Both the position numbers and the translations under genes were made by a program. Positions 1-64,000 of a stretch of DNA of 64,000 bases are shown in pieces. Position 1 is the first letter of the stretch. Each line of letters starts with the position of its first letter. The stretch comes from Xanthobacter aminoxidans. GTDB taxonomy: Bacteria > Pseudomonadota > Alphaproteobacteria > Rhizobiales > Xanthobacteraceae. The stretch lies in assembly GCF_023571765.1 (NCBI RefSeq), contig NZ_JAMJXC010000001.1, forward strand, positions 248,001-312,000, in the 5' to 3' direction. The notes beneath the pieces are model-generated. The model had not been told where the DNA came from. It saw only the letters and a program-made list of their open reading frames with translations, and searched no databases.

Positions 1-1317
<1,317 letters not shown>

Positions 1318-1574
1318 GGCAGTCCTCCCTTTGGCGTGATGCCTTTGGTCTTGTTGCTTCGTCCTCGCCGGCCGCGATCCTTCAGGGATCTTCACGGGGG
1401 AACTTCGCGGGGAATTTCGCGGCCTTGGACTTTCGTCTTGGATACGCCCGCACCGTTTTCGCTTCTATGGGAAGAAACGGAATGACATTCGTGCCGCCTG
1501 AGCAATAATGCTGCGAACTGCATGCCCCGCCCGCCTCGGGCGGTGACAGGGTGCGGCAATTGGGGGAGGCGGGG

Positions 1575-1880
1575 ATGGCGAGAGGTAAGGGGAGGGCGCT
1601 CGGGGCGCGTGTCCTCGGGGTACTTGCGGCGACGGCTTTAGTCTCGGGCGCAGTTCTCGTCTCGGGCGCGCGCGCTCAGGCGCTGAGCGAACTCTCCTGC
1701 AAGGCGCTGTGGTACCAGCGCAACGCGGTCTATGCGGAGCAGGGCTATTGCTTCAAGACCAAGGACGCCATCGCCACCTTCGGCGCCCGTTGCTACGCCC
1801 CGTTCGGCAAATTGACGCCGGACCAGCAGCGCTATGTGAACGAGGTGCAGGCCTGGGAGGCCCGCAAAGGCTGCCGCTGA
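1575..1880 (+). CDS. Small secreted YARHG-domain-like protein
   Basis: Predicted export: the N-terminus (MARGKGRALGARVLGVLAAT) is basic then hydrophobic, with a likely signal peptidase site after ARAQA near residue 36. The mature part of about 65 residues has four Cys and the pattern LWYQRNAVYAEQGYCFKT followed by a C-terminal KGC, which resembles the YARHG domain (LWYxRNxIYAxxGYCF), an extracytoplasmic module of unknown role. I chose the ATG at 1575 because GGGGGAGGCGGGG lies just upstream; a GTG at 1551 in the same frame has no such site. It is transcribed away from gcl. Function unknown; the domain assignment is from memory of the motif. Confidence 0.75.
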   Translation: MARGKGRALGARVLGVLAATALVSGAVLVSGARAQALSELSCKALWYQRNAVYAEQGYCFKTKDAIATFGARCYAPFGKLTPDQQRYVNEVQAWEARKGCR

Positions 1881-2022
1881 GCGGGCGCTGATTCCGCATC
1901 CTGCTGCGAATGGATCGCAGAGACCCGCGACGATCGCGCTTGGCATGCTATAGATACCATCCCGCCCTGTCGGGGCTCCCGCGCGGTCGTCCGCCAGCCC
2001 CGCCACACCGCACCGCAACGAC

Positions 2023-3330
2023 ATGGCCACGGCGCCCATGACCGACATCGCCACGCGCGTCTACAACCACACCTGGAAGATCGACCCCATCGTGCGGTCC
2101 GTGCTCGACACGGACTTCTACAAGCTGCTGATGGGGCAGACGATCTTCAACCGGCACCGGTCGACCCGCGTCACCTTCGGCATCCACAATCGCTCCACTT
2201 CGGTGCGGCTGGCCGACATCATCGACATCGGCGCCCTGCGCGAGCAGCTCGACCATGTGCGCTCCCTCTCGCTCACGCGGGGCGAGAGCACCTGGCTGCG
2301 CGGCAACATGTTCTACGGCAAGCGGCAGATGTTCTCGCCGGACTATGTGGCCTGGCTGGAGGGCTTCCGCTTCCCCGCCTATCACCTGGAGAAGGTGGAC
2401 GGGCAGTACGAGCTGACCTTCGAGGGGCCGTGGGTCGAGACCACCATGTGGGAGATCCCCGCCCTCTCCATCATCAACGAATTGCGCTCGCGCGCCGTGC
2501 TGAAGGACATGGGCAAGTTCGAGCTGCAGATCCTCTATGCCCGGGCCATGGCGCGGGTGTGGGAGAAGGTGCAGTTCCTGAAGTCCCTCGGCCGCATCAA
2601 CATCGCCGATTTCGGCACCCGCCGCCGCCACGGCTATCTCTGGCAGGACTGGTGCGTGCAGGCGCTGATGGAGGGGCTGGGCGAGGGCTTCCTCGGCACC
2701 TCCAACTGCCTCATCGCGCTGCGCCACGAGGTGGAGGCCACAGGCACCAACGCCCACGAGCTGCCCATGGTCTATGCGGCGCTCGCCCGCAACGACGACG
2801 AATTGCGCTGGGCGCCCTACCAGGTGCTCGCCGACTGGCAGGACGATTACGACGGCAATTTGCGCGTCATCCTGCCCGATACCTACGGCACCTCAGGCTT
2901 CCTGGAACGCGCCCCCGACTGGGTGACGCACTGGACCGGCATCCGCATCGACAGCAAGGACCCCATCGCCGGCGGCGAGGAGGCCATCGCGTGGTGGACG
3001 TCCCGCGGGCAGGACCCGCGGGAGAAGCTCGCCATCTTCTCCGACGCCCTCGATGCGGAGGAGGTGGCGCGCATCCACCGTACCTTCGCCGGCCGCATCC
3101 GCCTCGGCTTCGGCTGGGGCACGCTGCTCACCAACGATTTCCGGGGCCTGGCGCCCAACGGGGCGCTCGATCCCATCTCCATCGTCTGCAAGGTGATCGC
3201 CGCCAACGGCCACCCGGCGGTGAAGCTCTCCGACAACCCCACCAAGGCCATGGGGCCGCCCAGCGAGGTCGAGCGCTACAAAAGGGTGTTCGAGGTGGGC
3301 GAGCAAGAGGCGCGTAGCGCCCTGGTTTAG
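2023..3330 (+). CDS. pncB: Nicotinate phosphoribosyltransferase
   Basis: Makes nicotinate mononucleotide from nicotinate and PRPP, the salvage entry to NAD. The protein is 435 residues, the usual length for the family. Diagnostic stretches are [11 protein letters not shown] near residue 30, [19 protein letters not shown] near 138, [12 protein letters not shown] near 200, GTSNCLIA near 225 and SFGWGT-like [12 protein letters not shown] near 363. The ATG at 2023 has no clear ribosome site; an in-frame ATG at 2038 gives [14 protein letters not shown], which matches the usual N-terminus and is an equally good start. The gene stands alone and ends in a hairpin facing the convergent hydrolase gene. 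Confidence 0.95.
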
Positions 3331-3351
3331 AGGGCGGCGCGCACCGCCCTC
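3330..3351. terminator. Hairpin between convergent genes
   Basis: GAGGGCGG and CCGCCCTC form a perfect 8-bp stem around a 6-base loop directly at the pncB stop codon, between pncB and the convergent acylase gene. There is no following T-run, so it may be a weak terminator or only an end-of-gene hairpin. Confidence 0.45.
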
Positions 3352-3381
3352 GTGTGAGGCGCGGCGCGCGGTCCCGCCGGC

Positions 3382-4488
3382 TCAGTTCTTCAGCGCCGCC
3401 GTCCCGTCCACCGCCGCCGGGAATGGCAGGTCCGTGATCAGCCGCGCGCTCGGCTTGTCCTGGGCGAAGATGGTGTCGAGATCGAGGGTCAGGAACGTCG
3501 TCCGGTGGGCGTAGTCGGTGATCATCAGCTTGTTGTGGGTGAGGTCCTTGATGGCGACCCACTGGGTGTAGTCCGAGACCACCGCGTCGCCGTCCTTGCT
3601 CTGCGCGACGCCCAGCGGAATATCCACCGTGTTCAGGATGTGGCCGATGGCGGCGGAGGCGTCGGCGGCGTCCTTCGGCTGGGCCATGGAATGGCGCATG
3701 AAGGCCGCGCGCACGAAGCGCGAGGGCGGGGTGAAGTCGCCCGGCAGCCCGGTGGCGCCGCCGCCCTGGCCGATGGCCGTGACGTTGGCCGTGCCGAACC
3801 GGCGGTCGGCGACGCCCATGGTGGAGAGATTGAGGTAGTTGCGCAGGTTCAGGAGATGCCAGTCATAGGGCGGCGAATTGGTGAGGACGCTCGCCACATT
3901 GTCGTGGATCTGCAGTTCGCCCCCCACATATTCCACGATGATGCTGGCGCCCGAGCGGTCGGTGAAGACCATGTGGATGGTGGGCGGGGTCGGCCCGCTC
4001 GGCAGCGAGGCATCGGACCAGACCTTGGTCTTCGCCAGAGCGGCCCGCATCTCGGCCACCGTGCCGTGCATCCCCAGCGCCCAGGCGCCGAAGCCGAGGA
4101 TGGAGACGTAGGATGTGTCCGCCTTGGTGACGGTCTGGTAGGTGGTGAAGCCGGGCAGGAAATTGCCGCTCATGCCGAGGCCGGCCGCGTTCTGTCCCTC
4201 CAGCACGGCGCCGCCGGGGATGATCTCGGCGCTGATCCCGACGACCGGATAGAGCGTCTTCACCTTGTTCTCGGGCAGGCCGAGGTTCGAGGGCGCCGTG
4301 AGCGTCAGGGCCGTGCCCTTGGGCATGCTCACGAGCGTCCATTTCATGTCGAACGCCCATTCCATGGTGCGGCCGGCGATCACCGTCTTGTCGGCCGCGA
4401 CCACGTTCACCGCGGTGCAGGCCACGGCGAGCCCGGCGTTCTGGATGGGAAGGAATGCGGCAAGTGCAGCCGCCAGGATGCCTTTCAT
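3382..4488 (-). CDS. Secreted choloylglycine hydrolase/penicillin V acylase family protein
   Basis: Member of the linear-amide C-N hydrolase (Ntn) family, whose nucleophile is an N-terminal Cys exposed by processing. The start at 4488 (MKGILAAALAAFLPIQ) follows GGAGGACGCTTCC; a longer frame from 4524 has no site. The signal peptide ends at GLAVA and the next residue is the Cys of CTAVNVVA, so signal removal would itself bare the nucleophile. Other family residues are visible: GRTMEW with the active-site Arg, NAAGLGMSGNFLPG, LTNSPPYDWHLLNLRNYL with the oxyanion Asn, and SRFVRAAF with the second Arg. Length is 368 residues. The substrate cannot be read from sequence: bile acids are unlikely in a soil bacterium; N-acyl homoserine lactones or other amides are possible. 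Confidence 0.9.
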   Translation of the reverse strand: MKGILAAALAAFLPIQNAGLAVACTAVNVVAADKTVIAGRTMEWAFDMKWTLVSMPKGTALTLTAPSNLGLPENKVKTLYPVVGISAEIIPGGAVLEGQNAAGLGMSGNFLPGFTTYQTVTKADTSYVSILGFGAWALGMHGTVAEMRAALAKTKVWSDASLPSGPTPPTIHMVFTDRSGASIIVEYVGGELQIHDNVASVLTNSPPYDWHLLNLRNYLNLSTMGVADRRFGTANVTAIGQGGGATGLPGDFTPPSRFVRAAFMRHSMAQPKDAADASAAIGHILNTVDIPLGVAQSKDGDAVVSDYTQWVAIKDLTHNKLMITDYAHRTTFLTLDLDTIFAQDKPSARLITDLPFPAAVDGTAALKN

Positions 4489-4702
4489 GGAAGCGTCCTC
4501 CGTTTGTGTCGCAGACCGCCGCACGGGCGCTTGCGTTCTGGATCGTCATTGCCGCCCGCGATCGCGACACGCCGTGATCGTATCAGCCCCATACGGTGCC
4601 CGCTTTGATTGGATGACGGAGCTTGCGTTGCGCTGGGCGCCGGTCGCAGCGGACCGCAGTGGCGCAGCGGGCGACGACGGGGTCTGCCTTCGCGTGAATC
4701 TG

Positions 4703-4731
4703 CTTTAAATCCATCGATATTGCGGTATAAT
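4703..4731 (+). promoter_or_regulatory. Candidate promoter of the peroxiredoxin gene
   Basis: The 50 bases before the peroxiredoxin gene are strikingly AT-rich for this genome and contain a consensus TATAAT at 4726-4731; the best -35 candidates (TGCTTT or CTTTAA at 4701-4708) are weak. The -10 box lies about 40 bases before the start codon. An activator such as OxyR could make up for a poor -35, but I see no convincing OxyR site. Confidence 0.4.
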
Positions 4732-4771
4732 ATTCACATATACAGTTTTCAGATGTTGATTGGAGATGACC

Positions 4772-5410
4772 ATGGCGACGCTGCGACTGGGCGATGTGGT
4801 TCCGGATTTCGAGGCCGTGACCACCGAAGGCCCCATCAAGTTTCATGAGTGGCTCGGCGACAGCTGGGGCATCCTGTTTTCCCACCCCAAGAACTTCACC
4901 CCGGTCTGCACCACCGAGCTGGGCCAGGCGTCCCACCTCAAGCCCGAGTTCGACGCGCGCGGCGTGAAGCTGCTCGGCCTGTCGGTGGATGCCATCGACA
5001 ACCACCCGGCCTGGGTGGGCGACATCAAGGATGCCACCGGCGCCACCCTCAACTTCCCGCTGATCGCCGATTCCGACCGCAAGGTCTCCGACCTCTACGA
5101 CCTCATCCACCCCAATGCGAACGACACGCTCACCGTGCGCTCGGTGTTCATCATCGGCCCGGACAAGAAGCTGAAGCTGTCGCTCACCTACCCGGCCTCC
5201 ACCGGCCGCAACTTCGCGGAAATCCTGCGCGTGGTGGACAGCCTCCAGCTCACCGCCAAGCACTCCGTGGCGACGCCGGTGGACTGGAAGAACGGCGACG
5301 ACGTCATCATCGTCCCCTCGCTCTCGGACGATGCCGCCAAGGAGAAGTTCCCGGACGGCTGGACCACCGTGAAGCCCTATCTGCGCGTGGTGCGCCAGCC
5401 CGGCGCGTGA
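4772..5410 (+). CDS. 1-Cys peroxiredoxin (Prx6 type)
   Basis: Thiol peroxidase that reduces hydrogen peroxide and organic peroxides. The active-site motif is PVCTTELG at about residue 45, within the segment FSHPKNFTPVC typical of the Prx6 subfamily; no second resolving Cys is seen, and the 212-residue length with the long C-terminal extension (WKNGDDVIIVPSLSDD...) fits 1-Cys enzymes. I chose the ATG at 4772 because TTGGAG sits six bases upstream; ATG 4766 and TTG 4760 are in frame but overlap that site. The gene is monocistronic, with an AT-rich promoter region before it and a palindromic repeat after it. Confidence 0.93.
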   Translation: MATLRLGDVVPDFEAVTTEGPIKFHEWLGDSWGILFSHPKNFTPVCTTELGQASHLKPEFDARGVKLLGLSVDAIDNHPAWVGDIKDATGATLNFPLIADSDRKVSDLYDLIHPNANDTLTVRSVFIIGPDKKLKLSLTYPASTGRNFAEILRVVDSLQLTAKHSVATPVDWKNGDDVIIVPSLSDDAAKEKFPDGWTTVKPYLRVVRQPGA

Positions 5411-5424
5411 GTCGGCCTAACTGT

Positions 5425-5586
5425 GCCCCGGACAAGCGACGGCGCAGCCGGAGCGCTGATCCGGGGCCCAGCGCACAAGTGCCGCGCAGCGGGCAAAACC
5501 TAAGAGTGCTGCGGTAACGAAGCGCCTTCGGCGGCCCCTTGCGCTGGACCCCGGCTCGCATTCCGCTGCGCTGCATGCGTCCGGGG
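5425..5586. repeat. Intergenic imperfect palindromic repeat
   Basis: Between the peroxiredoxin gene and the CBS gene lie nested inverted repeats: outer arms GCCCCGGAC (5425-5433) and GTCCGGGG (5579-5586), inner arms CCGGGGCCCAGCGCA (5461-5475) and TGCGCTGGACCCCGG (5540-5554) with one mismatch. This layout, with the GCGCTGGACCCCGG core, resembles the dispersed palindromic elements found many times between genes in Rhizobiales. It holds no gene. Copy number in the genome cannot be judged from here. Confidence 0.7.
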
Positions 5587-5620
5587 AACGGCGCGGAGGG
5601 GCCTCCGCGCCGCAAAACCC

Positions 5621-6052
5621 TCAGGCCGACATGATGTAGTCGCGCAGCTGGGCGCTCTCGCGCTCCATTTCCTCCACGCGATACTTCACCACGTCGCCGA
5701 TGGAGATGATGCCCACGACCTTGCCGCCGGACACCACGGGCACGTGGCGGAAGCGGCCGCGGGTCATGCGTTCCATGATCTGGGGCACGGTCTCGTCGGG
5801 GGCGCAGGTGACGACCGCCTTGGTCATCAGCCCGGCGAGCGGCTCGGCCAGCACGTCCACGCCGCGCTCGCCGATGAGGCGCACCACGTCGCGCTCGGAG
5901 ATGATGCCCTCCACCCCCATGTCCCCATTGGTGACGACGATGGCGCCGATGCGGTTGCGCGCGAGGCTGGCCACGGCATCGCCGAGGGTGGCGTCGGGGG
6001 ACAGGGTGACGATGTCGTTGCCCTTGCGGCTCAGGATGACGGTCACGGACAT
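5621..6052 (-). CDS. CBS-domain pair protein
   Basis: A 143-residue protein made almost only of two CBS domains (residues about 8-62 and 75-130). Each has the typical ending, VEGIISERDVVRLIGE and VVGIISIGDVVKYRVEE. Such tandem pairs bind adenosine nucleotides or S-adenosyl ligands and act as energy or ligand sensors, usually on a partner. The start at 6052 follows AGGGAGAATGCGCC. No partner domain is fused, so the target is unknown. The close homologues I recall are alphaproteobacterial stand-alone CBS proteins. Confidence 0.88.
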   Translation of the reverse strand: MSVTVILSRKGNDIVTLSPDATLGDAVASLARNRIGAIVVTNGDMGVEGIISERDVVRLIGERGVDVLAEPLAGLMTKAVVTCAPDETVPQIMERMTRGRFRHVPVVSGGKVVGIISIGDVVKYRVEEMERESAQLRDYIMSA

Positions 6053-6207
6053 TGGCGCATTCTCCCTAGCTGGTGGATCCAGGGGCCCGCTCCGCCGACG
6101 GGGCCTTCTCTGGAAACGATCCGGACAGGGATGATCCCTCGCATCGCAGTGCGACGCAAGCGCGCAGCGCAGTCCGCGCACCACGACCTTGGCAGTATGA
6201 ATCCCGC

Positions 6208-6963
6208 TCAGGCCACCCGCCGGCGCGGCACCGGATCGAACAGGGGGAACAGCAGCAGGCCGGCGACGAAGCCGCCGATATGGGCCTGCCACGCCACCTC
6301 CGCATCCTCCGTCCCGGGCAGGGAAACCCCGAACGCGAACAGGAGGTTGAAGGCGAACCACGCGCCCACGAAGATCAGCACCCTCTTGTCGCTGAAATTT
6401 TCCCTCAGCGAGCCGGCCGGCTGGTGATCGGCGAAGATGGTGCGGTAGCTGGACAGCGCGCCGCCGGGCGCGAAGGTGAAGCGCACCGCCGCCGCCATGG
6501 TGCCGGAAATGGCCGCCGAGGCGCCGATGAGCGGCGCGATGGCGTCGCTATTGGCGAGATAGTGCGCCCCCGCGCCCGCCGCCGCCGTGACCGCGCAGAA
6601 CAGCCAGAAGCGCGTGGAGCCGAACCGCCGCGCCACCGGCGTGCCGAAGGCGAGCAGCCACACGAGATTGACGATGAGGTGCATCCAGTTGGCGTGGAGC
6701 AGCGCGTAGCTCACCACGGTCCACAGCTTCGGGCCCATGCCGCCCGGCAGGTAGAACATGGTGTCCGGCAGGGTGTAGCGGGCCGGGATGAAGGCGAAAT
6801 AGGTGAGAACCTCGATGTCCGCATCCTGCGACAGCAGCAGCACGCGGATGGCATGGATCGCCACCAGCCCAAGCGCCATCACCGCCACCGCGCCGGGCAC
6901 GTTGAAGACGGGCTCCCGATGCGATGTGCCGGGATAGGTGGGGCGGTCGAGCACGCCTTGCAC
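6208..6963 (-). CDS. Rhomboid-family intramembrane serine protease
   Basis: Membrane protein with about six hydrophobic helices. The serine motif is GASAAISG and the histidine lies in HIGGFVAGLLLFPLFDP, the catalytic Ser-His dyad of rhomboids; HANWMHLIVNLVWLLAFG matches the helix 2 segment with the oxyanion His/Asn. The start is unsure: GTG at 6963 gives a short polar lead before EPVFNVP, as in relatives, while TTG at 7017 gives 269 residues; neither has a strong ribosome site. Rhomboids cleave transmembrane proteins inside the bilayer; the substrate is unknown. Its 5' end faces the DUF3806-like gene. Confidence 0.88.
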   Translation of the reverse strand: MQGVLDRPTYPGTSHREPVFNVPGAVAVMALGLVAIHAIRVLLLSQDADIEVLTYFAFIPARYTLPDTMFYLPGGMGPKLWTVVSYALLHANWMHLIVNLVWLLAFGTPVARRFGSTRFWLFCAVTAAAGAGAHYLANSDAIAPLIGASAAISGTMAAAVRFTFAPGGALSSYRTIFADHQPAGSLRENFSDKRVLIFVGAWFAFNLLFAFGVSLPGTEDAEVAWQAHIGGFVAGLLLFPLFDPVPRRRVA

Positions 6964-7095
6964 ATAGGAGCCGCCGCCCGGCGCGGCAAGGGAAAAGCGT
7001 GGAGCAAGTCCGTGCAACCTGGGCCGGACCTGTTACAACTCGGTGGTCGATGCCTGGCAAGCGGGCGCGCGTTCAAGGATCGCCGCGGAGCGGGG

Positions 7096-7557
7096 ATGGC
7101 GAAACCTTACTTTCGAGAGCTCAATGAAGACGAGCTGAAAATGTTCAACTATTGGCGGGAGGAGTTCTCGACCTTCTTTGCCGATGCGAACAAGCACCGG
7201 TTCGAGACGGTTGACGGCAAGCTTGGGCTGATCCAGCACATTCTGGACAGCGGTGAGGCGACACTCGAACGGCAGGACTTGCTGCAGGGGCTCGGCGTGC
7301 TGTTCGGCGACGCGCTCGCCATGGAGCTGAACCTTGAATGGGCCTTTGTGGCCGATGAAATGGGTGAAGCTCCGGTCGTTAGGCGTCCGGGAACGTCCTT
7401 CAATCTGGGCGCCTTCTACGCAATCGAGAAACGCGTTTCCCTGGAAGAAGTGCCGATCGACATCTTTGATCTGTTCAATGCCTTCTGCGCCCTCTCCGCT
7501 CCGATCCTGCGGAAGCCCTCATTGTGGGCGCGCCTGTTCGGTCCGCGAACGGTCTGA
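7096..7557 (+). CDS. DUF3806-like protein
   Basis: Soluble protein of 153 residues with no signal peptide or membrane helix. The segment LGVLFGDALAMELNLEWAFV followed by RRPGTSF and an acidic C-terminal part looks like the DUF3806 family, which has no known function. The ATG at 7096 follows GCGGAGCGGGG. It is divergent from the rhomboid gene and convergent with the outer-membrane protein gene. Its base composition is slightly lower in GC than its neighbours. Confidence 0.7.
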   Translation: MAKPYFRELNEDELKMFNYWREEFSTFFADANKHRFETVDGKLGLIQHILDSGEATLERQDLLQGLGVLFGDALAMELNLEWAFVADEMGEAPVVRRPGTSFNLGAFYAIEKRVSLEEVPIDIFDLFNAFCALSAPILRKPSLWARLFGPRTV

Positions 7558-7603
7558 TGGGCTTGCCCGCAAACGACGAAGCTCTCGCTGAGACGTCTCG
7601 CCC

Positions 7604-8332
7604 CTACAGCGCGTAGCGCAGGCCGAAGCGCACCTGCTGGGCGGTGGAATTGCCCAGGGCGAGGCCGCCGGCATAGGCGGGGCTGCCGAGGTCGAGATAG
7701 CGGTAGCCGAGATCGAGGCTGAAGCTGCTCGACACCGCGAAGGACACGCCGGCCCCGGCCGACCAGGCGAAGTCCCAGGAATTGCCCGCCGGCTGAAGCC
7801 CCGCCGGGGCGTTCAGCGTGTTGATGGCGAAGCCCGCGCCGGCGCTCAGATACGGCGTGAATCCGGCCAGCGTGATGATGTCCCAGTAGACGCTGGCGAG
7901 CCCCACCGTGGCGCTAGCGCCGACGCCCGGTCCGAACGGCGAGAGGCTGGCCGATCCCAGGGAGAGATAGTCGAGGCTCACCTCGGCGCGCAGGAAGGGG
8001 AGGAAGCGATAGCCGATGCCGCCCCCCAGCGACCAGCCGGCGCCGGAGACATCGAGCCCGGTGGGCAGGCCGAGATAGGAGAGGCTGGCGCTGCTCGCGG
8101 GGACGTAGCCCACGTCGGCGCGGAAATACCAGCCGGCCGCCGCATCCTCGCTCACCGCCGGGGCGGCGAGGGAGAAGTCGCCCGGCTTGCCGAGAGAGGC
8201 CATCATGGCCTCCATCTCCGCATCCGCCTTGTCGGCGGCGTGCGCCGCGCCGGCAAACGCGGTTCCTGCCAGCGCCGCGATCGCGAGAGAGGCCAGAAGA
8301 AGACGCCCGGCCCGACCAAACACACACATCAT
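7604..8332 (-). CDS. Outer-membrane beta-barrel protein
   Basis: 242 residues. A signal peptide (ends near AGAAHA, residue 32) is followed by about 35 polar residues and then alternating beta-strand segments: GWYFRADVGYV, GWSLGGGIGYRF, LRAEVSLDYLSLG, TPYLSAGAGFAIN, SFSLDLGYRYLDLG and VRFGLRYAL at the C-terminus. This is the porin-like OmpA/Omp31 barrel type (eight strands). It is probably a structural or surface protein; no specific ligand is evident. Two ATG codons (8332, 8329) follow one another and either may be used; there is only a weak GGGTCGTC upstream. Confidence 0.85.
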   Translation of the reverse strand: MMCVFGRAGRLLLASLAIAALAGTAFAGAAHAADKADAEMEAMMASLGKPGDFSLAAPAVSEDAAAGWYFRADVGYVPASSASLSYLGLPTGLDVSGAGWSLGGGIGYRFLPFLRAEVSLDYLSLGSASLSPFGPGVGASATVGLASVYWDIITLAGFTPYLSAGAGFAINTLNAPAGLQPAGNSWDFAWSAGAGVSFAVSSSFSLDLGYRYLDLGSPAYAGGLALGNSTAQQVRFGLRYAL

Positions 8333-8475
8333 GACGACCCGCCCGAGAAATGCTCTGGACGGATGTGTGCCACGGGGAGGCTTAAGGCCGGATTAACCCT
8401 GATGAAGCGTTAAGCTCTGGCGCGGCAAAGGAATTTGGAACGGCGGCGCCGCCACCGTTCCGGTCGTCGCCCCGC

Positions 8476-9819
8476 TCAGGCGGCGGCGCGCTGGAGGGCG
8501 TCGATCACCTCGTCCACCACGGTCTCGACGAGATCGCGGTCGTCGCCCTCGCCCATCACGCGGATGACCGGCTCGGTGCCCGAGGGGCGGATGATGAGGC
8601 GGCCGTGGTTGGAGAGGCGGCGCTCGGCATCGGCGATGGCGATCTTCACCTTCTCGTTTTCCAAGGGCGCGCCGTCGCTGTAGCGCACGTTCTTGAGGAT
8701 CTGCGGCAGCGGATCGAAGCGATGGCAGACCTCGGAGACGGGCTTCTCCTGCCGCGCCACCACCGCCAGCACCTGAAGCGCCGCGACAAGGCCGTCGCCG
8801 GTGGTGGAATAATCGGACAGGATGATGTGGCCGGACTGCTCGCCGCCCACATTGTAGCCGTCGGCGCGCATGCGCTCGAGCACGTAGCGGTCGCCCACCC
8901 CGGTGCGGGCCAGCGCGATGCCCTCGCCGGCGAGGTGCCGCTCCAGCCCGAGGTTGGACATGACGGTGGCCACCAGCCCGTCGCGGGCGAGGCGGCCGTC
9001 TTCCTTGAAGCTCTCGGCGATGACGGCCATGAGCTGGTCGCCGTCCACCGTGTGGCCCTTCTCGTCCACGATCATCACCCGGTCGGCGTCACCGTCGAGG
9101 GCGATGCCGATGTCGGCGCGCACTTCCCGCACCTTGGCGGAGAGCGCGGCCGGGGAGGTGGAGCCCACGTCCCGGTTGATGTTCATGCCGTCCGGCTCGA
9201 CGCCGATGGCGATCACCTCGGCGCCCAGCTCCCACAGGGCCTCCGGCGCCACGCGGTAGCCGGCGCCGTGGGCGCAGTCCACCACCACGCGGATGCCCTC
9301 GAACGACTGGTTCCGCGGCAGGGTGCGCTTGGCATATTCGATATAGCGGGCGTGCACGCCCTCCAGCCGCCGGGCGCGGCCGATCTCGGCGGGCTTGGCG
9401 AGGCGCTTGGCGAGGTCCTCGTCGATCAGCTCCTCGATCTCGCGCTCCACCTCGTCGGAGAGCTTGAAGCCGTCCGGGCCGAACAGCTTGATGCCGTTGT
9501 CGTCGAACGGATTGTGCGAGGCGGAGATCATCACCCCGAGGTCGGCGCGCATGGAGCGGGTGAGCATGCCCACCGCCGGCGTCGGCATGGGGCCGAGCAG
9601 CAGCACGTCCATGCCCACCGAGGTGAAGCCGGCCACCAGCGCGTTCTCGATCATGTAGCCGGACAGCCGCGTGTCCTTGCCGATGACCACCCGGTGGCGA
9701 TATTCGCCGCGCTGGAACACCAGCCCCGCCGCCATGCCGACCCTCAGCGCCAGATCCGCCGTGAGCGAGGCATTGGCGCGCCCGCGCACGCCGTCCGTTC
9801 CGAAATACCTGCGCGACAT
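8476..9819 (-). CDS. glmM: Phosphoglucosamine mutase
   Basis: Converts glucosamine-6-phosphate to glucosamine-1-phosphate for UDP-GlcNAc, and so for peptidoglycan and lipopolysaccharide. 447 residues, the normal length. The N-terminus [11 protein letters not shown], the phosphoserine loop [17 protein letters not shown] (Ser near residue 101), the metal-binding DGDADR near 240, the sugar-binding GGEQSGHII near 325 and the phosphate-binding [12 protein letters not shown] near 410 are all intact. The start at 9819 ([10 protein letters not shown]) follows GAGAGGGACC. It is divergent from the PfkB kinase gene across 335 bases. Confidence 0.97.
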
Positions 9820-10154
9820 GGTCCCTCTCGTCGCCGTAGAATCCCGACGCACCGTGCCCCCGCTGGTGCGCCGCCGAAGCTGCCTTTAGCACCCGGAAGG
9901 TCCCGCGCGGCATCACGTCTCGTGACGCTCCGCAACGTGCGCTCCGCCTGTGCTTCGGGCAGGCCCCGTTTGTAAGCAGACGGATGGAATTGTTCAGAAC
10001 GCCGCCCCGGTTGCAAGTGCGAAGGCGCGGGCCCGGGCGAGGCGGGCGGCATTCCTTGCGAAAAGGTTAAGGGGTAGGCAACGGCTGCTGGCCCGGCGAT
10101 TGCACCGCATCAGGGCGGATGCTACCCCTCGCCGAATCTTCCGGAGACCTTCCC
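9820..10154. other. Intergenic region between glmM and the kinase gene
   Basis: 335 bases separating two divergent genes; it must hold both promoters. I see no gene, RNA or strong hairpin in it. Possible -35/-10 pairs are too weak to place. Confidence 0.5.
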
Positions 10155-11156
10155 GTGACCGCCTCTGCCCTCGACGTCCTCGCCATCGGCAACGCCATCG
10201 TCGATGTCCTCTCCCGCGCCGAGGAGGACTTCCTCGCGCAGAACGGCATGGCCAAGGGCGGCATGGCCCTCATCGACGAGGCGCGGGCGGAAGCCGTCTA
10301 CGCCGCCATGGGGCCGGGCACCGAGGCCTCTGGCGGCTCGGCCGCCAACACCGCGGCGGGCGTCGCCTCGCTGGGCGGCAAGGCCGGCTTCATCGGCAAG
10401 GTGAAGGCCGACGGGCTCGGCACCGTGTTCGGCCACGACATCCGCGCCGCCGGCGTCGCCTTTGGCACCCCCGCTGCTGCCGACGGCCCGGCCACCGCGC
10501 GCTGCCTCATCCTGGTGACGCCGGACGGCGAGCGCACCATGAACACCTATCTCGGCGCCGCGCAGAACCTCGTGGTCGCCGACATCGACGCCGCCATGGT
10601 GGAAAGCGCGGCCGTCACCTATCTCGAAGGCTATCTGTGGGACCCGCCGGCCGCGAAGGAGGCCTTCCTCGCCGCCGCGAAGATCGCCCATGGCGCTGGC
10701 CGCAAGGTGGCGCTCTCCCTCTCCGACACCTTCTGCGTGGACCGCTACCGCGCGGAGTTCAAGAACCTCATCGTCTCCGGCACGGTGGACCTCGTATTCT
10801 GCAACGAGGGCGAGCTGAAGTCGCTCTACGAGACCGCCGATTTCGACGCCGCCGTGGTGGCCCTGCGCAAGGATGCGAAGGAAGCCGTGGTGACGCGCTC
10901 GGAGAAGGGCGCCTCCTTCGTCACCCGCGAGGCGGTGGTGAGCGTGCCGGCCCATCCGGTGGAGCGCGTGCTGGACACCACCGGCGCGGGCGATCTCTTC
11001 GCCGCCGGCTTCCTCACCGGCTACACCAGCGGCCTTGACCCGGCCACCAGCCTGCGCCTCGGCGCGCTGGCGGCGGGGGAGATCATCGGCCAGATGGGCG
11101 CGCGGCCCCAGCGCCCCCTCATCGACCTCGCCCGCGAGGCAGGCCTCATCTCTTGA
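10155..11156 (+). CDS. PfkB-family kinase (adenosine-kinase-like)
   Basis: ATP-dependent sugar or nucleoside kinase of the ribokinase fold, 333 residues. The substrate-binding GGSAANTAAGVASLGG is near residue 58 and the C-terminal signature DTTGAGDLFAAGFLTGY, with the catalytic Asp in GAGD, is near 276. The type with ASGGSAANT and the long insert is usually labelled adenosine kinase in Rhizobiales, but the substrate is not settled by sequence. I chose the GTG at 10155 because CCGGAGACCTTCCC precedes it; an ATG at 10119 would add 12 residues without a site. It is followed closely by the helicase gene. Confidence 0.88.
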   Translation: MTASALDVLAIGNAIVDVLSRAEEDFLAQNGMAKGGMALIDEARAEAVYAAMGPGTEASGGSAANTAAGVASLGGKAGFIGKVKADGLGTVFGHDIRAAGVAFGTPAAADGPATARCLILVTPDGERTMNTYLGAAQNLVVADIDAAMVESAAVTYLEGYLWDPPAAKEAFLAAAKIAHGAGRKVALSLSDTFCVDRYRAEFKNLIVSGTVDLVFCNEGELKSLYETADFDAAVVALRKDAKEAVVTRSEKGASFVTREAVVSVPAHPVERVLDTTGAGDLFAAGFLTGYTSGLDPATSLRLGALAAGEIIGQMGARPQRPLIDLAREAGLIS

Positions 11157-11186
11157 ACGGTCTCATCTCGTGAGCGACCCCACCCC

Positions 11187-12500
11187 GTGAGCGATCTGCC
11201 CGTCCCCCAGGCGGACGCCGGCCTTCCCGTCCCCGGCGCGGATGCCGCCGGGCGGGCGCTCGCCGCCATCGAGGCGAAGGCCCCGCTCATCATGGTGCTG
11301 GGCGGCGCGGGCACGGGCAAGACCACCTTCCTGCACGAGTTGCGCAAGGCCCCGCGCGGCCGGCAGGTGGTGCTCGCGCCCACCGGCGTCGCCGCGCTGC
11401 AGGCGGGCGGGCAGACCATCCATTCCTTCTTCGGCATTCCGCCCCGCCTCCAGAACCCGGACGAGGTGAAGCCCCGCGCCCAGGTGCGGCGCCTTCTGAA
11501 GAAGCTCGACCGGGTGGTGATCGACGAGATCTCCATGGTGCGGGCGGACCTGCTGGACGCCGTGGACATCTCGCTCCGCATCGCCCGCGACACTTCCGAG
11601 CCCTTCGGCGGCGTGCAGATGGTGCTGGTGGGCGATTTCCTCCAGCTGCCCCCCGTGGTGCCCTATGCCGAGCAGGAGATGCTGGGCCGCATGGGCTACG
11701 AGGGGCCGTTCGCCTTCCACGCCAAGGCGCTCGATGGCCGCGAAGTGACGGGCGTGCCCTTCACTTTCGTCCACCGCCAGACCGACCGCGCCTTCATCGC
11801 CATGCTCGACGCTCTGCGCCGGGGCCGTGGCGCCCGCGAGGCGGCGGAGGCGTTGAACGACGCCTGCGTGCGCCCCCATCGCGACGGCGCGCAGCCCGTT
11901 CTCCTCACCCCCACCAACGCCCGCGCCGACGCCTACAACGCCCGCGGCCTCGCCGCCTTGCCGGACGAGGGGCGCGAATTCGGCGGGCTGCTCAAGGGCG
12001 AGTTCGGGCTGGAGGGCGACCGCCTGCCGGTGGCGGAAAAGCTGGTGCTGAAGCGCGGCGCCCGCGTCATGGCCCTGCGCAACGATCCCGCCCGGCGCTG
12101 GGTGAACGGCTCCGTGGGCACGGTGACGGGCCTCGGCCCCCATTCGGCGCTGGTGAAGCTCGATTCAGGCCCCAGCGTGGAGATCGAGGCCTTCACCTGG
12201 GAACGCATCCGCTACGGCTGGGACGAGCCCGGCGGCCGGCTGGAAGCGCAGGTGGTGGGCACCTACACCCAGCTCCCCCTCGCCCCCGCCTGGGCCCTCA
12301 CCATGCACAAGGCCCAAGGCCTCACCCTCACCGACGTCCGCATCGACTTCGCCGACGGCGCCTTTGCGCCCGGGCAGGCCTATGTGGCGCTCTCCCGCGC
12401 GCGGACGCTGGAAGGCCTCTCGCTGGTGCGGGCGATTACCGGGCGGGATGTGCGGGTGGACCGGCGGGTGGCGGAGTTTGTGGAGCGGTTTGAGGGATGA
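11187..12500 (+). CDS. PIF1/RecD-like superfamily 1 ATPase-helicase
   Basis: 437-residue P-loop ATPase. Walker A is GGAGTGKTTFLHEL near residue 37, then APTGVAALQAGGQTIHSFF (motif Ia, PIF1/RecD2-like), Walker B VVIDEISMVRADLLD near 112, GDFLQLPPV near 152 and a C-terminal TMHKAQGLTLTDVRID with VALSRARTLEGLSL (motifs V and VI). It is a short, one-piece relative of eukaryotic PIF1 and bacterial RecD2, without RecBC partners here. The expected role is 5'-3' DNA unwinding at hard-to-replicate sites. The start is GTG 11187, 30 bases after the kinase stop, so the two are probably co-transcribed. Confidence 0.88.
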   Translation: MSDLPVPQADAGLPVPGADAAGRALAAIEAKAPLIMVLGGAGTGKTTFLHELRKAPRGRQVVLAPTGVAALQAGGQTIHSFFGIPPRLQNPDEVKPRAQVRRLLKKLDRVVIDEISMVRADLLDAVDISLRIARDTSEPFGGVQMVLVGDFLQLPPVVPYAEQEMLGRMGYEGPFAFHAKALDGREVTGVPFTFVHRQTDRAFIAMLDALRRGRGAREAAEALNDACVRPHRDGAQPVLLTPTNARADAYNARGLAALPDEGREFGGLLKGEFGLEGDRLPVAEKLVLKRGARVMALRNDPARRWVNGSVGTVTGLGPHSALVKLDSGPSVEIEAFTWERIRYGWDEPGGRLEAQVVGTYTQLPLAPAWALTMHKAQGLTLTDVRIDFADGAFAPGQAYVALSRARTLEGLSLVRAITGRDVRVDRRVAEFVERFEG

Positions 12501-12526
12501 AAACCGTCTTTATTGCTTGTTTTAAT

Positions 12527-13237
12527 TTAAATATATGCTCTCCAATTTGTCCCTCTTGCACTGAGCGTTCCAGTTATTTCTGTCAAAAATGTCATAAAAT
12601 ACATAAAACCTTTTGCGCTGTCTGAAATTTCAATGTATTCGCTGTAATTTTGATTGTTTGGTAATAGTAAATTATTATTTCTAATTAAAATACCCTTTGA
12701 TAAATCAAGTATATAGTCTGGCTTTTCATTTTCTGGCATCGTGAGGGCTGTTTGGATTAGGGAGCTGAACGAGCTTCCCTCGTAAGTGACAATGCCATTC
12801 AATATCCGAGATGAAGGCCAGTTGTGAGTGACTGACATCATGGCCGTGGCCATCACAGCAGATTGCAAGGCCCTAACGCTTGAGATTCCTGAGCCGGCTT
12901 GTTTCAAGTTTACGGCGCTTAAATTTGTTTTGATTTCGATTGTTCCGATAACTCCTTCTACATAAACGAGATCTATCCCGCTAGCAAAAGGTAATCGTGG
13001 AACTGTATTTAGAATTATAATGACATCCTGTTGTGTAGATCGCGAATCCCTTGAATCAAAAATCTGACCAGATACAATTCTCGAAATAGTTGGCAGGTGA
13101 TTTGCGAGGAAGTCTCGTATCAATTGTTCGCGAACTGATCCGGCGGATGTGTTGTGTGTTACCGCTCTGCATATCTCGAATTGAGATTTGAGAATTTTTA
13201 TTGCGTTCTCGCAATAATTGTACAGAGTCGTTGGCAT
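12527..13237 (-). CDS. DUF6602-like putative PD-(D/E)XK nuclease (AT-rich gene)
   Basis: 236 residues with codon use quite unlike the surroundings (many Ile, Asn, Ser, Tyr and AT-ending codons), so it is probably acquired by transfer. The pattern AGSVREQLIRDFLANHLP, then QQDVIIIL (Asp71), then VIGTIEIKTNL (Glu101, Lys103) is the layout of DUF6602-type proteins and of the PD-(D/E)XK nuclease core: helix Glu37, strand Asp, then E-x-K. The later part (about 110-236) is not recognised. The ribosome site is weak. It is convergent with the helicase gene, 26 bases apart. A nuclease or defence role is inference only. Confidence 0.65.
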   Translation of the reverse strand: MPTTLYNYCENAIKILKSQFEICRAVTHNTSAGSVREQLIRDFLANHLPTISRIVSGQIFDSRDSRSTQQDVIIILNTVPRLPFASGIDLVYVEGVIGTIEIKTNLSAVNLKQAGSGISSVRALQSAVMATAMMSVTHNWPSSRILNGIVTYEGSSFSSLIQTALTMPENEKPDYILDLSKGILIRNNNLLLPNNQNYSEYIEISDSAKGFMYFMTFLTEITGTLSARGTNWRAYI

Positions 13238-13762
13238 TTGGCGTATCCATATGTATGCGTTAGGCGATTAAATTTCGCACGCTTAGGGCTAGAAGTCTTT
13301 CCGACGTATCGCGTTTCTCGAATCATAAATTTGCCCGATCTCGATATCGATTGTAGTGGCGGAAAATGCACGCAGCAAGATGGGGCGTGCTGTCCGCGCC
13401 AGCCTCCGTCATGGCCGGGCTTGTCCCGGCCATCCACGTGGTTGGGCTGGGGACGATGCTCGAATGGTGCGCGGTCGGCCCGACGTGGATGCCCGGCACG
13501 AGGCCGGGCATGACGGCGGAGGGAGGGGCGGAGGTCCGCCGGAAAGGCGCCAAACGGCGCTCTGTCGTGTCCCGGCCCCGGAAGGGGAGGTTCAAAACTC
13601 AAGAGGTATTATTGCGCCTAAGGAGAGGTTCCGGCGTCGATTCCGCTGACTCTCAGCTGAACCGCCACCCGAACCCCACCGATACCCCCACCGGCAACCC
13701 GGTGAAACACCCCCGGCACAGGCCGGTCAGGCCATGCCGGGGCGGTTGCGTCGGGCGGTCCC
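13238..13762. other. Gene-free stretch with AT-rich leader and repeat
   Basis: 525 bases without a credible gene. The first 140 are AT-rich like the adjoining DUF6602-like gene and likely contain its promoter; composition then switches abruptly to host-like GC at the double-hairpin repeat. The remainder up to the convergent VHL-domain gene has no feature I can name. Confidence 0.6.
13407..13516. repeat. Double stem-loop dispersed repeat
   Basis: Two perfect 9-bp stem-loops, ATGGCCGGG/CCCGGCCAT (13411-13433) and ATGCCCGGC/GCCGGGCAT (13489-13511), lie inside longer inverted arms CCGTCATG...CATCCACGT (13407-13439) and ACGTGGAT...CATGACGG (13483-13516). The arms differ at five positions, all G-C swaps, and each swap is matched inside its own hairpin. 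The CGTCATGGCCGGGCTTGTCCCGGCCATCC type is a familiar dispersed element in alphaproteobacterial intergenic DNA. It marks the edge of the AT-rich insert. Confidence 0.8.
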
Positions 13763-14602
13763 TCAGTCCCAGATCTGGAACATGTTATCCCCCTCCGTGC
13801 GGGAGGCGGGGTTGCCGTACATGACGCCGCCGTGGCAGGTGCCGCGGGAGTCCACGGCGATCCAGGGGTGGGTGCCGTAGGTGGGCTGGGTGACGTTGGA
13901 ATTGGGCGCCAGCGTGTGGTATTTCTTCCACTCGCCGTTGAAGTCGATCCACATGATGTTCAGCGGAACCTTCGAGAGATTCACGAACATAACCTTGACC
14001 GGCGCCTTGCTGTTCTGCGAACGGACGGTGCCGAAGGGCGGGCAGTTCTTGCCGTTGGTCACGTTCTGCTGCGGGGGCGGCGGCGGCGGGGCGGCCTTCT
14101 GGCCCTTGTTGCGCGCGCACTCACGGGCCTTGTCGATGGCCTGGGCGGCCCCGGCGAGCTTGAAGGTCTGCTCGCCCCGGTCCAGGTTCACTGAGAATTC
14201 CGGCAATGTTCTGAAGGCGTTGAGCTGGTCGTCGTTGATCATCATGGAGGCCCAGCCGTCCCCCTCCGCATGGAAGGTGCCCATCTCCGCCGCGCCGCCG
14301 AAGCCGTAATAGACATCCATCGGCCCGGAGACGTTGCCATAGTAAGGCACGCCGATCTGCCAAGACTTTCCGTCCGTCCCGATGCGGAACTGGACCTTTC
14401 CATTATCCACGTCGGCGGCACAATAGCCGAACCGGTTACCGTCGTAGACGACGGAGATGGACCATCGGCCAACCCGGTCATAGGCCTGCTCCTGCGCCGT
14501 TGCGGGCAGGGCGGGGCCGAGGGTCGCGAGTGCGATGAAGCCGGCAAAAAGGCGTGTCCTGAAAGTCACTTGTCCGATCCCCCGCCCGGGTATAGTTAAC
14601 AT
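13763..14602 (-). CDS. Secreted protein with C-terminal VHL beta domain
   Basis: 279 residues, exported: the hydrophobic segment [20 protein letters not shown] ends near residue 37. The N-terminal half (about 40-165) is an unrecognised beta-rich domain starting with [12 protein letters not shown] proline run (about 178-183) links it to a C-terminal domain that aligns without gaps to the human von Hippel-Lindau beta domain: [15 protein letters not shown], then [16 protein letters not shown], then [10 protein letters not shown]. The residues of the human hydroxyproline pocket are kept (Trp88, Tyr98, His115, Trp117; Ser111 is Thr). I chose ATG 14602, preceded by AGGAACCAA; GTG 14569 is the alternative. 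Function unknown; it may bind a hydroxylated or other peptide outside the cytoplasm. Confidence 0.85.
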
Positions 14603-14711
14603 TTGGTTCCTATTTTGCGCCCCCTCTACTGTCAAGCTGATGCCGCGTTTTCGGGGCTCGCGGAGGCCGTCGCCCATGGCCTATAAGGAGGTATCGCAGC
14701 AGCAGGCCGCC

Positions 14712-15071
14712 ATGTCCGACGAAAGCCCTTCCGCCCCCGTCATCACCTTCGACGACTTCCTGAAGGTGGATATCCGCGTCGGCACCATCGTGGCCGCCGA
14801 ACCCTTTCCCCAGGCGCGGAAACCCGCCTTCAAGCTGACCATCGATTTCGGTCCGGAGATCGGTGTGAAGCGGTCTTCCGCCCAGATTACAGTGCATTAC
14901 ACGCCGGAGGATCTGGTGGGCCGGCAGGTGGCGGCGGTGGTGAATTTCCCGCCCCGCCAGATCGGCCCGTTCATGTCCCAGGTGCTGACCCTCGGCTTTC
15001 CCGACGAGAACGGCGCGGTGGTGCTGATCTCGCCGAGCCTCAAGGTGCCGGACGGCGGCCGCCTGTTCTGA
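14712..15071 (+). CDS. csaA: tRNA-binding OB-fold chaperone CsaA
   Basis: 119 residues forming one tRNA_bind/OB domain. Family sequences are all present: [62 protein letters not shown] and a short C-terminus PDGGRLF. CsaA dimers bind tRNA and suppress SecA/SecB defects as a presumed chaperone. The start is unsure: ATG 14712 gives the usual N-terminus; ATG 14676 has GGAGG nine bases upstream and would add 12 residues. A perfect AAGGAGGT at about 14684 is too far from 14712 to serve it well. Confidence 0.92.
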
Positions 15072-15074
15072 TCC

Positions 15075-15941
15075 TCATTCCTCTTCCCACCGCTCGGATT
15101 TGAACGCGATGGCAATGGCTTGCGCGCGGGCGAGCGCGATGTCGTCGGCGTCGCGCCCGCTTTCGTCCAGGCCGGTGCAGGCGTCGCGGGCGGCGCGCAG
15201 CAGCTCCACCTTGGGGTGGGTCTCGCCCATGCGGTCGCCATGGCCGAAATAATCGCAGGTGGCGACCAGCAGCAGGGCCTCGAACAGCTCGGGATCGCGA
15301 AAGGCGCCGGTGCGCTCCAGCATGGCGGCCAGCGGCCCGGCGCGCACCGGCGAGGCGCGTTGCACCCGCTCGCATTCGTGGAGGGACAGGAGCGCGAGGT
15401 CGCGACAGCGCTCGGGCACGTCATAGCGATCGCACGCGGTCGCGATGCGCGGGATGGCGCGCTCGATGTGGCGATAGTGGACAGGCAGATGCTCGCGCGG
15501 AGAATCCGATTTCCCGGCGTGCATCAACAGCAGGGCGACCCGCACCTCCAGAGGCGCCGCCCTTTGCCCCGCCTCGTTGAGCGCGGCGACGAGGAGTTCC
15601 CCGAGGTCGATCTCGTCCGCGGTGTCGGTGATCTGCGGGATGCCGAAGACTGCGGAAATTTCAGGGAAGAGCTGTTCCAGCACCCCGCATTCGCGCAGCG
15701 CCTTCACCATGGCGCCCGGCCGCGCGCCCATCAGCCCTCGGGAAAATTCCGCCCAGATGTCGCCGGGAGCGAGACCGTCGAGCGCTCCGACCTCCATCTG
15801 CTCGAACATCATGTCGAGCGTCTCCTCGTCCGCTTCGCTCCCCTCGGCGAGAAGCGCGGCGAGGCGCAGCAGGGCGAGGCCCGGATGGGTCTGGGCGAAA
15901 TCCGAGGGCTGGAAGGGCGGGGGCGGGGGCAGCTTGTCCAT
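15075..15941 (-). CDS. CCA-adding-enzyme-like protein lacking the catalytic head
   Basis: 288 residues resembling only the C-terminal half of bacterial CCA tRNA nucleotidyltransferase. The stretch GDIWAEFSRGLMGARPGAMVKALRECGVLEQLFPEISAVFGIPQ corresponds to the neck/body region of E. coli Cca just before its HD domain (given here in outline: residues about 60-103). The N-terminal nucleotidyltransferase motifs (GGxVRD, DxD) are absent and the start region is a short Pro-rich tail (PPPPPFQPSDFAQTHP). The HD site also looks broken: MHAGK where HDxGK is expected. Its role is unknown. It is convergent with csaA, three bases apart. Confidence 0.75.
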   Translation of the reverse strand: MDKLPPPPPFQPSDFAQTHPGLALLRLAALLAEGSEADEETLDMMFEQMEVGALDGLAPGDIWAEFSRGLMGARPGAMVKALRECGVLEQLFPEISAVFGIPQITDTADEIDLGELLVAALNEAGQRAAPLEVRVALLLMHAGKSDSPREHLPVHYRHIERAIPRIATACDRYDVPERCRDLALLSLHECERVQRASPVRAGPLAAMLERTGAFRDPELFEALLLVATCDYFGHGDRMGETHPKVELLRAARDACTGLDESGRDADDIALARAQAIAIAFKSERWEEE

Positions 15942-16008
15942 CCCTCCAGTGGACCATCAGCCGGCGAAGAGGGGCAAGCCCAAGCTTCGGGCATGCATAA
16001 AGAATGAG

Positions 16009-17403
16009 CTAGACCGGGATGCGGACCGTCGCCCTGAGGCCGCCCATGGGGCTGTCGGAGAGCTGGATGTCTCCGCCGTGGGCGCGGGCAATGTCACGAG
16101 CGATGGAGAGGCCGAGGCCGGAGCCGCCGGCATCCTGGTTGCGCGCATCGTCGAGGCGCAGGAAGGGGCGGAACACCTCCTCGCGCTTCTCCTCGGGAAT
16201 GCCGGGGCCGTCGTCATCCACGGTCACGATCAGGTAGCGCGCATCCCGCGTGCCTGAGATCGCGATGCGGCGGGCATGGCGCACCGCATTGTTCACGAGG
16301 TTGCCGATGCAGCGCTTGAGCTGGTCGGCCTTCACCTCCACCAGCGGCGGGCCCATGAAGCTCGCGGTGGCGGTGGCGCCGTCGCGCTCGGCATTGAGGC
16401 GCAGGTCCTCGATCAGTTCGCCCATGTCGGTGAGGGCCGCCTGCTCGCCGGGGTCGCCACGGGCGAAGGCGAGGTAGGCTTCCAGCATGCCCTGAAGCTC
16501 GTCCACGTCCTTCTTCAGCGCCTCGCTTTCGCCCTCCGGCAGGAAGGCGAGCTCCAGCTTGAAGCGGGTGAGGATGGTGCGCATGTCGTGGGAGACGCCG
16601 GCGAGCATGGTGGTGCGCTGCTCGATCTGCCGTTCGATGCGCCGCTTCATCTCCAGGAACGCGATGGCGGCCCGCCGCACCTCGCGGGCGCCGCGCGGGC
16701 GGAAATTCTCCACGTCGCGGCCCTTGCCGAAGGCCTCGGCAGCATCGGCGAGGTTCTCGATGGGGCGGATCTGGTTGCGCAGGAACAGGATGGCGACGGC
16801 CAGCAGCACCAGCGAGGTGCCCACCATCCACAAGAGGAAGATGTGCGAGTTGGAGGCATAGGCGGCGTTGCGCGGGGCGAAGATGCGCAGCACCGCGTCA
16901 TCCATCTTCACCCGCACTTCGATGAGCATGGAGCGGCCCACGGTGTCGAGCCAGAAGGGCTGCTTCAGCCTGAGACCGATCTCGCGGGAGAGGGCGGCGT
17001 CCAGCACCGAGAAGAAGGGCTTCGGCCCTGGCGGCGGCAGATCGGTGGGCGGCAGCACCGCCACGTTGAGCGAGAGATTGCGCGAGGCGAAGGTGCGCAG
17101 GGCGATGTGGTCGTTGGTCTTCGGCAGGAGATCGTAGAGCGAGACGACGGCGGAGATGTCCTGGCTGACGGCGGCGGAGAGGCGGCGCGTCACCACATTG
17201 TAGTGGCGCTCCATGAAGACGAAGGCCAGTACCGATTGCAGGATCACCATCGGCGTGACGATGATGAGCAGAGAGCGCGGATAGAGCCCCTTCGGCGTCA
17301 CCCGGTTGAACCAGGCGGCGAAGCCGTTGGTGGCGTCCCTCAGCCAGACGAGCAACAGCCTCGCCCAGTGCCGGACACCCGAAGGGCTTTCCGCCACGCT
17401 CAA
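16009..17403 (-). CDS. EnvZ-type sensor histidine kinase
   Basis: 464-residue membrane kinase: helix 1 near residues 43-65, a periplasmic sensor of about 130 residues, helix 2 near 190-210, a HAMP domain, the H-box GVSHDMRTILTRFKLEL (His near 270), N-box IGNLVNNAVRHA, G1 DDDGPGIP and G2 GGSGLGLSIARDIA. The Pro usually found after the phospho-accepting His (HDLRTPL) is Ile here. The start is TTG 17403, overlapping the regulator's stop (TTGA), or GTG 17397. It forms one operon with the OmpR-type regulator upstream. The signal is unknown; osmotic or envelope stress would fit the family. Confidence 0.92.
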   Translation of the reverse strand: MSVAESPSGVRHWARLLLVWLRDATNGFAAWFNRVTPKGLYPRSLLIIVTPMVILQSVLAFVFMERHYNVVTRRLSAAVSQDISAVVSLYDLLPKTNDHIALRTFASRNLSLNVAVLPPTDLPPPGPKPFFSVLDAALSREIGLRLKQPFWLDTVGRSMLIEVRVKMDDAVLRIFAPRNAAYASNSHIFLLWMVGTSLVLLAVAILFLRNQIRPIENLADAAEAFGKGRDVENFRPRGAREVRRAAIAFLEMKRRIERQIEQRTTMLAGVSHDMRTILTRFKLELAFLPEGESEALKKDVDELQGMLEAYLAFARGDPGEQAALTDMGELIEDLRLNAERDGATATASFMGPPLVEVKADQLKRCIGNLVNNAVRHARRIAISGTRDARYLIVTVDDDGPGIPEEKREEVFRPFLRLDDARNQDAGGSGLGLSIARDIARAHGGDIQLSDSPMGGLRATVRIPV

Positions 17404-18113
17404 GGCGTCACCACCAGCCGATAGCCGATGCCGCGCACGGTCTGGAGATAGACAGGATTGGCGGGATCACGCTCGAGCTTCCGGCGCAGGCGGTTCACCT
17501 GCACGTCCACGGCACGCTCGCTCGCCGCCCCGCCGCCCGCCAGCGCGAGGCGCTGCACGGTATCGCCGGGTGCCTCGGCCAGCGCCCGAAGCATGTCGCG
17601 CTCGCGCTCGGTGATGCGCACGATCTCGCCGTTGCGGGTCAGTTCGCCACGCTCCAGATGGAAGGCGAACTCGCCGAAGCGCACACTCTCGATGGCCTTC
17701 TGCGGCGGCGGAAGCGCGCGCTTGAGGATGGAGCCGATGCGCAGCAGCAGTTCGCGCGGCTCGAACGGCTTGGCGAGATAGTCGTCCACGCCGGCTTCGA
17801 GGCCGGTGATGCGATCGGCAGTTTCCGAACGGGCGGTGAGCATGAGGATGGGAACGGCCGAGCCGCGCCTGATGTCGCGGGCGAGGTCGAGCCCGCTCTC
17901 GCCGGGCATCATCACGTCGAGGACCAGGAGGTCGAAGGCCAGTCCCTCCAGCCGTGCCCGCGCCTCGGCGGCGGAGGCCGCGGTGCTGACGCGATAGCCG
18001 TTTTCGGTGAGGAAGCGCGACAGGAGCGTGCGGATGCGGTTGTCGTCATCCACCACGAGCAGATGGGGGGCGTCGTCGGCGAGGGCGACGGATGCGGGCG
18101 CGGCCTCAGCCAT
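17400..18113 (-). CDS. OmpR-family response regulator
   Basis: 237 residues: receiver domain (about 12-125) with acidic pocket DDD near 20, phospho-acceptor Asp in VLDVMMPGESG and conserved Lys in YLAKPFEPREL; C-terminal winged helix (about 140-235) ending GERAVDVQVNRLRRKLE-like and TVRGIGYRLV. DNA-binding partner of the downstream EnvZ-like kinase, with which it overlaps by four bases. The ATG at 18113 lacks a strong ribosome site. It lies next to the MarR gene on the same strand, but 90 bases separate them. Confidence 0.93.
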   Translation of the reverse strand: MAEAAPASVALADDAPHLLVVDDDNRIRTLLSRFLTENGYRVSTAASAAEARARLEGLAFDLLVLDVMMPGESGLDLARDIRRGSAVPILMLTARSETADRITGLEAGVDDYLAKPFEPRELLLRIGSILKRALPPPQKAIESVRFGEFAFHLERGELTRNGEIVRITERERDMLRALAEAPGDTVQRLALAGGGAASERAVDVQVNRLRRKLERDPANPVYLQTVRGIGYRLVVTP

Positions 18114-18203
18114 GGCGCGGGGCCTCCCGGAAAGCGCGAAGGGTCATCTGGGTCTCGTTTTCTGGTGGACGCGCGGCAGTGGCTGGATCGGTGCGGGGTG
18201 CGC

Positions 18204-18764
18204 TCACCCGCGCCGCGCCCGGGCCGCGCGGTCTGCCCGCTCGATCAGTCGCTCCACGGGCACGCGATCCTCCGGGTCGATCATGGCGAGAAGAAAGCGC
18301 CGCACCGTGTCCCGGCTCTCCACCCCGCTGGCCTCCAGCGCGGTCTCGATGCGCCGGCTCTGCAGCGCCACGAACTGGCGCGCCAGGGTCTCGCCCTTCG
18401 CGGTCGGAAACAGCAGGCGCTGGCGCCGGTCCGAGGCGCCGGCCCGGCTCTCGACAAAGCCTTCATCCACCAGTTCCCGCAGCACCCGGCCCAGGCTCTG
18501 CTTGGTGATGCGCAGGATGTCGAGCAGGTCGGTGACGCGCATCCCCGGGTGCCGGTTGACGAAATGGACCACGCGATGGTGCGCGCGCCCGAAGCCGATG
18601 GGCGCCAGGATCTCATCCGGATCGGCCACGAAATCGCGATAGGCGAAGAACAGCAGCTCGACGAAATCCACCAGCGGCGCGGCCTCAGCCGCAGCAGGAG
18701 GGGGGGCATCAGCAGCGGTCTTGGGGGCGTCCGTCAAAGCGAGCGCGGAATTTATGTCAGCCAT
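18204..18764 (-). CDS. MarR-family transcriptional regulator
   Basis: 186 residues. An acidic, Ala-rich leader of about 30 residues precedes a winged helix: GMRVTDLLDILRITKQSLGR is the recognition region (residues about 75-95), then VESRAGASDRRQRLLFPTAKG is the wing. The C-terminal part is the dimer helix. The ATG at 18764 is chosen because relatives begin near here; a longer frame to 18896 would cover the intergenic space. It is divergent from ilvE across about 210 bases and may control itself and ilvE, but no operator was proven. Confidence 0.85.
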   Translation of the reverse strand: MADINSALALTDAPKTAADAPPPAAAEAAPLVDFVELLFFAYRDFVADPDEILAPIGFGRAHHRVVHFVNRHPGMRVTDLLDILRITKQSLGRVLRELVDEGFVESRAGASDRRQRLLFPTAKGETLARQFVALQSRRIETALEASGVESRDTVRRFLLAMIDPEDRVPVERLIERADRAARARRG

Positions 18765-18972
18765 GTTGACTTTTTTCGTTTTGATCGTTACCCAAAGAGC
18801 GTGTTCCACGAAATGATCGGTCGCGGGCATCGCCCGGCCGGTTCGATCGTTTCGCGGCTTTGCCGGCTTTCCAAGCAGGCGTAAAGATATCCCCATGCGG
18901 GACCGCTGGAAAGCTGCGGTGACGCAGGGGGGAAGCCGCGCGCACGACGCGGTCTGAACAGGAGTTGAGAAG
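18765..18972. promoter_or_regulatory. Divergent promoter region of the MarR gene and ilvE
   Basis: 208 bases. A TTGACT at 18766-18771 on the plus strand is a possible -35 for ilvE, though with a poor -10. An imperfect dyad (GATCGGTCGCGGGC at 18835 and GCCCGGCCGGTTCGATC ending 18847 onward) is a possible MarR site. AGGAGTTGAGAAG just before 18973 is the ilvE ribosome site. Confidence 0.35.
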
Positions 18973-19866
18973 ATGAGCGCTCAGGGTGTCCCCTTCGACC
19001 AACGCGACGGCTGGATCTGGTACGACGGCGTCTTCGTGCCGTGGGCCGATGCCAAGCTGCACGTGCTCTCGCATGGCCTGCACTACGGCAGCACGGTGTT
19101 CGAGGGTGAGCGCGCCTATGGCGGCGAGATCTTCAAGAGCGCCGAGCATTCCGAGCGGCTGCGCCTGTCGGCCGAGATGCTCGACTTCACCATCCCCTAC
19201 ACCATTGGCGAGATCGACGCCGCCAAGAAGGCGACGCTCGAGAAGAACGGCCTCGTCGACGCCTATATCCGCCCGGTCGCCTGGCGCGGCAGCGAGATGA
19301 TGGGTGTCGCCGCCCAGAAGAACACCATCCACCTCGCCATCGGCGTGTGGGAGTGGCCGAGCTATTTCGATCCCGAGCAGCGCCTCAAGGGCCTGCGCCT
19401 CGATCTGTCCGAGTGGCGCCGTCCCGATCCGGCGACCATCCCCTGCCGGGCCAAGGCCGCCGGCCTCTACATGATCTGCACCATCTCCAAGCACCGGGCC
19501 GAGCGCCGCGGCTTCGCCGATGCGCTGATGCTGGACTATCGCGGCTACGTGGCCGAGTGCACCGGCGCCAACGTGTTCTTCGTCAAGGACGGGGTGATCC
19601 ACACCCCCACCCCGGACTGCTTCCTGGACGGTCTCACCCGCCGCACCGTGATCGATATCGCCCGCCGCCACGGCATCGAGGTGGTCGAGCGTCACATCAA
19701 GCCGGAGGAGCTGGCCGATTTCTCGGAGTGCTTCATCACCGGCACGGCGGCGGAGGTGACCCCGGTCGGTTCGATCGCGGATTGGACCTTCACCCCCTCG
19801 GGAATCACGCATCAGCTGATGGATTCCTATTCCGCAGAGGTGCGCCCGAAGCAGCAGGCCGCCTGA
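18973..19866 (+). CDS. ilvE: Branched-chain amino acid aminotransferase
   Basis: PLP class IV aminotransferase for the last step of valine, leucine and isoleucine synthesis. 297 residues. Evidence: HGLHYGSTVFEGERAYGG near residue 35, the PLP Lys in CRAKAAGLYM near 160, GYVAECTGANVFFVKDG near 193, LDGLTRRTVIDIA near 218 and GTAAEVTPV near 258. AGGAGTTGAGAAG precedes the ATG. It is followed by a strong terminator hairpin, so it is probably transcribed alone from the region shared with the MarR gene. Confidence 0.95.
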   Translation: MSAQGVPFDQRDGWIWYDGVFVPWADAKLHVLSHGLHYGSTVFEGERAYGGEIFKSAEHSERLRLSAEMLDFTIPYTIGEIDAAKKATLEKNGLVDAYIRPVAWRGSEMMGVAAQKNTIHLAIGVWEWPSYFDPEQRLKGLRLDLSEWRRPDPATIPCRAKAAGLYMICTISKHRAERRGFADALMLDYRGYVAECTGANVFFVKDGVIHTPTPDCFLDGLTRRTVIDIARRHGIEVVERHIKPEELADFSECFITGTAAEVTPVGSIADWTFTPSGITHQLMDSYSAEVRPKQQAA

Positions 19867-19887
19867 GCGAGCTCGCATTTTTCATGC

Positions 19888-19927
19888 GGAAGGGGCGGCG
19901 CCGGCATCGGCGTCGCCCTTTCCTTTG
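19888..19927 (+). terminator. Terminator after ilvE
   Basis: GGAAGGGGCGGCGCC and GGCGTCGCCCTTTCC form a 15-bp imperfect stem with a short loop, followed by TTTGGGG. Placed 22 bases after the ilvE stop. Confidence 0.7.
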
Positions 19928-19978
19928 GGGGAGTTGACGCCCGCCCCGGCTCCGGCCAAACCTTGCCGGGTGAGCGAT

Positions 19979-20761
19979 ATGCCCCCTCCCTCCCTGCTGA
20001 AGCGCGGCCTTCGGCGTCTTGAAGCCCTGCCCGTCATTGGCCCGCTGCTCGCCTCGGTGAGCACCATGGAGCGGGCGACTCTGGCCGTGGTCGGCTTCAT
20101 TGCCTTCGCCTTCTATCTCTTCCTCGTCGTGGCCGACGAGGTGACGGAAGGCGCGCCCGGCAGCCTCGACCGCGGCATTCTCCTCGCACTGCGCAATCCC
20201 GCTGATCCGTCCGACCCCCTCGGTCCGCCCTGGGTGGAGGAGATGATGCGTGACCTGACCGCATTGGGCGGTACCAGCGTGCTCACCCTGCTGACGCTGG
20301 CGGTGATCTTCTTCCTCATCCTCACCCGCAAGCGCCATGCGGCACTGCTCGTAGCGGTGTCGGTGGCAGGCGGCACCATCCTGTCGCAAGGCCTGAAGTG
20401 GGGCTTCGACCGGCCCCGGCCGGACCTCGTGCCCCATGGCATGTCGGTCTATTCCCAGAGCTTCCCGTCGGGACATGCCATGCTCGCGGCAGTGGTCTAC
20501 CTGACCCTCGCGGCCCTGCTCGCCCGCACGCAGAAGCGCACGCGGGTGAAGCTGTTCCTTCTGGGCGGGGCGGTGGTCATCACCGTCATCGTCGGGATCA
20601 GCCGCATCTATCTCGGCGTGCATTGGCCCACCGACGTGGTCGGCGGCTGGGCGCTCGGCGCCGCCTGGGCTTCCACCTGCTGGCTCGTCATGCTGTGGCT
20701 GCAGCGCAAGGGCGAGGTGGAAGGAGAGGCGAACGGGTCGGGCGCCTCTCCTCGGGACTGA
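19979..20761 (+). CDS. PAP2-family membrane phosphatase
   Basis: 260-residue membrane protein with about five helices and the three phosphatase motifs in order: KWGFDRPRPDL, PSGHAMLAA and SRIYLGVHWPTDVVGG. Members dephosphorylate lipid pyrophosphates (undecaprenyl pyrophosphate, phosphatidic acid or phosphatidylglycerophosphate) at the outer face of the inner membrane. ATG 19979 has GGTGAG at a suitable distance; GTG 19970 is also possible. The last bases form a hairpin shared with the convergent prs gene. Confidence 0.9.
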   Translation: MPPPSLLKRGLRRLEALPVIGPLLASVSTMERATLAVVGFIAFAFYLFLVVADEVTEGAPGSLDRGILLALRNPADPSDPLGPPWVEEMMRDLTALGGTSVLTLLTLAVIFFLILTRKRHAALLVAVSVAGGTILSQGLKWGFDRPRPDLVPHGMSVYSQSFPSGHAMLAAVVYLTLAALLARTQKRTRVKLFLLGGAVVITVIVGISRIYLGVHWPTDVVGGWALGAAWASTCWLVMLWLQRKGEVEGEANGSGASPRD

Positions 20762-20776
20762 ATCGAAGCTTCAGTC
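20756..20776. terminator. Hairpin shared by convergent PAP2 and prs genes
   Basis: GACTGAA (20756-20762) and TTCAGTC (20770-20776) pair perfectly around TCGAAGC and contain both stop codons. There is no clear T-run; it is probably a bidirectional end structure. Confidence 0.4.
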
Positions 20777-21724
20777 GAACAGGCTGGAGACCGATTCCTC
20801 ATGCGCGGTGCGGGCGATGGCCTCGCCGATGAGGGTGGCGATGGAGACGACGCGGATGTTCCGCGCCACCCGCACGGCCTCGGTGGGCAGGATGGAATCG
20901 GTGATCACCAGTTCCTTGAGCTTGGACGCGGTGACGCGCGCCACCGCGCCGCCCGAAAGCACGCCATGGGTGATGTAGGCGGTGACTTCCTTGGCGCCGC
21001 GAGCGAGCAGCGCATCCGCCGCGTTCACCAGCGTTCCACCGGAATCGACGATGTCGTCGACGAGGATGCAGGAGCGGCCTTCCACATTGCCGATGACGTT
21101 CATCACCTCGCTCTCGCCCGGCCGCTCGCGGCGCTTGTCGACGATGGCGAGCTGGGCGTCAATGCGCTTGGCGAGCGCGCGGGCGCGGACCACGCCGCCC
21201 ACGTCCGGCGACACCACCATGACGTTGGAGGTGTCGAACCGCTCCTTGATGTCCCGCACCATCACGGGCGCGGAATAGAGGTTGTCGGTGGGGATGTCGA
21301 AGAAGCCCTGGATCTGCCCGGCGTGCAGGTCCAGCGTCATCACGCGGTCGGCACCGGCGTGGGTGATGAGGTTGGCGACCAGCTTGGCGGAGATGGGCGT
21401 GCGCGGGCCGGGTTTGCGGTCCTGGCGGGCATAGCCGAAATAGGGCAGCACCGCCGTGATGCGCTTGGCGGAGGCGCGGCGCAGCGCATCAATGATGATG
21501 AGCAGCTCCATCAGGTGGTCGTTGGTCGGGAACGAGGTGGATTGCACCACGAACACGTCCTGTCCGCGCACGTTCTCCTGGATCTCGACGAAGATCTCCA
21601 TGTCGGCGAAGCGGCGCACCACCGCCTTGGTGAGCGGCGTCGCCAGATAAGCGGCAATGGCTTCAGCGAGCGCGCGGTTGGAATTGCCCGCGACGAGCTT
21701 CATGGGACCGTTCTCCGCTGACAT
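20771..21724 (-). CDS. prs: Ribose-phosphate pyrophosphokinase
   Basis: Makes PRPP from ribose-5-phosphate and ATP for nucleotide, His, Trp and NAD synthesis. 317 residues. Key segments: [17 protein letters not shown] near 37, [21 protein letters not shown] near 100 (in part), [18 protein letters not shown] near 130, [16 protein letters not shown] near 170 and the PRPP loop [11 protein letters not shown] near 220. The ATG at 21724 has GGAGCG upstream; ATG 21703 ([11 protein letters not shown]) is the common family start and has GGAG too. Confidence 0.96.
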
Positions 21725-21888
21725 TGGGACGCTCCGCCCGGCACCGGGCCTGATCGAAGGGTCGGAAACGAGACTTGTCCGGCTCTGATAGGCGGCCCGT
21801 CACAATGTTGTAAAGAGCCACGACACGGCAGAAGAGAGGACCACGCCATCGTCCGTCGCGGCTGTTGCCGGAATGTCGTGTCGTCCGG

Positions 21889-22578
21889 TCAGTTCGCGGC
21901 GTAGCCGAGGGCTGTGCCGGGCGTTTCGAGGGCCGCCACGGGCACTCCGGCCGGGTCGGGCCGGATCGTGGGCTCGGCCGCCGCGGGCTTCTCGTCCTGC
22001 GCCGCGGGTGCGGCGGCGGTGGCAGTGGCAGCCGGTGCGGGCGCCGTGCCGCCGACGCCGAGCGTTTCGGCGAGGCTCGCCATGGACTTGTCGGCGATGC
22101 GGGCGAGCACCTTGTCGTCGCAGGCGGCCCAGCCGTCCGAAACCTTGCCCTTCACCCGGCCGGCCGGCTCTTCGCCGGAAAGCCGGGCGACGCGGTTCTG
22201 GTTGCGGTCGTAGACGTCCCAGGCATAGGCCACCGTGGCGCTGCCCTTCTGGACGTGCATGGCGAGGTAGCCCTTGACCCGGTAGGCGGCACCGCTGGAG
22301 CGGGAGGCAACCGCCACGCGCCGCGTCTCCGCCTCGGAATTGAGCTGGCCCACAAGCTTTTCGAAGGTGGCCTGGGGCGGCCCGTCGATGCTGTCGAAGG
22401 CGACCGCGCCGCCACCGCCGGAACTCGCCATGCCGGAGCCGTCGGTCTGGCAGGCGCCGAGGGCGAGGCACAGGGCCAGCCCGGCAAGGCGAAGTGGGGA
22501 GATGAAGCGGCGTGCGGCGCGGGAAAGGCCCGCGTGTTCGGCTGCTGCGTCCTGAACCACTGCCTCTGATACCCGCAT
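21889..22578 (-). CDS. Conserved lipoprotein, function unknown
   Basis: 229 residues with a lipobox LALGACQTDG (lipidated Cys near residue 43) after a hydrophobic segment; the N-terminus before it is unusually long and polar, so the real start may lie further in. The body has a beta-rich domain (VAVASRSSGAAYRVKGYLAM, ATVAYAWDVYD) that looks like a small fold with a fixed Cys in WAACDDKVL, and a low-complexity Ala/Pro tail. I do not recognise the family. Same strand as prs, 165 bases upstream of it. Confidence 0.7.
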   Translation of the reverse strand: MRVSEAVVQDAAAEHAGLSRAARRFISPLRLAGLALCLALGACQTDGSGMASSGGGGAVAFDSIDGPPQATFEKLVGQLNSEAETRRVAVASRSSGAAYRVKGYLAMHVQKGSATVAYAWDVYDRNQNRVARLSGEEPAGRVKGKVSDGWAACDDKVLARIADKSMASLAETLGVGGTAPAPAATATAAAPAAQDEKPAAAEPTIRPDPAGVPVAALETPGTALGYAAN

Positions 22579-22736
22579 GACGGTTCCCGGCGTTGAGCTT
22601 GTCGCCGAAGGGGTAGCGGGAAATGGCGGGCGGGTCCAGAAAAACGGTTAAGGTGCGGTTAACGGCTGCAGGAAATCCCGTTAGGGCAGCGCCGGCCGCG
22701 TGATGTGGTTGATGGCTCCTTAAGCCTTGTCCTGCC

Positions 22737-23288
22737 TCAGCCCAGCGACTGGAGAAGGCCGAGCAGGCGCACCGAACCCTCCGGCCACGGTCCGTAGCCT
22801 GCCTCGGCATTGATATGCCCCGCGTCGCCTGCATCGACGATGGCCGCGCCCCAGTCGAGCGCGAAGCCTTCGGCGCGGCGGTAGTCGCAATAGGGATCAG
22901 TCCGGCTCGCAACCAGAACGGAGGGGAAGGGCAGGGGCGCCGTGGGCACCGGGGCAAAGCCGGCGATGGCGGGGTCGATGTCCGCCCGATCGAGGTCAGG
23001 CGGGGCAACGAGGAAGGCCGCCCTCACCTTGCCCGCCGGCAGCAGCGGCACAGCATGGATGAGAGTGGGCACCCCGAGGGAATGGGCGATCACCACCACC
23101 GGCTTGTCCGCCACCGTTACCGCCTCGGCGAGGCGGCGCGGCCATTCGTTCGGGTCAGGCCTGTCCCAGTCGGGCTGCATCACCCGCCGGGCGGCGGAGA
23201 GGCTGCGCTCCCATCTGCTCTGCCAGTGGTCGGGACCGGAGCCCTGCCAGCCGGGGACGATGAGCAGGACGGCATCGGAGGATTTCAT
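22737..23288 (-). CDS. RBBP9/YdeN-family serine hydrolase
   Basis: 183-residue alpha/beta hydrolase. N-terminal VPGWQGSGPDHWQSRWE, the nucleophile elbow VIAHSLGV (Ser near 72), the Asp in ASRTDPYCDY and the His in GHINAEAGYGPWPEG are the family marks. Natural substrates of this family are unknown. ATG 23288 is preferred because GGAA lies seven bases upstream; ATG 23294 overlaps that site. It is the last gene of the lgt-midA-pgeF operon, 16 bases after pgeF. Confidence 0.9.
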   Translation of the reverse strand: MKSSDAVLLIVPGWQGSGPDHWQSRWERSLSAARRVMQPDWDRPDPNEWPRRLAEAVTVADKPVVVIAHSLGVPTLIHAVPLLPAGKVRAAFLVAPPDLDRADIDPAIAGFAPVPTAPLPFPSVLVASRTDPYCDYRRAEGFALDWGAAIVDAGDAGHINAEAGYGPWPEGSVRLLGLLQSLG

Positions 23289-23304
23289 CGGCATTTCCGT
23301 GACG

Positions 23305-24072
23305 TCAGGCGAGGGTGATGGCGGCCATCAGCCGGCCGTAGTCCGGCTCCTTGCGGTGGGTGGTCCGGCGATAGGAGAAGAAACGCTCTTCGTCCGTATA
23401 GGTGTCGAGGCCGAGGTCCTCCACCTGCCCCACGCCCGCCTGCTCCAGCCTGAGACGGATGAAGCCGGGCAGGTCGAACAGGGAATGATGCGCCCGGTCG
23501 GCGGGGGCGAAGAAGCGGGCGAAGCCCTTGTCCTCGGCGAGGAAACGTCCGACGAACTCCTCGCCCACCTCGTAGCTCGGCTGGCGGATCAGCGGCCCGA
23601 TGACGGCGCGGATGTCGGCCCGCCGCGCGCCCAGTTCTTCCATGCGGGCGACGGTCGCGGCGACGATGCCGCCCACCGCCCCCTTCCACCCGGAATGGGC
23701 GGCGGCCACCACCCGCGCGCCGGGATCGGCGAACAGGATCGGCCCGCAGTCGGCGATGGAGATGGCGGCGGCGATGCCCGGCGTCGCGGTGACGACCGCA
23801 TCGGCCTTGGGCGCGGTCTCGCGGGTCCACGGCTCGGTGGCCACGACCGCGTCGGCGGAATGGACCTGCCAGCAGGCGAGGAGATGCGTGGGCGCAACGC
23901 CCAGCGCCTCGGCCATGCGGGAACGGTTCTCCGCCACGGCAGCGGGATCGTCATTGGAACCGGTGCCGCCGTTGAGGCTGTTATAGATGCCCTGCGAGAC
24001 GCCGCCTCGCCGGGTGAAGAAGGCATGGCGGATGCCGGGCAGGGCGCTGAGCAGGGGCGCCTCGATCTTCAT
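23305..24072 (-). CDS. pgeF: Peptidoglycan editing factor / laccase-domain protein
   Basis: 255-residue YfiH/PgeF protein, which in E. coli removes mis-incorporated amino acids (L-Ser) from peptidoglycan precursors and is often called polyphenol oxidase. Family marks: HAFFTRRGGVSQGIYNSLN, CWQVHSADAV with the first His ligand, SIADCGPILF with the Cys ligand, AAAHSGWKGAVGG with the second His, and SYRRTTHRKEPDYGR at the C-terminus. The usual GPCI reads GPLI here. It starts at the ATGA overlap with the methyltransferase gene, so translation is coupled. Confidence 0.92.
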   Translation of the reverse strand: MKIEAPLLSALPGIRHAFFTRRGGVSQGIYNSLNGGTGSNDDPAAVAENRSRMAEALGVAPTHLLACWQVHSADAVVATEPWTRETAPKADAVVTATPGIAAAISIADCGPILFADPGARVVAAAHSGWKGAVGGIVAATVARMEELGARRADIRAVIGPLIRQPSYEVGEEFVGRFLAEDKGFARFFAPADRAHHSLFDLPGFIRLRLEQAGVGQVEDLGLDTYTDEERFFSYRRTTHRKEPDYGRLMAAITLA

Positions 24073-25187
24073 CTCGTGAACTCCTCGGACGGGTCGAACG
24101 CGGGCGGCGTGCCAAGGTGAGGATGGGCGAGCGTGAGCACCTTGAACAGCCGCCCCATCTCGCCATCCCCCGTTCCGGCGAGGCGGCGCTCTGCGGCGGC
24201 AACGGCGGCCGCTGCATTGGGCGCCGCATCGCGCATCAGCCGGTCGGCACGCGCGGCAAGGCCGAGGCGGGCAAGGAAATCGCCCTGCTCCAGCGGCCCG
24301 AACGCTTTCAGGCCGGCCTCCCGCCCCAACAGGGCAAGGCGGGCGAAATCCACATGGGCGGTGAGATCGGCCTCGCCGGGATCGGCAAGGGGATCGGCGA
24401 AACGGTGGGCCTTGAGCGCTTGCAATGTGTCGCCATGGCCGCCGGCATGGCCGTAATCGATGGCGAGGGCGATCCCCCCCTCGGCCGCGATGCGCCCGGC
24501 AAGCGCACGCGCGGGGCCGCTCTCCATCACTTCCAGCACGGCGCCCGGCGCGGGCGGCGGCAGGTGGGCGGCGAGGGCCGGCGCCATGCGGGAGGGGGCG
24601 GTGTCGAGGCCGAAGGTGAGTTGTCCCTGGGCGCCGACGCCGACCTTGCGCTCATGCCAGCCCGCGTCGGTCCATTCATACTGATCCACCGGCAGAGCAT
24701 CGAAGAACTCGTTGGCGAGGACGATAGCCGGCCCGGCTGGCACATCCTCGATCCGGGCGTGCCATGAGACCCGCTCGCCCGTCCGTTCCTCGTGCGCCGC
24801 GAGCGCACGCGCCTGCGCCTTGCGCAGCACCGGGCTCGTCTCCACCAGATGGATGCGCGCCGCTGCGCCGAACGCCGGAACGAGGCGCGCCGCGCGCAGG
24901 GCATCGGCCATGAGGGTACCGCGGCCGGGGCCGAGCTCCACCAGCCGGAACGGGTCGGGCATGCCCATCTGCTGCCAGGCGGCCACCGCCCACAGGCCAA
25001 TCAGCTCGCCGAACATCTGGCTGATCTCGGGGGCGGTGGTGAAGTCGCCCCGCGCGCCGAGGGGATCACGTGTCACGTAATAGCCGTGCCGGGGATGGCC
25101 GAGGCAGAGCGCCATGTAGCGGCTGACGGGCATGGGGCCCTCGGCGCCGATCAGCAGCCGGATTTCCTCTTCGAGCGGCGTGGTCAC
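24069..25187 (-). CDS. MidA/NDUFAF7-family SAM-dependent methyltransferase
   Basis: 372 residues. The N-terminal PMPVSRYMALCLGHPRHGYY and DFTTAPEISQMFGELIGLW lead into the SAM loop LVELGPGRGTLMADALR near residue 86, then NEFFDALPVDQ near 163 and AIDYGH. The mitochondrial relative NDUFAF7 methylates an Arg of complex I; the bacterial target is not known. I chose GTG 25187, which overlaps the lgt stop (GTGA), over an upstream frame inside lgt. Middle gene of the lgt operon. Confidence 0.9.
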   Translation of the reverse strand: MTTPLEEEIRLLIGAEGPMPVSRYMALCLGHPRHGYYVTRDPLGARGDFTTAPEISQMFGELIGLWAVAAWQQMGMPDPFRLVELGPGRGTLMADALRAARLVPAFGAAARIHLVETSPVLRKAQARALAAHEERTGERVSWHARIEDVPAGPAIVLANEFFDALPVDQYEWTDAGWHERKVGVGAQGQLTFGLDTAPSRMAPALAAHLPPPAPGAVLEVMESGPARALAGRIAAEGGIALAIDYGHAGGHGDTLQALKAHRFADPLADPGEADLTAHVDFARLALLGREAGLKAFGPLEQGDFLARLGLAARADRLMRDAAPNAAAAVAAAERRLAGTGDGEMGRLFKVLTLAHPHLGTPPAFDPSEEFTR

Positions 25188-26002
25188 GGCGCCGGGTTGC
25201 GCTTCAGCGCATAAAGGAGAAGCCCGAGCCCGGCCAGCACCAGCGGTACCGAAAGCCACATGCCCATGGTGGTGCCGAAGGCGAGATAGCCGAGCTGCAC
25301 GTCCGGCTCGCGGAAGAACTCGCCGATGATGCGGCCGATGCCGTAGCCCATGCCGAAGATGCCCGCGGCGACGCCGGGGCGCTTCAGCTCACCGCTGCGC
25401 ACCACCAGCAACATGATGAGAAAGAGGACGATGCCCTCAAGCCCCGCCTCGTAGAGCTGGCTCGGATGGCGCGGCAGCGGCCCGCCGTGGGGGAAGACGA
25501 TGGCCCACGGCACATCCGCCGGCCGGCCCCACAGCTCCCCATTGATGAAATTGGCGAGGCGGCCGAAGAACAGCCCGATGGGCGCCACGACGGCGGCGAC
25601 GTCCAGCATCGAGAAGACCGGGATGCCGCGGGAGCGGGCGAACAGCACGAGGGCGAGGAGCGTGCCCGCCAGCCCGCCGTGGAACGACATCCCGCCCTTC
25701 CACACCGCGAAGATGTCCGCCGGGTTCTGGGCGAAGAAGGCCGGATTGTAGAACAGCACATAGCCCAGCCGGCCGCCGAGGATCACACCCAGCGTCGCCC
25801 AGAACAGGGCATCGTCGAGATCCTGCGGGGTCATCGGGGAGGTGCCGCCCCACAGAGCCGGGCGGGAGACCAGCCGTCGCGCCAGCAGCCAGCCGATGAC
25901 GAGGCCGGCGATGTAGGCGAGCGCATACCAGCGGATGGCCAAAGGGCCGACCTGGATCAGCACGGGATCGATGGCGGGGAAGGGCAAAGCGAGGGTGGGC
26001 AT
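25184..26002 (-). CDS. lgt: Prolipoprotein diacylglyceryl transferase
   Basis: Inner-membrane enzyme that puts diacylglycerol on the lipobox Cys of prolipoproteins. 272 residues, about seven helices. Family residues: HGGLAGTLLAL with the essential His, GRLANFINGELWGRP with the signature Arg and Asn, and HPSQLYEAGLEG. The start MPTLALPFPAIDPV at 26002 has GGGGAAACG upstream; ATG 26035 adds 11 residues without a site. It heads an operon with midA, pgeF and the hydrolase. Confidence 0.96.
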   Translation of the reverse strand: MPTLALPFPAIDPVLIQVGPLAIRWYALAYIAGLVIGWLLARRLVSRPALWGGTSPMTPQDLDDALFWATLGVILGGRLGYVLFYNPAFFAQNPADIFAVWKGGMSFHGGLAGTLLALVLFARSRGIPVFSMLDVAAVVAPIGLFFGRLANFINGELWGRPADVPWAIVFPHGGPLPRHPSQLYEAGLEGIVLFLIMLLVVRSGELKRPGVAAGIFGMGYGIGRIIGEFFREPDVQLGYLAFGTTMGMWLSVPLVLAGLGLLLYALKRNPAP

Positions 26003-26412
26003 CGTTTCCCCGTATGGCGGCACCGGCGCCGTCATGTGCCGCGACCGGCCGGAGCGCGTCAAGCCGCCGGCGCGGGCGCCTACGGCCGCGTCATGTTTTC
26101 CCTTGGGTCAGGTGACGGCTCGGGACGAAACCTGAGGAGCAAGTCGCGGAAGCGCGGACTCTCAAGCGCCGTCACGACGGCGAGGACTGCGCTCCTCATT
26201 TCGCGCCAGCGCCAGCCGCACGGTGCGTGGGGTAAGCCATTCTGGATCGGCTACAGTCGGGAAGGCTGGCGGCAGCGGCCGTGGGAGGTAATCGTGCAAT
26301 GTTGCGCTGCACCCTTGCGTCCTGCGCTCCCTGCCGCCATGTTCGGCCCACCGGTCTTGCCGGATCGATTTCGCCGTGACGGCACGCAGCTGCTTGGCCT
26401 CAGGAGACTTCC
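26003..26412. other. Gene-free region upstream of lgt and ubiK
   Basis: 410 bases between divergent genes. It contains an 8-bp inverted pair TGAGGAGC (26133-26140) and GCTCCTCA (26191-26198) enclosing a smaller hairpin GCGCCGTCACGACGGCG; this could be a terminator-like or small-RNA structure, but there is no promoter I can place. No credible gene is present. Confidence 0.4.
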
Positions 26413-26727
26413 ATGACCCAGACCACCGGCCGCCTTTTCGACGAGATGGCGCGTCTCGTGAACGACGCCGCGGGCGTGGCCCAGGGGGTCCGCCGCGAGG
26501 CCGAGACGGTCATGCGGTCGCAGATGGAGCGCTTCCTGCGCGACATGGACCTTGTGAAGCGCGAGGAATTCGAGGCTGTGAAGGACATGGTCGCCGAGGC
26601 CCGCATGGAGAATGAGCGCCTTTCCGCCCGCATCGCCGTGCTGGAGGCGAACCTGCGCATCCACACCCATCCCACCGCTTCCGGCCCCACCGGCCCGGAG
26701 ACCGAAGTGCCCGGCGGAGCTGCCTGA
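26413..26727 (+). CDS. ubiK: UbiK-family ubiquinone accessory factor (BMFP protein)
   Basis: 104 residues, mostly one long amphipathic helix/coiled coil (about 5-80): RLFDEMARLVNDAAGVAQG, VMRSQMERFLRDMDLVKREE and then a heptad-like NERLSARIAVLEANL. This is the YqiC/BMFP layout; UbiK trimerises, binds UbiJ and membranes and supports aerobic ubiquinone synthesis in E. coli. CAGGAGACTTCC precedes the ATG. The short Pro/Gly tail is variable in the family. It stands alone. Confidence 0.88.
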   Translation: MTQTTGRLFDEMARLVNDAAGVAQGVRREAETVMRSQMERFLRDMDLVKREEFEAVKDMVAEARMENERLSARIAVLEANLRIHTHPTASGPTGPETEVPGGAA

Positions 26728-27069
26728 CACCTTCCGCAGCGGAATATTCGGCGACATCCCGCCCCTGCGACAAAAGGGCACTGGACGGGTGGCGCACACA
26801 CAATCTGTCGTAGCGGGGAAAACTTTACCCGCGATATACTGATTTTCGTGGCGATTCGGAGCCGGTTCGTCGTAGCGCTCGAATACGACGGGGCGCAGCC
26901 TCGCCAGGATGCTCTCTTGAAGGACACGCTCTTTCGGGACATGTCCTGACGGCGAGCCTCCGAACGGCACGCCGCCTGCGCATGCCCTGGCTACTGTCTG
27001 CCCGTGGCCTGTCACACGGAGTGCCGCTTTCGACCCTCTCCGCGTTCCTCAAACCGCGAGGTCGAGGCC
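26728..27069. other. Gene-free region before the YbjN gene
   Basis: 342 bases. A TATACT at about 26835, near AAACTTTACCCGCG, is a possible -10 of the downstream gene, but the -35 is poor. Nothing else stands out. Confidence 0.35.
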
Positions 27070-27570
27070 ATGTCTCTCATCGACATCGAAGCCGATGCGC
27101 CGGCGAACCCCGTTGATCTCGTGGAGCAGCTCGCTGCTCTGCGTGACTGGTCGTTCGAGCGCTCCGACGAGGACGAGATCACCCTCTCGCTCGCCAGCCG
27201 CTGGACGGACTGCCATGTCTCGTTCCAGTGGATGGACGAGCTCGAGGCGCTCCACGTGGCCTGCGCCTTCGACTTCAAGGTGCCGGAAGGGCGCCGTCCC
27301 GAGGTGCTGAAGCTCCTCGCCCTCGTCAACGAGCAGATGTGGCTGGGCCATTTCGACATGTGGTCCCAGGAAGGCGTCATCATGTTCCGCCACGCGCTGG
27401 TGCTGGCGGGCGGCGCCACCGCCTCCGACCGGCAGTGCGAGGCCATCCTTGATGCCGCCCTCGATGCGGTCGAGCGGTATTATCCCGCCTTCCAGTTCGT
27501 GGTCTGGGCCGGCAAGACCGCCCGCGAGGCCATGGACACGGCCATGTTCGAGACTGTCGGCGAGGCCTGA
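27070..27570 (+). CDS. YbjN-domain protein
   Basis: 166-residue soluble protein of the YbjN/T3SS-chaperone-like fold. Evidence: ITLSLASRWTDCHVSFQWMD near 38, HVACAFDFKVPEGRRPEVL near 62, LLALVNEQMWLGHFDMW near 83 and a long C-terminal helix LDAALDAVERYYPAFQFVVW. Relatives are widespread in Rhizobiales and are thought to act as chaperone-like or regulatory factors; the role is not known. The ATG at 27070 follows GCGAGGTCGAGGCC. It is followed by proC. Confidence 0.85.
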   Translation: MSLIDIEADAPANPVDLVEQLAALRDWSFERSDEDEITLSLASRWTDCHVSFQWMDELEALHVACAFDFKVPEGRRPEVLKLLALVNEQMWLGHFDMWSQEGVIMFRHALVLAGGATASDRQCEAILDAALDAVERYYPAFQFVVWAGKTAREAMDTAMFETVGEA

Positions 27571-27583
27571 GCCGCGCCACCGG

Positions 27584-27603
27584 GGGCCGGCGGCAGCCGG
27601 CCC
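27584..27603 (+). terminator. Hairpin after the YbjN gene
   Basis: GGGCCGGC and GCCGGCCC pair perfectly around GGCA, 14 bases after the stop. No T-run follows, so termination is likely to be weak. Confidence 0.4.
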
Positions 27604-27736
27604 TCTGGCGTCCATGCTGTGGGTGCGATCCCCGCCGCCGATGTGGCGCGGGGCGTGAGCCTCCTCTATGTGATGTCCTCTGCGGGGCCCGCGGGCGCGG
27701 ACGTGCCTGCAAAGCGGTCCGGTTCAAGAGGCGGTC

Positions 27737-28573
27737 ATGAGCGAGAGCGTGCTGAAATCCCTGTCTGGTCCGGTGGTGCTGCTTGGCTGTGGCAAGATGG
27801 GCTCGGCCATGCTGGAAGGCTGGCTCAAGCTGGGCCTCCCGGCGGACAAGGCCGTGGTCCTCGATCCCAACCTGACGGCCGAAACGGCGTCGGCGCTCGC
27901 GGCCAAGGGTGTCTTGGTCAATCCCGCGCTGGACACTATCGCGGCGCCGTCGGTCCTGCTTCTCGCGGTGAAGCCGCAGGTCGCCCCCCAGGCGCTGCCG
28001 GCGGTCGCTTCGCTGGTGAAGCCGGGAACCCTTGTCGTCTCGGTGATGGCCGGGCGTACCATGGCATTCATGGGCGACATCTTCGGCGCGAATGCCGCGA
28101 TCGTCCGCTCCATTCCCAACACCCCCGCCGCCATCGGTCGCGGCGTGAGCGTCGCGGTACCCTCGCCGGGCGTGACACAGGCGCAGAAGGATCTTACCGC
28201 CGCGCTGCTCGGCGCCATCGGCATCGTCGAATGGATCGATGACGAGGCGCTGATGGACGCGGCGACCGCCGTCTCCGGCTCCGGTCCCGCTTATGCTTTC
28301 CTTCTCGCCGAGGTGATGGCGCAGGCGGGCGCGGCCGCCGGTCTGCCGGCGGACCTCTCGGCCCGCATCGCCCGGGCGACTGTGGCCGGTGCGGGTGCAT
28401 TGATGGACCAGTCCGATCTTTCCGCCGCGACGCTTCGCCAGAACGTGACCTCGCCCGGCGGCACGACCGCGGCGGCGCTGGCCGTTCTCATGGATGAAGG
28501 CCGCGGCTTTCCGCCCCTGATGGTGGAAGCCGTTGCCGCCGCCACCCGGCGCGGCAAGGAACTCGCCGGCTGA
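27737..28573 (+). CDS. proC: Pyrroline-5-carboxylate reductase
   Basis: Last step of proline synthesis (P5C + NAD(P)H to proline). 278 residues. The N-terminal Rossmann motif LLGCGKMGSAML near residue 15, LLAVKPQVAPQAL near 76, RSIPNTPAAIGRGV near 123, the dimer/substrate domain AVSGSGPAYAFLLAEVM near 177 and NVTSPGGTTAAALAVL near 238 are all typical. AGAGGCGGTC precedes the ATG. It is followed 30 bases later by a TetR-like gene. Confidence 0.95.
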   Translation: MSESVLKSLSGPVVLLGCGKMGSAMLEGWLKLGLPADKAVVLDPNLTAETASALAAKGVLVNPALDTIAAPSVLLLAVKPQVAPQALPAVASLVKPGTLVVSVMAGRTMAFMGDIFGANAAIVRSIPNTPAAIGRGVSVAVPSPGVTQAQKDLTAALLGAIGIVEWIDDEALMDAATAVSGSGPAYAFLLAEVMAQAGAAAGLPADLSARIARATVAGAGALMDQSDLSAATLRQNVTSPGGTTAAALAVLMDEGRGFPPLMVEAVAAATRRGKELAG

Positions 28574-28603
28574 GGGCATCGTCTCTTATCGAGGAGTAGG
28601 GCC

Positions 28604-29269
28604 ATGACTGCGGAGACCGCGCGCGGGGCCTGCCTGCGCAGCTTTCTGGATCTTTTGGCCGAGAAGCCGTTTCGCGCCATCTCGCTGTCCGAGGTGGCCG
28701 CGCATTGCGGCGTGCCGCTGGCGCAGATGCGCGCTTCGTACGCATCGACCGACGATCTCCTCGCCGCCTTCTTCCGAACCACCGATCGGCAGGTGCTCGC
28801 CGAGGGCGGTCCGGACAGCGACGATCTGGCGGGGGAGGGGCCGCGCGAGCGGCTGTTCGAAGTGCTCATGCGCCGCCTTGATGCGCTGGAGCCCCACCGG
28901 GAGGCCGTGCGCGGCCTCTCCCGCTCCGCCCGCCGTGATCCGATCCTCGCACTCACTCTGTTGCGGCTTTCCGAAGCGTCGCAGCGCTGGATGCTGGCGG
29001 CGGCGGGCATCGATTGCGCGGGCCTGTCCGGCAGCGTCAGGGCCAAGGGGCTGGCTGTTCTGTTCGCCCGCGTGCTCGATACTTGGCTGAAGGACGAGGA
29101 TCCGGGCCTGGCGCCCACCATGGCGGCGCTGGACCGCGAGCTGGAGCAGGGCGGCAAGCTGCTCGGGATGCTGGACAATCTCGCCACCATCGCCATCCCC
29201 TGGCGCAAGCGCCGCGCCTCGTCCCAGCCCGCCGATGCTCCGGCGGAGGAGCCCGCGCCCGCCGCATGA
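28604..29269 (+). CDS. TetR-family regulator
   Basis: 221 residues. The N-terminal helix-turn-helix spans about residues 8-55: FLDLLAEKPFRAISLSEVAAHCGVPLAQM with RASYASTDDLLAAFF (quoted in two parts), with the typical K/YxSxxDLL ending. The C-terminal region LMRRLDALEPHREAVRGLSR resembles the ligand domain found in COQ9-like/TetR proteins of Rhizobiales. GAGGAGTAGGGCC precedes the ATG. It is probably co-transcribed with proC. The ligand and targets are unknown; the C-terminus is Ala/Pro-rich. Confidence 0.85.
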   Translation: MTAETARGACLRSFLDLLAEKPFRAISLSEVAAHCGVPLAQMRASYASTDDLLAAFFRTTDRQVLAEGGPDSDDLAGEGPRERLFEVLMRRLDALEPHREAVRGLSRSARRDPILALTLLRLSEASQRWMLAAAGIDCAGLSGSVRAKGLAVLFARVLDTWLKDEDPGLAPTMAALDRELEQGGKLLGMLDNLATIAIPWRKRRASSQPADAPAEEPAPAA

Positions 29270-29320
29270 GGCGGGCCGGGCCACCTTGCCGCCGCGCCGC
29301 CGGCCTGCCATGGGTCAGGC

Positions 29321-29824
29321 ATGAGCGCCCCCCGCGAAGAGCCCATTGCCCTTTATATCGACGCCGACGCCTGCCCGGTGAAGGAGGAGGCGTACAAGGT
29401 CGCCTTCCGCCACCACATCCGCGTGCTGGTGGTGGCCAATGCGCCGCTCATGGTGCCGCGCCATCCTTTGGTGGAGCGGGTCATCGTGCCCTCCGGCCCC
29501 GATGTGGCGGATGACTTCATCGCCGCCCGCGTCTCGCGCGGAGACGTGGTGGTGACGGCTGACGTGCCGCTCGCCTCACGCTGCGTCGCCACTGGGGCCT
29601 CAGTGATCGCGCCGGACGGGCGGCCCTTCACCGCCAATTCCATCGGCATGCAACTCGCCACCCGGAACCTGATGGAAGAGCTGCGTTCGGCCGGCGCCGT
29701 CACCGGAGGTCCGAAACCGTTTTCGCCGCGCGCCCGGTCCGAATTCCTCTCCGCCCTGGATCTCGCCATCGTGCGGCTGAAGCGGGCCGGCTTCCGTCCC
29801 GCGCCGCCACCCGAGGCCGGGTGA
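29321..29824 (+). CDS. YaiI/YqxD-family (DUF188) protein
   Basis: 167-residue protein of the UPF0178/DUF188 family, a PIN-like fold of unknown function. Evidence: [20 protein letters not shown] near residue 11, [20 protein letters not shown] near 40, [22 protein letters not shown] near 63 in part, and the C-terminal [19 protein letters not shown]. The acidic DADACP site suggests metal binding. It follows the TetR gene by 52 bases on the same strand and converges with cowN, only four bases away. Confidence 0.92.
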
Positions 29825-29827
29825 CGA

Positions 29828-30157
29828 TCAGAAGCACTCTTCCTCCAGCCTTTTCAGGTCGGTCAGCGCGACCTCGTCCTCGTGCTCCTCGAATAGCTCG
29901 ACCATGTAATAGACGTGGGAATGGAGCAGCAGCAGCTTGTCGCAGATGGTGGCGCCGCCCGCCTCTGCGGCTGACAGCCGGGCCTTGAAGCGGTCCCAGA
30001 AGGCGTTGCCATGGGCTGGGTCGTCGATGTAGCGGAACAGGTGCGTGAGCACCACTTTCATGTTCCCTTCGAAATCGATCCCCTGGAACGTCAGGTAGCG
30101 GTCCGGCGCTTCGAGCGCGAAGGGCAAAGCGGGAAAGCCGGCGGCAGCTTCGGTCAT
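29828..30157 (-). CDS. cowN: CowN, protects nitrogenase against carbon monoxide
   Basis: 109-residue protein. CowN was described in Rhodospirillum and Rhodobacter as needed for N2-dependent growth when CO is present, acting on Mo-nitrogenase. The family signature is complete: [59 protein letters not shown] and the C-terminal LEEECF (usually LEEECC). The N-terminal 20 residues are family-variable. GGAGGACGATGC precedes the ATG at 30157. It lies directly downstream of the rcoM-like gene with 142 bases between, where two direct repeats sit, so CO-dependent control is likely. It implies that the organism fixes nitrogen. Confidence 0.92.
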
Positions 30158-30216
30158 GCATCGTCCTCCATCGGGCGCCGAAGCGCGTCGAGGAGACCAT
30201 GGGCGGTGAAGGGAGC

Positions 30217-30230
30217 CGGCTTCAAAGCCG
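30217..30230. promoter_or_regulatory. Short perfect palindrome upstream of cowN
   Basis: CGGCTT-CA-AAGCCG, a 6-bp inverted repeat with a 2-base centre, 60 bases before the cowN ATG. It could be an operator half-site pair or a leader hairpin. Confidence 0.35.
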
Positions 30231-30251
30231 AAGGCGCGGCCCACAAGCGTC

Positions 30252-30284
30252 CTGCACGAACGGCATCAGGGCTGCACGAACGGC
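30252..30284 (-). promoter_or_regulatory. Two 13-bp direct repeats, candidate RcoM operator
   Basis: On the minus strand GCCGTTCGTGCAG occurs twice (30284-30272 and 30264-30252), 20 bp apart, so both lie on nearly the same face of the helix. LytTR proteins bind direct repeats about two helical turns apart. Each copy contains TTCGTG, and TTGTGG at 30246-30241 may be a third TTnnnG element of the kind I recall for RcoM. They lie 95-130 bases before cowN, a fitting place for an activator. Confidence 0.5.
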
Positions 30285-30299
30285 GGTCGGCGCCGCGCC

Positions 30300-31100
30300 T
30301 CAGACCCCCAGCCGCCGCCGGATATCCTCCACCTTGCCCCGGCTGACCGGGACCCGTGTCTCGCCGGCATCCGCCATGACGAGATGCCAGCCGCCGTCCT
30401 CACGCGCGGCGGCGCGAACGTGGCGCATGTTGACGAGATAGCGCCGATGCACGCGCACGAACTGCGCTGGATCGAGCCGGCGCTCCAGATCGGCGAGCGG
30501 CCGCGGGCAGAAGGCGGAGAAGGTGGCGGTGCGCGCCTCCGCATAGTGTCCCTGCGCCACCAGGAAGGCGACTTCGGTCACGTCGATGAGGCTGATGACA
30601 TCGCCCTTGCCGCGCACCAGCGGGAGTTTCATGAGGGGGCACAGGGCTGCCATGGCCTCCGCGCCCGCCACCGCCAGCCCCTCCACCTCCAGATCGGCCC
30701 CGGCGGTGCGGCCCATCATGGGCGCCTCGACCAAGGCGTGGATCATCATCAAGAAACCGTCGGGCGGGGCGTCCGGTGCGGCCTCGAGCCGGCTGACCTT
30801 GGCGACCAGCGTGCCCATGGCGGTGGTCACCACCAGGGAGGAGGTGCCGTCCTGCGAGGCGCGGGCGCGCTCGATGAGAAAAGCCACCTTGTCCCGCGCT
30901 TCGCTGGGATGGAGCGAGAGGATATCCACACCCGCGAGCCGCTGCCCCGCCGGCGCGAGCAGCCGCAGCGCCACCGGATTGACCGAGCGGATGCGCAGAT
31001 CCGTGTCGAGCAGCACCACACCCACCGGCGTGCGCTGGAGGCGGTATTCAAATGACTGTGCGGCGGCGAGGGACGGGTTCGCGCGGGATGTGACGGCCAT
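30300..31100 (-). CDS. rcoM: RcoM-like PAS-LytTR carbon monoxide sensor/regulator
   Basis: 266-residue one-component regulator: N-terminal PAS domain (about 17-125) and C-terminal LytTR DNA-binding domain (about 160-265). The PAS part follows Burkholderia RcoM closely: GVVLLDTDLRIRSVNPVALR and VDILSLHPSEARDKVAFLIE, where His64 falls on the RcoM heme-ligand His. The redox-exchanged Met ligand is less certain; a Met in TTAMGTLVAKVS is a few residues off. The LytTR part has VAFLVAQGHYAEARTAT, LADLERRL and FVRVHRRYLVNMRHVRA. It lies directly upstream of cowN on the same strand, as expected for CO control of nitrogenase protection. PAS-LytTR proteins with other signals remain possible. Confidence 0.8.
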   Translation of the reverse strand: MAVTSRANPSLAAAQSFEYRLQRTPVGVVLLDTDLRIRSVNPVALRLLAPAGQRLAGVDILSLHPSEARDKVAFLIERARASQDGTSSLVVTTAMGTLVAKVSRLEAAPDAPPDGFLMMIHALVEAPMMGRTAGADLEVEGLAVAGAEAMAALCPLMKLPLVRGKGDVISLIDVTEVAFLVAQGHYAEARTATFSAFCPRPLADLERRLDPAQFVRVHRRYLVNMRHVRAAAREDGGWHLVMADAGETRVPVSRGKVEDIRRRLGV

Positions 31101-31303
31101 AACTCCCGATCCGGTGCCCCAACGGGCGGGGGTATCCTACGCCGGGCGTCCCTCATGCCAAGGCCGAGCCGCCTCAAAAACGCCCGTTTGCCACGATGAG
31201 GCCGCATGGATACTTTACGCGCCCTCGTCCCGGTGCGGCGTCGCCGGCAAGGTCCTGCTTCGGCAGGCCACCCCCAAGTCCTGGATCCCGAAGCTCTCAG
31301 CTC

Positions 31304-31993
31304 ATGACCGACATTTTTCACGAGATCGAGGAAGACCTCCGGCGCGATCGCCTGCGCAAGCTCTGGGACCGTTTCGGCGGCGTGATCATCGCCGCGTGCG
31401 TGCTGGTGATTCTCGCCGCTGCGGGCTGGAGCGGCTACCAGTACTGGCGCCATGAGCAGGCGGTGAAGGCCAGCGAGGCGTATGAGAGCGCCGTCGCCCT
31501 GTTCGATGCCGGCAAGATGCAGGAGGCCGAGGCCGCCTTCGCCGCCATCGCCAAGAGCGGGCCGGCCGGCTATCGCACCCTTGCTCTGTTCCGCGCCGCT
31601 GCCGCCGCCACCGCCCGCGACAAGGCGGCCGGCATCGCCGCCTTCGATGCCATTGCCGCCGACAATTCCGTGCCGCCGCTCGCCCGTGACCTCGCTTTGG
31701 TGCGCGCCGCCCTGCTGGTGGTCGATACGGCCGGCCTGCCGGAAGTGAAGCAGCGCATCGGCGGCATCGCCAACGGCACCGGCCCGCTGCGCCATTCGGC
31801 GCGCGAGACGCTGGCGCTGGCCGAGCTGAAGGCCGGTGACCTTGCCGCCGCCAACAAGACCGCCACCGACATCACCACCGACAGCGAGACCCCGCCCGGT
31901 GTCCGCTCTCGGGCCGAGCTCATCCGGCGGCTCACCGCCTCGGCCACCGCCCCCGCGGGTGAAGCGGCCGCCGGCAGCGCGCCGACCCAGTGA
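31304..31993 (+). CDS. TPR-type membrane protein (YfgM-like)
   Basis: 229 residues with a cytoplasmic N-tail (FHEIEEDLRRDRLRKLWDRF), one helix (about 26-44, GVIIAACVLVILAAAGWSGY) and a periplasmic TPR-like region, as in the YfgM/TPR_21 family that accompanies Der (YfgL/BamB-YfgM-Der clusters in many proteobacteria). The Ala-rich C-tail is low complexity. ATG 31304 has no good ribosome site but gives the family start MTDIFHE. It is followed by a small lipoprotein and der. Confidence 0.87.
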   Translation: MTDIFHEIEEDLRRDRLRKLWDRFGGVIIAACVLVILAAAGWSGYQYWRHEQAVKASEAYESAVALFDAGKMQEAEAAFAAIAKSGPAGYRTLALFRAAAAATARDKAAGIAAFDAIAADNSVPPLARDLALVRAALLVVDTAGLPEVKQRIGGIANGTGPLRHSARETLALAELKAGDLAAANKTATDITTDSETPPGVRSRAELIRRLTASATAPAGEAAAGSAPTQ

Positions 31994-32043
31994 ACCCCGT
32001 GAGGAGCCGCATGACCGCGACGCGCATGAGGAGGACAAGCTTG

Positions 32044-32304
32044 ATGATGGCACGCCCTGTCACCCGCAGCCTGCGCCTCGCGCTCGCGCTCGGCCTCGCC
32101 TTGACGGCCGCCGGCTGCGAGACGCTGGAGAATCTCAACCCGTTCGACCAGAAGAAGCCGCCGGTGCCGGGCGCACGCACGCCCGTGTTCCCCAACGGGG
32201 TGCCCGGCGTCGACTATTCGACCGGCCTCGGCCAGCCGAGCAACGCCAACGCCCCCATCGACAATCTGCCGGCCACCCCTCCGAAGGGCCAGCCGCAGCA
32301 ATGA
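32044..32304 (+). CDS. Small lipoprotein upstream of der
   Basis: 86 residues. MMARPVTRSLRLALALGLAL is followed by lipobox LTAAGC (Cys near 24) and a Pro-rich mature part with NLNPFDQKKPPVPG and GVPGVDYSTG. The ATG at 32044 follows AGGAGGACAAGCTTG; ATGs at 32011 and 32026 would add residues in front of the signal. The position between the TPR protein and der is where other proteobacteria have bamB; this protein is far too short to be BamB. Function unknown. Confidence 0.8.
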   Translation: MMARPVTRSLRLALALGLALTAAGCETLENLNPFDQKKPPVPGARTPVFPNGVPGVDYSTGLGQPSNANAPIDNLPATPPKGQPQQ

Positions 32305-32346
32305 TCCCTCAGACCTGAAGCCGACCGCCGGCCGCGAGCCCATTTC

Positions 32347-33735
32347 ATGACCTTTTCCCTGGCCATCGTCGGGCGTCCCAACGTCGGCAAGTCCACCCTG
32401 TTCAACCGCCTGGTGGGCAAGAAGCTCGCGCTGGTGGATGATCGCCCCGGCGTCACCCGCGACCGCCGCGAGGGCGAAGGGCGGCTCGGCGACCTCACCT
32501 TCCGCATCGTCGACACCGCTGGCCTCGAGGAGGCGACCCCGGCGAGCTTGGAAGGGCGCATGCGCGCCCAGACCGAGGCGGCCATCGGCGATTGCGACGC
32601 CATCCTCTTCATGATCGACGCCCGCATCGGGCTGACCCCGACCGACCGCGCTTTTGCCGATCTCGTGCGCAAGGCCGGCAAGCCGGTCATCCTCGTCGCC
32701 AACAAGAGCGAGGGGCGTGGCGGCGAGGCCGGGACACTGGAAGCCTTCGGCCTCGGCCTCGGCGATCCCATCCCGCTCTCCGCCGAGCACGGCGAGGGCC
32801 TCTCCGACCTCTACGACGCCATCTGCGACGCCCTGCCCGAGCAGACGCGGCTGGAGGAGGAGGACGAAGAGGAAGAGGACGAGGCGGACGAGATCCCCGC
32901 CGAGGGGGAGGTCGAGCCCGAGAAGCCGCGCCGGCCCATCAAGGTGGCGGTGCTCGGCCGGCCCAATGCCGGCAAGTCCACCCTCATCAACAAGCTGCTC
33001 GGCGAGGATCGCCTTTTGACCGGCCCCGAAGCCGGCATCACCCGCGATTCCATCTCGGTGAACGTCACCTATGCCGGCATTCCGCTGGAGGTGTTCGATA
33101 CCGCAGGCCTCCGGAAGCGCTCGCGCATCGACGACAAGCTGGAGAAGCTCTCCGCCGCCGACGCCCTGCGCGCCATGAAGTTCGCCGAGGTGGTGGTGAT
33201 CCTCATCGACGCCACCCGCCCGTTCGAGGAGCAGGACCTGCGCATCGCCGATCTGGTGGCGCGCGAGGGCCGGGCCCTCGTCATCGGCTACAACAAGGCG
33301 GACCTCGTGCCCCGCGGCGGCCTCGCCACCCGGTTGCGCGAGGAGATCGACCATCTGCTGCCGCAGGTGAAGGGCGTACCTATCGTCCCCCTCTCCGGTC
33401 TCATGGGTCATGGTCTCGACAAGCTGGTGGCGGCCATCGCGAGCGCCCACAAGGTGTGGAACAAGCGTGTCGCCACCAATCCGCTCAACCGCTTCCTCCA
33501 GCAGGTGACGGAAAATCATCCGCCGCCGGCGGTATCCGGGCGGCGGATCAAGCTGCGCTACATGACCCAGCCCAAGGCGCGCCCGCCGTCCTTCGTGCTG
33601 TTCTGCTCGCGCACCGATGCCGTGCCGGAGAGCTATATCCGCTATCTGGTGAACGGCATCCGCGAGACCTTCGATCTGCCCGGCGTGCCGATCCGGCTGA
33701 CGCTGCGCGAGAAGGACAACCCTTACGCGGACTGA
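32347..33735 (+). CDS. der: Ribosome-assembly GTPase Der (EngA)
   Basis: Double GTPase for 50S subunit maturation. 462 residues. Domain 1 has [18 protein letters not shown] near residue 8, DTAGLEE near 57 and NKSEGRG; domain 2 has [17 protein letters not shown] near 205, [12 protein letters not shown] near 252 and YNKADLV near 315; a KH-like C-terminal domain (about 375-455) follows. The linker between the GTPase domains is very acidic ([20 protein letters not shown]), longer than usual. The ribosome site is weak. Last gene of the TPR-lipoprotein-der cluster. Confidence 0.97.
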
Positions 33736-33805
33736 GCCTTTTCTCCGCTCAGGCGCTGCGCGGGGCTGGTTGCCACGCTCAAGCGCCGCGCGGGCTTGAT
33801 GGTCC

Positions 33806-34933
33806 TCAGCCCTTCAGAAAGGCGACCTGATCGAAGATCTCGCCGAACTGGGTGCCGACGCAGTCGGGCTCCGGGTGCTTCACCGGGACCGGGCCGACCG
33901 CCGCATCGAAGATGTCCGGCCGGTAGACCCCCATGGCCTCGCGCGCGGCGTCGGCGGCGAACTCGCCCTGGCCGGCAGCGACGATCTGGGCATACATCCA
34001 CAGCGCATGGTCCGGCGCCGGCCGGTTGGCGCCATCGCGGTTGAGCACCAGATAGTCCGGATGGGACCTGAGCACCCCGCCCGGCGCGGTGTGGAGCCGG
34101 CCGTCCAGCGTGCGGCGGAGGATGTCGGCTGGCAGGTTGAGGTGGCGCGGCTCCCCCAGCAGCTTGGCGAGGTCCTCATGGTTGGCCGGGTCCTCGCACC
34201 AGCGGGCCGCGGCGTAGAGGGCGCGTACGAGGCGGTGCAGCACCTCCGGCTCGGCATTGGCGAAGCGGGCGTGGACGCCCAGCACCTTCTCCGGCACCCA
34301 GCCGAACAGCTCGGCGCCGAGCACCGCGATGCGGCCAACGTCTGAATCGACCGCCACCGAATTCCAAGGCGAGCCCACCGAGAAACCGTGGATGAGCCCG
34401 CCGCGCAGGCTTTCCGCCATGAAGGGCGGCGGCACCACCACGAGGCGCACGTCGCGGTCCGGGTCCACCCCGCCGGCCTTGAGGAAATGGCGGATCAGAT
34501 AGGTGTGGGTGGAGAAGGAATAGACCGCGGCGAACACCAGCGGGTCACGCCCCTCCGCCTTCCTCTGCCGCACCACCTTGCCCAGCGCCAGCGCTGCGCC
34601 GGGGGCCGTTGAAAGGTCTTCGCCCACCTCGCCCATGGCCGCGTAGACGTGCTTGTCGATGGTGATGGCGCTGCCATTCAGGTTGAGCGCGAACGGCACC
34701 ACCAGCGGCACCCGCACATGGCCGAGGCCGAGCGAGGAGGCGATGGCGAGCGGTCCCAGCATGTGGGCGCCGTCCAGGAGGCCGATGTTCACCTTGTCAC
34801 GGATGTTGGCCCAGGAGACCTCCTTGTGCAGGTCGATCTCGATGCCCTCGGCCATGGCGAAGCCGCGCTCCGCTGCAGCGATCAGCACGGCGGCGTCGGT
34901 CAGGGGAATGAAGCCGATGGCGAGGCGTCTCAT
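33806..34933 (-). CDS. nasS: NasS-type nitrate/nitrite sensor (NrtA-family binding protein)
   Basis: 375 residues, no signal peptide: a cytoplasmic relative of the periplasmic nitrate-binding protein NrtA/CmpA. Evidence: IGFIPLTDAAVLIAAAERGF at the start, GLLDGAHMLGPLAIASSLGL near 65, VYSFSTHTYLIRHFLKAGG near 150 and HGFSVGSPWNSVA near 195. NasS holds the antiterminator NasT until nitrate or nitrite binds. The ATG overlaps the nasT stop by four bases (ATGA). No assimilatory nitrate reductase gene is in this window, so the targets lie elsewhere. Confidence 0.9.
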   Translation of the reverse strand: MRRLAIGFIPLTDAAVLIAAAERGFAMAEGIEIDLHKEVSWANIRDKVNIGLLDGAHMLGPLAIASSLGLGHVRVPLVVPFALNLNGSAITIDKHVYAAMGEVGEDLSTAPGAALALGKVVRQRKAEGRDPLVFAAVYSFSTHTYLIRHFLKAGGVDPDRDVRLVVVPPPFMAESLRGGLIHGFSVGSPWNSVAVDSDVGRIAVLGAELFGWVPEKVLGVHARFANAEPEVLHRLVRALYAAARWCEDPANHEDLAKLLGEPRHLNLPADILRRTLDGRLHTAPGGVLRSHPDYLVLNRDGANRPAPDHALWMYAQIVAAGQGEFAADAAREAMGVYRPDIFDAAVGPVPVKHPEPDCVGTQFGEIFDQVAFLKG

Positions 34934-35520
34934 CGCAGAAGCTCCGCGGCGGTGATGATGGATTGGGCGATGTCGACGATGCGCTTCTTTTCGTTCATGG
35001 CGGTGCGGCGCAGGAGGTGGTAGGCGGCCTCCTCGTCGATGCCCTTCATCTTCATGAGCAGCATCTTGGCCCGGTCGATGGCCTTGCGCTCTTCCAGCTG
35101 GGTCTTCGCCTCCTCCAGCTCCGCCTTGAGGCGGGCGAAGGCGCGGAAGCGGGAGATGGTGGTTTCGAGGATCGGCTTCACCCGCTCCTTCCTCAGCCCG
35201 TCCACCACATAGGAGGCGACGCCCGCCTCGATGGCGTCCTCGATGGTCTTCGAGTCGGTCTGGTCCACGAACATGGCGACCGGTCGCTTCACCTCGCGGC
35301 TCACCTGGAACATCTGCTCGATGGTGTCGCGGGAGGGATCTTCGAGGTCGATCAGAATCACGTCCGGATCGATGGCGTAGATGCGCTCCAGCAGGTTGTT
35401 GCGGCCGGTGATGCGCAGCACCGTCTCGAAGCCCGCCTCCTTGAGACCCTCCTCCAGGATGGCGGCGCGCACGTCGCTCTCGTCGACGATCACGATCCTG
35501 AGGGTGAGGTCGTTCGCCAT
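34930..35520 (-). CDS. nasT: NasT-type ANTAR antiterminator
   Basis: 196 residues: an N-terminal pseudo-receiver (about 8-125) with VILIDLEDPSRDT and a C-terminal ANTAR RNA-binding domain (about 130-190): ERKAIDRAKMLLMKMKGIDE, AAYHLLRRTAMNEKKRI and VDIAQSIITA. NasT binds hairpins in the leader of nitrate assimilation transcripts and prevents termination when NasS releases it. It is the first gene of a two-gene operon; the ATG at 35520 has no strong site. The upstream 250 bases to the glycosyltransferase-like gene are free. Confidence 0.9.
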   Translation of the reverse strand: MANDLTLRIVIVDESDVRAAILEEGLKEAGFETVLRITGRNNLLERIYAIDPDVILIDLEDPSRDTIEQMFQVSREVKRPVAMFVDQTDSKTIEDAIEAGVASYVVDGLRKERVKPILETTISRFRAFARLKAELEEAKTQLEERKAIDRAKMLLMKMKGIDEEAAYHLLRRTAMNEKKRIVDIAQSIITAAELLR

Positions 35521-35768
35521 GGGGGTCCGGGCTGGGGCTGTCCGCTGGGGCTGGCGGACTCGTATGATACCTCACCTTCTGGAGCCGGTGCGGTCAAGTC
35601 TCCCGGCGCGCCATGCTTTGGCGTGAAGCAGGCCGGCGGCATGGACCTTCCCGCCAAGTCCTTCTAGAACGCCCGCGGCGGAGCGCGGCGCCAGGCCGGC
35701 CTGCGGCGATCCGCGCCAGTTCGTTCCTGTCCCGGCCCGGCACTCTGCCGGGTCCCTTGAAGGCGTCC

Positions 35769-36683
35769 ATGCGCGACCTTGCCGATTACGCTCCCGCCGA
35801 ATGGCTCGTGCTGACCCCGCTCGCCCACCGGCTGCGCCGCGCCCGCAATGTCGTGGTGGATCGCATCTACGCCCGGCGCCGGACGCCGGAGCAGGCCGAG
35901 GTTGTGGCGCGGATCGCCGCCGAGAGGGCGCCGGTCGTCGCCTTCACGGTGGCCTTCAACCTGCCGCAGGCGGTGGATTTCTTGGCTGATGCGATGGGGC
36001 GCTTCCTGCCCGGCACGCCGCTGGTCGTCTGCGACAATTCCACGGCCCCCGCCGCCCGCACCGCCATAGCGGCGCTGTCCGCGCGGCGCGGGCTCATCTA
36101 CTGCCCCCTGCCGCCGACGCCCTATCGCGGCGCGCGCAACGGCTCCCGCTCCCACGGCGTGGCGCTGAACTGGATCTATGCGAACCTCATCCGGCCCGCC
36201 GCCCCGCGCGCCTTCGCCTTGCTCGACCACGACCTGATCCCGCTGGAGCCGACCGACCTTGCGGCGCGGCTCGCGGGCCAGCCCTGCTATGGCATGGTGC
36301 GGGAGGGGGAGGGCAATGGCGCCTGGTACCTGTGGCCGGGCTATTGCGTCTTCGATTCCGCGGCGGTGAAGGCCCTGCCGCTCGACTTTGGCACCGACAC
36401 GCCGCTCACCCTCGACACCGGCGGGCAGAACTGGAGCGTGCTCTACCGCCACCTGGACCTCGCCGGGCTTCGGATGTCGACCCGTCGGCGGGTGCATCTC
36501 ACGGATCCCGAAACAGGCGAGATGGAGCCGTTCCTGCTAGCGGACGGCTGGTTGCATGTGGGCGGCGCCGGCCATCGCGGCGGTGGAGCGGGGGCGCTTG
36601 AGCGGGTGCGGCAGGCCTATGAGGCCGATCCCGAGGGGCTGATCGCGCGCCTTCGGGCGAGCCCGGAGCGGCTCAGCCCATAA
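35769..36683 (+). CDS. Glycosyltransferase-like protein
   Basis: 304 residues. A basic N-terminal segment (HRLRRARNVVVDRIYARRR) precedes a GT-A-like fold: APVVAFTVAFNLPQAVDFL, LVVCDNSTAPAARTAIAAL, NGSRSHGVALNWIYANLIRP and LLDHDLIPLEPTDL, with DHD as the likely DxD metal site; WLHVGGAGHR near the C-terminus may be the catalytic/closing loop. This suggests a family-2-like glycosyltransferase, but the usual core is divergent. GAAGGCGTCC precedes the ATG. It ends in the hairpin shared with rplS. The sugar and acceptor are unknown. Confidence 0.65.
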   Translation: MRDLADYAPAEWLVLTPLAHRLRRARNVVVDRIYARRRTPEQAEVVARIAAERAPVVAFTVAFNLPQAVDFLADAMGRFLPGTPLVVCDNSTAPAARTAIAALSARRGLIYCPLPPTPYRGARNGSRSHGVALNWIYANLIRPAAPRAFALLDHDLIPLEPTDLAARLAGQPCYGMVREGEGNGAWYLWPGYCVFDSAAVKALPLDFGTDTPLTLDTGGQNWSVLYRHLDLAGLRMSTRRRVHLTDPETGEMEPFLLADGWLHVGGAGHRGGGAGALERVRQAYEADPEGLIARLRASPERLSP

Positions 36684-36713
36684 AAAAGCGCCGCCGGCTG
36701 GGCCGACGGCGCG
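36682..36713 (-). terminator. Strong terminator of the rimM-trmD-rplS operon
   Basis: On the minus strand GCGCCGTCGG-CCCA-GCCGGCGGCGC is followed directly by TTTTTT (36687-36682). It lies 27 bases beyond the rplS stop and is shared end-on with the convergent glycosyltransferase-like gene. Confidence 0.85.
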
Positions 36714-36739
36714 TTTCACTCAGAAGAAGGGTCCGCGCC

Positions 36740-37162
36740 TCACTCGGCGGCGGCGGGAGCCTTGGCGCCCTTGGCCTTCTTGCCACCCTTGGCGTCGGTC
36801 GTGCGGTCCTGACGCTCGGCGATACGGGCAGACTTGCCACGACGGTCGCGCAGGTAATAGAGCTTGGCGCGACGCACCTTGCCGCGACGGACCACCTTGA
36901 TGGAATCGATCAGCGGCGAATAGACCGGGAACACGCGCTCCACGCCTTCGCCGTAGGAAATCTTGCGGACGGTGAAGCTCTCGTTCAGGCCACCGCCGGA
37001 ACGGGCGATCACCACGCCCTCGTAGGCCTGCACGCGGGTGCGCTCGCCTTCGACCACCTTCACGTTCACAATCACGGTATCACCGGGCTGGAACTCGGGA
37101 ATGGCCCGCTTCTCGGCGAGCTTGGTCGCCTGCTCGGCTTCGAGCGTCTGGATAATGTTCAT
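36740..37162 (-). CDS. rplS: 50S ribosomal protein L19
   Basis: 140 residues. The family sequence is clear: [20 protein letters not shown] near 27, [20 protein letters not shown] near 47, [19 protein letters not shown] near 74 and [18 protein letters not shown] near 97, with a basic/Ala-rich tail. The start [11 protein letters not shown] at 37162 has AGAGGTTGGCGACA upstream. It follows trmD in the conserved rimM-trmD-rplS order, usual in bacteria where rpsP precedes; rpsP is not here. A strong terminator follows. Confidence 0.97.
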
Positions 37163-37266
37163 TGTCGCCAACCTCTTGGTGCCGCTTCGGAGCATGTCGC
37201 CCCGGCGCCACGTCGTGTCGTTTTAAGTTAAGGGACGCGGCTCCATACAGGAGAAAAGGGGCGCTG

Positions 37267-37995
37267 TCATTCCCTTTCCGTCGTGGATCCGTCACGCGCC
37301 CGGGCAAGAAGGCCCGGGGCAAGAAGGTCAGGTCGCCGCGCGCGCGTGACGGCTTCCGCCTCGGCCTGCCGCCAACGGGCGATGCGGGCATGATCTCCGG
37401 AGGTCAGCACCTCGGGGATGCCTGCCCCCTCGAACAGCTGCGGCCGGGTGTATTGCGGATATTCCAGCAGGCCGTGGGAGAAGCTCTCGTCCGTGCCGCT
37501 CTCCACCTTGCCCATGACGCCGGGGATGAGCCGCACGCAGGCATCGAGCAGCAGGAGCGCCGCCGCCTCGCCGCCTGAGAGCACCACATCGCCCACGCAG
37601 ACCTCCTCGAGGCCGCGCGCCGCGACGATGCGCTCGTCCACCCCCTCGAACCGCCCGCAGAGGATGACCGCGCCCGGACCCGCCGCCAGCTCCCGCACGC
37701 GGGCCTGCGTCAGCGGCCGGCCGCGCGGGGTCATCAGCAGGCGGGGGCGGGGATCGTCGGGCGGGGAGACGGCGTCGATGGCGCGGGCGAGCACATCGGC
37801 CCGCATCACCATGCCCGGTCCCCCGCCCGCCGGGGTGTCGTCCACCGAGCGGTGACGGTCGAGGGCGTGGTCGCGAATCTGCACCGCCTCCAGGCTCCAT
37901 AGCCCGTTCGTCAGCGCACGGCCGGCGAGCGCATGGCCGAGCGGGCCGGGGAACATCTCGGGATAAAGGGTGAGGACGCTGGCGCGGAAGGTCAT
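37267..37995 (-). CDS. trmD: tRNA (guanine37-N1)-methyltransferase
   Basis: Methylates G37 next to the anticodon and so prevents +1 frameshifts. 242 residues. SPOUT knot sequences: [16 protein letters not shown] near 8, [18 protein letters not shown] near 52, [12 protein letters not shown] near 112 and [20 protein letters not shown] near 139, then [14 protein letters not shown]. The C-terminal [14 protein letters not shown] domain is also intact. It lies 46 bases downstream of rimM and 104 before rplS in the same transcript. Confidence 0.97.
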
Positions 37996-38041
37996 GGGGT
38001 GAGATGGGCGCTGGGCGGGGCGGGAGTCAAATCGGCCTGCC

Positions 38042-38596
38042 TCAGCCCCCCTTGTCTTCGCCCGCCTCGGGCTCGGGGTCGCGGCGCTCGACGAAGGCTT
38101 CGGCGATGACCACCCGGCCCGCCTTCACGTCCACCACCGGCACGGCGTCGCGGGAGAAGGGCACCATGAGCGTCTTCGCCCGGATGCCGGGGAGGGCAGG
38201 GGCATATTCGAGGATGTCGCCGGCGCCGAAATCGTGCAGCGCGACAACGGTGCCGATGCGCGCGCCGGTCTCGTCCTCCACCGCGAGGCCGATCAGGTCC
38301 GCATGATAGAAGGTGTCCTCGTCCTCCGGCGGGGGCAATGCCTCGCGCGGGACATACAGGTCCACATTGGTCAGCGCCTCGGCGGCGGTGCGGTCGGCGA
38401 CGTGGGCAAGGCGGGCGACGAAATGGTCCTTGGCCGCGCGCAACGCCGTGATGCGATAGCGGGTGCGGCCGGTGGCGTCGGTGAGCGGATCGTAATCGAG
38501 GATCGTGGCCGGATCCTCGGTGAAGACGAACAGCCGCACCTCGCCCCTCACGCCATGGGGGGCGCCGATGCGGGCGACGAGGACGCGGTCGGTCAT
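38042..38596 (-). CDS. rimM: 16S rRNA processing/maturation factor RimM
   Basis: 184 residues: N-terminal beta-barrel [21 protein letters not shown] (in part, about residues 5-25), then a PRC-barrel domain [18 protein letters not shown] and [17 protein letters not shown], closing with [17 protein letters not shown]. RimM binds S19 and matures the 30S head. ATG 38596 follows GGAGATCAG. A longer upstream frame is not coding-like. First gene of the rimM-trmD-rplS operon, divergent from the D-2-hydroxyacid dehydrogenase gene. Confidence 0.96.
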
Positions 38597-38775
38597 CTGA
38601 TCTCCGGTGCAGTGCGCCTTCAACGGGTTGGCGGCGGCGGCAGCGGCTCTAGCTCTTATGTCCGGCTTTGCCAAGCGGAAGGCCCGCGCCCCATCCGCCG
38701 CGCGGCGCTTTCGCGCTCCCCCGCGGCCCATCGGATGCTTGCCCGGCGGCGGCGGCTGATGCACCTTGCGCCCCC

Positions 38776-40224
38776 ATGTCGAGCCATGCCCCCCAACCCA
38801 TCCTTCTCGATGCCGTCCGCCTCTCCGGCCTTCTGGACCGCATCGCCGCCCGTATCGGCGCAGCCCATGTGCGCACCGACGCCCACGACCTCGCCCCCCA
38901 TCTGGTGGAGGGGCGGGGCCTCTACCAGGGAACGACCCCTGCGCTGGTCGAGCCCGCCAACACGGAGGAAGTCGCCTTCGTGGTCGCCGCCTGCGCCGAG
39001 GCCGGCGTGCCGGTGGTGCCGCAGGGCGGCAATACGGGCCTCGTCGGCGGGCAGGTGCCGTTCGGCGCGCTGCTGCTCTCGCTGCGCCGGCTGAACCGCG
39101 TCCGCGACCTCGATCCGGTGGACCTCACCGTCGTCGCCGAGGCCGGCTGCACGCTGTACCAGGTGCAGCAGGCGGCGGAGGGGGCGGGCTGCCTGTTCCC
39201 GCTCTCCATCGGCTCGGAAGGCTCCTGCCAGATCGGCGGCAACCTCTCCACCAATGCCGGTGGCACGGCTGTTCTTCGCTACGGCAACATGCGCGAACTT
39301 GCCTTCGGCCTTGAGGTGGTGCTGCCGGACGGGCGCATCTGGAACGGCCTCTCGCGCCTGCGCAAGGACAATACCGGCTACGCGTTGAAGGACCTCTTCA
39401 TCGGCGCGGAAGGCACGCTGGGCATCATCACCGCTGCCGTGCTGCGCCTGTTCCCGGCGCCCCGCGCCCGGGCGACGGCGCTGCTGGGCATTGCCGATCC
39501 CGAGACCGCGCTCTCCCTGTTCCGCCGCCTGCGCAATGCGGCCGGCGACAGCCTGACCGGCTTCGAGATCATGCCGGACTTCGGCATGGAGATCGTGCTC
39601 AAGCACATGCCCGGCTCGGTGCGTGCGCTGGCGGAGCGGCATCCTTGGTACGTGCTCGCGGAACTCACATCCACCCGTCCCAACGACGACCTGTCCCAGC
39701 TTGCCCTCGACACGTTCGAGGCGGCGTTCGAGGCGGGTGAGATCGAGGACGCGGTGGTGGGCTCCTCGGAAGCCCAGTGCGACGCCTTGTGGAAGCTGCG
39801 CGAGGACATGTCCGACGCGCAGAAGTTCGAGGGTGGCTCCATCAAGCACGATGTGTCCGTGCCGGTGTCGAAGGTGCCGTATTTCATCGCCGAGGCGAAC
39901 CGGCTGTGCGAGGCGCACATGCCGGGCATCCGGATCTGCGCCTTCGGCCACATGGGCGATGGCAACATCCACTACAACCTCAGCCAGCCCGAGGGCATGG
40001 ACAAGGCGGCCTACCTCGCCACCTGGGAGGAGTTCAACCGCATCGTCCACGATCTCGTGGCCTCGCTCGGCGGCTCCATCTCGGCGGAGCATGGCATCGG
40101 CATCCTCAAGCGCGAGGAACTGCCCATGTACAAGGACAAGGTGGCGCTGGAACTGATGGCCGCCATCAAGCGCGCCGTGGATCCGCGCGGCCTTTCCAAT
40201 CCCGGCAAGGTGCTGCTGGATTGA
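38776..40224 (+). CDS. FAD-linked D-2-hydroxyacid (hydroxyglutarate-type) dehydrogenase
   Basis: 482-residue flavoprotein of the GlcD/D2HGDH/DLD group. FAD-binding part: VVPQGGNTGLVGGQVP near residue 78, GCLFPLSIGSEGSCQIGGN near 143 and STNAGGTAVLRYGN; oxidase part: LFIGAEGTLGIITAA near 215, FGHMGDGNIHYNLSQP near 395 (metal-ligand His) and GGSISAEHGIGILKREELP near 435. The pattern fits D-2-hydroxyglutarate dehydrogenase or a D-lactate type enzyme; the substrate is not fixed by sequence. It is followed by a terminator and stands alone. Confidence 0.9.
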   Translation: MSSHAPQPILLDAVRLSGLLDRIAARIGAAHVRTDAHDLAPHLVEGRGLYQGTTPALVEPANTEEVAFVVAACAEAGVPVVPQGGNTGLVGGQVPFGALLLSLRRLNRVRDLDPVDLTVVAEAGCTLYQVQQAAEGAGCLFPLSIGSEGSCQIGGNLSTNAGGTAVLRYGNMRELAFGLEVVLPDGRIWNGLSRLRKDNTGYALKDLFIGAEGTLGIITAAVLRLFPAPRARATALLGIADPETALSLFRRLRNAAGDSLTGFEIMPDFGMEIVLKHMPGSVRALAERHPWYVLAELTSTRPNDDLSQLALDTFEAAFEAGEIEDAVVGSSEAQCDALWKLREDMSDAQKFEGGSIKHDVSVPVSKVPYFIAEANRLCEAHMPGIRICAFGHMGDGNIHYNLSQPEGMDKAAYLATWEEFNRIVHDLVASLGGSISAEHGIGILKREELPMYKDKVALELMAAIKRAVDPRGLSNPGKVLLD

Positions 40225-40235
40225 GGGACGCATAA

Positions 40236-40266
40236 GGCGCGGCCCCTTCAGGAGCCGCGCCGTTTT
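40236..40266 (+). terminator. Terminator after the dehydrogenase gene
   Basis: GGCGCGGC (40236-40243) and GCCGCGCC (40254-40261) form a perfect 8-bp stem followed by GTTTTC. Confidence 0.8.
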
Positions 40267-40303
40267 CTGGTTTGTCACCGCTCAGGCTTGTGGGACTTGG
40301 ATC

Positions 40304-41512
40304 CTAGTCCGGCCGGCGGCGCACAGCGAAGGCGGTGCCGACCGCGAGGGCGAGGGCGGCAGCCGCGCCGGCAATCACCATGCGCGGATGATGGTGGTCG
40401 AGCATCAGGCCGAACAGCAGCGGCCCCACCAGTGAGCCGATGTCGAAGCCCGAATAGACGATGCCGAACACCTTGCCCGTCGCGCCGGCCGGCGCCGCCG
40501 TGCGCACGAGCACGTCGCGCGAGGGGGTGGTGAGCCCCATGAAGAAACCCACCAGCGCGATCAGCCCCACCGTCACCTCCGGCGCCGTCTGAAGCCAGGC
40601 GGCGAGGAAACCGAACAGCGCAGCAGCGGCGAGGCCGCCCATGGCGATCTGGTGATGCTGGGCGGAGCGGTCCGCCACATGCCCGCCGATGGCGACGCCC
40701 GCGGTGTTGCCCACTTGGAACAGCGCCACGGCCAGCGTCGCCAGCGCCACCGCCGCGCCGAAGCCCTCCTGCAGCGCGACGATGGAGAAGCTCTGCAGGC
40801 CGGAAAGGGCCACCGAGGTGAGGGTGAAATAGAGAAAGGCCATCAGCACCACGGGCATGGCCAGCACCTGCAGGAAAGACAGCGGTGCCCCTCCGGCCGC
40901 CGCGTGGGCTGCACGTCCCGCCGGCGCGCGCAGCGGCCCGCGGAAGACGGCGAGCAGGAGCCCCACCAGCAGCACCAGCAGCCCCATGGCGATGAGCGCC
41001 GTGCGCCAGCCGAAATGCGCGCCGATCGCGCCGGACACGATGGGCGACAGGCCGAAGCCGATGCTCCCCGCGATCACATGGGCGGCGAAGGCGCGCCCGA
41101 GCCGGGGTGCCGCAACCTTGTGACTGAGGATGGAGAGGTCGGCCGGGTGATAGACCGAGTTGCCCAGGCCGGCGAGCGCAGCCAGCGGCAGCAGCAGAAG
41201 ATAGGTGGGCGCAAATCCCATGGCGGCCGTCGCGGCGCCTTGGGTGAGGATGCCGGCCAGAAGCAGCCGATCGGCGCCGAAGCGGTCCACCAGCACCCCG
41301 GCCGCCACCTGTCCGGCGCCCGAGAACAGGTAGAAGACGGACAGCACGAGTCCCAGCTCGATGAAGGAGACCTGGAGGTCGGCCCGCATCATGATGAAGA
41401 GCGGAGCGAGCGCGAGCTGGAGGAAATGGCTGCAGAAATGAGCGCTGCAGACGGCGCCGATGGAGGAAACCTCGGCCGCGGGCCAGCGGGCCGCGCGCGC
41501 TTCGATGGACAT
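40304..41512 (-). CDS. MFS transporter
   Basis: 402 residues with about 12 hydrophobic helices in two halves. FSGAGQVAAGVLVDRFGADR is the loop 2-3 motif A region (DRFGADR), and GLGNSVYHPADLSILSHKVA resembles the fosmidomycin-resistance (Fsr) branch of the superfamily, which exports drugs. The second half has the matching GGHVADRSAQ. GAGAGGATTGTC precedes the ATG. It is convergent with the dehydrogenase gene and 279 bases from the phosphatase gene; I see no link to the signalling cluster next to it. Confidence 0.88.
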   Translation of the reverse strand: MSIEARAARWPAAEVSSIGAVCSAHFCSHFLQLALAPLFIMMRADLQVSFIELGLVLSVFYLFSGAGQVAAGVLVDRFGADRLLLAGILTQGAATAAMGFAPTYLLLLPLAALAGLGNSVYHPADLSILSHKVAAPRLGRAFAAHVIAGSIGFGLSPIVSGAIGAHFGWRTALIAMGLLVLLVGLLLAVFRGPLRAPAGRAAHAAAGGAPLSFLQVLAMPVVLMAFLYFTLTSVALSGLQSFSIVALQEGFGAAVALATLAVALFQVGNTAGVAIGGHVADRSAQHHQIAMGGLAAAALFGFLAAWLQTAPEVTVGLIALVGFFMGLTTPSRDVLVRTAAPAGATGKVFGIVYSGFDIGSLVGPLLFGLMLDHHHPRMVIAGAAAALALAVGTAFAVRRRPD

Positions 41513-41791
41513 GACAATCCTCTCCGTCCCCGGCGGGGCACCGGGATCAGACCGGCACGGCTGCGCCGCCCCGGATGCTGCGTTTCCCCCTCTCTGGTCG
41601 GCGGGAGGCCGTTGCGCCGGCGCTTTCAGGCGTCAGCTGTCGACCTCCGGTGAGGGTTGGCTCCCTCGATGCTTCAGGCACGTGTTTCCAAGACCCTGCC
41701 GGGCACGCTTACCGCCTCGGCGCCCGGCACGCACGCATATTCTGCCGTGCGCCCGCACTGGCGAAGCATCAGGCGTCACACGGGGGCACGA

Positions 41792-43846
41792 TCAGCGTGT
41801 GCGGCGCGGGCCGTGGCCGCCGAAGTAACGCAGGGTCAGGCAGGTGATGTCGTCGGCCTGGGGCGCACCACGCTCGAAGACGTGCACCGCCGCCAGCACC
41901 CGCTCGTTGAGCTCTGCCACCGACCAGTCGGCGGCGCCGCCGCGCAGCAGTTCCTCGACACGTTCCTCGCCGTAGGGCTGCTCGTCGATGTCGAAGGCCT
42001 CGGTCACGCCGTCCGTATAGAGGAAGAGCGTGTCGCCGGGGGCGAGGTGCAACTCGTGCTGCTGGTAGACGAAGCCTTCCAGCACTGCCACCGCCATGCC
42101 GCCCGTGGAGGGCACGGTGGTGACCTCGCCGGAACGGGCGATGCGGTAGGGCAGGTTGTGGCCGGCATTCACATAAGTGACCTTCCCCGAGGAGAGGTCC
42201 ACCACGCCATAGAGCACGGTCACGAACAGCATCTGCTCGTTTTCCACCGCGAGCAGGTCATTCAGGCGGCGGATACAGCCCGCCGGAGAGCGCTCGAACA
42301 GCGCGGTCGAGCGCAGCAGGGTGCGGGAGATGGCCATGAACAGGGCGGCTGGCACACCCTTGCCGGAGACGTCCGCCACCACGAAGCCGAGCGTGGTGTC
42401 GTCGACCATGAAGTAGTCGTAGAAGTCGCCGCCCACCTCGCGCGCGGGCGTCATCTGGCCATGCACGGCGACACGCGCATCCGGCGGGAATTCCTTGGGC
42501 AGGATGGCGAGCTGCACCTGACGGGCAATCTCCAGCTCCTGCTGTAGGCCGGCAAGCTTGGTCTTGGTGATGAGGGCCTCGCGCAGCTCCACCACCATGG
42601 ACGAGAGGCGGGTGTGTTGCTCGACGATGCGCCGCGACAGATCGTGGAGCACGCGGGCGACGCGCTTCAGCTCGTCGTCATTCTCGTTCTCCTCGCCCTT
42701 GGCGAGGAGAGCCAGAACCTCCTCCCGGTCGGTCGGGTCGATGGCATCGGCAAGCGCCTGCAACTCGCCGGAGATCACCACCTCCTGCCGCCGCCGCACG
42801 CGCTCGCGCTGGCGCCGGCTCTCGGCCAGGGCCTGCACGTTGCCGCGCAGTGCCACCACCGCCTCGGCGATACGGCCGATCTCGTCATTGCCGGCATGAC
42901 CCACCGTGACCGAGGTGTCGCCGCGCGACAGGGCCTGCAGCACGTCGATGGCCGATTCCAGAGGCCGGAAACTGTACCAGAGGAAGACATTGAGACCGAT
43001 GACGCCGAGCAGCACGAGGCCGATGGCGCCGGCCACGGCCGACTGGCGGATGAAGGCGGTCGCCTGCACCGTCTGGGTGGTATCTTCCAGGCTCACAAGC
43101 GCGCCCACGGCGCTGCCGCTCACGTCCGCGATCGGAATGGAAGTGACGTTGTAGTTGCGCCCGTCCAGCAACAATTGCTCGGCGGTGGGGCGGCGCGGCG
43201 TGATGGAGACCTTGGCCCGTTCCCACAGGCGGAAATCGGTGCTGGCGACCACCCGCCCGCGGAGGGTGATGAGGGTGGTGGCGGCGCTGATGCCGCGGGC
43301 GAAGCGCTCCATGCCGAGCGCGGCATCGCGCCCGAGCACCAGCACGGCCCGGCCGCGGCCGGGCAGTTCCACCGTGCGGGTGGTGATGACGATCACCTGC
43401 GAACCGCTGATCTGCCGCAGCCCGGAGAGCACCTCGCCCTTGAGCGCCCGGTCGAGGCTGCCGGCGTCGAGGATGTAGCGGGCATTGGTGGTGCCGTCGC
43501 TGAACACCACCTCGCGGTCGGCCGCCACAACCTCGAAATAGGTGGCTGGGTCGTCGATATCGATGCCGACCTCTCGGATCGCCGCGGCGATGCCCGGGCG
43601 GTCCGAGAAGCTCAGCGCGATGCGGAAGGGCGAGGAGGTGTCGATGCGCTCGAGGATGCGGGCGAGATTGGCGGTCTGGAAGGCGACGATCTCGCGCCAG
43701 AGGACGGTCTGACCCTCGATGGCCAGCTCGCCCTCGCGGGCCTGGGCGACGCGGTCGCGCAGCACCGTGGCACCCCAGATGCCCAGCATGAGCACGGTGA
43801 AGCCGGTGGCGACGATGAGGGTGATGCGGGTCCGCAGCAGCATCAC
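41792..43846 (-). CDS. Membrane-bound SpoIIE-type protein phosphatase with HAMP
   Basis: 684 residues. TM helix near 8-28, a large periplasmic sensor (about 30-265), a second helix near 273-295, HAMP (about 295-350), a coiled-coil/linker and a C-terminal PP2C/SpoIIE phosphatase (about 465-675) with the metal residues in REVGGDFYDYF, VVADVSGKGVPAALFMA, LYTDGVTEAFD and QADDITCLTL. Such enzymes dephosphorylate STAS antagonists in partner switching; two STAS genes and a kinase gene lie in the divergent arm of this cluster. It overlaps the preceding sensor gene by four bases (ATGA), so the three minus-strand genes form one operon. Confidence 0.92.
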   Translation of the reverse strand: MMLLRTRITLIVATGFTVLMLGIWGATVLRDRVAQAREGELAIEGQTVLWREIVAFQTANLARILERIDTSSPFRIALSFSDRPGIAAAIREVGIDIDDPATYFEVVAADREVVFSDGTTNARYILDAGSLDRALKGEVLSGLRQISGSQVIVITTRTVELPGRGRAVLVLGRDAALGMERFARGISAATTLITLRGRVVASTDFRLWERAKVSITPRRPTAEQLLLDGRNYNVTSIPIADVSGSAVGALVSLEDTTQTVQATAFIRQSAVAGAIGLVLLGVIGLNVFLWYSFRPLESAIDVLQALSRGDTSVTVGHAGNDEIGRIAEAVVALRGNVQALAESRRQRERVRRRQEVVISGELQALADAIDPTDREEVLALLAKGEENENDDELKRVARVLHDLSRRIVEQHTRLSSMVVELREALITKTKLAGLQQELEIARQVQLAILPKEFPPDARVAVHGQMTPAREVGGDFYDYFMVDDTTLGFVVADVSGKGVPAALFMAISRTLLRSTALFERSPAGCIRRLNDLLAVENEQMLFVTVLYGVVDLSSGKVTYVNAGHNLPYRIARSGEVTTVPSTGGMAVAVLEGFVYQQHELHLAPGDTLFLYTDGVTEAFDIDEQPYGEERVEELLRGGAADWSVAELNERVLAAVHVFERGAPQADDITCLTLRYFGGHGPRRTR

Positions 43847-44676
43847 GACCCCCGCACCTTGTCGGCGCGGCCGGGCGGCGCCATCACCTCGCGCCGGACC
43901 CGTTCCACGTCCGGCCTGAGCCCGCCGTCGAAATCCACCGCCAGAAGCTCCTCCGCATAGGCCTCGAATACCGATCGGCGTTCGGCCACCCTGCGGTTGC
44001 CGTGCTCAAGTTCCCGGAAGGCCCGACCCACCGCCCCCCGCGCACCTTGACGGCGGCGGTGTTGAATCATCACGTCGCGCTCGCCGTACTGGCCGTTCAC
44101 CGCCTCGGCCAGGCCGTTGGCGAGGCGGGTGCGGGCACGCTCGAGCGCATTGCCCACCAGCAGGCCGGCGGCCAGCGCCGCCAGCGCCGCACAGACCGTC
44201 ACCACCATCGCTGCCTTGAGGCCGATGTCGGCGAAGGAGGTGGCGAGGGCGGCGGGATTTGTGGTGACTTCCACCGCCGCCACCGTATTGCCATCCACCA
44301 CCACGGGAGCGCTCACCGAATCGGTGCCGGAATGCTCACCGATGGCGCTGCGGATCTCACGACCGTCCGATCCGCGCAGCACGATCTGGGTCAGGCCGGG
44401 CGTGCGGGTCAATGTCTCGGAGAGGTGCTGTTCCACGCCGGGAAGCAGCTTCAGGGGGATGCCGAAGCGTGCCGCCTTCTCGAACTGCTGGGCGAGGGTG
44501 CGGGCGACCGACGTGCCGATCACCAGCGCGTCGCGCCGCGCACTCTCCTCGACCCGGGCGCGATAGCCGTTGACGAGCACCGCCGCTGCGATGCCGCCGA
44601 GAACGAGTGTGAGAATAAGGGCGAACAGCCCGGTGACCAGGCGCGCGCGGCCGCTTTCGGCGATCTCAGGCCGCAT
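43843..44676 (-). CDS. Membrane sensor-like protein of the SpoIIE cluster (2)
   Basis: 277 residues: helix near 13-37 (LVTGLFALILTLVLGGIAAA), an extracytoplasmic domain of about 115 residues with LTQIVLRGSDGREIRSAIG and VVDGNTVAAVEVTTN, a second helix near 155-178, then a cytoplasmic tail of about 95 residues with RRQGARGAVGRAFRELEHG and EAYAEELLAVD. No catalytic domain is seen. The same build occurs in three other proteins of the cluster. ATG 44676 overlaps the upstream gene by 11 bases and has GGAGCACTCGACG as its site. It probably transmits or modulates a signal to the phosphatase. Confidence 0.8.
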   Translation of the reverse strand: MRPEIAESGRARLVTGLFALILTLVLGGIAAAVLVNGYRARVEESARRDALVIGTSVARTLAQQFEKAARFGIPLKLLPGVEQHLSETLTRTPGLTQIVLRGSDGREIRSAIGEHSGTDSVSAPVVVDGNTVAAVEVTTNPAALATSFADIGLKAAMVVTVCAALAALAAGLLVGNALERARTRLANGLAEAVNGQYGERDVMIQHRRRQGARGAVGRAFRELEHGNRRVAERRSVFEAYAEELLAVDFDGGLRPDVERVRREVMAPPGRADKVRGS

Positions 44677-45412
44677 CGTCGAGTGCTCCAAGCTGGCCAA
44701 GGCCCCGGTCGACCCGCGCCTCGGCATCGCGCCAGCTCTTCACTGTGGCCTCGGCAAGGGGCGCAAGGCCGCCATCGTCGCCGGTGGACCCGCCTTCCCC
44801 CCGCAGCACCTTTCCCACCCGGTCGAACGGGCGCGTCAGCACGTGGACGAACGCCACGGCGGCAATGATGGCGGCGATGGACGCGGCGAGCGAAAGCACC
44901 CCCGTGCGGATCAGAAGGTCGAGGCCGAGCCGGTCTGCGCGGGCACTGCGCGCCTCGTCCGACACCGTGACCGAGATGCCGCCGGCGACACCGAGGTCGT
45001 TCTCGAAGCGGGTGCCGAACACAGTGTCGCCGCGCTCGGCCGCAGCCCATTGGTTATCGTCGCCCAGCCGCTTCACCCAGTCCGGGCTCACCTCTTCGCC
45101 GATCACGCTGCGGTCGGTGGAATAGATGGCGCGGCCCGCGGAATTAAAGATGTCGATGGCGAGGATGGAGGGGTCGCCCGCCTTCTCGCGCTCGATGCGC
45201 GGCTGCAGCAGGGAAATCTGGTCCAGAAGCAGGCCGATGGAGAGGTTCGCCTCGGTGGAGGCGCGCAGCGTGCCGAGCAGGTTGGCGACGCGGGCACGCT
45301 CGATCTCCTCGCCCACCCGATCGCTGGCCGAGAACGCGATCACCGCGACCGCCACCACCGCAGCGGTCACGGATACGACGGCGACCAGGATGAGCCGGCT
45401 TACGAAAGTCAT
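44666..45412 (-). CDS. Membrane sensor-like protein of the SpoIIE cluster (1)
   Basis: 248 residues: helix near 5-27 (LILVAVVSVTAAVVAVAVIA), extracytoplasmic domain of about 130 residues with ILAIDIFNSAGRAIYSTDRS and GGISVTVSDEARS (small-molecule-sensor-like PAS/CHASE fold by strand pattern, inferred), a second helix near 173-196, and a short cytoplasmic tail with PFDRVGKVLRGEGG. First gene of the minus-strand operon. ATG 45412 (MTFVSRLIL) has only a weak ribosome site; a longer frame to 45559 is not membrane-like at its start. Function unknown; likely input for the SpoIIE phosphatase. Confidence 0.78.
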   Translation of the reverse strand: MTFVSRLILVAVVSVTAAVVAVAVIAFSASDRVGEEIERARVANLLGTLRASTEANLSIGLLLDQISLLQPRIEREKAGDPSILAIDIFNSAGRAIYSTDRSVIGEEVSPDWVKRLGDDNQWAAAERGDTVFGTRFENDLGVAGGISVTVSDEARSARADRLGLDLLIRTGVLSLAASIAAIIAAVAFVHVLTRPFDRVGKVLRGEGGSTGDDGGLAPLAEATVKSWRDAEARVDRGLGQLGALDDAA

Positions 45413-45621
45413 GCGGGGAACTTCGGTGGGGTGGACGGCCCGGACGTTAACCGCGCACTCGCGGCCAAACCAGACAAAAAACTCCCCTGCGACCAAAAAA
45501 ACCTGCATTGTCAGCTTGCTTTTCGTGGCATGAAGGTCGGGCGGTCGGGGCCGGACCATAGGGCAGGGCGCGAAGGGTTCGGCGCGAAAGTCGAGACGCC
45601 AAGGGTCGAGCGCGAAGGGTC
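45413..45621. promoter_or_regulatory. Divergent control region of the signalling cluster
   Basis: 209 bases between the two arms. The left part is comparatively AT-rich (CAGACAAAAAACTCCC, CCAAAAAAACCTGCATTGTC) and probably holds the promoters for both operons. The right part is made of 14-bp tandem repeats. Confidence 0.55.
45568..45621 (+). repeat. Four tandem 14-bp repeats abutting a start codon
   Basis: GCGCGAAGGGTTCG (45568), GCGCGAAAGTCGAG (45582), ACGCCAAGGGTCGA (45596) and GCGCGAAGGGTC (45610, cut off by the ATG) repeat exactly every 14 bases and end at the ATG of 45622. The GAAGGG in the last unit serves as ribosome site, so at least two of the other units carry decoy-like copies. 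Confidence 0.75.
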
Positions 45622-46290
45622 ATGAGGCGGACCACACTGGGGCTCATCATCGTGTTCGCGTTGATCGCGGCCGCGTGCGTCGCCTTCGGCGCCTATTTCT
45701 CCTACGTGACGCTCATCAATGCCCATCGCGGGGTCATCGAGGCCCGCTGTGGTATCGCCGCCCAGCGTGTGGTGGACGTGGTTGAAAAGGCCGCTTCCCT
45801 CGGCATCGCCCTTCCCGCGCAGCAGACGCTGACCGCGGTATTGGAGCGGGAGGCCCGCGTGGAGGACGCGATTCGCTCCATGGACCTCACAGACGAGCAT
45901 GGCATCGTCCTGTTCTCCAGCGAGCCCGGGCGCGTCGGCCTGGACACGACACGGGACACCGAGCGCGGCCTGACCCGTCCGGTGCGCAACGACATCGGCC
46001 AGAGTCTCGGCCGCGTCGTGGTTCGATATGATTCCAAGATCCTGACCGATGGCGCAGCGACGCTCGCCTCCGACCTCAGGCGGATCGCCCTTCCCACGCT
46101 CCTGTGGGCCGGCGCGGCGACGCTGGTCATCGGCCTGCTTCTCGCAGCGCTGCTGCAGCGGGCGGTCCGGCGCGCCGCGGAGCCGCATCTGTGGCCGCCC
46201 GCCGCCCGCGCCGCGCTCGCCTCGGTCGAAGAGGCGCACCGCACGGCCGGGCCGCCGGCCTCCGGCGTCACCGGTGGGGGCGCCGCATGA
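45622..46290 (+). CDS. Membrane sensor-like protein of the SpoIIE cluster (3)
   Basis: 222 residues: helix near 5-30 (LIIVFALIAAACVAFGAYFS), extracytoplasmic domain of about 120 residues (QRVVDVVEKAASLGIALPAQ, SMDLTDEHGIVLFSSEPG, LGRVVVRYDSKIL), second helix near 157-180 and a short cytoplasmic tail. The repeated idea of a domain ending in a strand pair with a charged turn is shared with sensors 1 and 2, though identity is low. GAAGGGTC directly precedes the ATG. It overlaps the next gene by four bases (ATGA), which suggests that the products work as a pair. Confidence 0.78.
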   Translation: MRRTTLGLIIVFALIAAACVAFGAYFSYVTLINAHRGVIEARCGIAAQRVVDVVEKAASLGIALPAQQTLTAVLEREARVEDAIRSMDLTDEHGIVLFSSEPGRVGLDTTRDTERGLTRPVRNDIGQSLGRVVVRYDSKILTDGAATLASDLRRIALPTLLWAGAATLVIGLLLAALLQRAVRRAAEPHLWPPAARAALASVEEAHRTAGPPASGVTGGGAA

Positions 46291-48272
46291 TCGGTCTTCG
46301 CGGCGGGATCTCCATCGCCATCGTCATCATCCTCTGTTCGGCGCTGGCCGTGATCGGCTGGGGTGCGGAACAGGCGGCCCAGCGCACCATCGCACCGGAG
46401 ATCGTCGCCAAGGCGAATTCGGTCGGCCGGGCCGCCGCCGACCTCGTCCAGCGCGCCGCGGCGGTCGGCGTGCCTTTCGACCGGTTGGTCGGGGTGAACC
46501 GTTATTTCGATGACCTGCGGGCGGCCAACGTCGAGTTCACCCAGATCAGCCTGAACGCTGCGGGCGGCAAGGAACTGGCGCGGTCGGGCGCGGTCTCTTC
46601 CGGCGGCGACGCGCCACGGGTCTTCGTGCCGGTGGAGGATGCCGACGGGCACCGCCTGGGCGACGTCATGATCGTGGTCGATCCCAGCGTCGTGTCCCAG
46701 CAGGTGGGTGCGGTGCTCGTCGATGTCGCCTTCATCGGCATCGTCGCGCTGCTGGTGGCGCTGGAACTGGTGGCTCTCGTCGTTGGCACCCGCGGCCTCG
46801 AATCGCTGGTGGCGGTGGAGCGGCGGCTCAAGGCGCTGAAGCGCGGCGTGCTCTCCCGCCAGGAGGGCGGTGCGGGGGCTGCCGGCGACCTTATCCTTCC
46901 CATCGACCGGCATGTGGAAACGCTCGCCGGTCGCCATCTCTCCCTGCGCGCCGAGGCGGAGCGCAGGGGGGATGCCGAGGCCCTCGCCCGGCTCGACGAG
47001 ATCGAGGTCCGCACCGGCCTCGGCCGGGTCCAGGCTGCCGAGAGCGAGGCCGCCATCGCGGTGCGCCCGGCCCTGTTCCTGTTCATGCTGGCGGAAGAAC
47101 TCACCCGCCCCTTCCTGCCGCGCGCCGCACAGGCCCTCGGCGTGCCGGCCGGCTTCGGTCCCGATGTGGCGGCGAGCCTGCCCATCGTCGCCTTCATGGC
47201 GGTGGTGGCGCTGTGCCAGGTGCCGTTCGCCTCCCTGTCCGAGCGGCTCGGCCGGCGTCCGGGCTTCCTTGCCGGTGCGGCACTGGCGGCGGCGGGTTAC
47301 GTGGTCTCGGCGATCAGCCCGCATTACGACGTCTTCCTCGCTGCCCGCGTCGCCACGGCGGTGGGCTATGCGCTGGTGTTCGTCTCCGCCCAGGGCCATG
47401 TGGTGGATCTGTCCTCCGGCGCGGCCCGCAGCGCGGCTCTGGCCGTGTTCGTGCGGGCCATCATGGTGGCGAGCCTGTGCGGGCCGCCCATCGGCGGCGT
47501 CATCGCCGACAGGCTGGGACCGGGCGTCGCCTTCGCGACCTCGGCTGGTCTCGCCCTCGTGGCGCTTCTGGTGGCGCGGCTGACGCTGCCGGCCGCGGAG
47601 CGGCATCGTAGCGTGGCCAATGTGGGGCTCGCCGACCTCAAGGCCGCGGCCCGCGCACCTGGTCTGATGTCCCTGCTCCTGGGCTGCGCCTTCCCCGCCA
47701 AATTCCTGTTTGCCGCCTTGTGCTTCCTGCTGGTGCCGCTGGAACTGCAGCGCGAGGGCTTCTCCTCCGCGGCCATTGGCCGCTTCCAGATGATCTATCC
47801 GGTCCTCATGGTGATCGGCGTGCCCTTCTTCGCCGCCCTGGCCGATCGCTTCAGCGCCCGCGCCGGATTCGTGGTGGCGGGTGGGCTGGTTTCGGGCATC
47901 GGCGCCCTGGCCGTGCTGCTCCATCCCTCCGTGGCGCTGATCGTCGTTGCGCTGGTGGCGCTGGGCTGGGGACAGGCCATGTCCATCGCGTCCCAGTCGG
48001 CGCTGGTCGCGGATACCGCCACCAGCATGGGGGCGGGCCGGGCGGCCGGAGTTCTCGGCCTGTTCCGGCTGGTGGAGCGGTCCGGCAACGCCGCCGGACC
48101 CGCCAGTGCCGGCTTCCTGCTTTCGACGCTCGGCTTCGCGGCGGCGACCGGTTTCCTCGGCGCTGTAGCGGTAGCCGGAGCCATGCTATTTGCGCTATCT
48201 GGACGCAGAGTCTTCGTCCATCATTCGCGCCGCCCATCCTCTGCGGCCGCCTCGGAAGGGAGTTCCGCCTGA
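46287..48272 (+). CDS. Fusion of a membrane sensor domain to an MFS transporter
   Basis: 661 residues. Residues about 1-180 repeat the sensor layout of the cluster: helix GISIAIVIILCSALAVIGWG, an extracytoplasmic domain with FTQISLNAAGGKELARSG and VFVPVEDADGHRLGDVMIVV, and a second helix DVAFIGIVALLVALELVALV. After a cytoplasmic linker rich in Arg/Glu (about 185-260, possible coiled coil) comes a 12-helix MFS domain (about 265-640) with ASLSERLGRRPGFLAG (motif A-like) and GGVIADRLGPGVAF. A transporter with a built-in periplasmic sensor is unusual. It overlaps its neighbours by four and one bases, so expression is tightly coupled. Confidence 0.85.
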   Translation: MIGLRGGISIAIVIILCSALAVIGWGAEQAAQRTIAPEIVAKANSVGRAAADLVQRAAAVGVPFDRLVGVNRYFDDLRAANVEFTQISLNAAGGKELARSGAVSSGGDAPRVFVPVEDADGHRLGDVMIVVDPSVVSQQVGAVLVDVAFIGIVALLVALELVALVVGTRGLESLVAVERRLKALKRGVLSRQEGGAGAAGDLILPIDRHVETLAGRHLSLRAEAERRGDAEALARLDEIEVRTGLGRVQAAESEAAIAVRPALFLFMLAEELTRPFLPRAAQALGVPAGFGPDVAASLPIVAFMAVVALCQVPFASLSERLGRRPGFLAGAALAAAGYVVSAISPHYDVFLAARVATAVGYALVFVSAQGHVVDLSSGAARSAALAVFVRAIMVASLCGPPIGGVIADRLGPGVAFATSAGLALVALLVARLTLPAAERHRSVANVGLADLKAAARAPGLMSLLLGCAFPAKFLFAALCFLLVPLELQREGFSSAAIGRFQMIYPVLMVIGVPFFAALADRFSARAGFVVAGGLVSGIGALAVLLHPSVALIVVALVALGWGQAMSIASQSALVADTATSMGAGRAAGVLGLFRLVERSGNAAGPASAGFLLSTLGFAAATGFLGAVAVAGAMLFALSGRRVFVHHSRRPSSAAASEGSSA

Positions 48273-49339
48273 TGGATCGCCGTTCCCTCCTCGCACTCGG
48301 CCTCGGCGCGGGTGCTGCGGGGCTGGTGGGCACTGTCCCCGGCGCCTTCGCCCAGACCAATGGCGGCAACGGCCAGCCGCGCCCGGCCGGCACGCCTGCA
48401 CCTGCCGCCCGTGGCGAGGCGTTCCGTGTCCTGATGCTCACCTTCCGCGGTGATACCGATGTGGAGCGCGGCTTCCGCGACTACTTCGCGGCCAACGACA
48501 TCAAGGTCGAGTTCATGACCCGCGACGTGGAGCGGGACGCGAGCAAGGTGAAGCCGATCCTCGCGGAAGTGCTGCCGACCTTCCGGCCCAACCTCATCTA
48601 CACCTATGGCACCCCGTTGACGCTCGGCGTCGCCGGTCCCTATGACGCGCCGTCCACCGCCGGTTTCGTGCGCGATATCCCGGTGGTGTTCGCCCTGGTG
48701 GCGGCGCCGGTACAGGTGAAGATCGCTCCTTCGCTCGCCTCTTCGGGGCGCAACGTGACGGGCGCGGTGCACGTGGTGCCCACTGACGTGCAGATGCGCG
48801 CCATGCAGAGCTACAAGGCGTTCAAGAAGGTCGGCGTGATCTATTCGCCGAACGAGAGCAACTCGGTCGCCATCATCGACGAGATGAAGGCCTTCTCCGC
48901 CACCATCGGTGCCGAGGTTCTGGCCCAGCCCCTGACCATGGTGGGCAGCAAGCCGACCGGTGACGGGGTCGAGGATTTCGTGAGGAACCTGAAGGCGCAG
49001 GGCGCCGAATGGCTCTATCTGCCGGCCGACACCTTCCTTGCCACCATCTTCGACCGGGTCGGCCCGGCGGCACTGGCGGCGGGGCTTCCCACCTTCGGCG
49101 CGACGGAATTCTTCCTGCGCGAGGGGCTGGGGCTTGTCGGGCTGGTCAGCCGCTATTATTCGGTGGGCCAGCTCGCCGCCTCCAAGGCGGCCGAGATCCT
49201 GGTCCAGCACGTGCCGCCCCAGGACATCCCGATCGAGACGCTGAAGCGCTTCGCCCTCATCATCAACATGAACGTGGCCAAGCAGCTCGGCGTCTACCCG
49301 CCCATCGCCATGCTCAATTATGCGGAAGTAATCACGTGA
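48272..49339 (+). CDS. ABC-type substrate-binding protein (PF04392-like), no permease
   Basis: 355 residues with a twin-arginine-like leader (MDRRSLLALGLGAGAAGL) cut near AFA-Q. The mature protein has the two-lobe layout of the TrpX-like binding proteins: FRVLMLTFRGDTDVERGFRD, RPNLIYTYGTPLTLGVAGP, PVVFALVAAPVQVKIAPSL, KKVGVIYSPNESNSVAIIDE and GLPTFGATEFFLREGLGLVG. No ABC permease or ATPase is beside it, so it is probably a periplasmic ligand-binding subunit for the membrane sensors. The start overlaps the MFS fusion stop (TGATG) and the stop overlaps the next start the same way. Confidence 0.87.
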   Translation: MDRRSLLALGLGAGAAGLVGTVPGAFAQTNGGNGQPRPAGTPAPAARGEAFRVLMLTFRGDTDVERGFRDYFAANDIKVEFMTRDVERDASKVKPILAEVLPTFRPNLIYTYGTPLTLGVAGPYDAPSTAGFVRDIPVVFALVAAPVQVKIAPSLASSGRNVTGAVHVVPTDVQMRAMQSYKAFKKVGVIYSPNESNSVAIIDEMKAFSATIGAEVLAQPLTMVGSKPTGDGVEDFVRNLKAQGAEWLYLPADTFLATIFDRVGPAALAAGLPTFGATEFFLREGLGLVGLVSRYYSVGQLAASKAAEILVQHVPPQDIPIETLKRFALIINMNVAKQLGVYPPIAMLNYAEVIT

Positions 49340-50013
49340 TGAACGCCCTGCGCGAGGCCGCGCCGACCTCTACGCTGACGCAGCGCATGCTCGGGCCGGG
49401 CGATCTCGACGCGATCGACACCCTTCATCATCTGGCCATCGGGCCGCTGGTTCGCCCGGAAGTGGTGAAGCCGGAAAACCGTTCGTACTTTGAAAGCATC
49501 CTCAGCGGCCGCGGCCTGGTGATCGGGCTCTATGACGGCCCGTTGCTCGCCGCCTACGGCATCCTTCAGCACGATCATTCGCCCAAGGACGGCCCGCACC
49601 GCCTGCTCGGGCTCGATCCCGCCTTGTCGGTGGGCCGGCTGGCCGGGGCTTCGGTGCATCCGGCCTATCGCGGCCGTGGACTGCAGCGGGTGCTGATCGC
49701 TGCCCGGGTCGATGCGGCGCCCGCGGACATGGTGCTGTTTTCCACAGCGGCGCCGGTCAACACGCCGAGCTGGGCGAGCCTGCTCGTCGAGGGCTTTCCC
49801 ATCTACGACATCCAGCTCTTCTTCGGCGGCTATGCGCGCTACGTGATGGTGCGCGACTTCACCACCTTCGATCCGCAGGAGACCCTTCTGGTCGATCCGC
49901 TGGACACGGCGCGGCAGAAGGAGCTCTTCGCTGAGGGCTGGCACGGCTACGCCCGCTGCCGCACCGATTCCGGCGCTGCCGGCGTGCTGTACGCCCGCCC
50001 CCGAAAAGCCTGA
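49339..50013 (+). CDS. GNAT-fold acetyltransferase-like protein
   Basis: 224 residues. The acetyl-CoA loop ASVHPAYRGRGLQRVLIAA (R-x-x-G-x-G type) lies near residue 107, after a GNAT-like strand DGPLLAAYGILQHDH near 65. The C-terminal part (YARYVMVRDFTTFDP) is not recognised. GNAT proteins acetylate small molecules or proteins; the target here is unknown, but its coupling (TGATG) to the binding-protein gene places it inside the signalling operon. It could also be a non-catalytic sensor. Confidence 0.75.
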   Translation: MNALREAAPTSTLTQRMLGPGDLDAIDTLHHLAIGPLVRPEVVKPENRSYFESILSGRGLVIGLYDGPLLAAYGILQHDHSPKDGPHRLLGLDPALSVGRLAGASVHPAYRGRGLQRVLIAARVDAAPADMVLFSTAAPVNTPSWASLLVEGFPIYDIQLFFGGYARYVMVRDFTTFDPQETLLVDPLDTARQKELFAEGWHGYARCRTDSGAAGVLYARPRKA

Positions 50014-50131
50014 CACCCCCAGCGGGCAGGCCCTTCCGGGGTCCCTGCTCCGCGTCACGAAACTGTCGTATGGTTTGCTGAATCTGTGCCCACGCGGTGC
50101 GGGCATCCCGATCCAGAGAGATACTGGCCCC

Positions 50132-50482
50132 ATGAAGATCGAGAGGACCCCCCTCGGCCCCGACATCATCCTCGTGCGCCTGGAAGGCCGGCTCGACATC
50201 GCCGGCGCGGCGGCGGTGGAGCCGGAGTTCAAGTCGTCCTGCGAGGCCGCGCGCGTGCTCGTGGTGGACCTGTCCGGCACGCCGTTCATGGCCTCCATCG
50301 GCATCCGCCTGCTGCTCGCGGGCGCCAAGGGGCTGCATCGCAAGGGGGGCATCATGGGGCTTTTCGCATGTGACCCTCAGGTGGAGAAGGTGCTGCGCTC
50401 CACCGGGGTCGATCAGCTCGTCGGCATCCACGCCACGCGGGACGAGGCGCTCGCGGCGGCGGGCATCTCCCCGGCAACCTGA
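50132..50482 (+). CDS. STAS-domain anti-sigma-factor antagonist (1)
   Basis: 116 residues: one STAS domain. Strand 1 IILVRLEGRLDIAGAAAV, strand VLVVDLSGTPFMASIGIRL with the phosphorylatable Ser in MASIG (near 60), and GGIMGLFACDPQVEKVLRST near 77. The dephosphorylated form is expected to bind and occupy the RsbW-like kinase encoded next, with the SpoIIE-type phosphatase as activator. Gap to the preceding gene is 118 bases, so it may have its own promoter. Confidence 0.9.
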   Translation: MKIERTPLGPDIILVRLEGRLDIAGAAAVEPEFKSSCEAARVLVVDLSGTPFMASIGIRLLLAGAKGLHRKGGIMGLFACDPQVEKVLRSTGVDQLVGIHATRDEALAAAGISPAT

Positions 50483-50493
50483 CGGCGGATCCC

Positions 50494-50937
50494 ATGGCGA
50501 CGCCCGCGGCCGGAACCCTTGTCTCGACCATCGATGTGGGCGCGCGCATCGACGACATCACCGACGCCACGGGCTGGCTCGGCACGCTGGCTGACGAACA
50601 GGGCTGGCCGGATGCCACCCGCTTCGCGCTGGAGCTGAGCCTCGAGGAGGCTCTGACCAACGTCGTCTCCTACGGCTTTGCGGGCACCGACCGGCAACCG
50701 CACATCCGAATCGAATGCTGGCGCTTGCCAGAAGGCCGGGTGGCGGTGCGCCTGATCGACAACGGCGTGCCCTTCGATCCCACCAGCATCGCCGAGCCGG
50801 TGGTCCCCGACAGCATCGAGGACGCCCGGATCGGCGGTCACGGCGTGCAGCTGATGCGGCATTTCCTCGAGACGCTCGACTACAGCCGGGAAGGTGAGGA
50901 AAACCAGCTGACGCTGGTGGCCAACGCGGCCGGGTGA
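50494..50937 (+). CDS. RsbW-like HATPase serine kinase
   Basis: 147 residues with the GHKL fold of anti-sigma-factor kinases: N-box FALELSLEEALTNVVSYGF near 48 (Glu, Asn), G1 VRLIDNGVPFDP near 87 and G2 ARIGGHGVQLMRHF near 115. It should phosphorylate one or both STAS proteins and bind an effector when free. No sigma factor lies nearby. Starts 11 bases after the STAS gene. The effector is the key unknown of this operon. Confidence 0.9.
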   Translation: MATPAAGTLVSTIDVGARIDDITDATGWLGTLADEQGWPDATRFALELSLEEALTNVVSYGFAGTDRQPHIRIECWRLPEGRVAVRLIDNGVPFDPTSIAEPVVPDSIEDARIGGHGVQLMRHFLETLDYSREGEENQLTLVANAAG

Positions 50938-51062
50938 GGTTGCTCACAAGAGTGTCGCACTCCGCGGTCTATGATGTCCGCTCGGGGAGCCGTGCCGCAG
51001 CATCCGCGGAACATTGAGCGCGTCTGCGGCTTTCCTCTGGTGCCGTCGGGTCTTTCTTATCG

Positions 51063-52712
51063 ATGCTTGTCATTGCCGAGCTTCTGGCCGGCCTCGGCCT
51101 TCTGTTCGTTGGCCTCAAGGCCATGGCCACACACCTGCAGCAGGCCACGGGCCGCAAGGTGCGCGCACTGCTGCGCCGGGCGACGCGCTCCCCGGTGATG
51201 GGGCTGCTGTGCGGGACGCTGGCGGGAGCGGCCACGCAATCCTCCAACGCCGTCGCGGTCATCAGCGGCAATCTCGTGCGCGGCGGTGCCTTCACTACGC
51301 GCGATGCCATTCCGGTCGTCGCCGGCGGCAATGTGGGGACGTCTGCGCTGGTGTTCGTGGCGGCAATCGATTTCCGCCTGCTCGTGCTTTACATCGTCGG
51401 CACCGTCGGGCTCGCCTTCCATTTCAAGCTGGACCGCCGTCGCGGCATGGCGCAATGGATGGGCGTCGCCTTCGGCCTCGCGCTGGCCCTGCTTGGCCTC
51501 GATTTCATCAAGCAGGCGCCGCGGGCGCTGGACATTGCGTCGGTCGCGGGCAGCCTCGCCGACCATCTGACTCCGCTCCTCGGCTTCTTTCTCGGGTTCG
51601 CGGTTTCCGCCGTCAGCCAGTCGTCCTCGACGCCCACGATTCTGGTCCTGGCCCTGATGCAGGCGGGCCTCCTCGGCCTCCACGATGCGGTCTTCATCGT
51701 GCTCGGCGCGAATCTTGGTTCCGGGTTTGCGGCCATTCTCTCGGCCGGCGGGCTGGAGGGGACCGGCCGCCAGCTCTGCTATGTCCATGTGCTGGTGAAG
51801 GCCGTGGGCTGCCTCATCGTCGGAGCCTTCTTCGGCCTTGGCGGGGTGGTTGGCTTCGACGGCTTCTCGGCCCTCTCTGCCGTGGGCAACGACAAGGCGT
51901 CCATGTCCCTGTCGGTTCTGTTCCTCGCCCTTCAGGTGGCGGGCGCGATCCCGGTGGCTTTCGCGCGAGGGCTTTCCGAGAGGTTCGCCGCCGCCATGAG
52001 CCCGCCCACGCTGGAGGACGGCGCCTCCCGCCCGCGCTTCATCCATGACGAAGCGCTGGCGGACCCCTCGACGGCGCTTGACCTCGCCGTTAGCGAGACC
52101 CTGCGGCTCATCAAGCTCCTGCCGACCCTGCTGCCGGACCTCGACCAGACGGACAACGGCGACGCCGGCGAACGGCTGGCTCTGTGGCGTGGCGCTGCCT
52201 CGGTGGGCCTTGCCGTGGACCAGTTTATTTCGGAGCTCGTCGCGGTCGGCCTCGCCCGCGACAGTCTGGAAATCGCCCTGCATCACCAGGCGCTTGTGGA
52301 GAACGTGCGCACGCTTCAGGACACGCTGCACGACTTCACCGAGGTGGTGGAGGGCTTCGACGAGGTGCCGCCGCTCGCCTTTGCCCTGTCGGAATCGTTA
52401 CGGGCGATCACTTTGTCCCTCGCCGACGCCACGGATGGGCCGGCCGATGATCTCGACCTCATCATCGCGCTCTCCGGCGATCGATCAGAGATGTTGAACC
52501 GCATCCGCCGCCAGCTTGCCGCTACGGCACTCGACGCGGGGGCGGATGCGCGGCAGCTGCTGCTGGCGACCAGCCTGTTCGAGAGGGCGATCTGGCTGGT
52601 GCGCCGCAGCGCGATTGCGTTGCGCACGCCGGAGAATGAGGATAATCCGAAGCGTCCGGCCGCCGCGGAGGCGGACATCAAGCGAGTAGGGGCCGATGCA
52701 CATCGAACGTGA
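51063..52712 (+). CDS. Na/Pi-cotransporter (PhoU-tailed) family membrane protein
   Basis: 549 residues. About eight helices in the first 310 residues carry the paired repeats GAATQSSNAVAVISGNL and SAVSQSSSTPTILVLALM (QSS motifs of the NptA/Na-Pi family). The C-terminal 240 residues are helical and PhoU-like (DLAVSETLRLIKLLPTLLPD, VENVRTLQDTLHDFTEVVE). These proteins import phosphate or act as signalling receptors. It ends inside the second STAS gene (17-base overlap), so the two must work together. The ATG has no clear ribosome site. Confidence 0.85.
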   Translation: MLVIAELLAGLGLLFVGLKAMATHLQQATGRKVRALLRRATRSPVMGLLCGTLAGAATQSSNAVAVISGNLVRGGAFTTRDAIPVVAGGNVGTSALVFVAAIDFRLLVLYIVGTVGLAFHFKLDRRRGMAQWMGVAFGLALALLGLDFIKQAPRALDIASVAGSLADHLTPLLGFFLGFAVSAVSQSSSTPTILVLALMQAGLLGLHDAVFIVLGANLGSGFAAILSAGGLEGTGRQLCYVHVLVKAVGCLIVGAFFGLGGVVGFDGFSALSAVGNDKASMSLSVLFLALQVAGAIPVAFARGLSERFAAAMSPPTLEDGASRPRFIHDEALADPSTALDLAVSETLRLIKLLPTLLPDLDQTDNGDAGERLALWRGAASVGLAVDQFISELVAVGLARDSLEIALHHQALVENVRTLQDTLHDFTEVVEGFDEVPPLAFALSESLRAITLSLADATDGPADDLDLIIALSGDRSEMLNRIRRQLAATALDAGADARQLLLATSLFERAIWLVRRSAIALRTPENEDNPKRPAAAEADIKRVGADAHRT

Positions 52713-52998
52713 GCAGGTCGGAAGCGACGTGGTGCTGAAGGTGGCGGGGCGTCTCGACACGCCCAATGCCAAGCCGTTCGAGGCGAGCCTCATGGAGGTC
52801 GTCTCCATGACCGACGGGGGGATCGTGGTGAACCTCGCCGGAGTGGACTATGTGTCCTCCTCCGGTCTGCGGGCTCTGCTGGTGGCTGGCAAGGCCATGC
52901 GCGGGGCGAAGCGCAAGCTCGCGCTCTCTTCGCTCCAGCCGCAGATCCGTGAGGTGTTCGACATCTCCGGCTTCTCGACCCTGTTCGAGATCAACTGA
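52696..52998 (+). CDS. STAS-domain anti-sigma-factor antagonist (2)
   Basis: 100 residues, SpoIIAA-like: VVLKVAGRLDTPNAKPFEAS, GGIVVNLAGVDYVSSSGLRA (phospho-acceptor Ser region near 58) and IREVFDISGFSTLFEIN. It overlaps the Na/Pi-cotransporter gene by 17 bases, which implies coupled translation. With STAS 1, the HATPase and the SpoIIE phosphatase it completes a partner-switching set. Confidence 0.9.
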   Translation: MHIEREQVGSDVVLKVAGRLDTPNAKPFEASLMEVVSMTDGGIVVNLAGVDYVSSSGLRALLVAGKAMRGAKRKLALSSLQPQIREVFDISGFSTLFEIN

Positions 52999-53038
52999 TT
53001 CTGCTGAGACTTGGGGCCGGAGCGGTCGCGAGGCTGAT

Positions 53039-54112
53039 CTAAAGTCCAGCGACCGGCGCCCACAGCACGTCCTCGATCCGCCTCGCTCCGCTTGCCAGCA
53101 AAGCGAGCCGGTCGAAGCCGAGGGCACAGCCGCTGGCCGGAGGCATGAGCGCCAGCGCCGCGAGGAAGTCCTCGTCGAGCGGATAGCGCTCCCCATAGAG
53201 CCGTTCCTTCTCGTCCATGTCCTTTTCGAAGCGCCGGCGCTGCTCGTCCGCGTCCGTCAGCTCGCCGAAGGCGTTTGCGAGTTCCAGCCCGCAGCAATAG
53301 AGCTCGAACCGCTCGGCGAAGCGCGGATCCTCCGGCTTCGGCCGGGCGAGAGCCGCCTCGCTCACGGGATAGTCTGTCAGGATGGTGGGGCGGCCGACGC
53401 CGAGATGAGGCTCGATCTTCTCCACCAGCACGCGCGAGAACACGTCGCCCCAGGTGTCGTCAGGCGCAGTGCGGATGCCGGCCTCGGTCGCGGCGCGGGC
53501 GAAGGCGGCGGCATCCGGTGCTTCCCCCGCGGCCGGCAGAAGGGCCTCAAGGTCCATCCCCGCATGGCGGGCGAAGGCCGCGACGAGCGTCAGGCGCTCC
53601 GGGGCGGCGAAGGGATCGCAGGTCTTGCCGCGATAGTGGAAGGCCGAGGCTCCGCCGGCCTCGGCGGCGCGGGCGAGGAGGGCGGCGCAATCCTCCATCA
53701 TCGCCGTGTAGGGCGCACCGGCGCGATACCATTCCAGCATGGTGAACTCGGGATGGTGTGCCATGCCACGCTCCCGATTGCGGAACACGCGGGCGAACTC
53801 GAAGATCTTCGGCTCCCCGGCCGCGAGCAGCTTCTTGGCCGCGAACTCGGGTGAGGTGCGCAGGTAAAGTCGGTGAGTTGTCCCGTCCGGGCCGATCAGC
53901 TCAGTCCCGAAGGCGTGAAGGTGGGTCTCGTTGCCCGGCGAGACCTGCAGCGCCGGCGTCTCGACCTCGATGAAACCATCTTCCGCGAAGGCTGCGCGCA
54001 CGGCGGCGGCGATGCGCCCGCGCGCGAGCAGGAAGGGGCGGCGGTCCGCGTGAACGTCGGGCCGCCACCACGGCGGGGAGGGAGGCGCCAGCGAAGAGTT
54101 CGATACCGCCAT
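53039..54112 (-). CDS. epmA: EF-P--lysine ligase-like EpmA (PoxA/GenX)
   Basis: 357 residues, a truncated lysyl-tRNA-synthetase-like enzyme without anticodon domain that attaches (R)-beta-lysine or lysine to EF-P. Class II motifs: GFIEVETPALQVSPGNETHL near 45, RTSPEFAAKKLLAAGE near 85, ARVFRNRERGMAHHPEFTML near 105 and GCALGFDRLALLASG near 330. GAGGAACTTACGTC precedes ATG 54112. It is divergent from efp, its substrate gene. The beta-lysine-making EpmB is not in the window. Confidence 0.93.
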   Translation of the reverse strand: MAVSNSSLAPPSPPWWRPDVHADRRPFLLARGRIAAAVRAAFAEDGFIEVETPALQVSPGNETHLHAFGTELIGPDGTTHRLYLRTSPEFAAKKLLAAGEPKIFEFARVFRNRERGMAHHPEFTMLEWYRAGAPYTAMMEDCAALLARAAEAGGASAFHYRGKTCDPFAAPERLTLVAAFARHAGMDLEALLPAAGEAPDAAAFARAATEAGIRTAPDDTWGDVFSRVLVEKIEPHLGVGRPTILTDYPVSEAALARPKPEDPRFAERFELYCCGLELANAFGELTDADEQRRRFEKDMDEKERLYGERYPLDEDFLAALALMPPASGCALGFDRLALLASGARRIEDVLWAPVAGL

Positions 54113-54302
54113 GACGTAAGTTCCTCGTTGCGGCCACCTGGACTGCCCGCCGCCACTGGGCCTCGGGGCCGGAAAGACGAGTGCAAGACTGGCGTTGCGC
54201 GCCATTATCGCTATGGTGCGCGCCGAACCAGCCAGACGGCGCCGCCGTCAACCGTTTTCCAATCGGCGCGGGCGCCGCGCATCAGGTCAAGGAAGAGCCG
54301 AC

Positions 54303-54872
54303 GTGGTCAAGGTTATCGCCAGCACCCTGCGCAAGGGCAACGTGGTCGACATCGACGACAAGCTGTACGTTGTTCTCACCGCCGAGAATATCCATCCTGG
54401 CAAGGGCACGCCGGTGACGCAGCTCGACATGCGCCGAATCTCCGACGGCGTGAAGATCTCCGAGCGCTACCGCACCACCGAGCAGGTGGAGCGCGCCTTC
54501 GTGGAAGATCGCCCGCATACCTTCCTCTACGAGGATTCCGACGGCTACACTTTCATGAACCCGGAAACCTATGATCAGGTGACCGTGCCGAAGGATGTCA
54601 TGGGCGACCAGTCCGTCTATCTCCAGGAAGGCATGGAATGCATGCTTTCCACCCACAATGGCGTGCCGATCGCCATCGAGCTGCCGGCCCGCGTGGTGCT
54701 GGAGATCGTGGACACCGAGCCGACCGTGAAGGGCCAGACGGCCTCTTCCTCTTACAAGCCCGCCATGCTCTCCAACGGCGTCCGCACCATGGTGCCGCCG
54801 CACATCGCGTCCGGCACGCGCGTTGTCGTCATGACCGCCGACGCTTCCTACGTGGAGCGCGCGAAGGACTGA
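54303..54872 (+). CDS. efp: Translation elongation factor P
   Basis: 189 residues; relieves ribosome stalling at polyproline. Evidence: [20 protein letters not shown], the modification loop [17 protein letters not shown] with Lys34 as the target of Epm[19 protein letters not shown] and [20 protein letters not shown] at the end. The GTG at 54303 gives the usual MVKVIAS start and has AAGGAAGAGCCGAC upstream. A strong terminator follows. Confidence 0.97.
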
Positions 54873-54888
54873 CCTTCCGCTCGTGATC

Positions 54889-54925
54889 CCGGAAGGGCCG
54901 TTTCCGGCCCTTCCGGTTTTCTTTC
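54889..54925 (+). terminator. Terminator after efp
   Basis: CCGGAAGGGCCG (54889-54900) pairs with CGGCCCTTCCGG within 54905-54916; TTTTCTTTC follows. A textbook intrinsic terminator. Confidence 0.9.
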
Positions 54926-55021
54926 AATACCTTGCTGCGGCGCGTGGAACTTTTCCCCCGGCCGCTGGTTGATCCCCGACATGGCCCTGAGGGGACATGC
55001 AGTCAGCCAAGGCGTTGAAGA

Positions 55022-55444
55022 ATGATCTTGTCGGGAAGGCGGGTGCTCGTCGTTGAGGACGAGTTTCTCGTGGCACTGGGGCTCGAAGACAATCTGAGGT
55101 CGCTGGGCTACACCGTGGTCGGGCCGATCGCGAGCCTCGCCGCCGCGGTCTCCGCCGCGTCGTCCGAACGCATCGACGCCGCGATCCTCGACGTGAACCT
55201 TGCAGGCGAGCCGGTCTATCCGGCCGCGGCGATCCTGGCCGAGCGCGGCATCCCCTTCATCTTCTGCTCGGGCTATACTGGCAGCGTGCGCATGCCGGCG
55301 GAATTCGTCGACGCGCCGCGGGTGGCCAAGCCGTACACCAGCCGTGTCATCGCCGATGCGCTTGCCGACCTCATCGGATCGGGTCGCGGCCCAGGCGGCA
55401 GCGACCGCGGGAGGCGGGATGTCGCCGCCTCCAACGATATGTGA
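55022..55444 (+). CDS. Single-domain response regulator
   Basis: 140 residues: one receiver domain with acidic pocket VLVVEDEFLVALGLEDNL near 8, phospho-Asp in AAILDVNLAGEPVYP near 58, the Thr/Ser strand IFCSGYTGS and Lys in RVAKPYTSRVIADAL near 105. No output domain. The FLVALGLEDNLRSLGY type is common next to HWE/PAS kinases in Rhizobiales, but no kinase lies nearby. It may pass phosphate to a partner encoded elsewhere. Confidence 0.9.
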   Translation: MILSGRRVLVVEDEFLVALGLEDNLRSLGYTVVGPIASLAAAVSAASSERIDAAILDVNLAGEPVYPAAAILAERGIPFIFCSGYTGSVRMPAEFVDAPRVAKPYTSRVIADALADLIGSGRGPGGSDRGRRDVAASNDM

Positions 55445-55462
55445 TCTTCCAGATAACCTGAT

Positions 55463-56110
55463 TCAGGCCGCGCCGGCGGCCTTGTTCGCCTCAGCCTTCG
55501 GGCCACCGCGGGCGACACCGACCATGGCGGGCCGCAGAACGCGCTCGCCGATGACGTAGCCGGCCTGCACCACCTGCACCACGGTACCGGTCGGCACGCT
55601 CGGGTCCGGCACCTCGAACATGGCCTGATGAAGGTTGGGATCGAACTTCTCCCCCTTCGGCTCGATCTTGCGGATGCCGTGCTTCTCCAGCGCCTTCACG
55701 AGGCCGCGCTCTGTCAGCTCCAGTCCGTCCAGCAGCGCCTTGAAACTGCCTTCTGCGGTCGCCTTTGCGTCCGCCTCCACCGAGCCGAGGGCTCGGGCGA
55801 GATCGTCCGCCACGTTCAGCACGTCGCGGGCGAAGGAGGCGATGCCGTAGGTCTTGGCGTCCTGGATTTCCTTCTCGGCGCGGCGGCGCACGTTCTCCGC
55901 CTCCGCGAAGGCGCGCAGGAACTTGTCCTTGAGGCTCGCGATCTCGGCTTCCAGGCGCGCCTTGTCGCCCGCCGGGTCGCCGATGGCGGCGTCCGCCATG
56001 GCGGTGGCTTCCGCCTCGGCGGTCGCCTCGTTCACCTGCGCATTGCCCTGCGCGGCACCGTTTTCGCTTGCGTCGCCGCCGGTCTCGGGCGCGCGCTTCT
56101 GCTCGCTCAT
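55463..56110 (-). CDS. grpE: GrpE nucleotide exchange factor
   Basis: 215 residues; releases ADP from DnaK. Acidic/Ala-rich N-tail ([17 protein letters not shown]), then the long dimer helix [20 protein letters not shown] and the beta-domain signature [20 protein letters not shown] with [23 protein letters not shown] 56110 follows AGGGGAAGTAACCGG. It lies downstream of hrcA on the same strand, 121 bases away, the usual heat-shock pair. Confidence 0.96.
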
Positions 56111-56231
56111 CCGGTTACTTCCCCTGCCTTGAGATTCGCCCGAGGTCACAACGCCGCCGGGCAAAGGCCAATTGTCCCGGCGCATATCGGGGCGATGGGG
56201 GGAAAAATCAAGTCGTGGTGATCCTTATCCC

Positions 56232-57332
56232 TCACGCAGCATCCGCACCCGGTGCGCCCAGCACCCGGCTCACGAGGCGGGCGGTGAAGTCCACCATGGG
56301 GACGATGCGGCCGTAATTGAGCCGCGTCGGGCCGATGACACCCAGCACGCCCAGCACGCGACCCTGCCCATCGCGGTAGGGTGCGACAATGGTGGAGGAG
56401 CCGGAAAGGGAGAACAGCCGGTTCTCCGAGCCGATGAAGATGCGCAGCGCCTGCGCCTCCTCCGCCCGGCCGAGCAGTTCGGAGACCTCGCGCTTGGTCT
56501 CGAGATCGTCGAACAGCAGGCGGATGCGCTCCAGATCCTCCAGCGCCCTGAGATCCTCCAGCAGCTTCGCCTGACCGCGCACAATGAGGGTCCGCTCGCC
56601 CGGCCCGTCGCCGGACCAGGAAGCGAGCCCCGCCTCCACCACGCGCGCGGTCAGGGTGTCGAGGTCGCGGTTGATCTCGGCGAGCAGGCTCTCCATCTCC
56701 TGACGGGCGTCGGAGAGGGTGCGGCCACGGATGTGGGCATTGAGGAAATTGGTGGCCTCGGTGAGGGCGGAGGTAGGCAAGCCGGGCGGAAGGGCGAGCG
56801 CGCGGTTTTCCACCTGCCCATCCTCCGATACGAGGATGACGAGGGCGCGGCCCGGTTCCAGGGGCACGAATTCCACATGCTTAAGGCGGGGGTCGGTCTT
56901 GGTGGCGGTGACGACCCCGGCACCGCGGGCGAGGCCCGAGAGCAAAGCGGAGGCTTCCTGCAGAACGCCTTCCACTGTGGTCGTGCGGGCGGCGGCGAGC
57001 ACCTGCGTTTCGATATTGGCCCGGTCACGCTCGTTGACGTCGCCCACCTCCATGAGCGCATCGACGAAGAAGCGCAGGCCGCGCTCAGTGGGCAGGCGCC
57101 CGGCGCTGGTATGGGGGGCATAGATCAGCCCGGCCGCCTCCAGGTCCGCCATCACGTTGCGGACCGAGGCGGGGGAGAGGGTCATGGGGATCAGGCGGGC
57201 AATGTTGCGCGAGCCCACCGGCTCACCGGTGGCGAGGTAACTCTCCACGATCTGGCGGAAAATCTCGCGCGAACGCTGGTCGATCTGCGCGAGGCCGCCG
57301 GTCGAGAGGGGCAGGAACGGATCGAGCGCCAC
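56232..57332 (-). CDS. hrcA: Heat-inducible transcription repressor HrcA
   Basis: 366 residues; represses class I heat-shock genes by binding CIRCE, with GroEL as helper. Winged helix: [19 protein letters not shown] near 20, [19 protein letters not shown] near 49 and [20 protein letters not shown] near 68; the C-terminal GAF-like/insert region includes [20 protein letters not shown]. The start is taken as GTG 57332 (GAAGGCTGAACCC upstream); longer frames run into rph promoter DNA. I found no CIRCE site between hrcA and rph. Confidence 0.93.
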
Positions 57333-57489
57333 GGGTTCAGCCTTCGGAGCAAAGGATTTCGCTGGCTTTAATGTGTCCCTCGCCGGGGCCGGGTTCAAGC
57401 GCCACGCGGCGGCTCCTACCACCCTTGCTTTCCTCCCGGCGCGCGGCGCTCTAAAAGGAGCGCCCATGACGCACAAAGAGGTATCCATT

Positions 57490-58203
57490 ATGCGGCCCAG
57501 CAAGCGCGCCCCCGACGAGATGCGCGCGGTGTCCTTTGAACGGGGCGTGATGCGCCACGCGGAAGGCTCCTGCCTCGTGAAGTTCGGCGACACCCACGTT
57601 CTCGTCTCCGCGACGCTGGAGGAGCGCCTGCCGCCGTGGCTGAAGGGCCAGGGACGCGGCTGGGTGACGGCGGAATATTCCATGCTGCCCCGCGCCACCC
57701 ACGACCGCACCCGACGCGAATCCACCACCGGCAAGCAGTCCGGCCGCACCCAGGAGATCCAGCGCCTGATCGGGCGTTCGCTCCGCTCGGTCACGGATCT
57801 CGTGGCGATGGGCGAGAAGCAGATCACCATCGACTGCGACGTGCTCCAGGCCGACGGCGGCACCCGCACCGCCTCCATCACTGGCGCCTGGATCGCGCTT
57901 CATGATTGCCTGAGCTGGATGAAGTCCCGCTCCATGATCAAGGAGATGCCGCTCAAGCAGCACGTGGCGGCGGTCTCCTGCGGCATCTATGAAGGCACGC
58001 CCGTGCTCGACCTCGATTATGCCGAGGATTCGGTGGCCGAGACGGACGCCAATTTCGTCATGACCGGAACTGGCGGCATCGTGGAAATCCAGGGCACGGC
58101 GGAGAAGACGCCCTTCACCCAGGACGAACTGCTCTCGCTGCTGTCGCTGGCCCGCTCGGGCGTGGATCAGCTCGTCTCCCTCCAGAAGCTGGCGATCGGC
58201 TGA
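57490..58203 (+). CDS. rph: Ribonuclease PH
   Basis: 237 residues; phosphate-dependent 3' tRNA trimming. [19 protein letters not shown] at the start, [20 protein letters not shown] near 25, [16 protein letters not shown] near 50, [19 protein letters not shown] near 85 and [20 protein letters not shown] near 115. ATG 57490 has AGAGGTATCCATT upstream; ATG 57466 (MTHKEVSI) has AAGGAGCGCCC and could add 8 residues. Its stop overlaps the rdgB start. It is divergent from hrcA. Confidence 0.96.
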
Positions 58204-58835
58204 TGGCGCGCCAGCTCACCGGCCGGCTGGTGGTGGCCACCCACAATCCCGGCAAGCTCATCGAGATGAAGATGCTGCTGGAGCCTCACGGGGTGGAGGC
58301 CGTCTCCGCCGGCGAGCTCGGTCTGCCCGAGCCGGAGGAGACCGAGACCACCTTTGAGGGAAACGCCCGCCTGAAGGCTGTGGCGGCGGCCAACGCCGCC
58401 CAGCTTCCGGCGTTTGCCGACGACAGCGGCCTCGTGATCGATGCCCTCGGCGGGGCGCCGGGCATCCATACCGCCCGCTGGGCCGGTCCGGATCGCGATT
58501 TCGAGATGGCCATGGAGAAGGTGGAGGCCGAACTTCAGAAGGTCGGCGCCACAGAGCCCGGCCAGCGCCATGCCCGCTTCGTCTCGGCGCTCTGCATCGC
58601 CTGGCCGGATGGGCATTTGGAGGAGTTCGAGGGCACCGTGGACGGCACCCTCGTTTGGCCGCCCCGTGGCGCCAAGGGGTTCGGCTACGACCCCATGTTC
58701 CTCCCCGAGGGCCATGTGAAGACCTTCGCCGAGATGACGGCCGACGAGAAGCACGGCATGCCCCCTAAGGGCTTCGGCCTTTCCCACCGTGCCCGCGCCT
58801 TCCTGAAGCTCTCGCAGGCTTGCCTGAAGGGGTGA
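58203..58835 (+). CDS. rdgB: XTP/dITP diphosphatase (RdgB/HAM1)
   Basis: 210 residues; removes non-canonical purine nucleotides (dITP, XTP). Motifs: [18 protein letters not shown] near 9, [20 protein letters not shown] near 50, [20 protein letters not shown] near 70 and [17 protein letters not shown] near 155, with SHRARAF at the end. The start overlaps the rph stop by one base (TGATG) and the stop overlaps the hemW start by four (GTGA). Confidence 0.96.
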
Positions 58836-60061
58836 GCGCAATCTTGGATCAGGCTCCGTCCGCGAACCCTCCGGCACGCCCTCTCCCGATCGGGGGCGAG
58901 GGTGTTGACGGCATCGAGGACACGCAGGGCGGCTTCGGTGTCTATGTGCATTGGCCGTTCTGCAAGGCCAAGTGCCCCTATTGCGACTTCAACAGTCACG
59001 TCCGGCTCGTGCCGCCGGACGAGGCGCGCTACATCGCGGCCTTCCGGCGGGAGATCGCCCACATGCGGGCGCTGTCGGGACCGCGAAACGCGGAGACGGT
59101 CTTCTTCGGCGGCGGCACGCCTTCCCTCATGGCCCCCGCCACCGTCGGCGCGATCCTGGAGGCCATCAACGAGGCCTGGCCGCTCACCGCCGATGCCGAG
59201 GTGACGCTGGAGGCGAATCCGACCTCCGTGGAGGCGGAGCGGTTCCACGGCTATCGGGCTGCGGGCGTCAACCGCGTCTCCCTCGGGGTGCAGGCCCTGG
59301 ACGATGCGGACCTTCAGGGGCTCGGGCGGATGCACTCGGTCGCCGAGGCGCTGGCTGCCGTGGGCATCGCGCGCAGTGCATTCGATCGTGTGTCCTTCGA
59401 TCTCATCTATGCCCGTCCACGCCAGACGCCCGAAGCCTGGGCGGCTGAGCTGCGGCGCGCGCTCGCCGAAGGCTGCGAGCACCTGTCCCTCTACCAGCTC
59501 ACCATCGAGCCAGGCACGCCGTTCGAGCGGCTGTACGGTGCCGGCAAACTTATCCTGCCCGACGATGATCTGTCCCGCGCCTTGTGGGACGTGACGCAGG
59601 AGGTGACGGCGCAGGCCGGCCTTCCCGCCTATGAGGTTTCCAACCATGCCCGGCCGGGTGCCGAGGCGCGGCACAATCTCGTCTACTGGCGCTATGGCAC
59701 TTACGCCGGCATTGGTGCCGGAGCCCACGGGCGTCTGGTATCGGGCAAAATCCGCCACGCCACCTTCACCGAGCGGTCGCCGGAAGCGTGGCTGAAGCGG
59801 GTGGAGGCGGCCGGGCACGGCATTATTTCCGACGAGACGCTGTCGGCAGCCGAGCAGGCTGACGAAATGCTGCTCATGGGCCTGCGCCTGAAGGAAGGCT
59901 TGGACCTCGCCCGCCATGCCCGCCTCGGCGGCCGCGTGGATCCGGAACGCCTCGCCACGCTGGAGGCGGAAGGGCTGGTGGCGCTCAATGCCGGACGGCT
60001 GTGCGTGACCGCCGCTGGATTTCCGGTCCTCAATGCCGTGATCGCCGCGCTGGCGGGTTAG
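58832..60061 (+). CDS. hemW: Heme chaperone HemW (radical SAM)
   Basis: 409 residues, long mis-annotated as oxygen-independent coproporphyrinogen oxidase. The cluster motif [14 protein letters not shown] near residue 44 (Cys-x3-Cys-x2-Cys), [10 protein letters not shown] near 92, [15 protein letters not shown] near 125, [15 protein letters not shown] near 147 and [20 protein letters not shown] near 263 are present; the [19 protein letters not shown] block is diagnostic for HemW. I chose GTG 58832, coupled to the rdgB stop; TTG 58820 is an alternative. Third gene of the rph operon. Confidence 0.93.
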
Positions 60062-60148
60062 GTTCGCCACGCGGGAACGCTTGCCAACGCCGTGCCGCCT
60101 GCTTAAGTCCGCGTGGGGCTTGGGACTGCCTGCCGAGGAACGCGCACC

Positions 60149-61114
60149 ATGTCGCTGGATGCCGACCAGATCGTCGAACGCCGCCGCCTCCGGCGGAAGG
60201 TCACATTCTGGCGCGTGCTCGGGGTGCTCGGCGTCGTTGCCGCCGTGGCGGTGGGCGTGTCGGCCCTGCTCGGCCGCGATATTCCCGCCTCCTCGCCCCA
60301 TGTGGCGCGGATCATGATCGGCGGTATCATTCGCAACGATCGCGAGCGGGTGGAGCTTCTGGAGGAGATCGGACGCTCCCGCGCCAGCGCCGTGATCCTC
60401 TCCATCGACAGCCCCGGCGGCACCGTGACGGGCTCCGAGCAATTGTACGACGCGCTGCGCCGCCTCGCTGCCAAGAAGCCGGTGGTGGCCGTCGTGGAAG
60501 GCGTCGCCGCCTCCGGCGCCTATATCGCGGCGCTGGGCGCCGACCACATCGTGGCCCGCCGCAATGCGCTCGTCGGCTCGGTGGGCGTGATCTACCAGTT
60601 TCCCAACTTCACCGAGCTTCTGAAGACCGTGGGCGTGACCATGGAGGACATCAAGTCCTCTCCGCTCAAGGCTTCGCCCAACCCCTACACGCCGGTGACG
60701 CCGGAGGCGCGCGCCGCCGTGGATTCGCTGGTGAAGGACAGCTACGCTTGGTTCAAGGATCTTGTGGGCGACCGCCGCAAGCTCTCCGACGCCAAGCTCG
60801 CGAACGTCTCTGACGGACGCGTTTTCACCGGTCACCAGGGCCTCGAACTCCAACTGGTGGATGAACTCGGCGACGAGCGTACCGCCCGTGCCTGGCTCGC
60901 CCGTGAGAAGGGTGTGAGCGAGGCGCTCAAGGTCCGCACCTGGCGCACCAAGGAGGTCGGCGACGAGTTCGGCTGGCTTCTGGGCGCCGCGCGCGGCGTC
61001 GTGAGCGCTCTCGGCTTCCCGCAGGCAGCGGCGCTCCTGACGGATGCGGCGAAAGGCGCGCTGGAGCGCAGTCAGCTTGACGGTCTGTTGGCCCTCTGGC
61101 ACCCTCGGAGCTAG
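60149..61114 (+). CDS. sppA: Signal peptide peptidase SppA (36-kDa type)
   Basis: 321 residues: one N-terminal helix (about 22-44, [20 protein letters not shown]) and a ClpP-like serine protease domain. SIDSPGGTVTGSEQLYDALR near 88, the nucleophile Ser in GVAASGAYIAALGADHIVA near 123 and the general-base Lys in SSPLKASPNPYTPVTPEA near 177. It cleaves left-over signal peptides in the membrane. GAGGAACGCGCACC precedes the ATG. It follows hemW by 87 bases and may have its own promoter. Confidence 0.94.
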   Translation: MSLDADQIVERRRLRRKVTFWRVLGVLGVVAAVAVGVSALLGRDIPASSPHVARIMIGGIIRNDRERVELLEEIGRSRASAVILSIDSPGGTVTGSEQLYDALRRLAAKKPVVAVVEGVAASGAYIAALGADHIVARRNALVGSVGVIYQFPNFTELLKTVGVTMEDIKSSPLKASPNPYTPVTPEARAAVDSLVKDSYAWFKDLVGDRRKLSDAKLANVSDGRVFTGHQGLELQLVDELGDERTARAWLAREKGVSEALKVRTWRTKEVGDEFGWLLGAARGVVSALGFPQAAALLTDAAKGALERSQLDGLLALWHPRS

Positions 61115-61252
61115 GGTTAAGATTGCGTTCACAAGCGCTTGGCGACCATCCGACAAAACCGATAACAACGCCGGACGTCCGGCCGCCCACCGTCAGGGAT
61201 GCAGGGCTTTGGCTTGCTTTCGGCGGATGATTTCGAGGGAACTGGGGCCAAC

Positions 61253-61537
61253 ATGATCAAGTCCGAGCTCGTCCAGAAGATCGCCGAGGCCAATCCGCAT
61301 CTCTACCAGAGGGATGTGGAGAACATCGTCAACGCGATCCTGGAGCAGATCGCATCCGCGCTGGAGCGCGGTGATCGTGTCGAACTGCGCGGCTTCGGCG
61401 CCTTCTCGGTGAAGAAGCGCGACGCCCGTGTCGGCCGCAACCCGCGCACCGGCAAGCAGGTGGACGTAAGCGAGAAGACCGTTCCCTATTTCAAGACCGG
61501 CAAGGAGATGCGCGAGCGTCTCAACACTGGAAAGTAG
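61253..61537 (+). CDS. ihfB: Integration host factor beta subunit
   Basis: 94-residue HU/IHF DNA-bending protein. [20 protein letters not shown], then [20 protein letters not shown] with the Pro that intercalates DNA, and [17 protein letters not shown]. This is the IHF-beta (HimD) type. The upstream GAGGGAACTGGGGCC is a long but usable ribosome site. It lies 139 bases downstream of sppA and five bases before the LapA gene. Confidence 0.96.
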
Positions 61538-61542
61538 GCCCC

Positions 61543-61863
61543 GTGAGCCGCTTCCTCTCCATCCTCATCGGCCTGCCTCTGGCGATCCTTGCGATTGCGC
61601 TCGCGGTTGCGAATCGAAAGCCGGTCGTCCTCTCCCTCGATCCGTTCGCGCCGGACCATCCCGCTTTGTCGGTGACGCTGCCGCTGTTCGCCATCATCTT
61701 CGCTGCGGTGATCGTCGGGGTCATCGCCGGCGGGGTTGTCACCTGGGCGCGGCAGGGCCGTTATCGTCGGGAGGCCCGCGCCGCCCGCCGCGAGCACAAG
61801 CGGGCCGAGGCGGCTCGCCCGGCTCCGTCCTCGCAGCTCGGTCTGCCGGCGCCGCGGCACTGA
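61543..61863 (+). CDS. LapA-family membrane protein
   Basis: 106 residues, two helices (about 4-22 and 46-69) typical of the LapA/DUF1049 family: LSILIGLPLAILAIALAVAN, NRKPVVLSLDPF and PLFAIIFAAVIVGVIAGGVV, followed by a basic cytoplasmic tail (RYRREARAARREHKR). In E. coli LapA works with LapB in lipopolysaccharide control; here the lapB partner is not beside it. GTG start with AAGTAGGCCCC upstream. It closes the ihfB operon at a terminator. Confidence 0.88.
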   Translation: MSRFLSILIGLPLAILAIALAVANRKPVVLSLDPFAPDHPALSVTLPLFAIIFAAVIVGVIAGGVVTWARQGRYRREARAARREHKRAEAARPAPSSQLGLPAPRH

Positions 61864-61911
61864 GCCTTCCCTTTCGCGAAGCCTTGTCTTCCGCTCTGCG
61901 TCGATCTGCAG

Positions 61912-61947
61912 GAGCCGTCCCGTGCGAACGGGGCGGCTCTTTCGTTT
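61912..61947 (+). terminator. Terminator after ihfB-lapA
   Basis: GAGCCGTCCCGT (61912-61923) pairs with ACGGGGCGGCTC (61928-61939) around GCGA, then TTTCGTTT follows. Confidence 0.85.
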
Positions 61948-61951
61948 CGGC

Positions 61952-62179
61952 TCACGCGCGCGTGCCGTCGGGACGAGAGAGGTGCCGCCGTGCGAGGGGC
62001 AGCACGAGGTGCACCATGCCCATCACCATGGGTGGAACCGCGAGAAGCGTGGAGGCCCAGATGGGCCATCCCGCGGTGAGGGGCGACAGGAGCGCCAGGA
62101 TGGCGTTGATGAGGGCATAGGCGCCGATCATCATCAGTCCCAGAAAGCGGAGGTGGGCGAGAATGGCGAAACTGCTCAT
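61952..62179 (-). CDS. Small membrane protein
   Basis: 75 residues with two hydrophobic helices (about 10-31 LRFLGLMMIGAYALINAILA and 42-62 ASTLLAVPPMVMGMVHLVLP) and a basic C-tail (RRHLSRPDGTRA). I recognise no family. GGGAGCTGATGCC precedes the ATG. It is divergent from a TetR gene, with inverted repeats between, so it is probably under that regulator's control. Confidence 0.7.
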   Translation of the reverse strand: MSSFAILAHLRFLGLMMIGAYALINAILALLSPLTAGWPIWASTLLAVPPMVMGMVHLVLPLARRHLSRPDGTRA

Positions 62180-62219
62180 GGCATCAGCTCCCGAAGCAGC
62201 GTGGCGTGGACTGATATAA

Positions 62220-62267
62220 ACGAAACGATCCGTTCCGATACAGTTTGATATATACGTCCCGTTTCGT
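62220..62267. promoter_or_regulatory. Candidate TetR operator region
   Basis: ACGAAAC (62220-62226) and GTTTCGT (62261-62267) are inverted copies 34 bases apart, and AACG-ATC-CGTT (62224-62234) is a shorter dyad inside. The stretch is unusually AT-rich and sits between two divergent genes, one encoding a TetR regulator. The downstream gene starts at 62300. Confidence 0.5.
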
Positions 62268-62299
62268 TATGCAAGAGGAAAGTTGCGGAAGGCCTTCAG

Positions 62300-62908
62300 A
62301 TGCCCGACACCAGCCATGCCGATCGTCGGCGCTCATCTATCGGCGCACGGCGCAATCCGGATGCGGAGGCGGCCATTCTGACGGCGGCGCGCGCGCTGCT
62401 CGCGGAACGGGGCTATGCCGGCTTTTCCATCGAGGAGGTGGCGCGGCGCGCCGGGGCCGGTAAACCGACCATCTATCGCTGGTGGGCGACCAAGGCAGAC
62501 CTGCTGATTGACGTCTACGCGGCGGAGAAGGCGAGCCACATGGCCTTGCCCGATACCGGCGCCCTCTGGAGCGATCTTCTCGCCTATACCCGTGCCTTGT
62601 GGGGGTTCTGGCGGGACACGCCCTCGGGCAGCATCTTCCGGGCACTCATCGCCGAAGCCCAGACGACCGAGGCTGCCCTTTCGGCGCTGCGCGACAAGTT
62701 CCTGCCCGACCGGCTCCGCGACCTGCGCCACATGTTCGAGCGCGCAGCGGACCGCAGTGAAATCCGTGCGTCGGAGATCGACGACCTCCTCGGCCTCTAT
62801 ATCGGCTTCAACTGGCTGCACCTTTTGACCGATCGCCTCGCCGACGATGCGCCAGCGATCGAACGCACGGCACGGCTTATCGCCGGCCAGCCGCCCGGCG
62901 GCTCTTGA
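62300..62908 (+). CDS. TetR/AcrR-family regulator
   Basis: 202 residues. Helix-turn-helix at about 23-65: AILTAARALLAERGYAGFSI, EEVARRAGAGKPTIYRWWAT and KADLLIDVYAAE. The C-terminal ligand domain matches the TetR_C_16-like type with WRDTPSGSIFRALIAEAQ. GGAAGGCCTTCAG precedes the ATG. It is divergent from the small membrane protein gene and probably represses it and itself. Confidence 0.9.
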   Translation: MPDTSHADRRRSSIGARRNPDAEAAILTAARALLAERGYAGFSIEEVARRAGAGKPTIYRWWATKADLLIDVYAAEKASHMALPDTGALWSDLLAYTRALWGFWRDTPSGSIFRALIAEAQTTEAALSALRDKFLPDRLRDLRHMFERAADRSEIRASEIDDLLGLYIGFNWLHLLTDRLADDAPAIERTARLIAGQPPGGS

Positions 62909-62938
62909 GCGCCGGCCCGGCATTTCCGATGGCGCGAG

Positions 62939-63910
62939 TCAGTAGAAGCCGACCGGGAACCAGCGCAGATAGAGGTCGGTATAGACGCCCTTCTCCCAGA
63001 TGCGCTGGAGGGCGAAGTCGATGGCGTGGCGCAGGGTATCGTTGCCGTCCTTCACAGCCACGGAAAAGCCGTCCCCGAAGAAGCGGCTTTCGGTGAAGGG
63101 ACCGCCGACAAAGCGACAGCAGCCGGCGCTGTCGGTGCCGTTCAGCCAGAGCGCAAGGGTGATGCCGTCGCCGAACAGAAGGTCCACCTGCCCGGCCTTC
63201 AGCGCCTCCTGCGCCGCCTTGAGGTCGGGGTAGGGGCGGATGGCGGCCTCGTTGAAGAAGGAGCGCAGATAGGCTTCGTGCGCGGTGCGGCTCACCACGG
63301 CCACCTTCTTGGAAGCCACCTCTTCGGGCGTCGCCTTCGCCAGCGTCTCCTGGCTGCGGCCCACGAAGCGGGCGGGCGTGCCGAGGTAACGCTCGGAAAA
63401 ATCCAGCGTCGCCCGGGACGCCGGGGTTGCGACGAGGCCGGCGATGGCCGCTTCCGCTCGGCCCTGGTCCACCACGTCCGCCACATTGGCGAACGCCGCG
63501 GTCTGGAAGCTGCAGGTGACGGAAAGTTCTGCGCAGATCGCCCGCGCCAGATCGATGTTGAAGCCGGAAAGGGCTCCGGTGGAATTGATGAAGTTGAAGG
63601 GCGGGTAATCGTCCGTCGTGACGAAGCGCAACTCCTTCGGGAGCTTGGCGGCATCGGGGCGCTCGAGCCGGCGCTCCACGTTCCAGAAATTCGGCACGAC
63701 GACCGGCGTGATGGCGATCTTGTCGGCCCGTTCCACCAGAGGCGGGGGGCCGCCCTGCGCCGGCTTCGCCTGTCCCGCCGGCGGCTGCTGGGCCCCCGCG
63801 GCTCCTGCCATCAACGCTACCGTTGCCAGAACCAGAGCTTTGAGGCCGGCCTGAAGCGTGGGCGTGCGGCGGCCCGCACGGATGCTCAGGAAAGAGGCTG
63901 GTGGAAGCAT
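62939..63910 (-). CDS. Family 3 extracellular solute-binding protein
   Basis: 323 residues. Signal peptide ends near GAAGAQ (residue 41). Then a Pro/Gly linker and the SBP_bac_3 fold: RFVTTDDYPPFNFINSTGAL, GFNIDLARAICAELSVTCSF, LDFSERYLGTPARFVGRS, VAVVSRTAHEAYLRSFF and LLFGDGITLALWLNG, with FALQRIWEKGVYTDLYLRWF at the end. It should bind polar amino acids or similar. There is no permease in view; the transporter may lie beyond the window. The long linker and N-tail are unusual for a transport-type protein. Confidence 0.88.
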   Translation of the reverse strand: MLPPASFLSIRAGRRTPTLQAGLKALVLATVALMAGAAGAQQPPAGQAKPAQGGPPPLVERADKIAITPVVVPNFWNVERRLERPDAAKLPKELRFVTTDDYPPFNFINSTGALSGFNIDLARAICAELSVTCSFQTAAFANVADVVDQGRAEAAIAGLVATPASRATLDFSERYLGTPARFVGRSQETLAKATPEEVASKKVAVVSRTAHEAYLRSFFNEAAIRPYPDLKAAQEALKAGQVDLLFGDGITLALWLNGTDSAGCCRFVGGPFTESRFFGDGFSVAVKDGNDTLRHAIDFALQRIWEKGVYTDLYLRWFPVGFY

Positions 63911-64000
63911 TGCGGCAGGCTTACCCTAGGGTTGCATGAGGGTCGGGGCATGGTGGGGGATGCCGGTGCCGCCCGCAAGGGGCGAAGCCATGTAAGCCAT

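Follow-up and report, generated by a model that had tools for sequence, protein, structure and literature searches.

The locus analysed here raises the question of whether a carbon monoxide (CO) sensor of the RcoM type serves as a dedicated switch for cowN, the product of which protects nitrogenase from CO. It lies within a stretch of 64,000 nucleotides, hereafter the window, of the 5.8-Mb genome of Xanthobacter aminoxidans, where rcoM and cowN are found on the same strand, with rcoM upstream and a gap of 142 bp (30158-30299) between them (see the table below). Pfam searches with the 266-aa rcoM product, which contains the sequence SLHPSEARDK, revealed PAS_4 (33.4 bits; cut-off 23.1) and LytTR (68.1 bits; cut-off 22.6) domains. 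CowN, which is 96% identical to its counterpart in Xanthobacter sp. YC-JY1, reached 104.3 bits against the NCBIfam equivalog model NF033689 (cut-off 48) and 107.6 bits against Pfam PF20543 (cut-off 27). An earlier note on this DNA had described an RcoM-like PAS-LytTR protein encoded beside, and directly upstream of, a cowN gene; both identities, the coordinates and the gene order are borne out by these matches. The cowN reading frame extends from an ATG at 30157 to a stop at 29828 (109 aa); a longer, GTG-started ORF of 138 aa was also present in the ORF list, and the ATG is favoured because the alignments of relatives begin there.

Features of the rcoM-cowN locus, in window coordinates.
Feature	Position	Strand	Description
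rcoM	30300..31100	(-)	266-aa PAS-LytTR one-component regulator; heme His candidate H64
cowN	29828..30157	(-)	109-aa N2-fixation sustaining protein CowN
sigma-70-like promoter ahead of rcoM	31134..31161	(-)	TTGGCA-16-TAGGAT, consensus match only
operator repeat 1 TTCGTGCA	30273..30280	(-)	perfect match to RcoM consensus TTCNNGCA
operator repeat 2 TTCGTGCA	30253..30260	(-)	perfect match; 12 bp after repeat 1
candidate third repeat GCCGCGCC	30233..30240	(-)	same 20-bp period; degenerate, weak

The pair looks isolated among its neighbours. Pfam matches were obtained for seven of the nine neighbouring ORFs scanned (YbjN, pyrroline-5-carboxylate reductase, DUF188, a TPR protein, an EngA/Der-type GTPase, an NMT1-like protein and an ANTAR regulator), and we know of no CO link for any of these seven genes. 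At 33809-35520 on the minus strand, an ANTAR response regulator is followed by the NMT1-like binding protein, an arrangement resembling that of a NasT-NasS nitrate-control pair. The promoter-like match ahead of rcoM had a mean expectation of 0.1 in shuffles of the region, and no promoter of the sigma-70 consensus type was detected in front of cowN.

The adjacency of rcoM and cowN is more than chance. Among 14 genomes of the genus, cowN was detected in nine, the same nine that carry a near-full-length rcoM, and in all of them (9/9) rcoM is directly upstream of cowN; another genus genome (G299) gave a weak rcoM match, with 30% identity over residues 80-264 only. The same order was found in 14 of 18 named cowN loci, from Xanthobacter, Azospirillum, Rhodoblastus, Magnetospirillum, Pararhodospirillum and two MAGs. 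In one of the remaining loci (L058) the LytTR half only is upstream of cowN, and RcoM was absent from the flank examined in the other three (L066, L069, L072), adjacency being sought up to 5 kb in named cowN genomes and 1.5 kb in others. A class sample of 385 genomes provided 14 RcoM-profile matches at E 1e-20. Four of them span both PAS and LytTR, and all four adjoin cowN: the window genome, L119 (with a gap sequence identical to that of L071), L120 and L121. In the other ten, the match is restricted to LytTR in nine and starts at profile position 70 in one (L123), and cowN was absent from all ten loci; the profile rests mostly on cowN-linked rows and may therefore miss some cox-linked RcoM in this sample. 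Within the order sample, cowN occurred in 20 of 297 genomes, with RcoM inside the 1.5-kb flank in one, the window genome. Five weaker matches of the family sample were left out of the locus comparison, plasmid records contained no cowN match at E 1e-5, and no second RcoM was found in the window genome.

The rcoM-cowN pair of L121 is very divergent; its RcoM has a His in the ligand column and reads HHD for LHP, and its gap looks AT-richer, without an operator. In L058 (Azospirillum doebereinerae), the LytTR half of RcoM beside cowN (4514-4834) comes after what appeared by eye to be a TatA-like frame, and a search of all three preceding forward frames revealed no PAS half. The operator there has one imperfect repeat and a CooA-like site is present; possibly the sensor is being replaced.

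The gap carries a conserved, predicted RcoM-type operator, a feature absent from the earlier note. The published RcoM-1 site, as described in the accessible part of PMC11347149, consists of three TTCNNGCA repeats with spacings of 12-13 bp. The motif TTCGTGCA-N12-TTCGTGCA at 30253-30280 (minus strand) corresponds to this repeat and this spacing. The candidate third repeat agrees with the consensus at three of six informative positions, a weak match, and several other Xanthobacter read ATCGCGCC or GTCGCGCC at this position. Repeat pairs were scored on six informative positions per repeat (maximum 12), after merging gaps of identical sequence (L028/L055, L030/L057, L031/L056, L033/L068 and L071/L119), which reduced 30 gaps to 25. 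A pair with a period of 20 bp scoring 11 or 12 was found in 22 of the 25 distinct rcoM-cowN gaps, across several genera, and at no other period between 12 and 30 did more than five of the 25 have a pair of at least 11; these gaps are related sequences rather than independent draws. None of 300 shuffles of the window gap reached its pair score, and the shuffle fractions of the 22 gaps ranged from 0.0033, the floor, to 0.0133. When equal 200-bp upstream windows were compared, a score of at least 11 was obtained in 21 of 25 linked versus none of 40 unlinked cowN regions. With windows of this size the linked count is 21 rather than 22, and the triple at -222 in Pararhodospirillum, the one unlinked cowN gene with such repeats further upstream, falls outside.

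Three linked gaps scored below 11 (L059 and L063, 10 each; L121, 9). The best pairs of L060 and L061, scoring 11, include TGCAAGCG and may be a different element. A good third copy at period 20 was found in L062, L064, L065, L067, L070 and L120; it is weak in Xanthobacter. In Pararhodospirillum oryzae (L066), an RcoM-type triple repeat lies 222 bp before the cowN match; no rcoM was detected within 5 kb upstream of cowN, and the contig ends 89 bp after the match. As a positive control, the region upstream of the cox subunit M gene beside the P. aromaticivorans RcoM-like gene reads TTAACGTA-13-TTCGTGCA-12-TTCGAGAA, that is, with periods of 21 and 20 bp. In that cluster, the ompW-rcoM gap likewise contains a pair scoring 11, with a period of 21 bp; therefore, the score alone is not fully specific.

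A bare match to the repeats is not rare. Allowing up to one mismatch, the operator pattern occurs once in the window versus 0.37 expected, and at least one match was found in 30 of 100 shuffles; genome-wide, the loose pattern gave 22 matches versus 35 for a reversed control. The operator claim is thus carried by conservation. Two further roles for the repeats were considered and rejected. For autoregulation, no pair of at least 11 was found upstream of rcoM in 15 loci (best score 10, in L055), and a wider regulon is not indicated by these genome-wide counts, with no enrichment over the control. These data also bear on a different account of the locus, in which RcoM is a repressor of cowN or acts mainly on a different gene, and the two are adjacent only through shared inheritance. 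Repression has a precedent in the LytTR regulator CoxC, a repressor released by CO according to the accessible part of PMC11347149. Against it, the operator is located upstream of cowN and not of rcoM, the window genome has neither a CoxL over the cut-off nor a Ni-CODH that could be another target, and 20 of the 21 other loose-pattern sites fall inside ORFs of 100 aa or more. The last test is weak because the genome is GC-rich, the cowN site itself being inside a 111-aa antisense ORF. Altogether, we regard this account as extremely improbable.

Conserved RcoM-type repeats were found instead of the sites expected of the regulators known to act on cowN elsewhere. A site of the NifA type (TGT-N10-ACA) is absent from the whole window, and it occurred in none of 25 linked versus 11 of 40 unlinked cowN upstream regions. 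In ten of these 11 it overlaps a CooA-like palindrome, an arrangement described for G. diazotrophicus cowN in the accessible part of PMC8047169. CooA-like palindromes were present in 14 of the 40 unlinked regions and in none of the other 26, and the single CooA-like match among linked regions was that of L058, the RcoM of which is without a PAS domain. A CooA-like query gave no match in the window genome and weak matches in eight of the 14 genus genomes (best 40.6 bits), which are probably other CRP-family proteins. These observations argue against cowN being mainly under nitrogen control by NifA, or under CooA, with RcoM as a passenger or minor input. Such control has precedents, since cowN is tied to both regulators in R. 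capsulatus and G. diazotrophicus (PMC8047169, in the part available), and NifA could use a more distant or variant site; for the window we nonetheless consider it very unlikely. The suggestion of the earlier note that RcoM provides an alternative to CooA and NifA is supported by the repeats in the gap and by the missing NifA site and CooA-like match. In five other loci, four from the order sample (L011, L017, L018, L019) and one from the family sample (L044), a CRP-type, CooA-like regulator is encoded just upstream of cowN, and overlapping NifA and CooA-like palindromes occur in four of the five.

Whether the predicted switch would respond to CO depends on the PAS domain. The RcoM reference was L073, a cox-linked RcoM-like protein of P. 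aromaticivorans pBN2 standing in for RcoM-1 and RcoM-2 of P. xenovorans LB400, for which Pfam reports LytTR only. We take the heme His and Cys of P. xenovorans RcoM to be His74 and Cys94; the ligand residues of L073 (His75, Cys95 and Met105) correspond to the published numbers plus one. The alignment comprised 25 linked rows, 24 of them PAS-bearing, L058 being without a PAS domain. H64, in SLHPSEARDK, aligns with His75 of L073, and every one of the 24 PAS-bearing linked rows, like both cox-type rows, has His in this column. The RcoM-type heme His proposed in the earlier note is thus retained, unlike the other two known heme ligands of Paraburkholderia RcoM. In the accessible part of PMC9670170, Met104 is described as the CO-replaceable heme ligand of Paraburkholderia RcoM, and a Cys as a heme ligand. 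The Met104 column (Met105 of L073) is Leu89 in the window protein and L in 17, M in five and I in two of the 24 rows. Cys95 of L073 faces a gap in one alignment and Asp84 in a second, the only Cys residues of the window protein being 154 and 198. The sixth ligand must therefore differ or be missing, and, with only the His of three known ligands kept, neither heme binding nor CO displacement can be deduced from that residue by itself. The window protein is not strictly equivalent to P. xenovorans RcoM at Met104 and Cys94. By its architecture, its His and its operator, it would nevertheless be expected to work like an RcoM.

Six residues past Leu89, Met95 is conserved as M in 21 of the 24 PAS-bearing linked rows and aligns with an Asp of L073. 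The divergent rows without its equivalent (L119, L120 and L121) have a Met at column 89 or 90 instead. It may represent a relocated ligand or a simple hydrophobic exchange; Met118, Met119 and His121 are further candidates, with Met95, for a replacement sixth ligand. The predicted model of the window protein has PAS and LytTR folds (mean pLDDT 71.1), with Met95 at the tip of a predicted hairpin of pLDDT below 50. Ligand labels clustered on a tree no better than in shuffles, and the placement of L120, L121 and the cox rows is unreliable owing to long branches. Foldseek and VIA-align identified both predicted folds as common, and none of the structure chains matched by P0002, the L073 protein or the A2 profile was named RcoM. 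The available part of a heme-PAS preprint arising from the fold search contains no mention of RcoM (PMC13060918).

These ligand data leave room for a reading in which RcoM controls cowN through the repeats in response to a signal that is not simply CO, such as redox state, O2, NO or a different ligand, with heme or some other cofactor as the sensing group. The changes at Met104 and Cys94 would fit it, as would the resemblance of the predicted PAS fold to many PAS domains, heme-binding and not. The invariant His speaks against it, as does the nature of the target, CowN being described as acting against CO in the accessible part of PMC8047169, and we find this reading rather unlikely.

Consistent with the expectation in the earlier note that the organism fixes nitrogen, nifD was detected in the window genome with 888 bits (cut-off 653.55), and the host is probably a nitrogen fixer. 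N-terminal nifH fragments with identical scores at the start of contig C26 and the end of contig C31 of this genome (G000) suggest that the genome has more than one copy of nifH and that the assembly broke them. In another genus genome (G297), contig C2 has extra nifD-model matches below the cut-off (365 and 284 bits), which may represent an alternative nitrogenase. In the search for form I CoxL, the window genome had no match over the TIGR02416 cut-off; of the 14 genus genomes, only one (G299) did. The window genome has 20 weaker CoxL matches; the best, the one read for its motif, carries AYRGAGR, which we take not to be the form I motif, AYRCSFR. Ni-CODH was found in none of the 14 genus genomes, the window genome included. 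That the organism meets CO is something we infer. In G299, which is 88% complete and in which cowN was not found, contig C323 carries a coxL fragment and a 492-aa open frame with a LytTR-like match; this frame is perhaps a CoxC-type MHYT regulator.

Based on gene identities, conserved order, co-occurrence and the conserved RcoM-type operator in the gap, we consider that rcoM and cowN probably form a self-contained, dedicated CO-responsive switch that activates cowN to protect nitrogenase. RcoM would be made from its own upstream promoter, rcoM being transcribed separately, and would bind heme in its PAS domain through His64. Binding of CO to the ferrous heme would then allow the LytTR domain to bind the two TTCGTGCA repeats in the gap and to activate, rather than repress, transcription of cowN, independently of NifA. 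CowN would bind nitrogenase and weaken its affinity for CO, allowing N2 fixation to proceed. The sensor steps follow the RcoM mechanism known from Paraburkholderia, as given in the accessible parts of PMC9670170, PMC11160397 and PMC11347149; binding of CowN to nitrogenase, with lowered CO affinity and sustained N2 fixation, is described in that of PMC8047169. It is also conceivable, if on balance somewhat doubtful, that the alphaproteobacterial RcoM proteins are a branch devoted to guarding nitrogenase, and not to CO oxidation, that controls only cowN, without NifA, and in which most members have lost Met104 and Cys94, with another sixth ligand or a five-coordinate heme. This locus offers a concrete model of CO sensing and nitrogenase protection in nitrogen fixers without CooA, and names a DNA site for mutation. 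In addition, natural RcoM variants with changed possible heme ligands would help in understanding the tight binding of CO by RcoM.

The rcoM-cowN pairing is itself prior art. In Rhodospirillum rubrum, rcoM was reported adjacent to cowN (accessible part of PMC4257681, 2014, citing Kerby and Roberts 2011), and this was the only source found for rcoM with cowN in a full-text search with most subscription journals outside its coverage. The window shares this gene neighbourhood in a different genus, the comparison covering gene order. What seems new is the perfect RcoM repeat pair in the Xanthobacter gap, an operator that is possibly already published. A CO-sensing regulator is likewise tied to cowN in the cooA-cowN arrangements of Gluconacetobacter diazotrophicus and Rubrivivax gelatinosus, the adjacency in Rubrivivax being stated in the accessible part of PMC4257681, and in the CooA/NifA-controlled cowN of R. 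capsulatus. The CooA site, tGTCg-N6-tGACa, differs from the RcoM-type repeats, and the NifA site present in G. diazotrophicus cowN has no counterpart here. CoxC of Afipia carboxidovorans (MHYT-LytTR) shares with the window protein a LytTR DNA-binding domain, with TTNNNGCN repeats; unlike it, CoxC is a membrane MHYT sensor using copper and a repressor of cox genes. In contrast to RcoM-1 and RcoM-2 of P. xenovorans LB400, the window protein has Leu89 in the Met104 column, no Cys94 counterpart and a degenerate third repeat at its putative target, which, unlike that of L073 (30% identity), would be cowN and not cox genes. With these two regulators, compared through L073, it shares the PAS-LytTR architecture, the heme His in an LHP motif and TTCNNGCA direct repeats spaced by 12-13 bp at the target.
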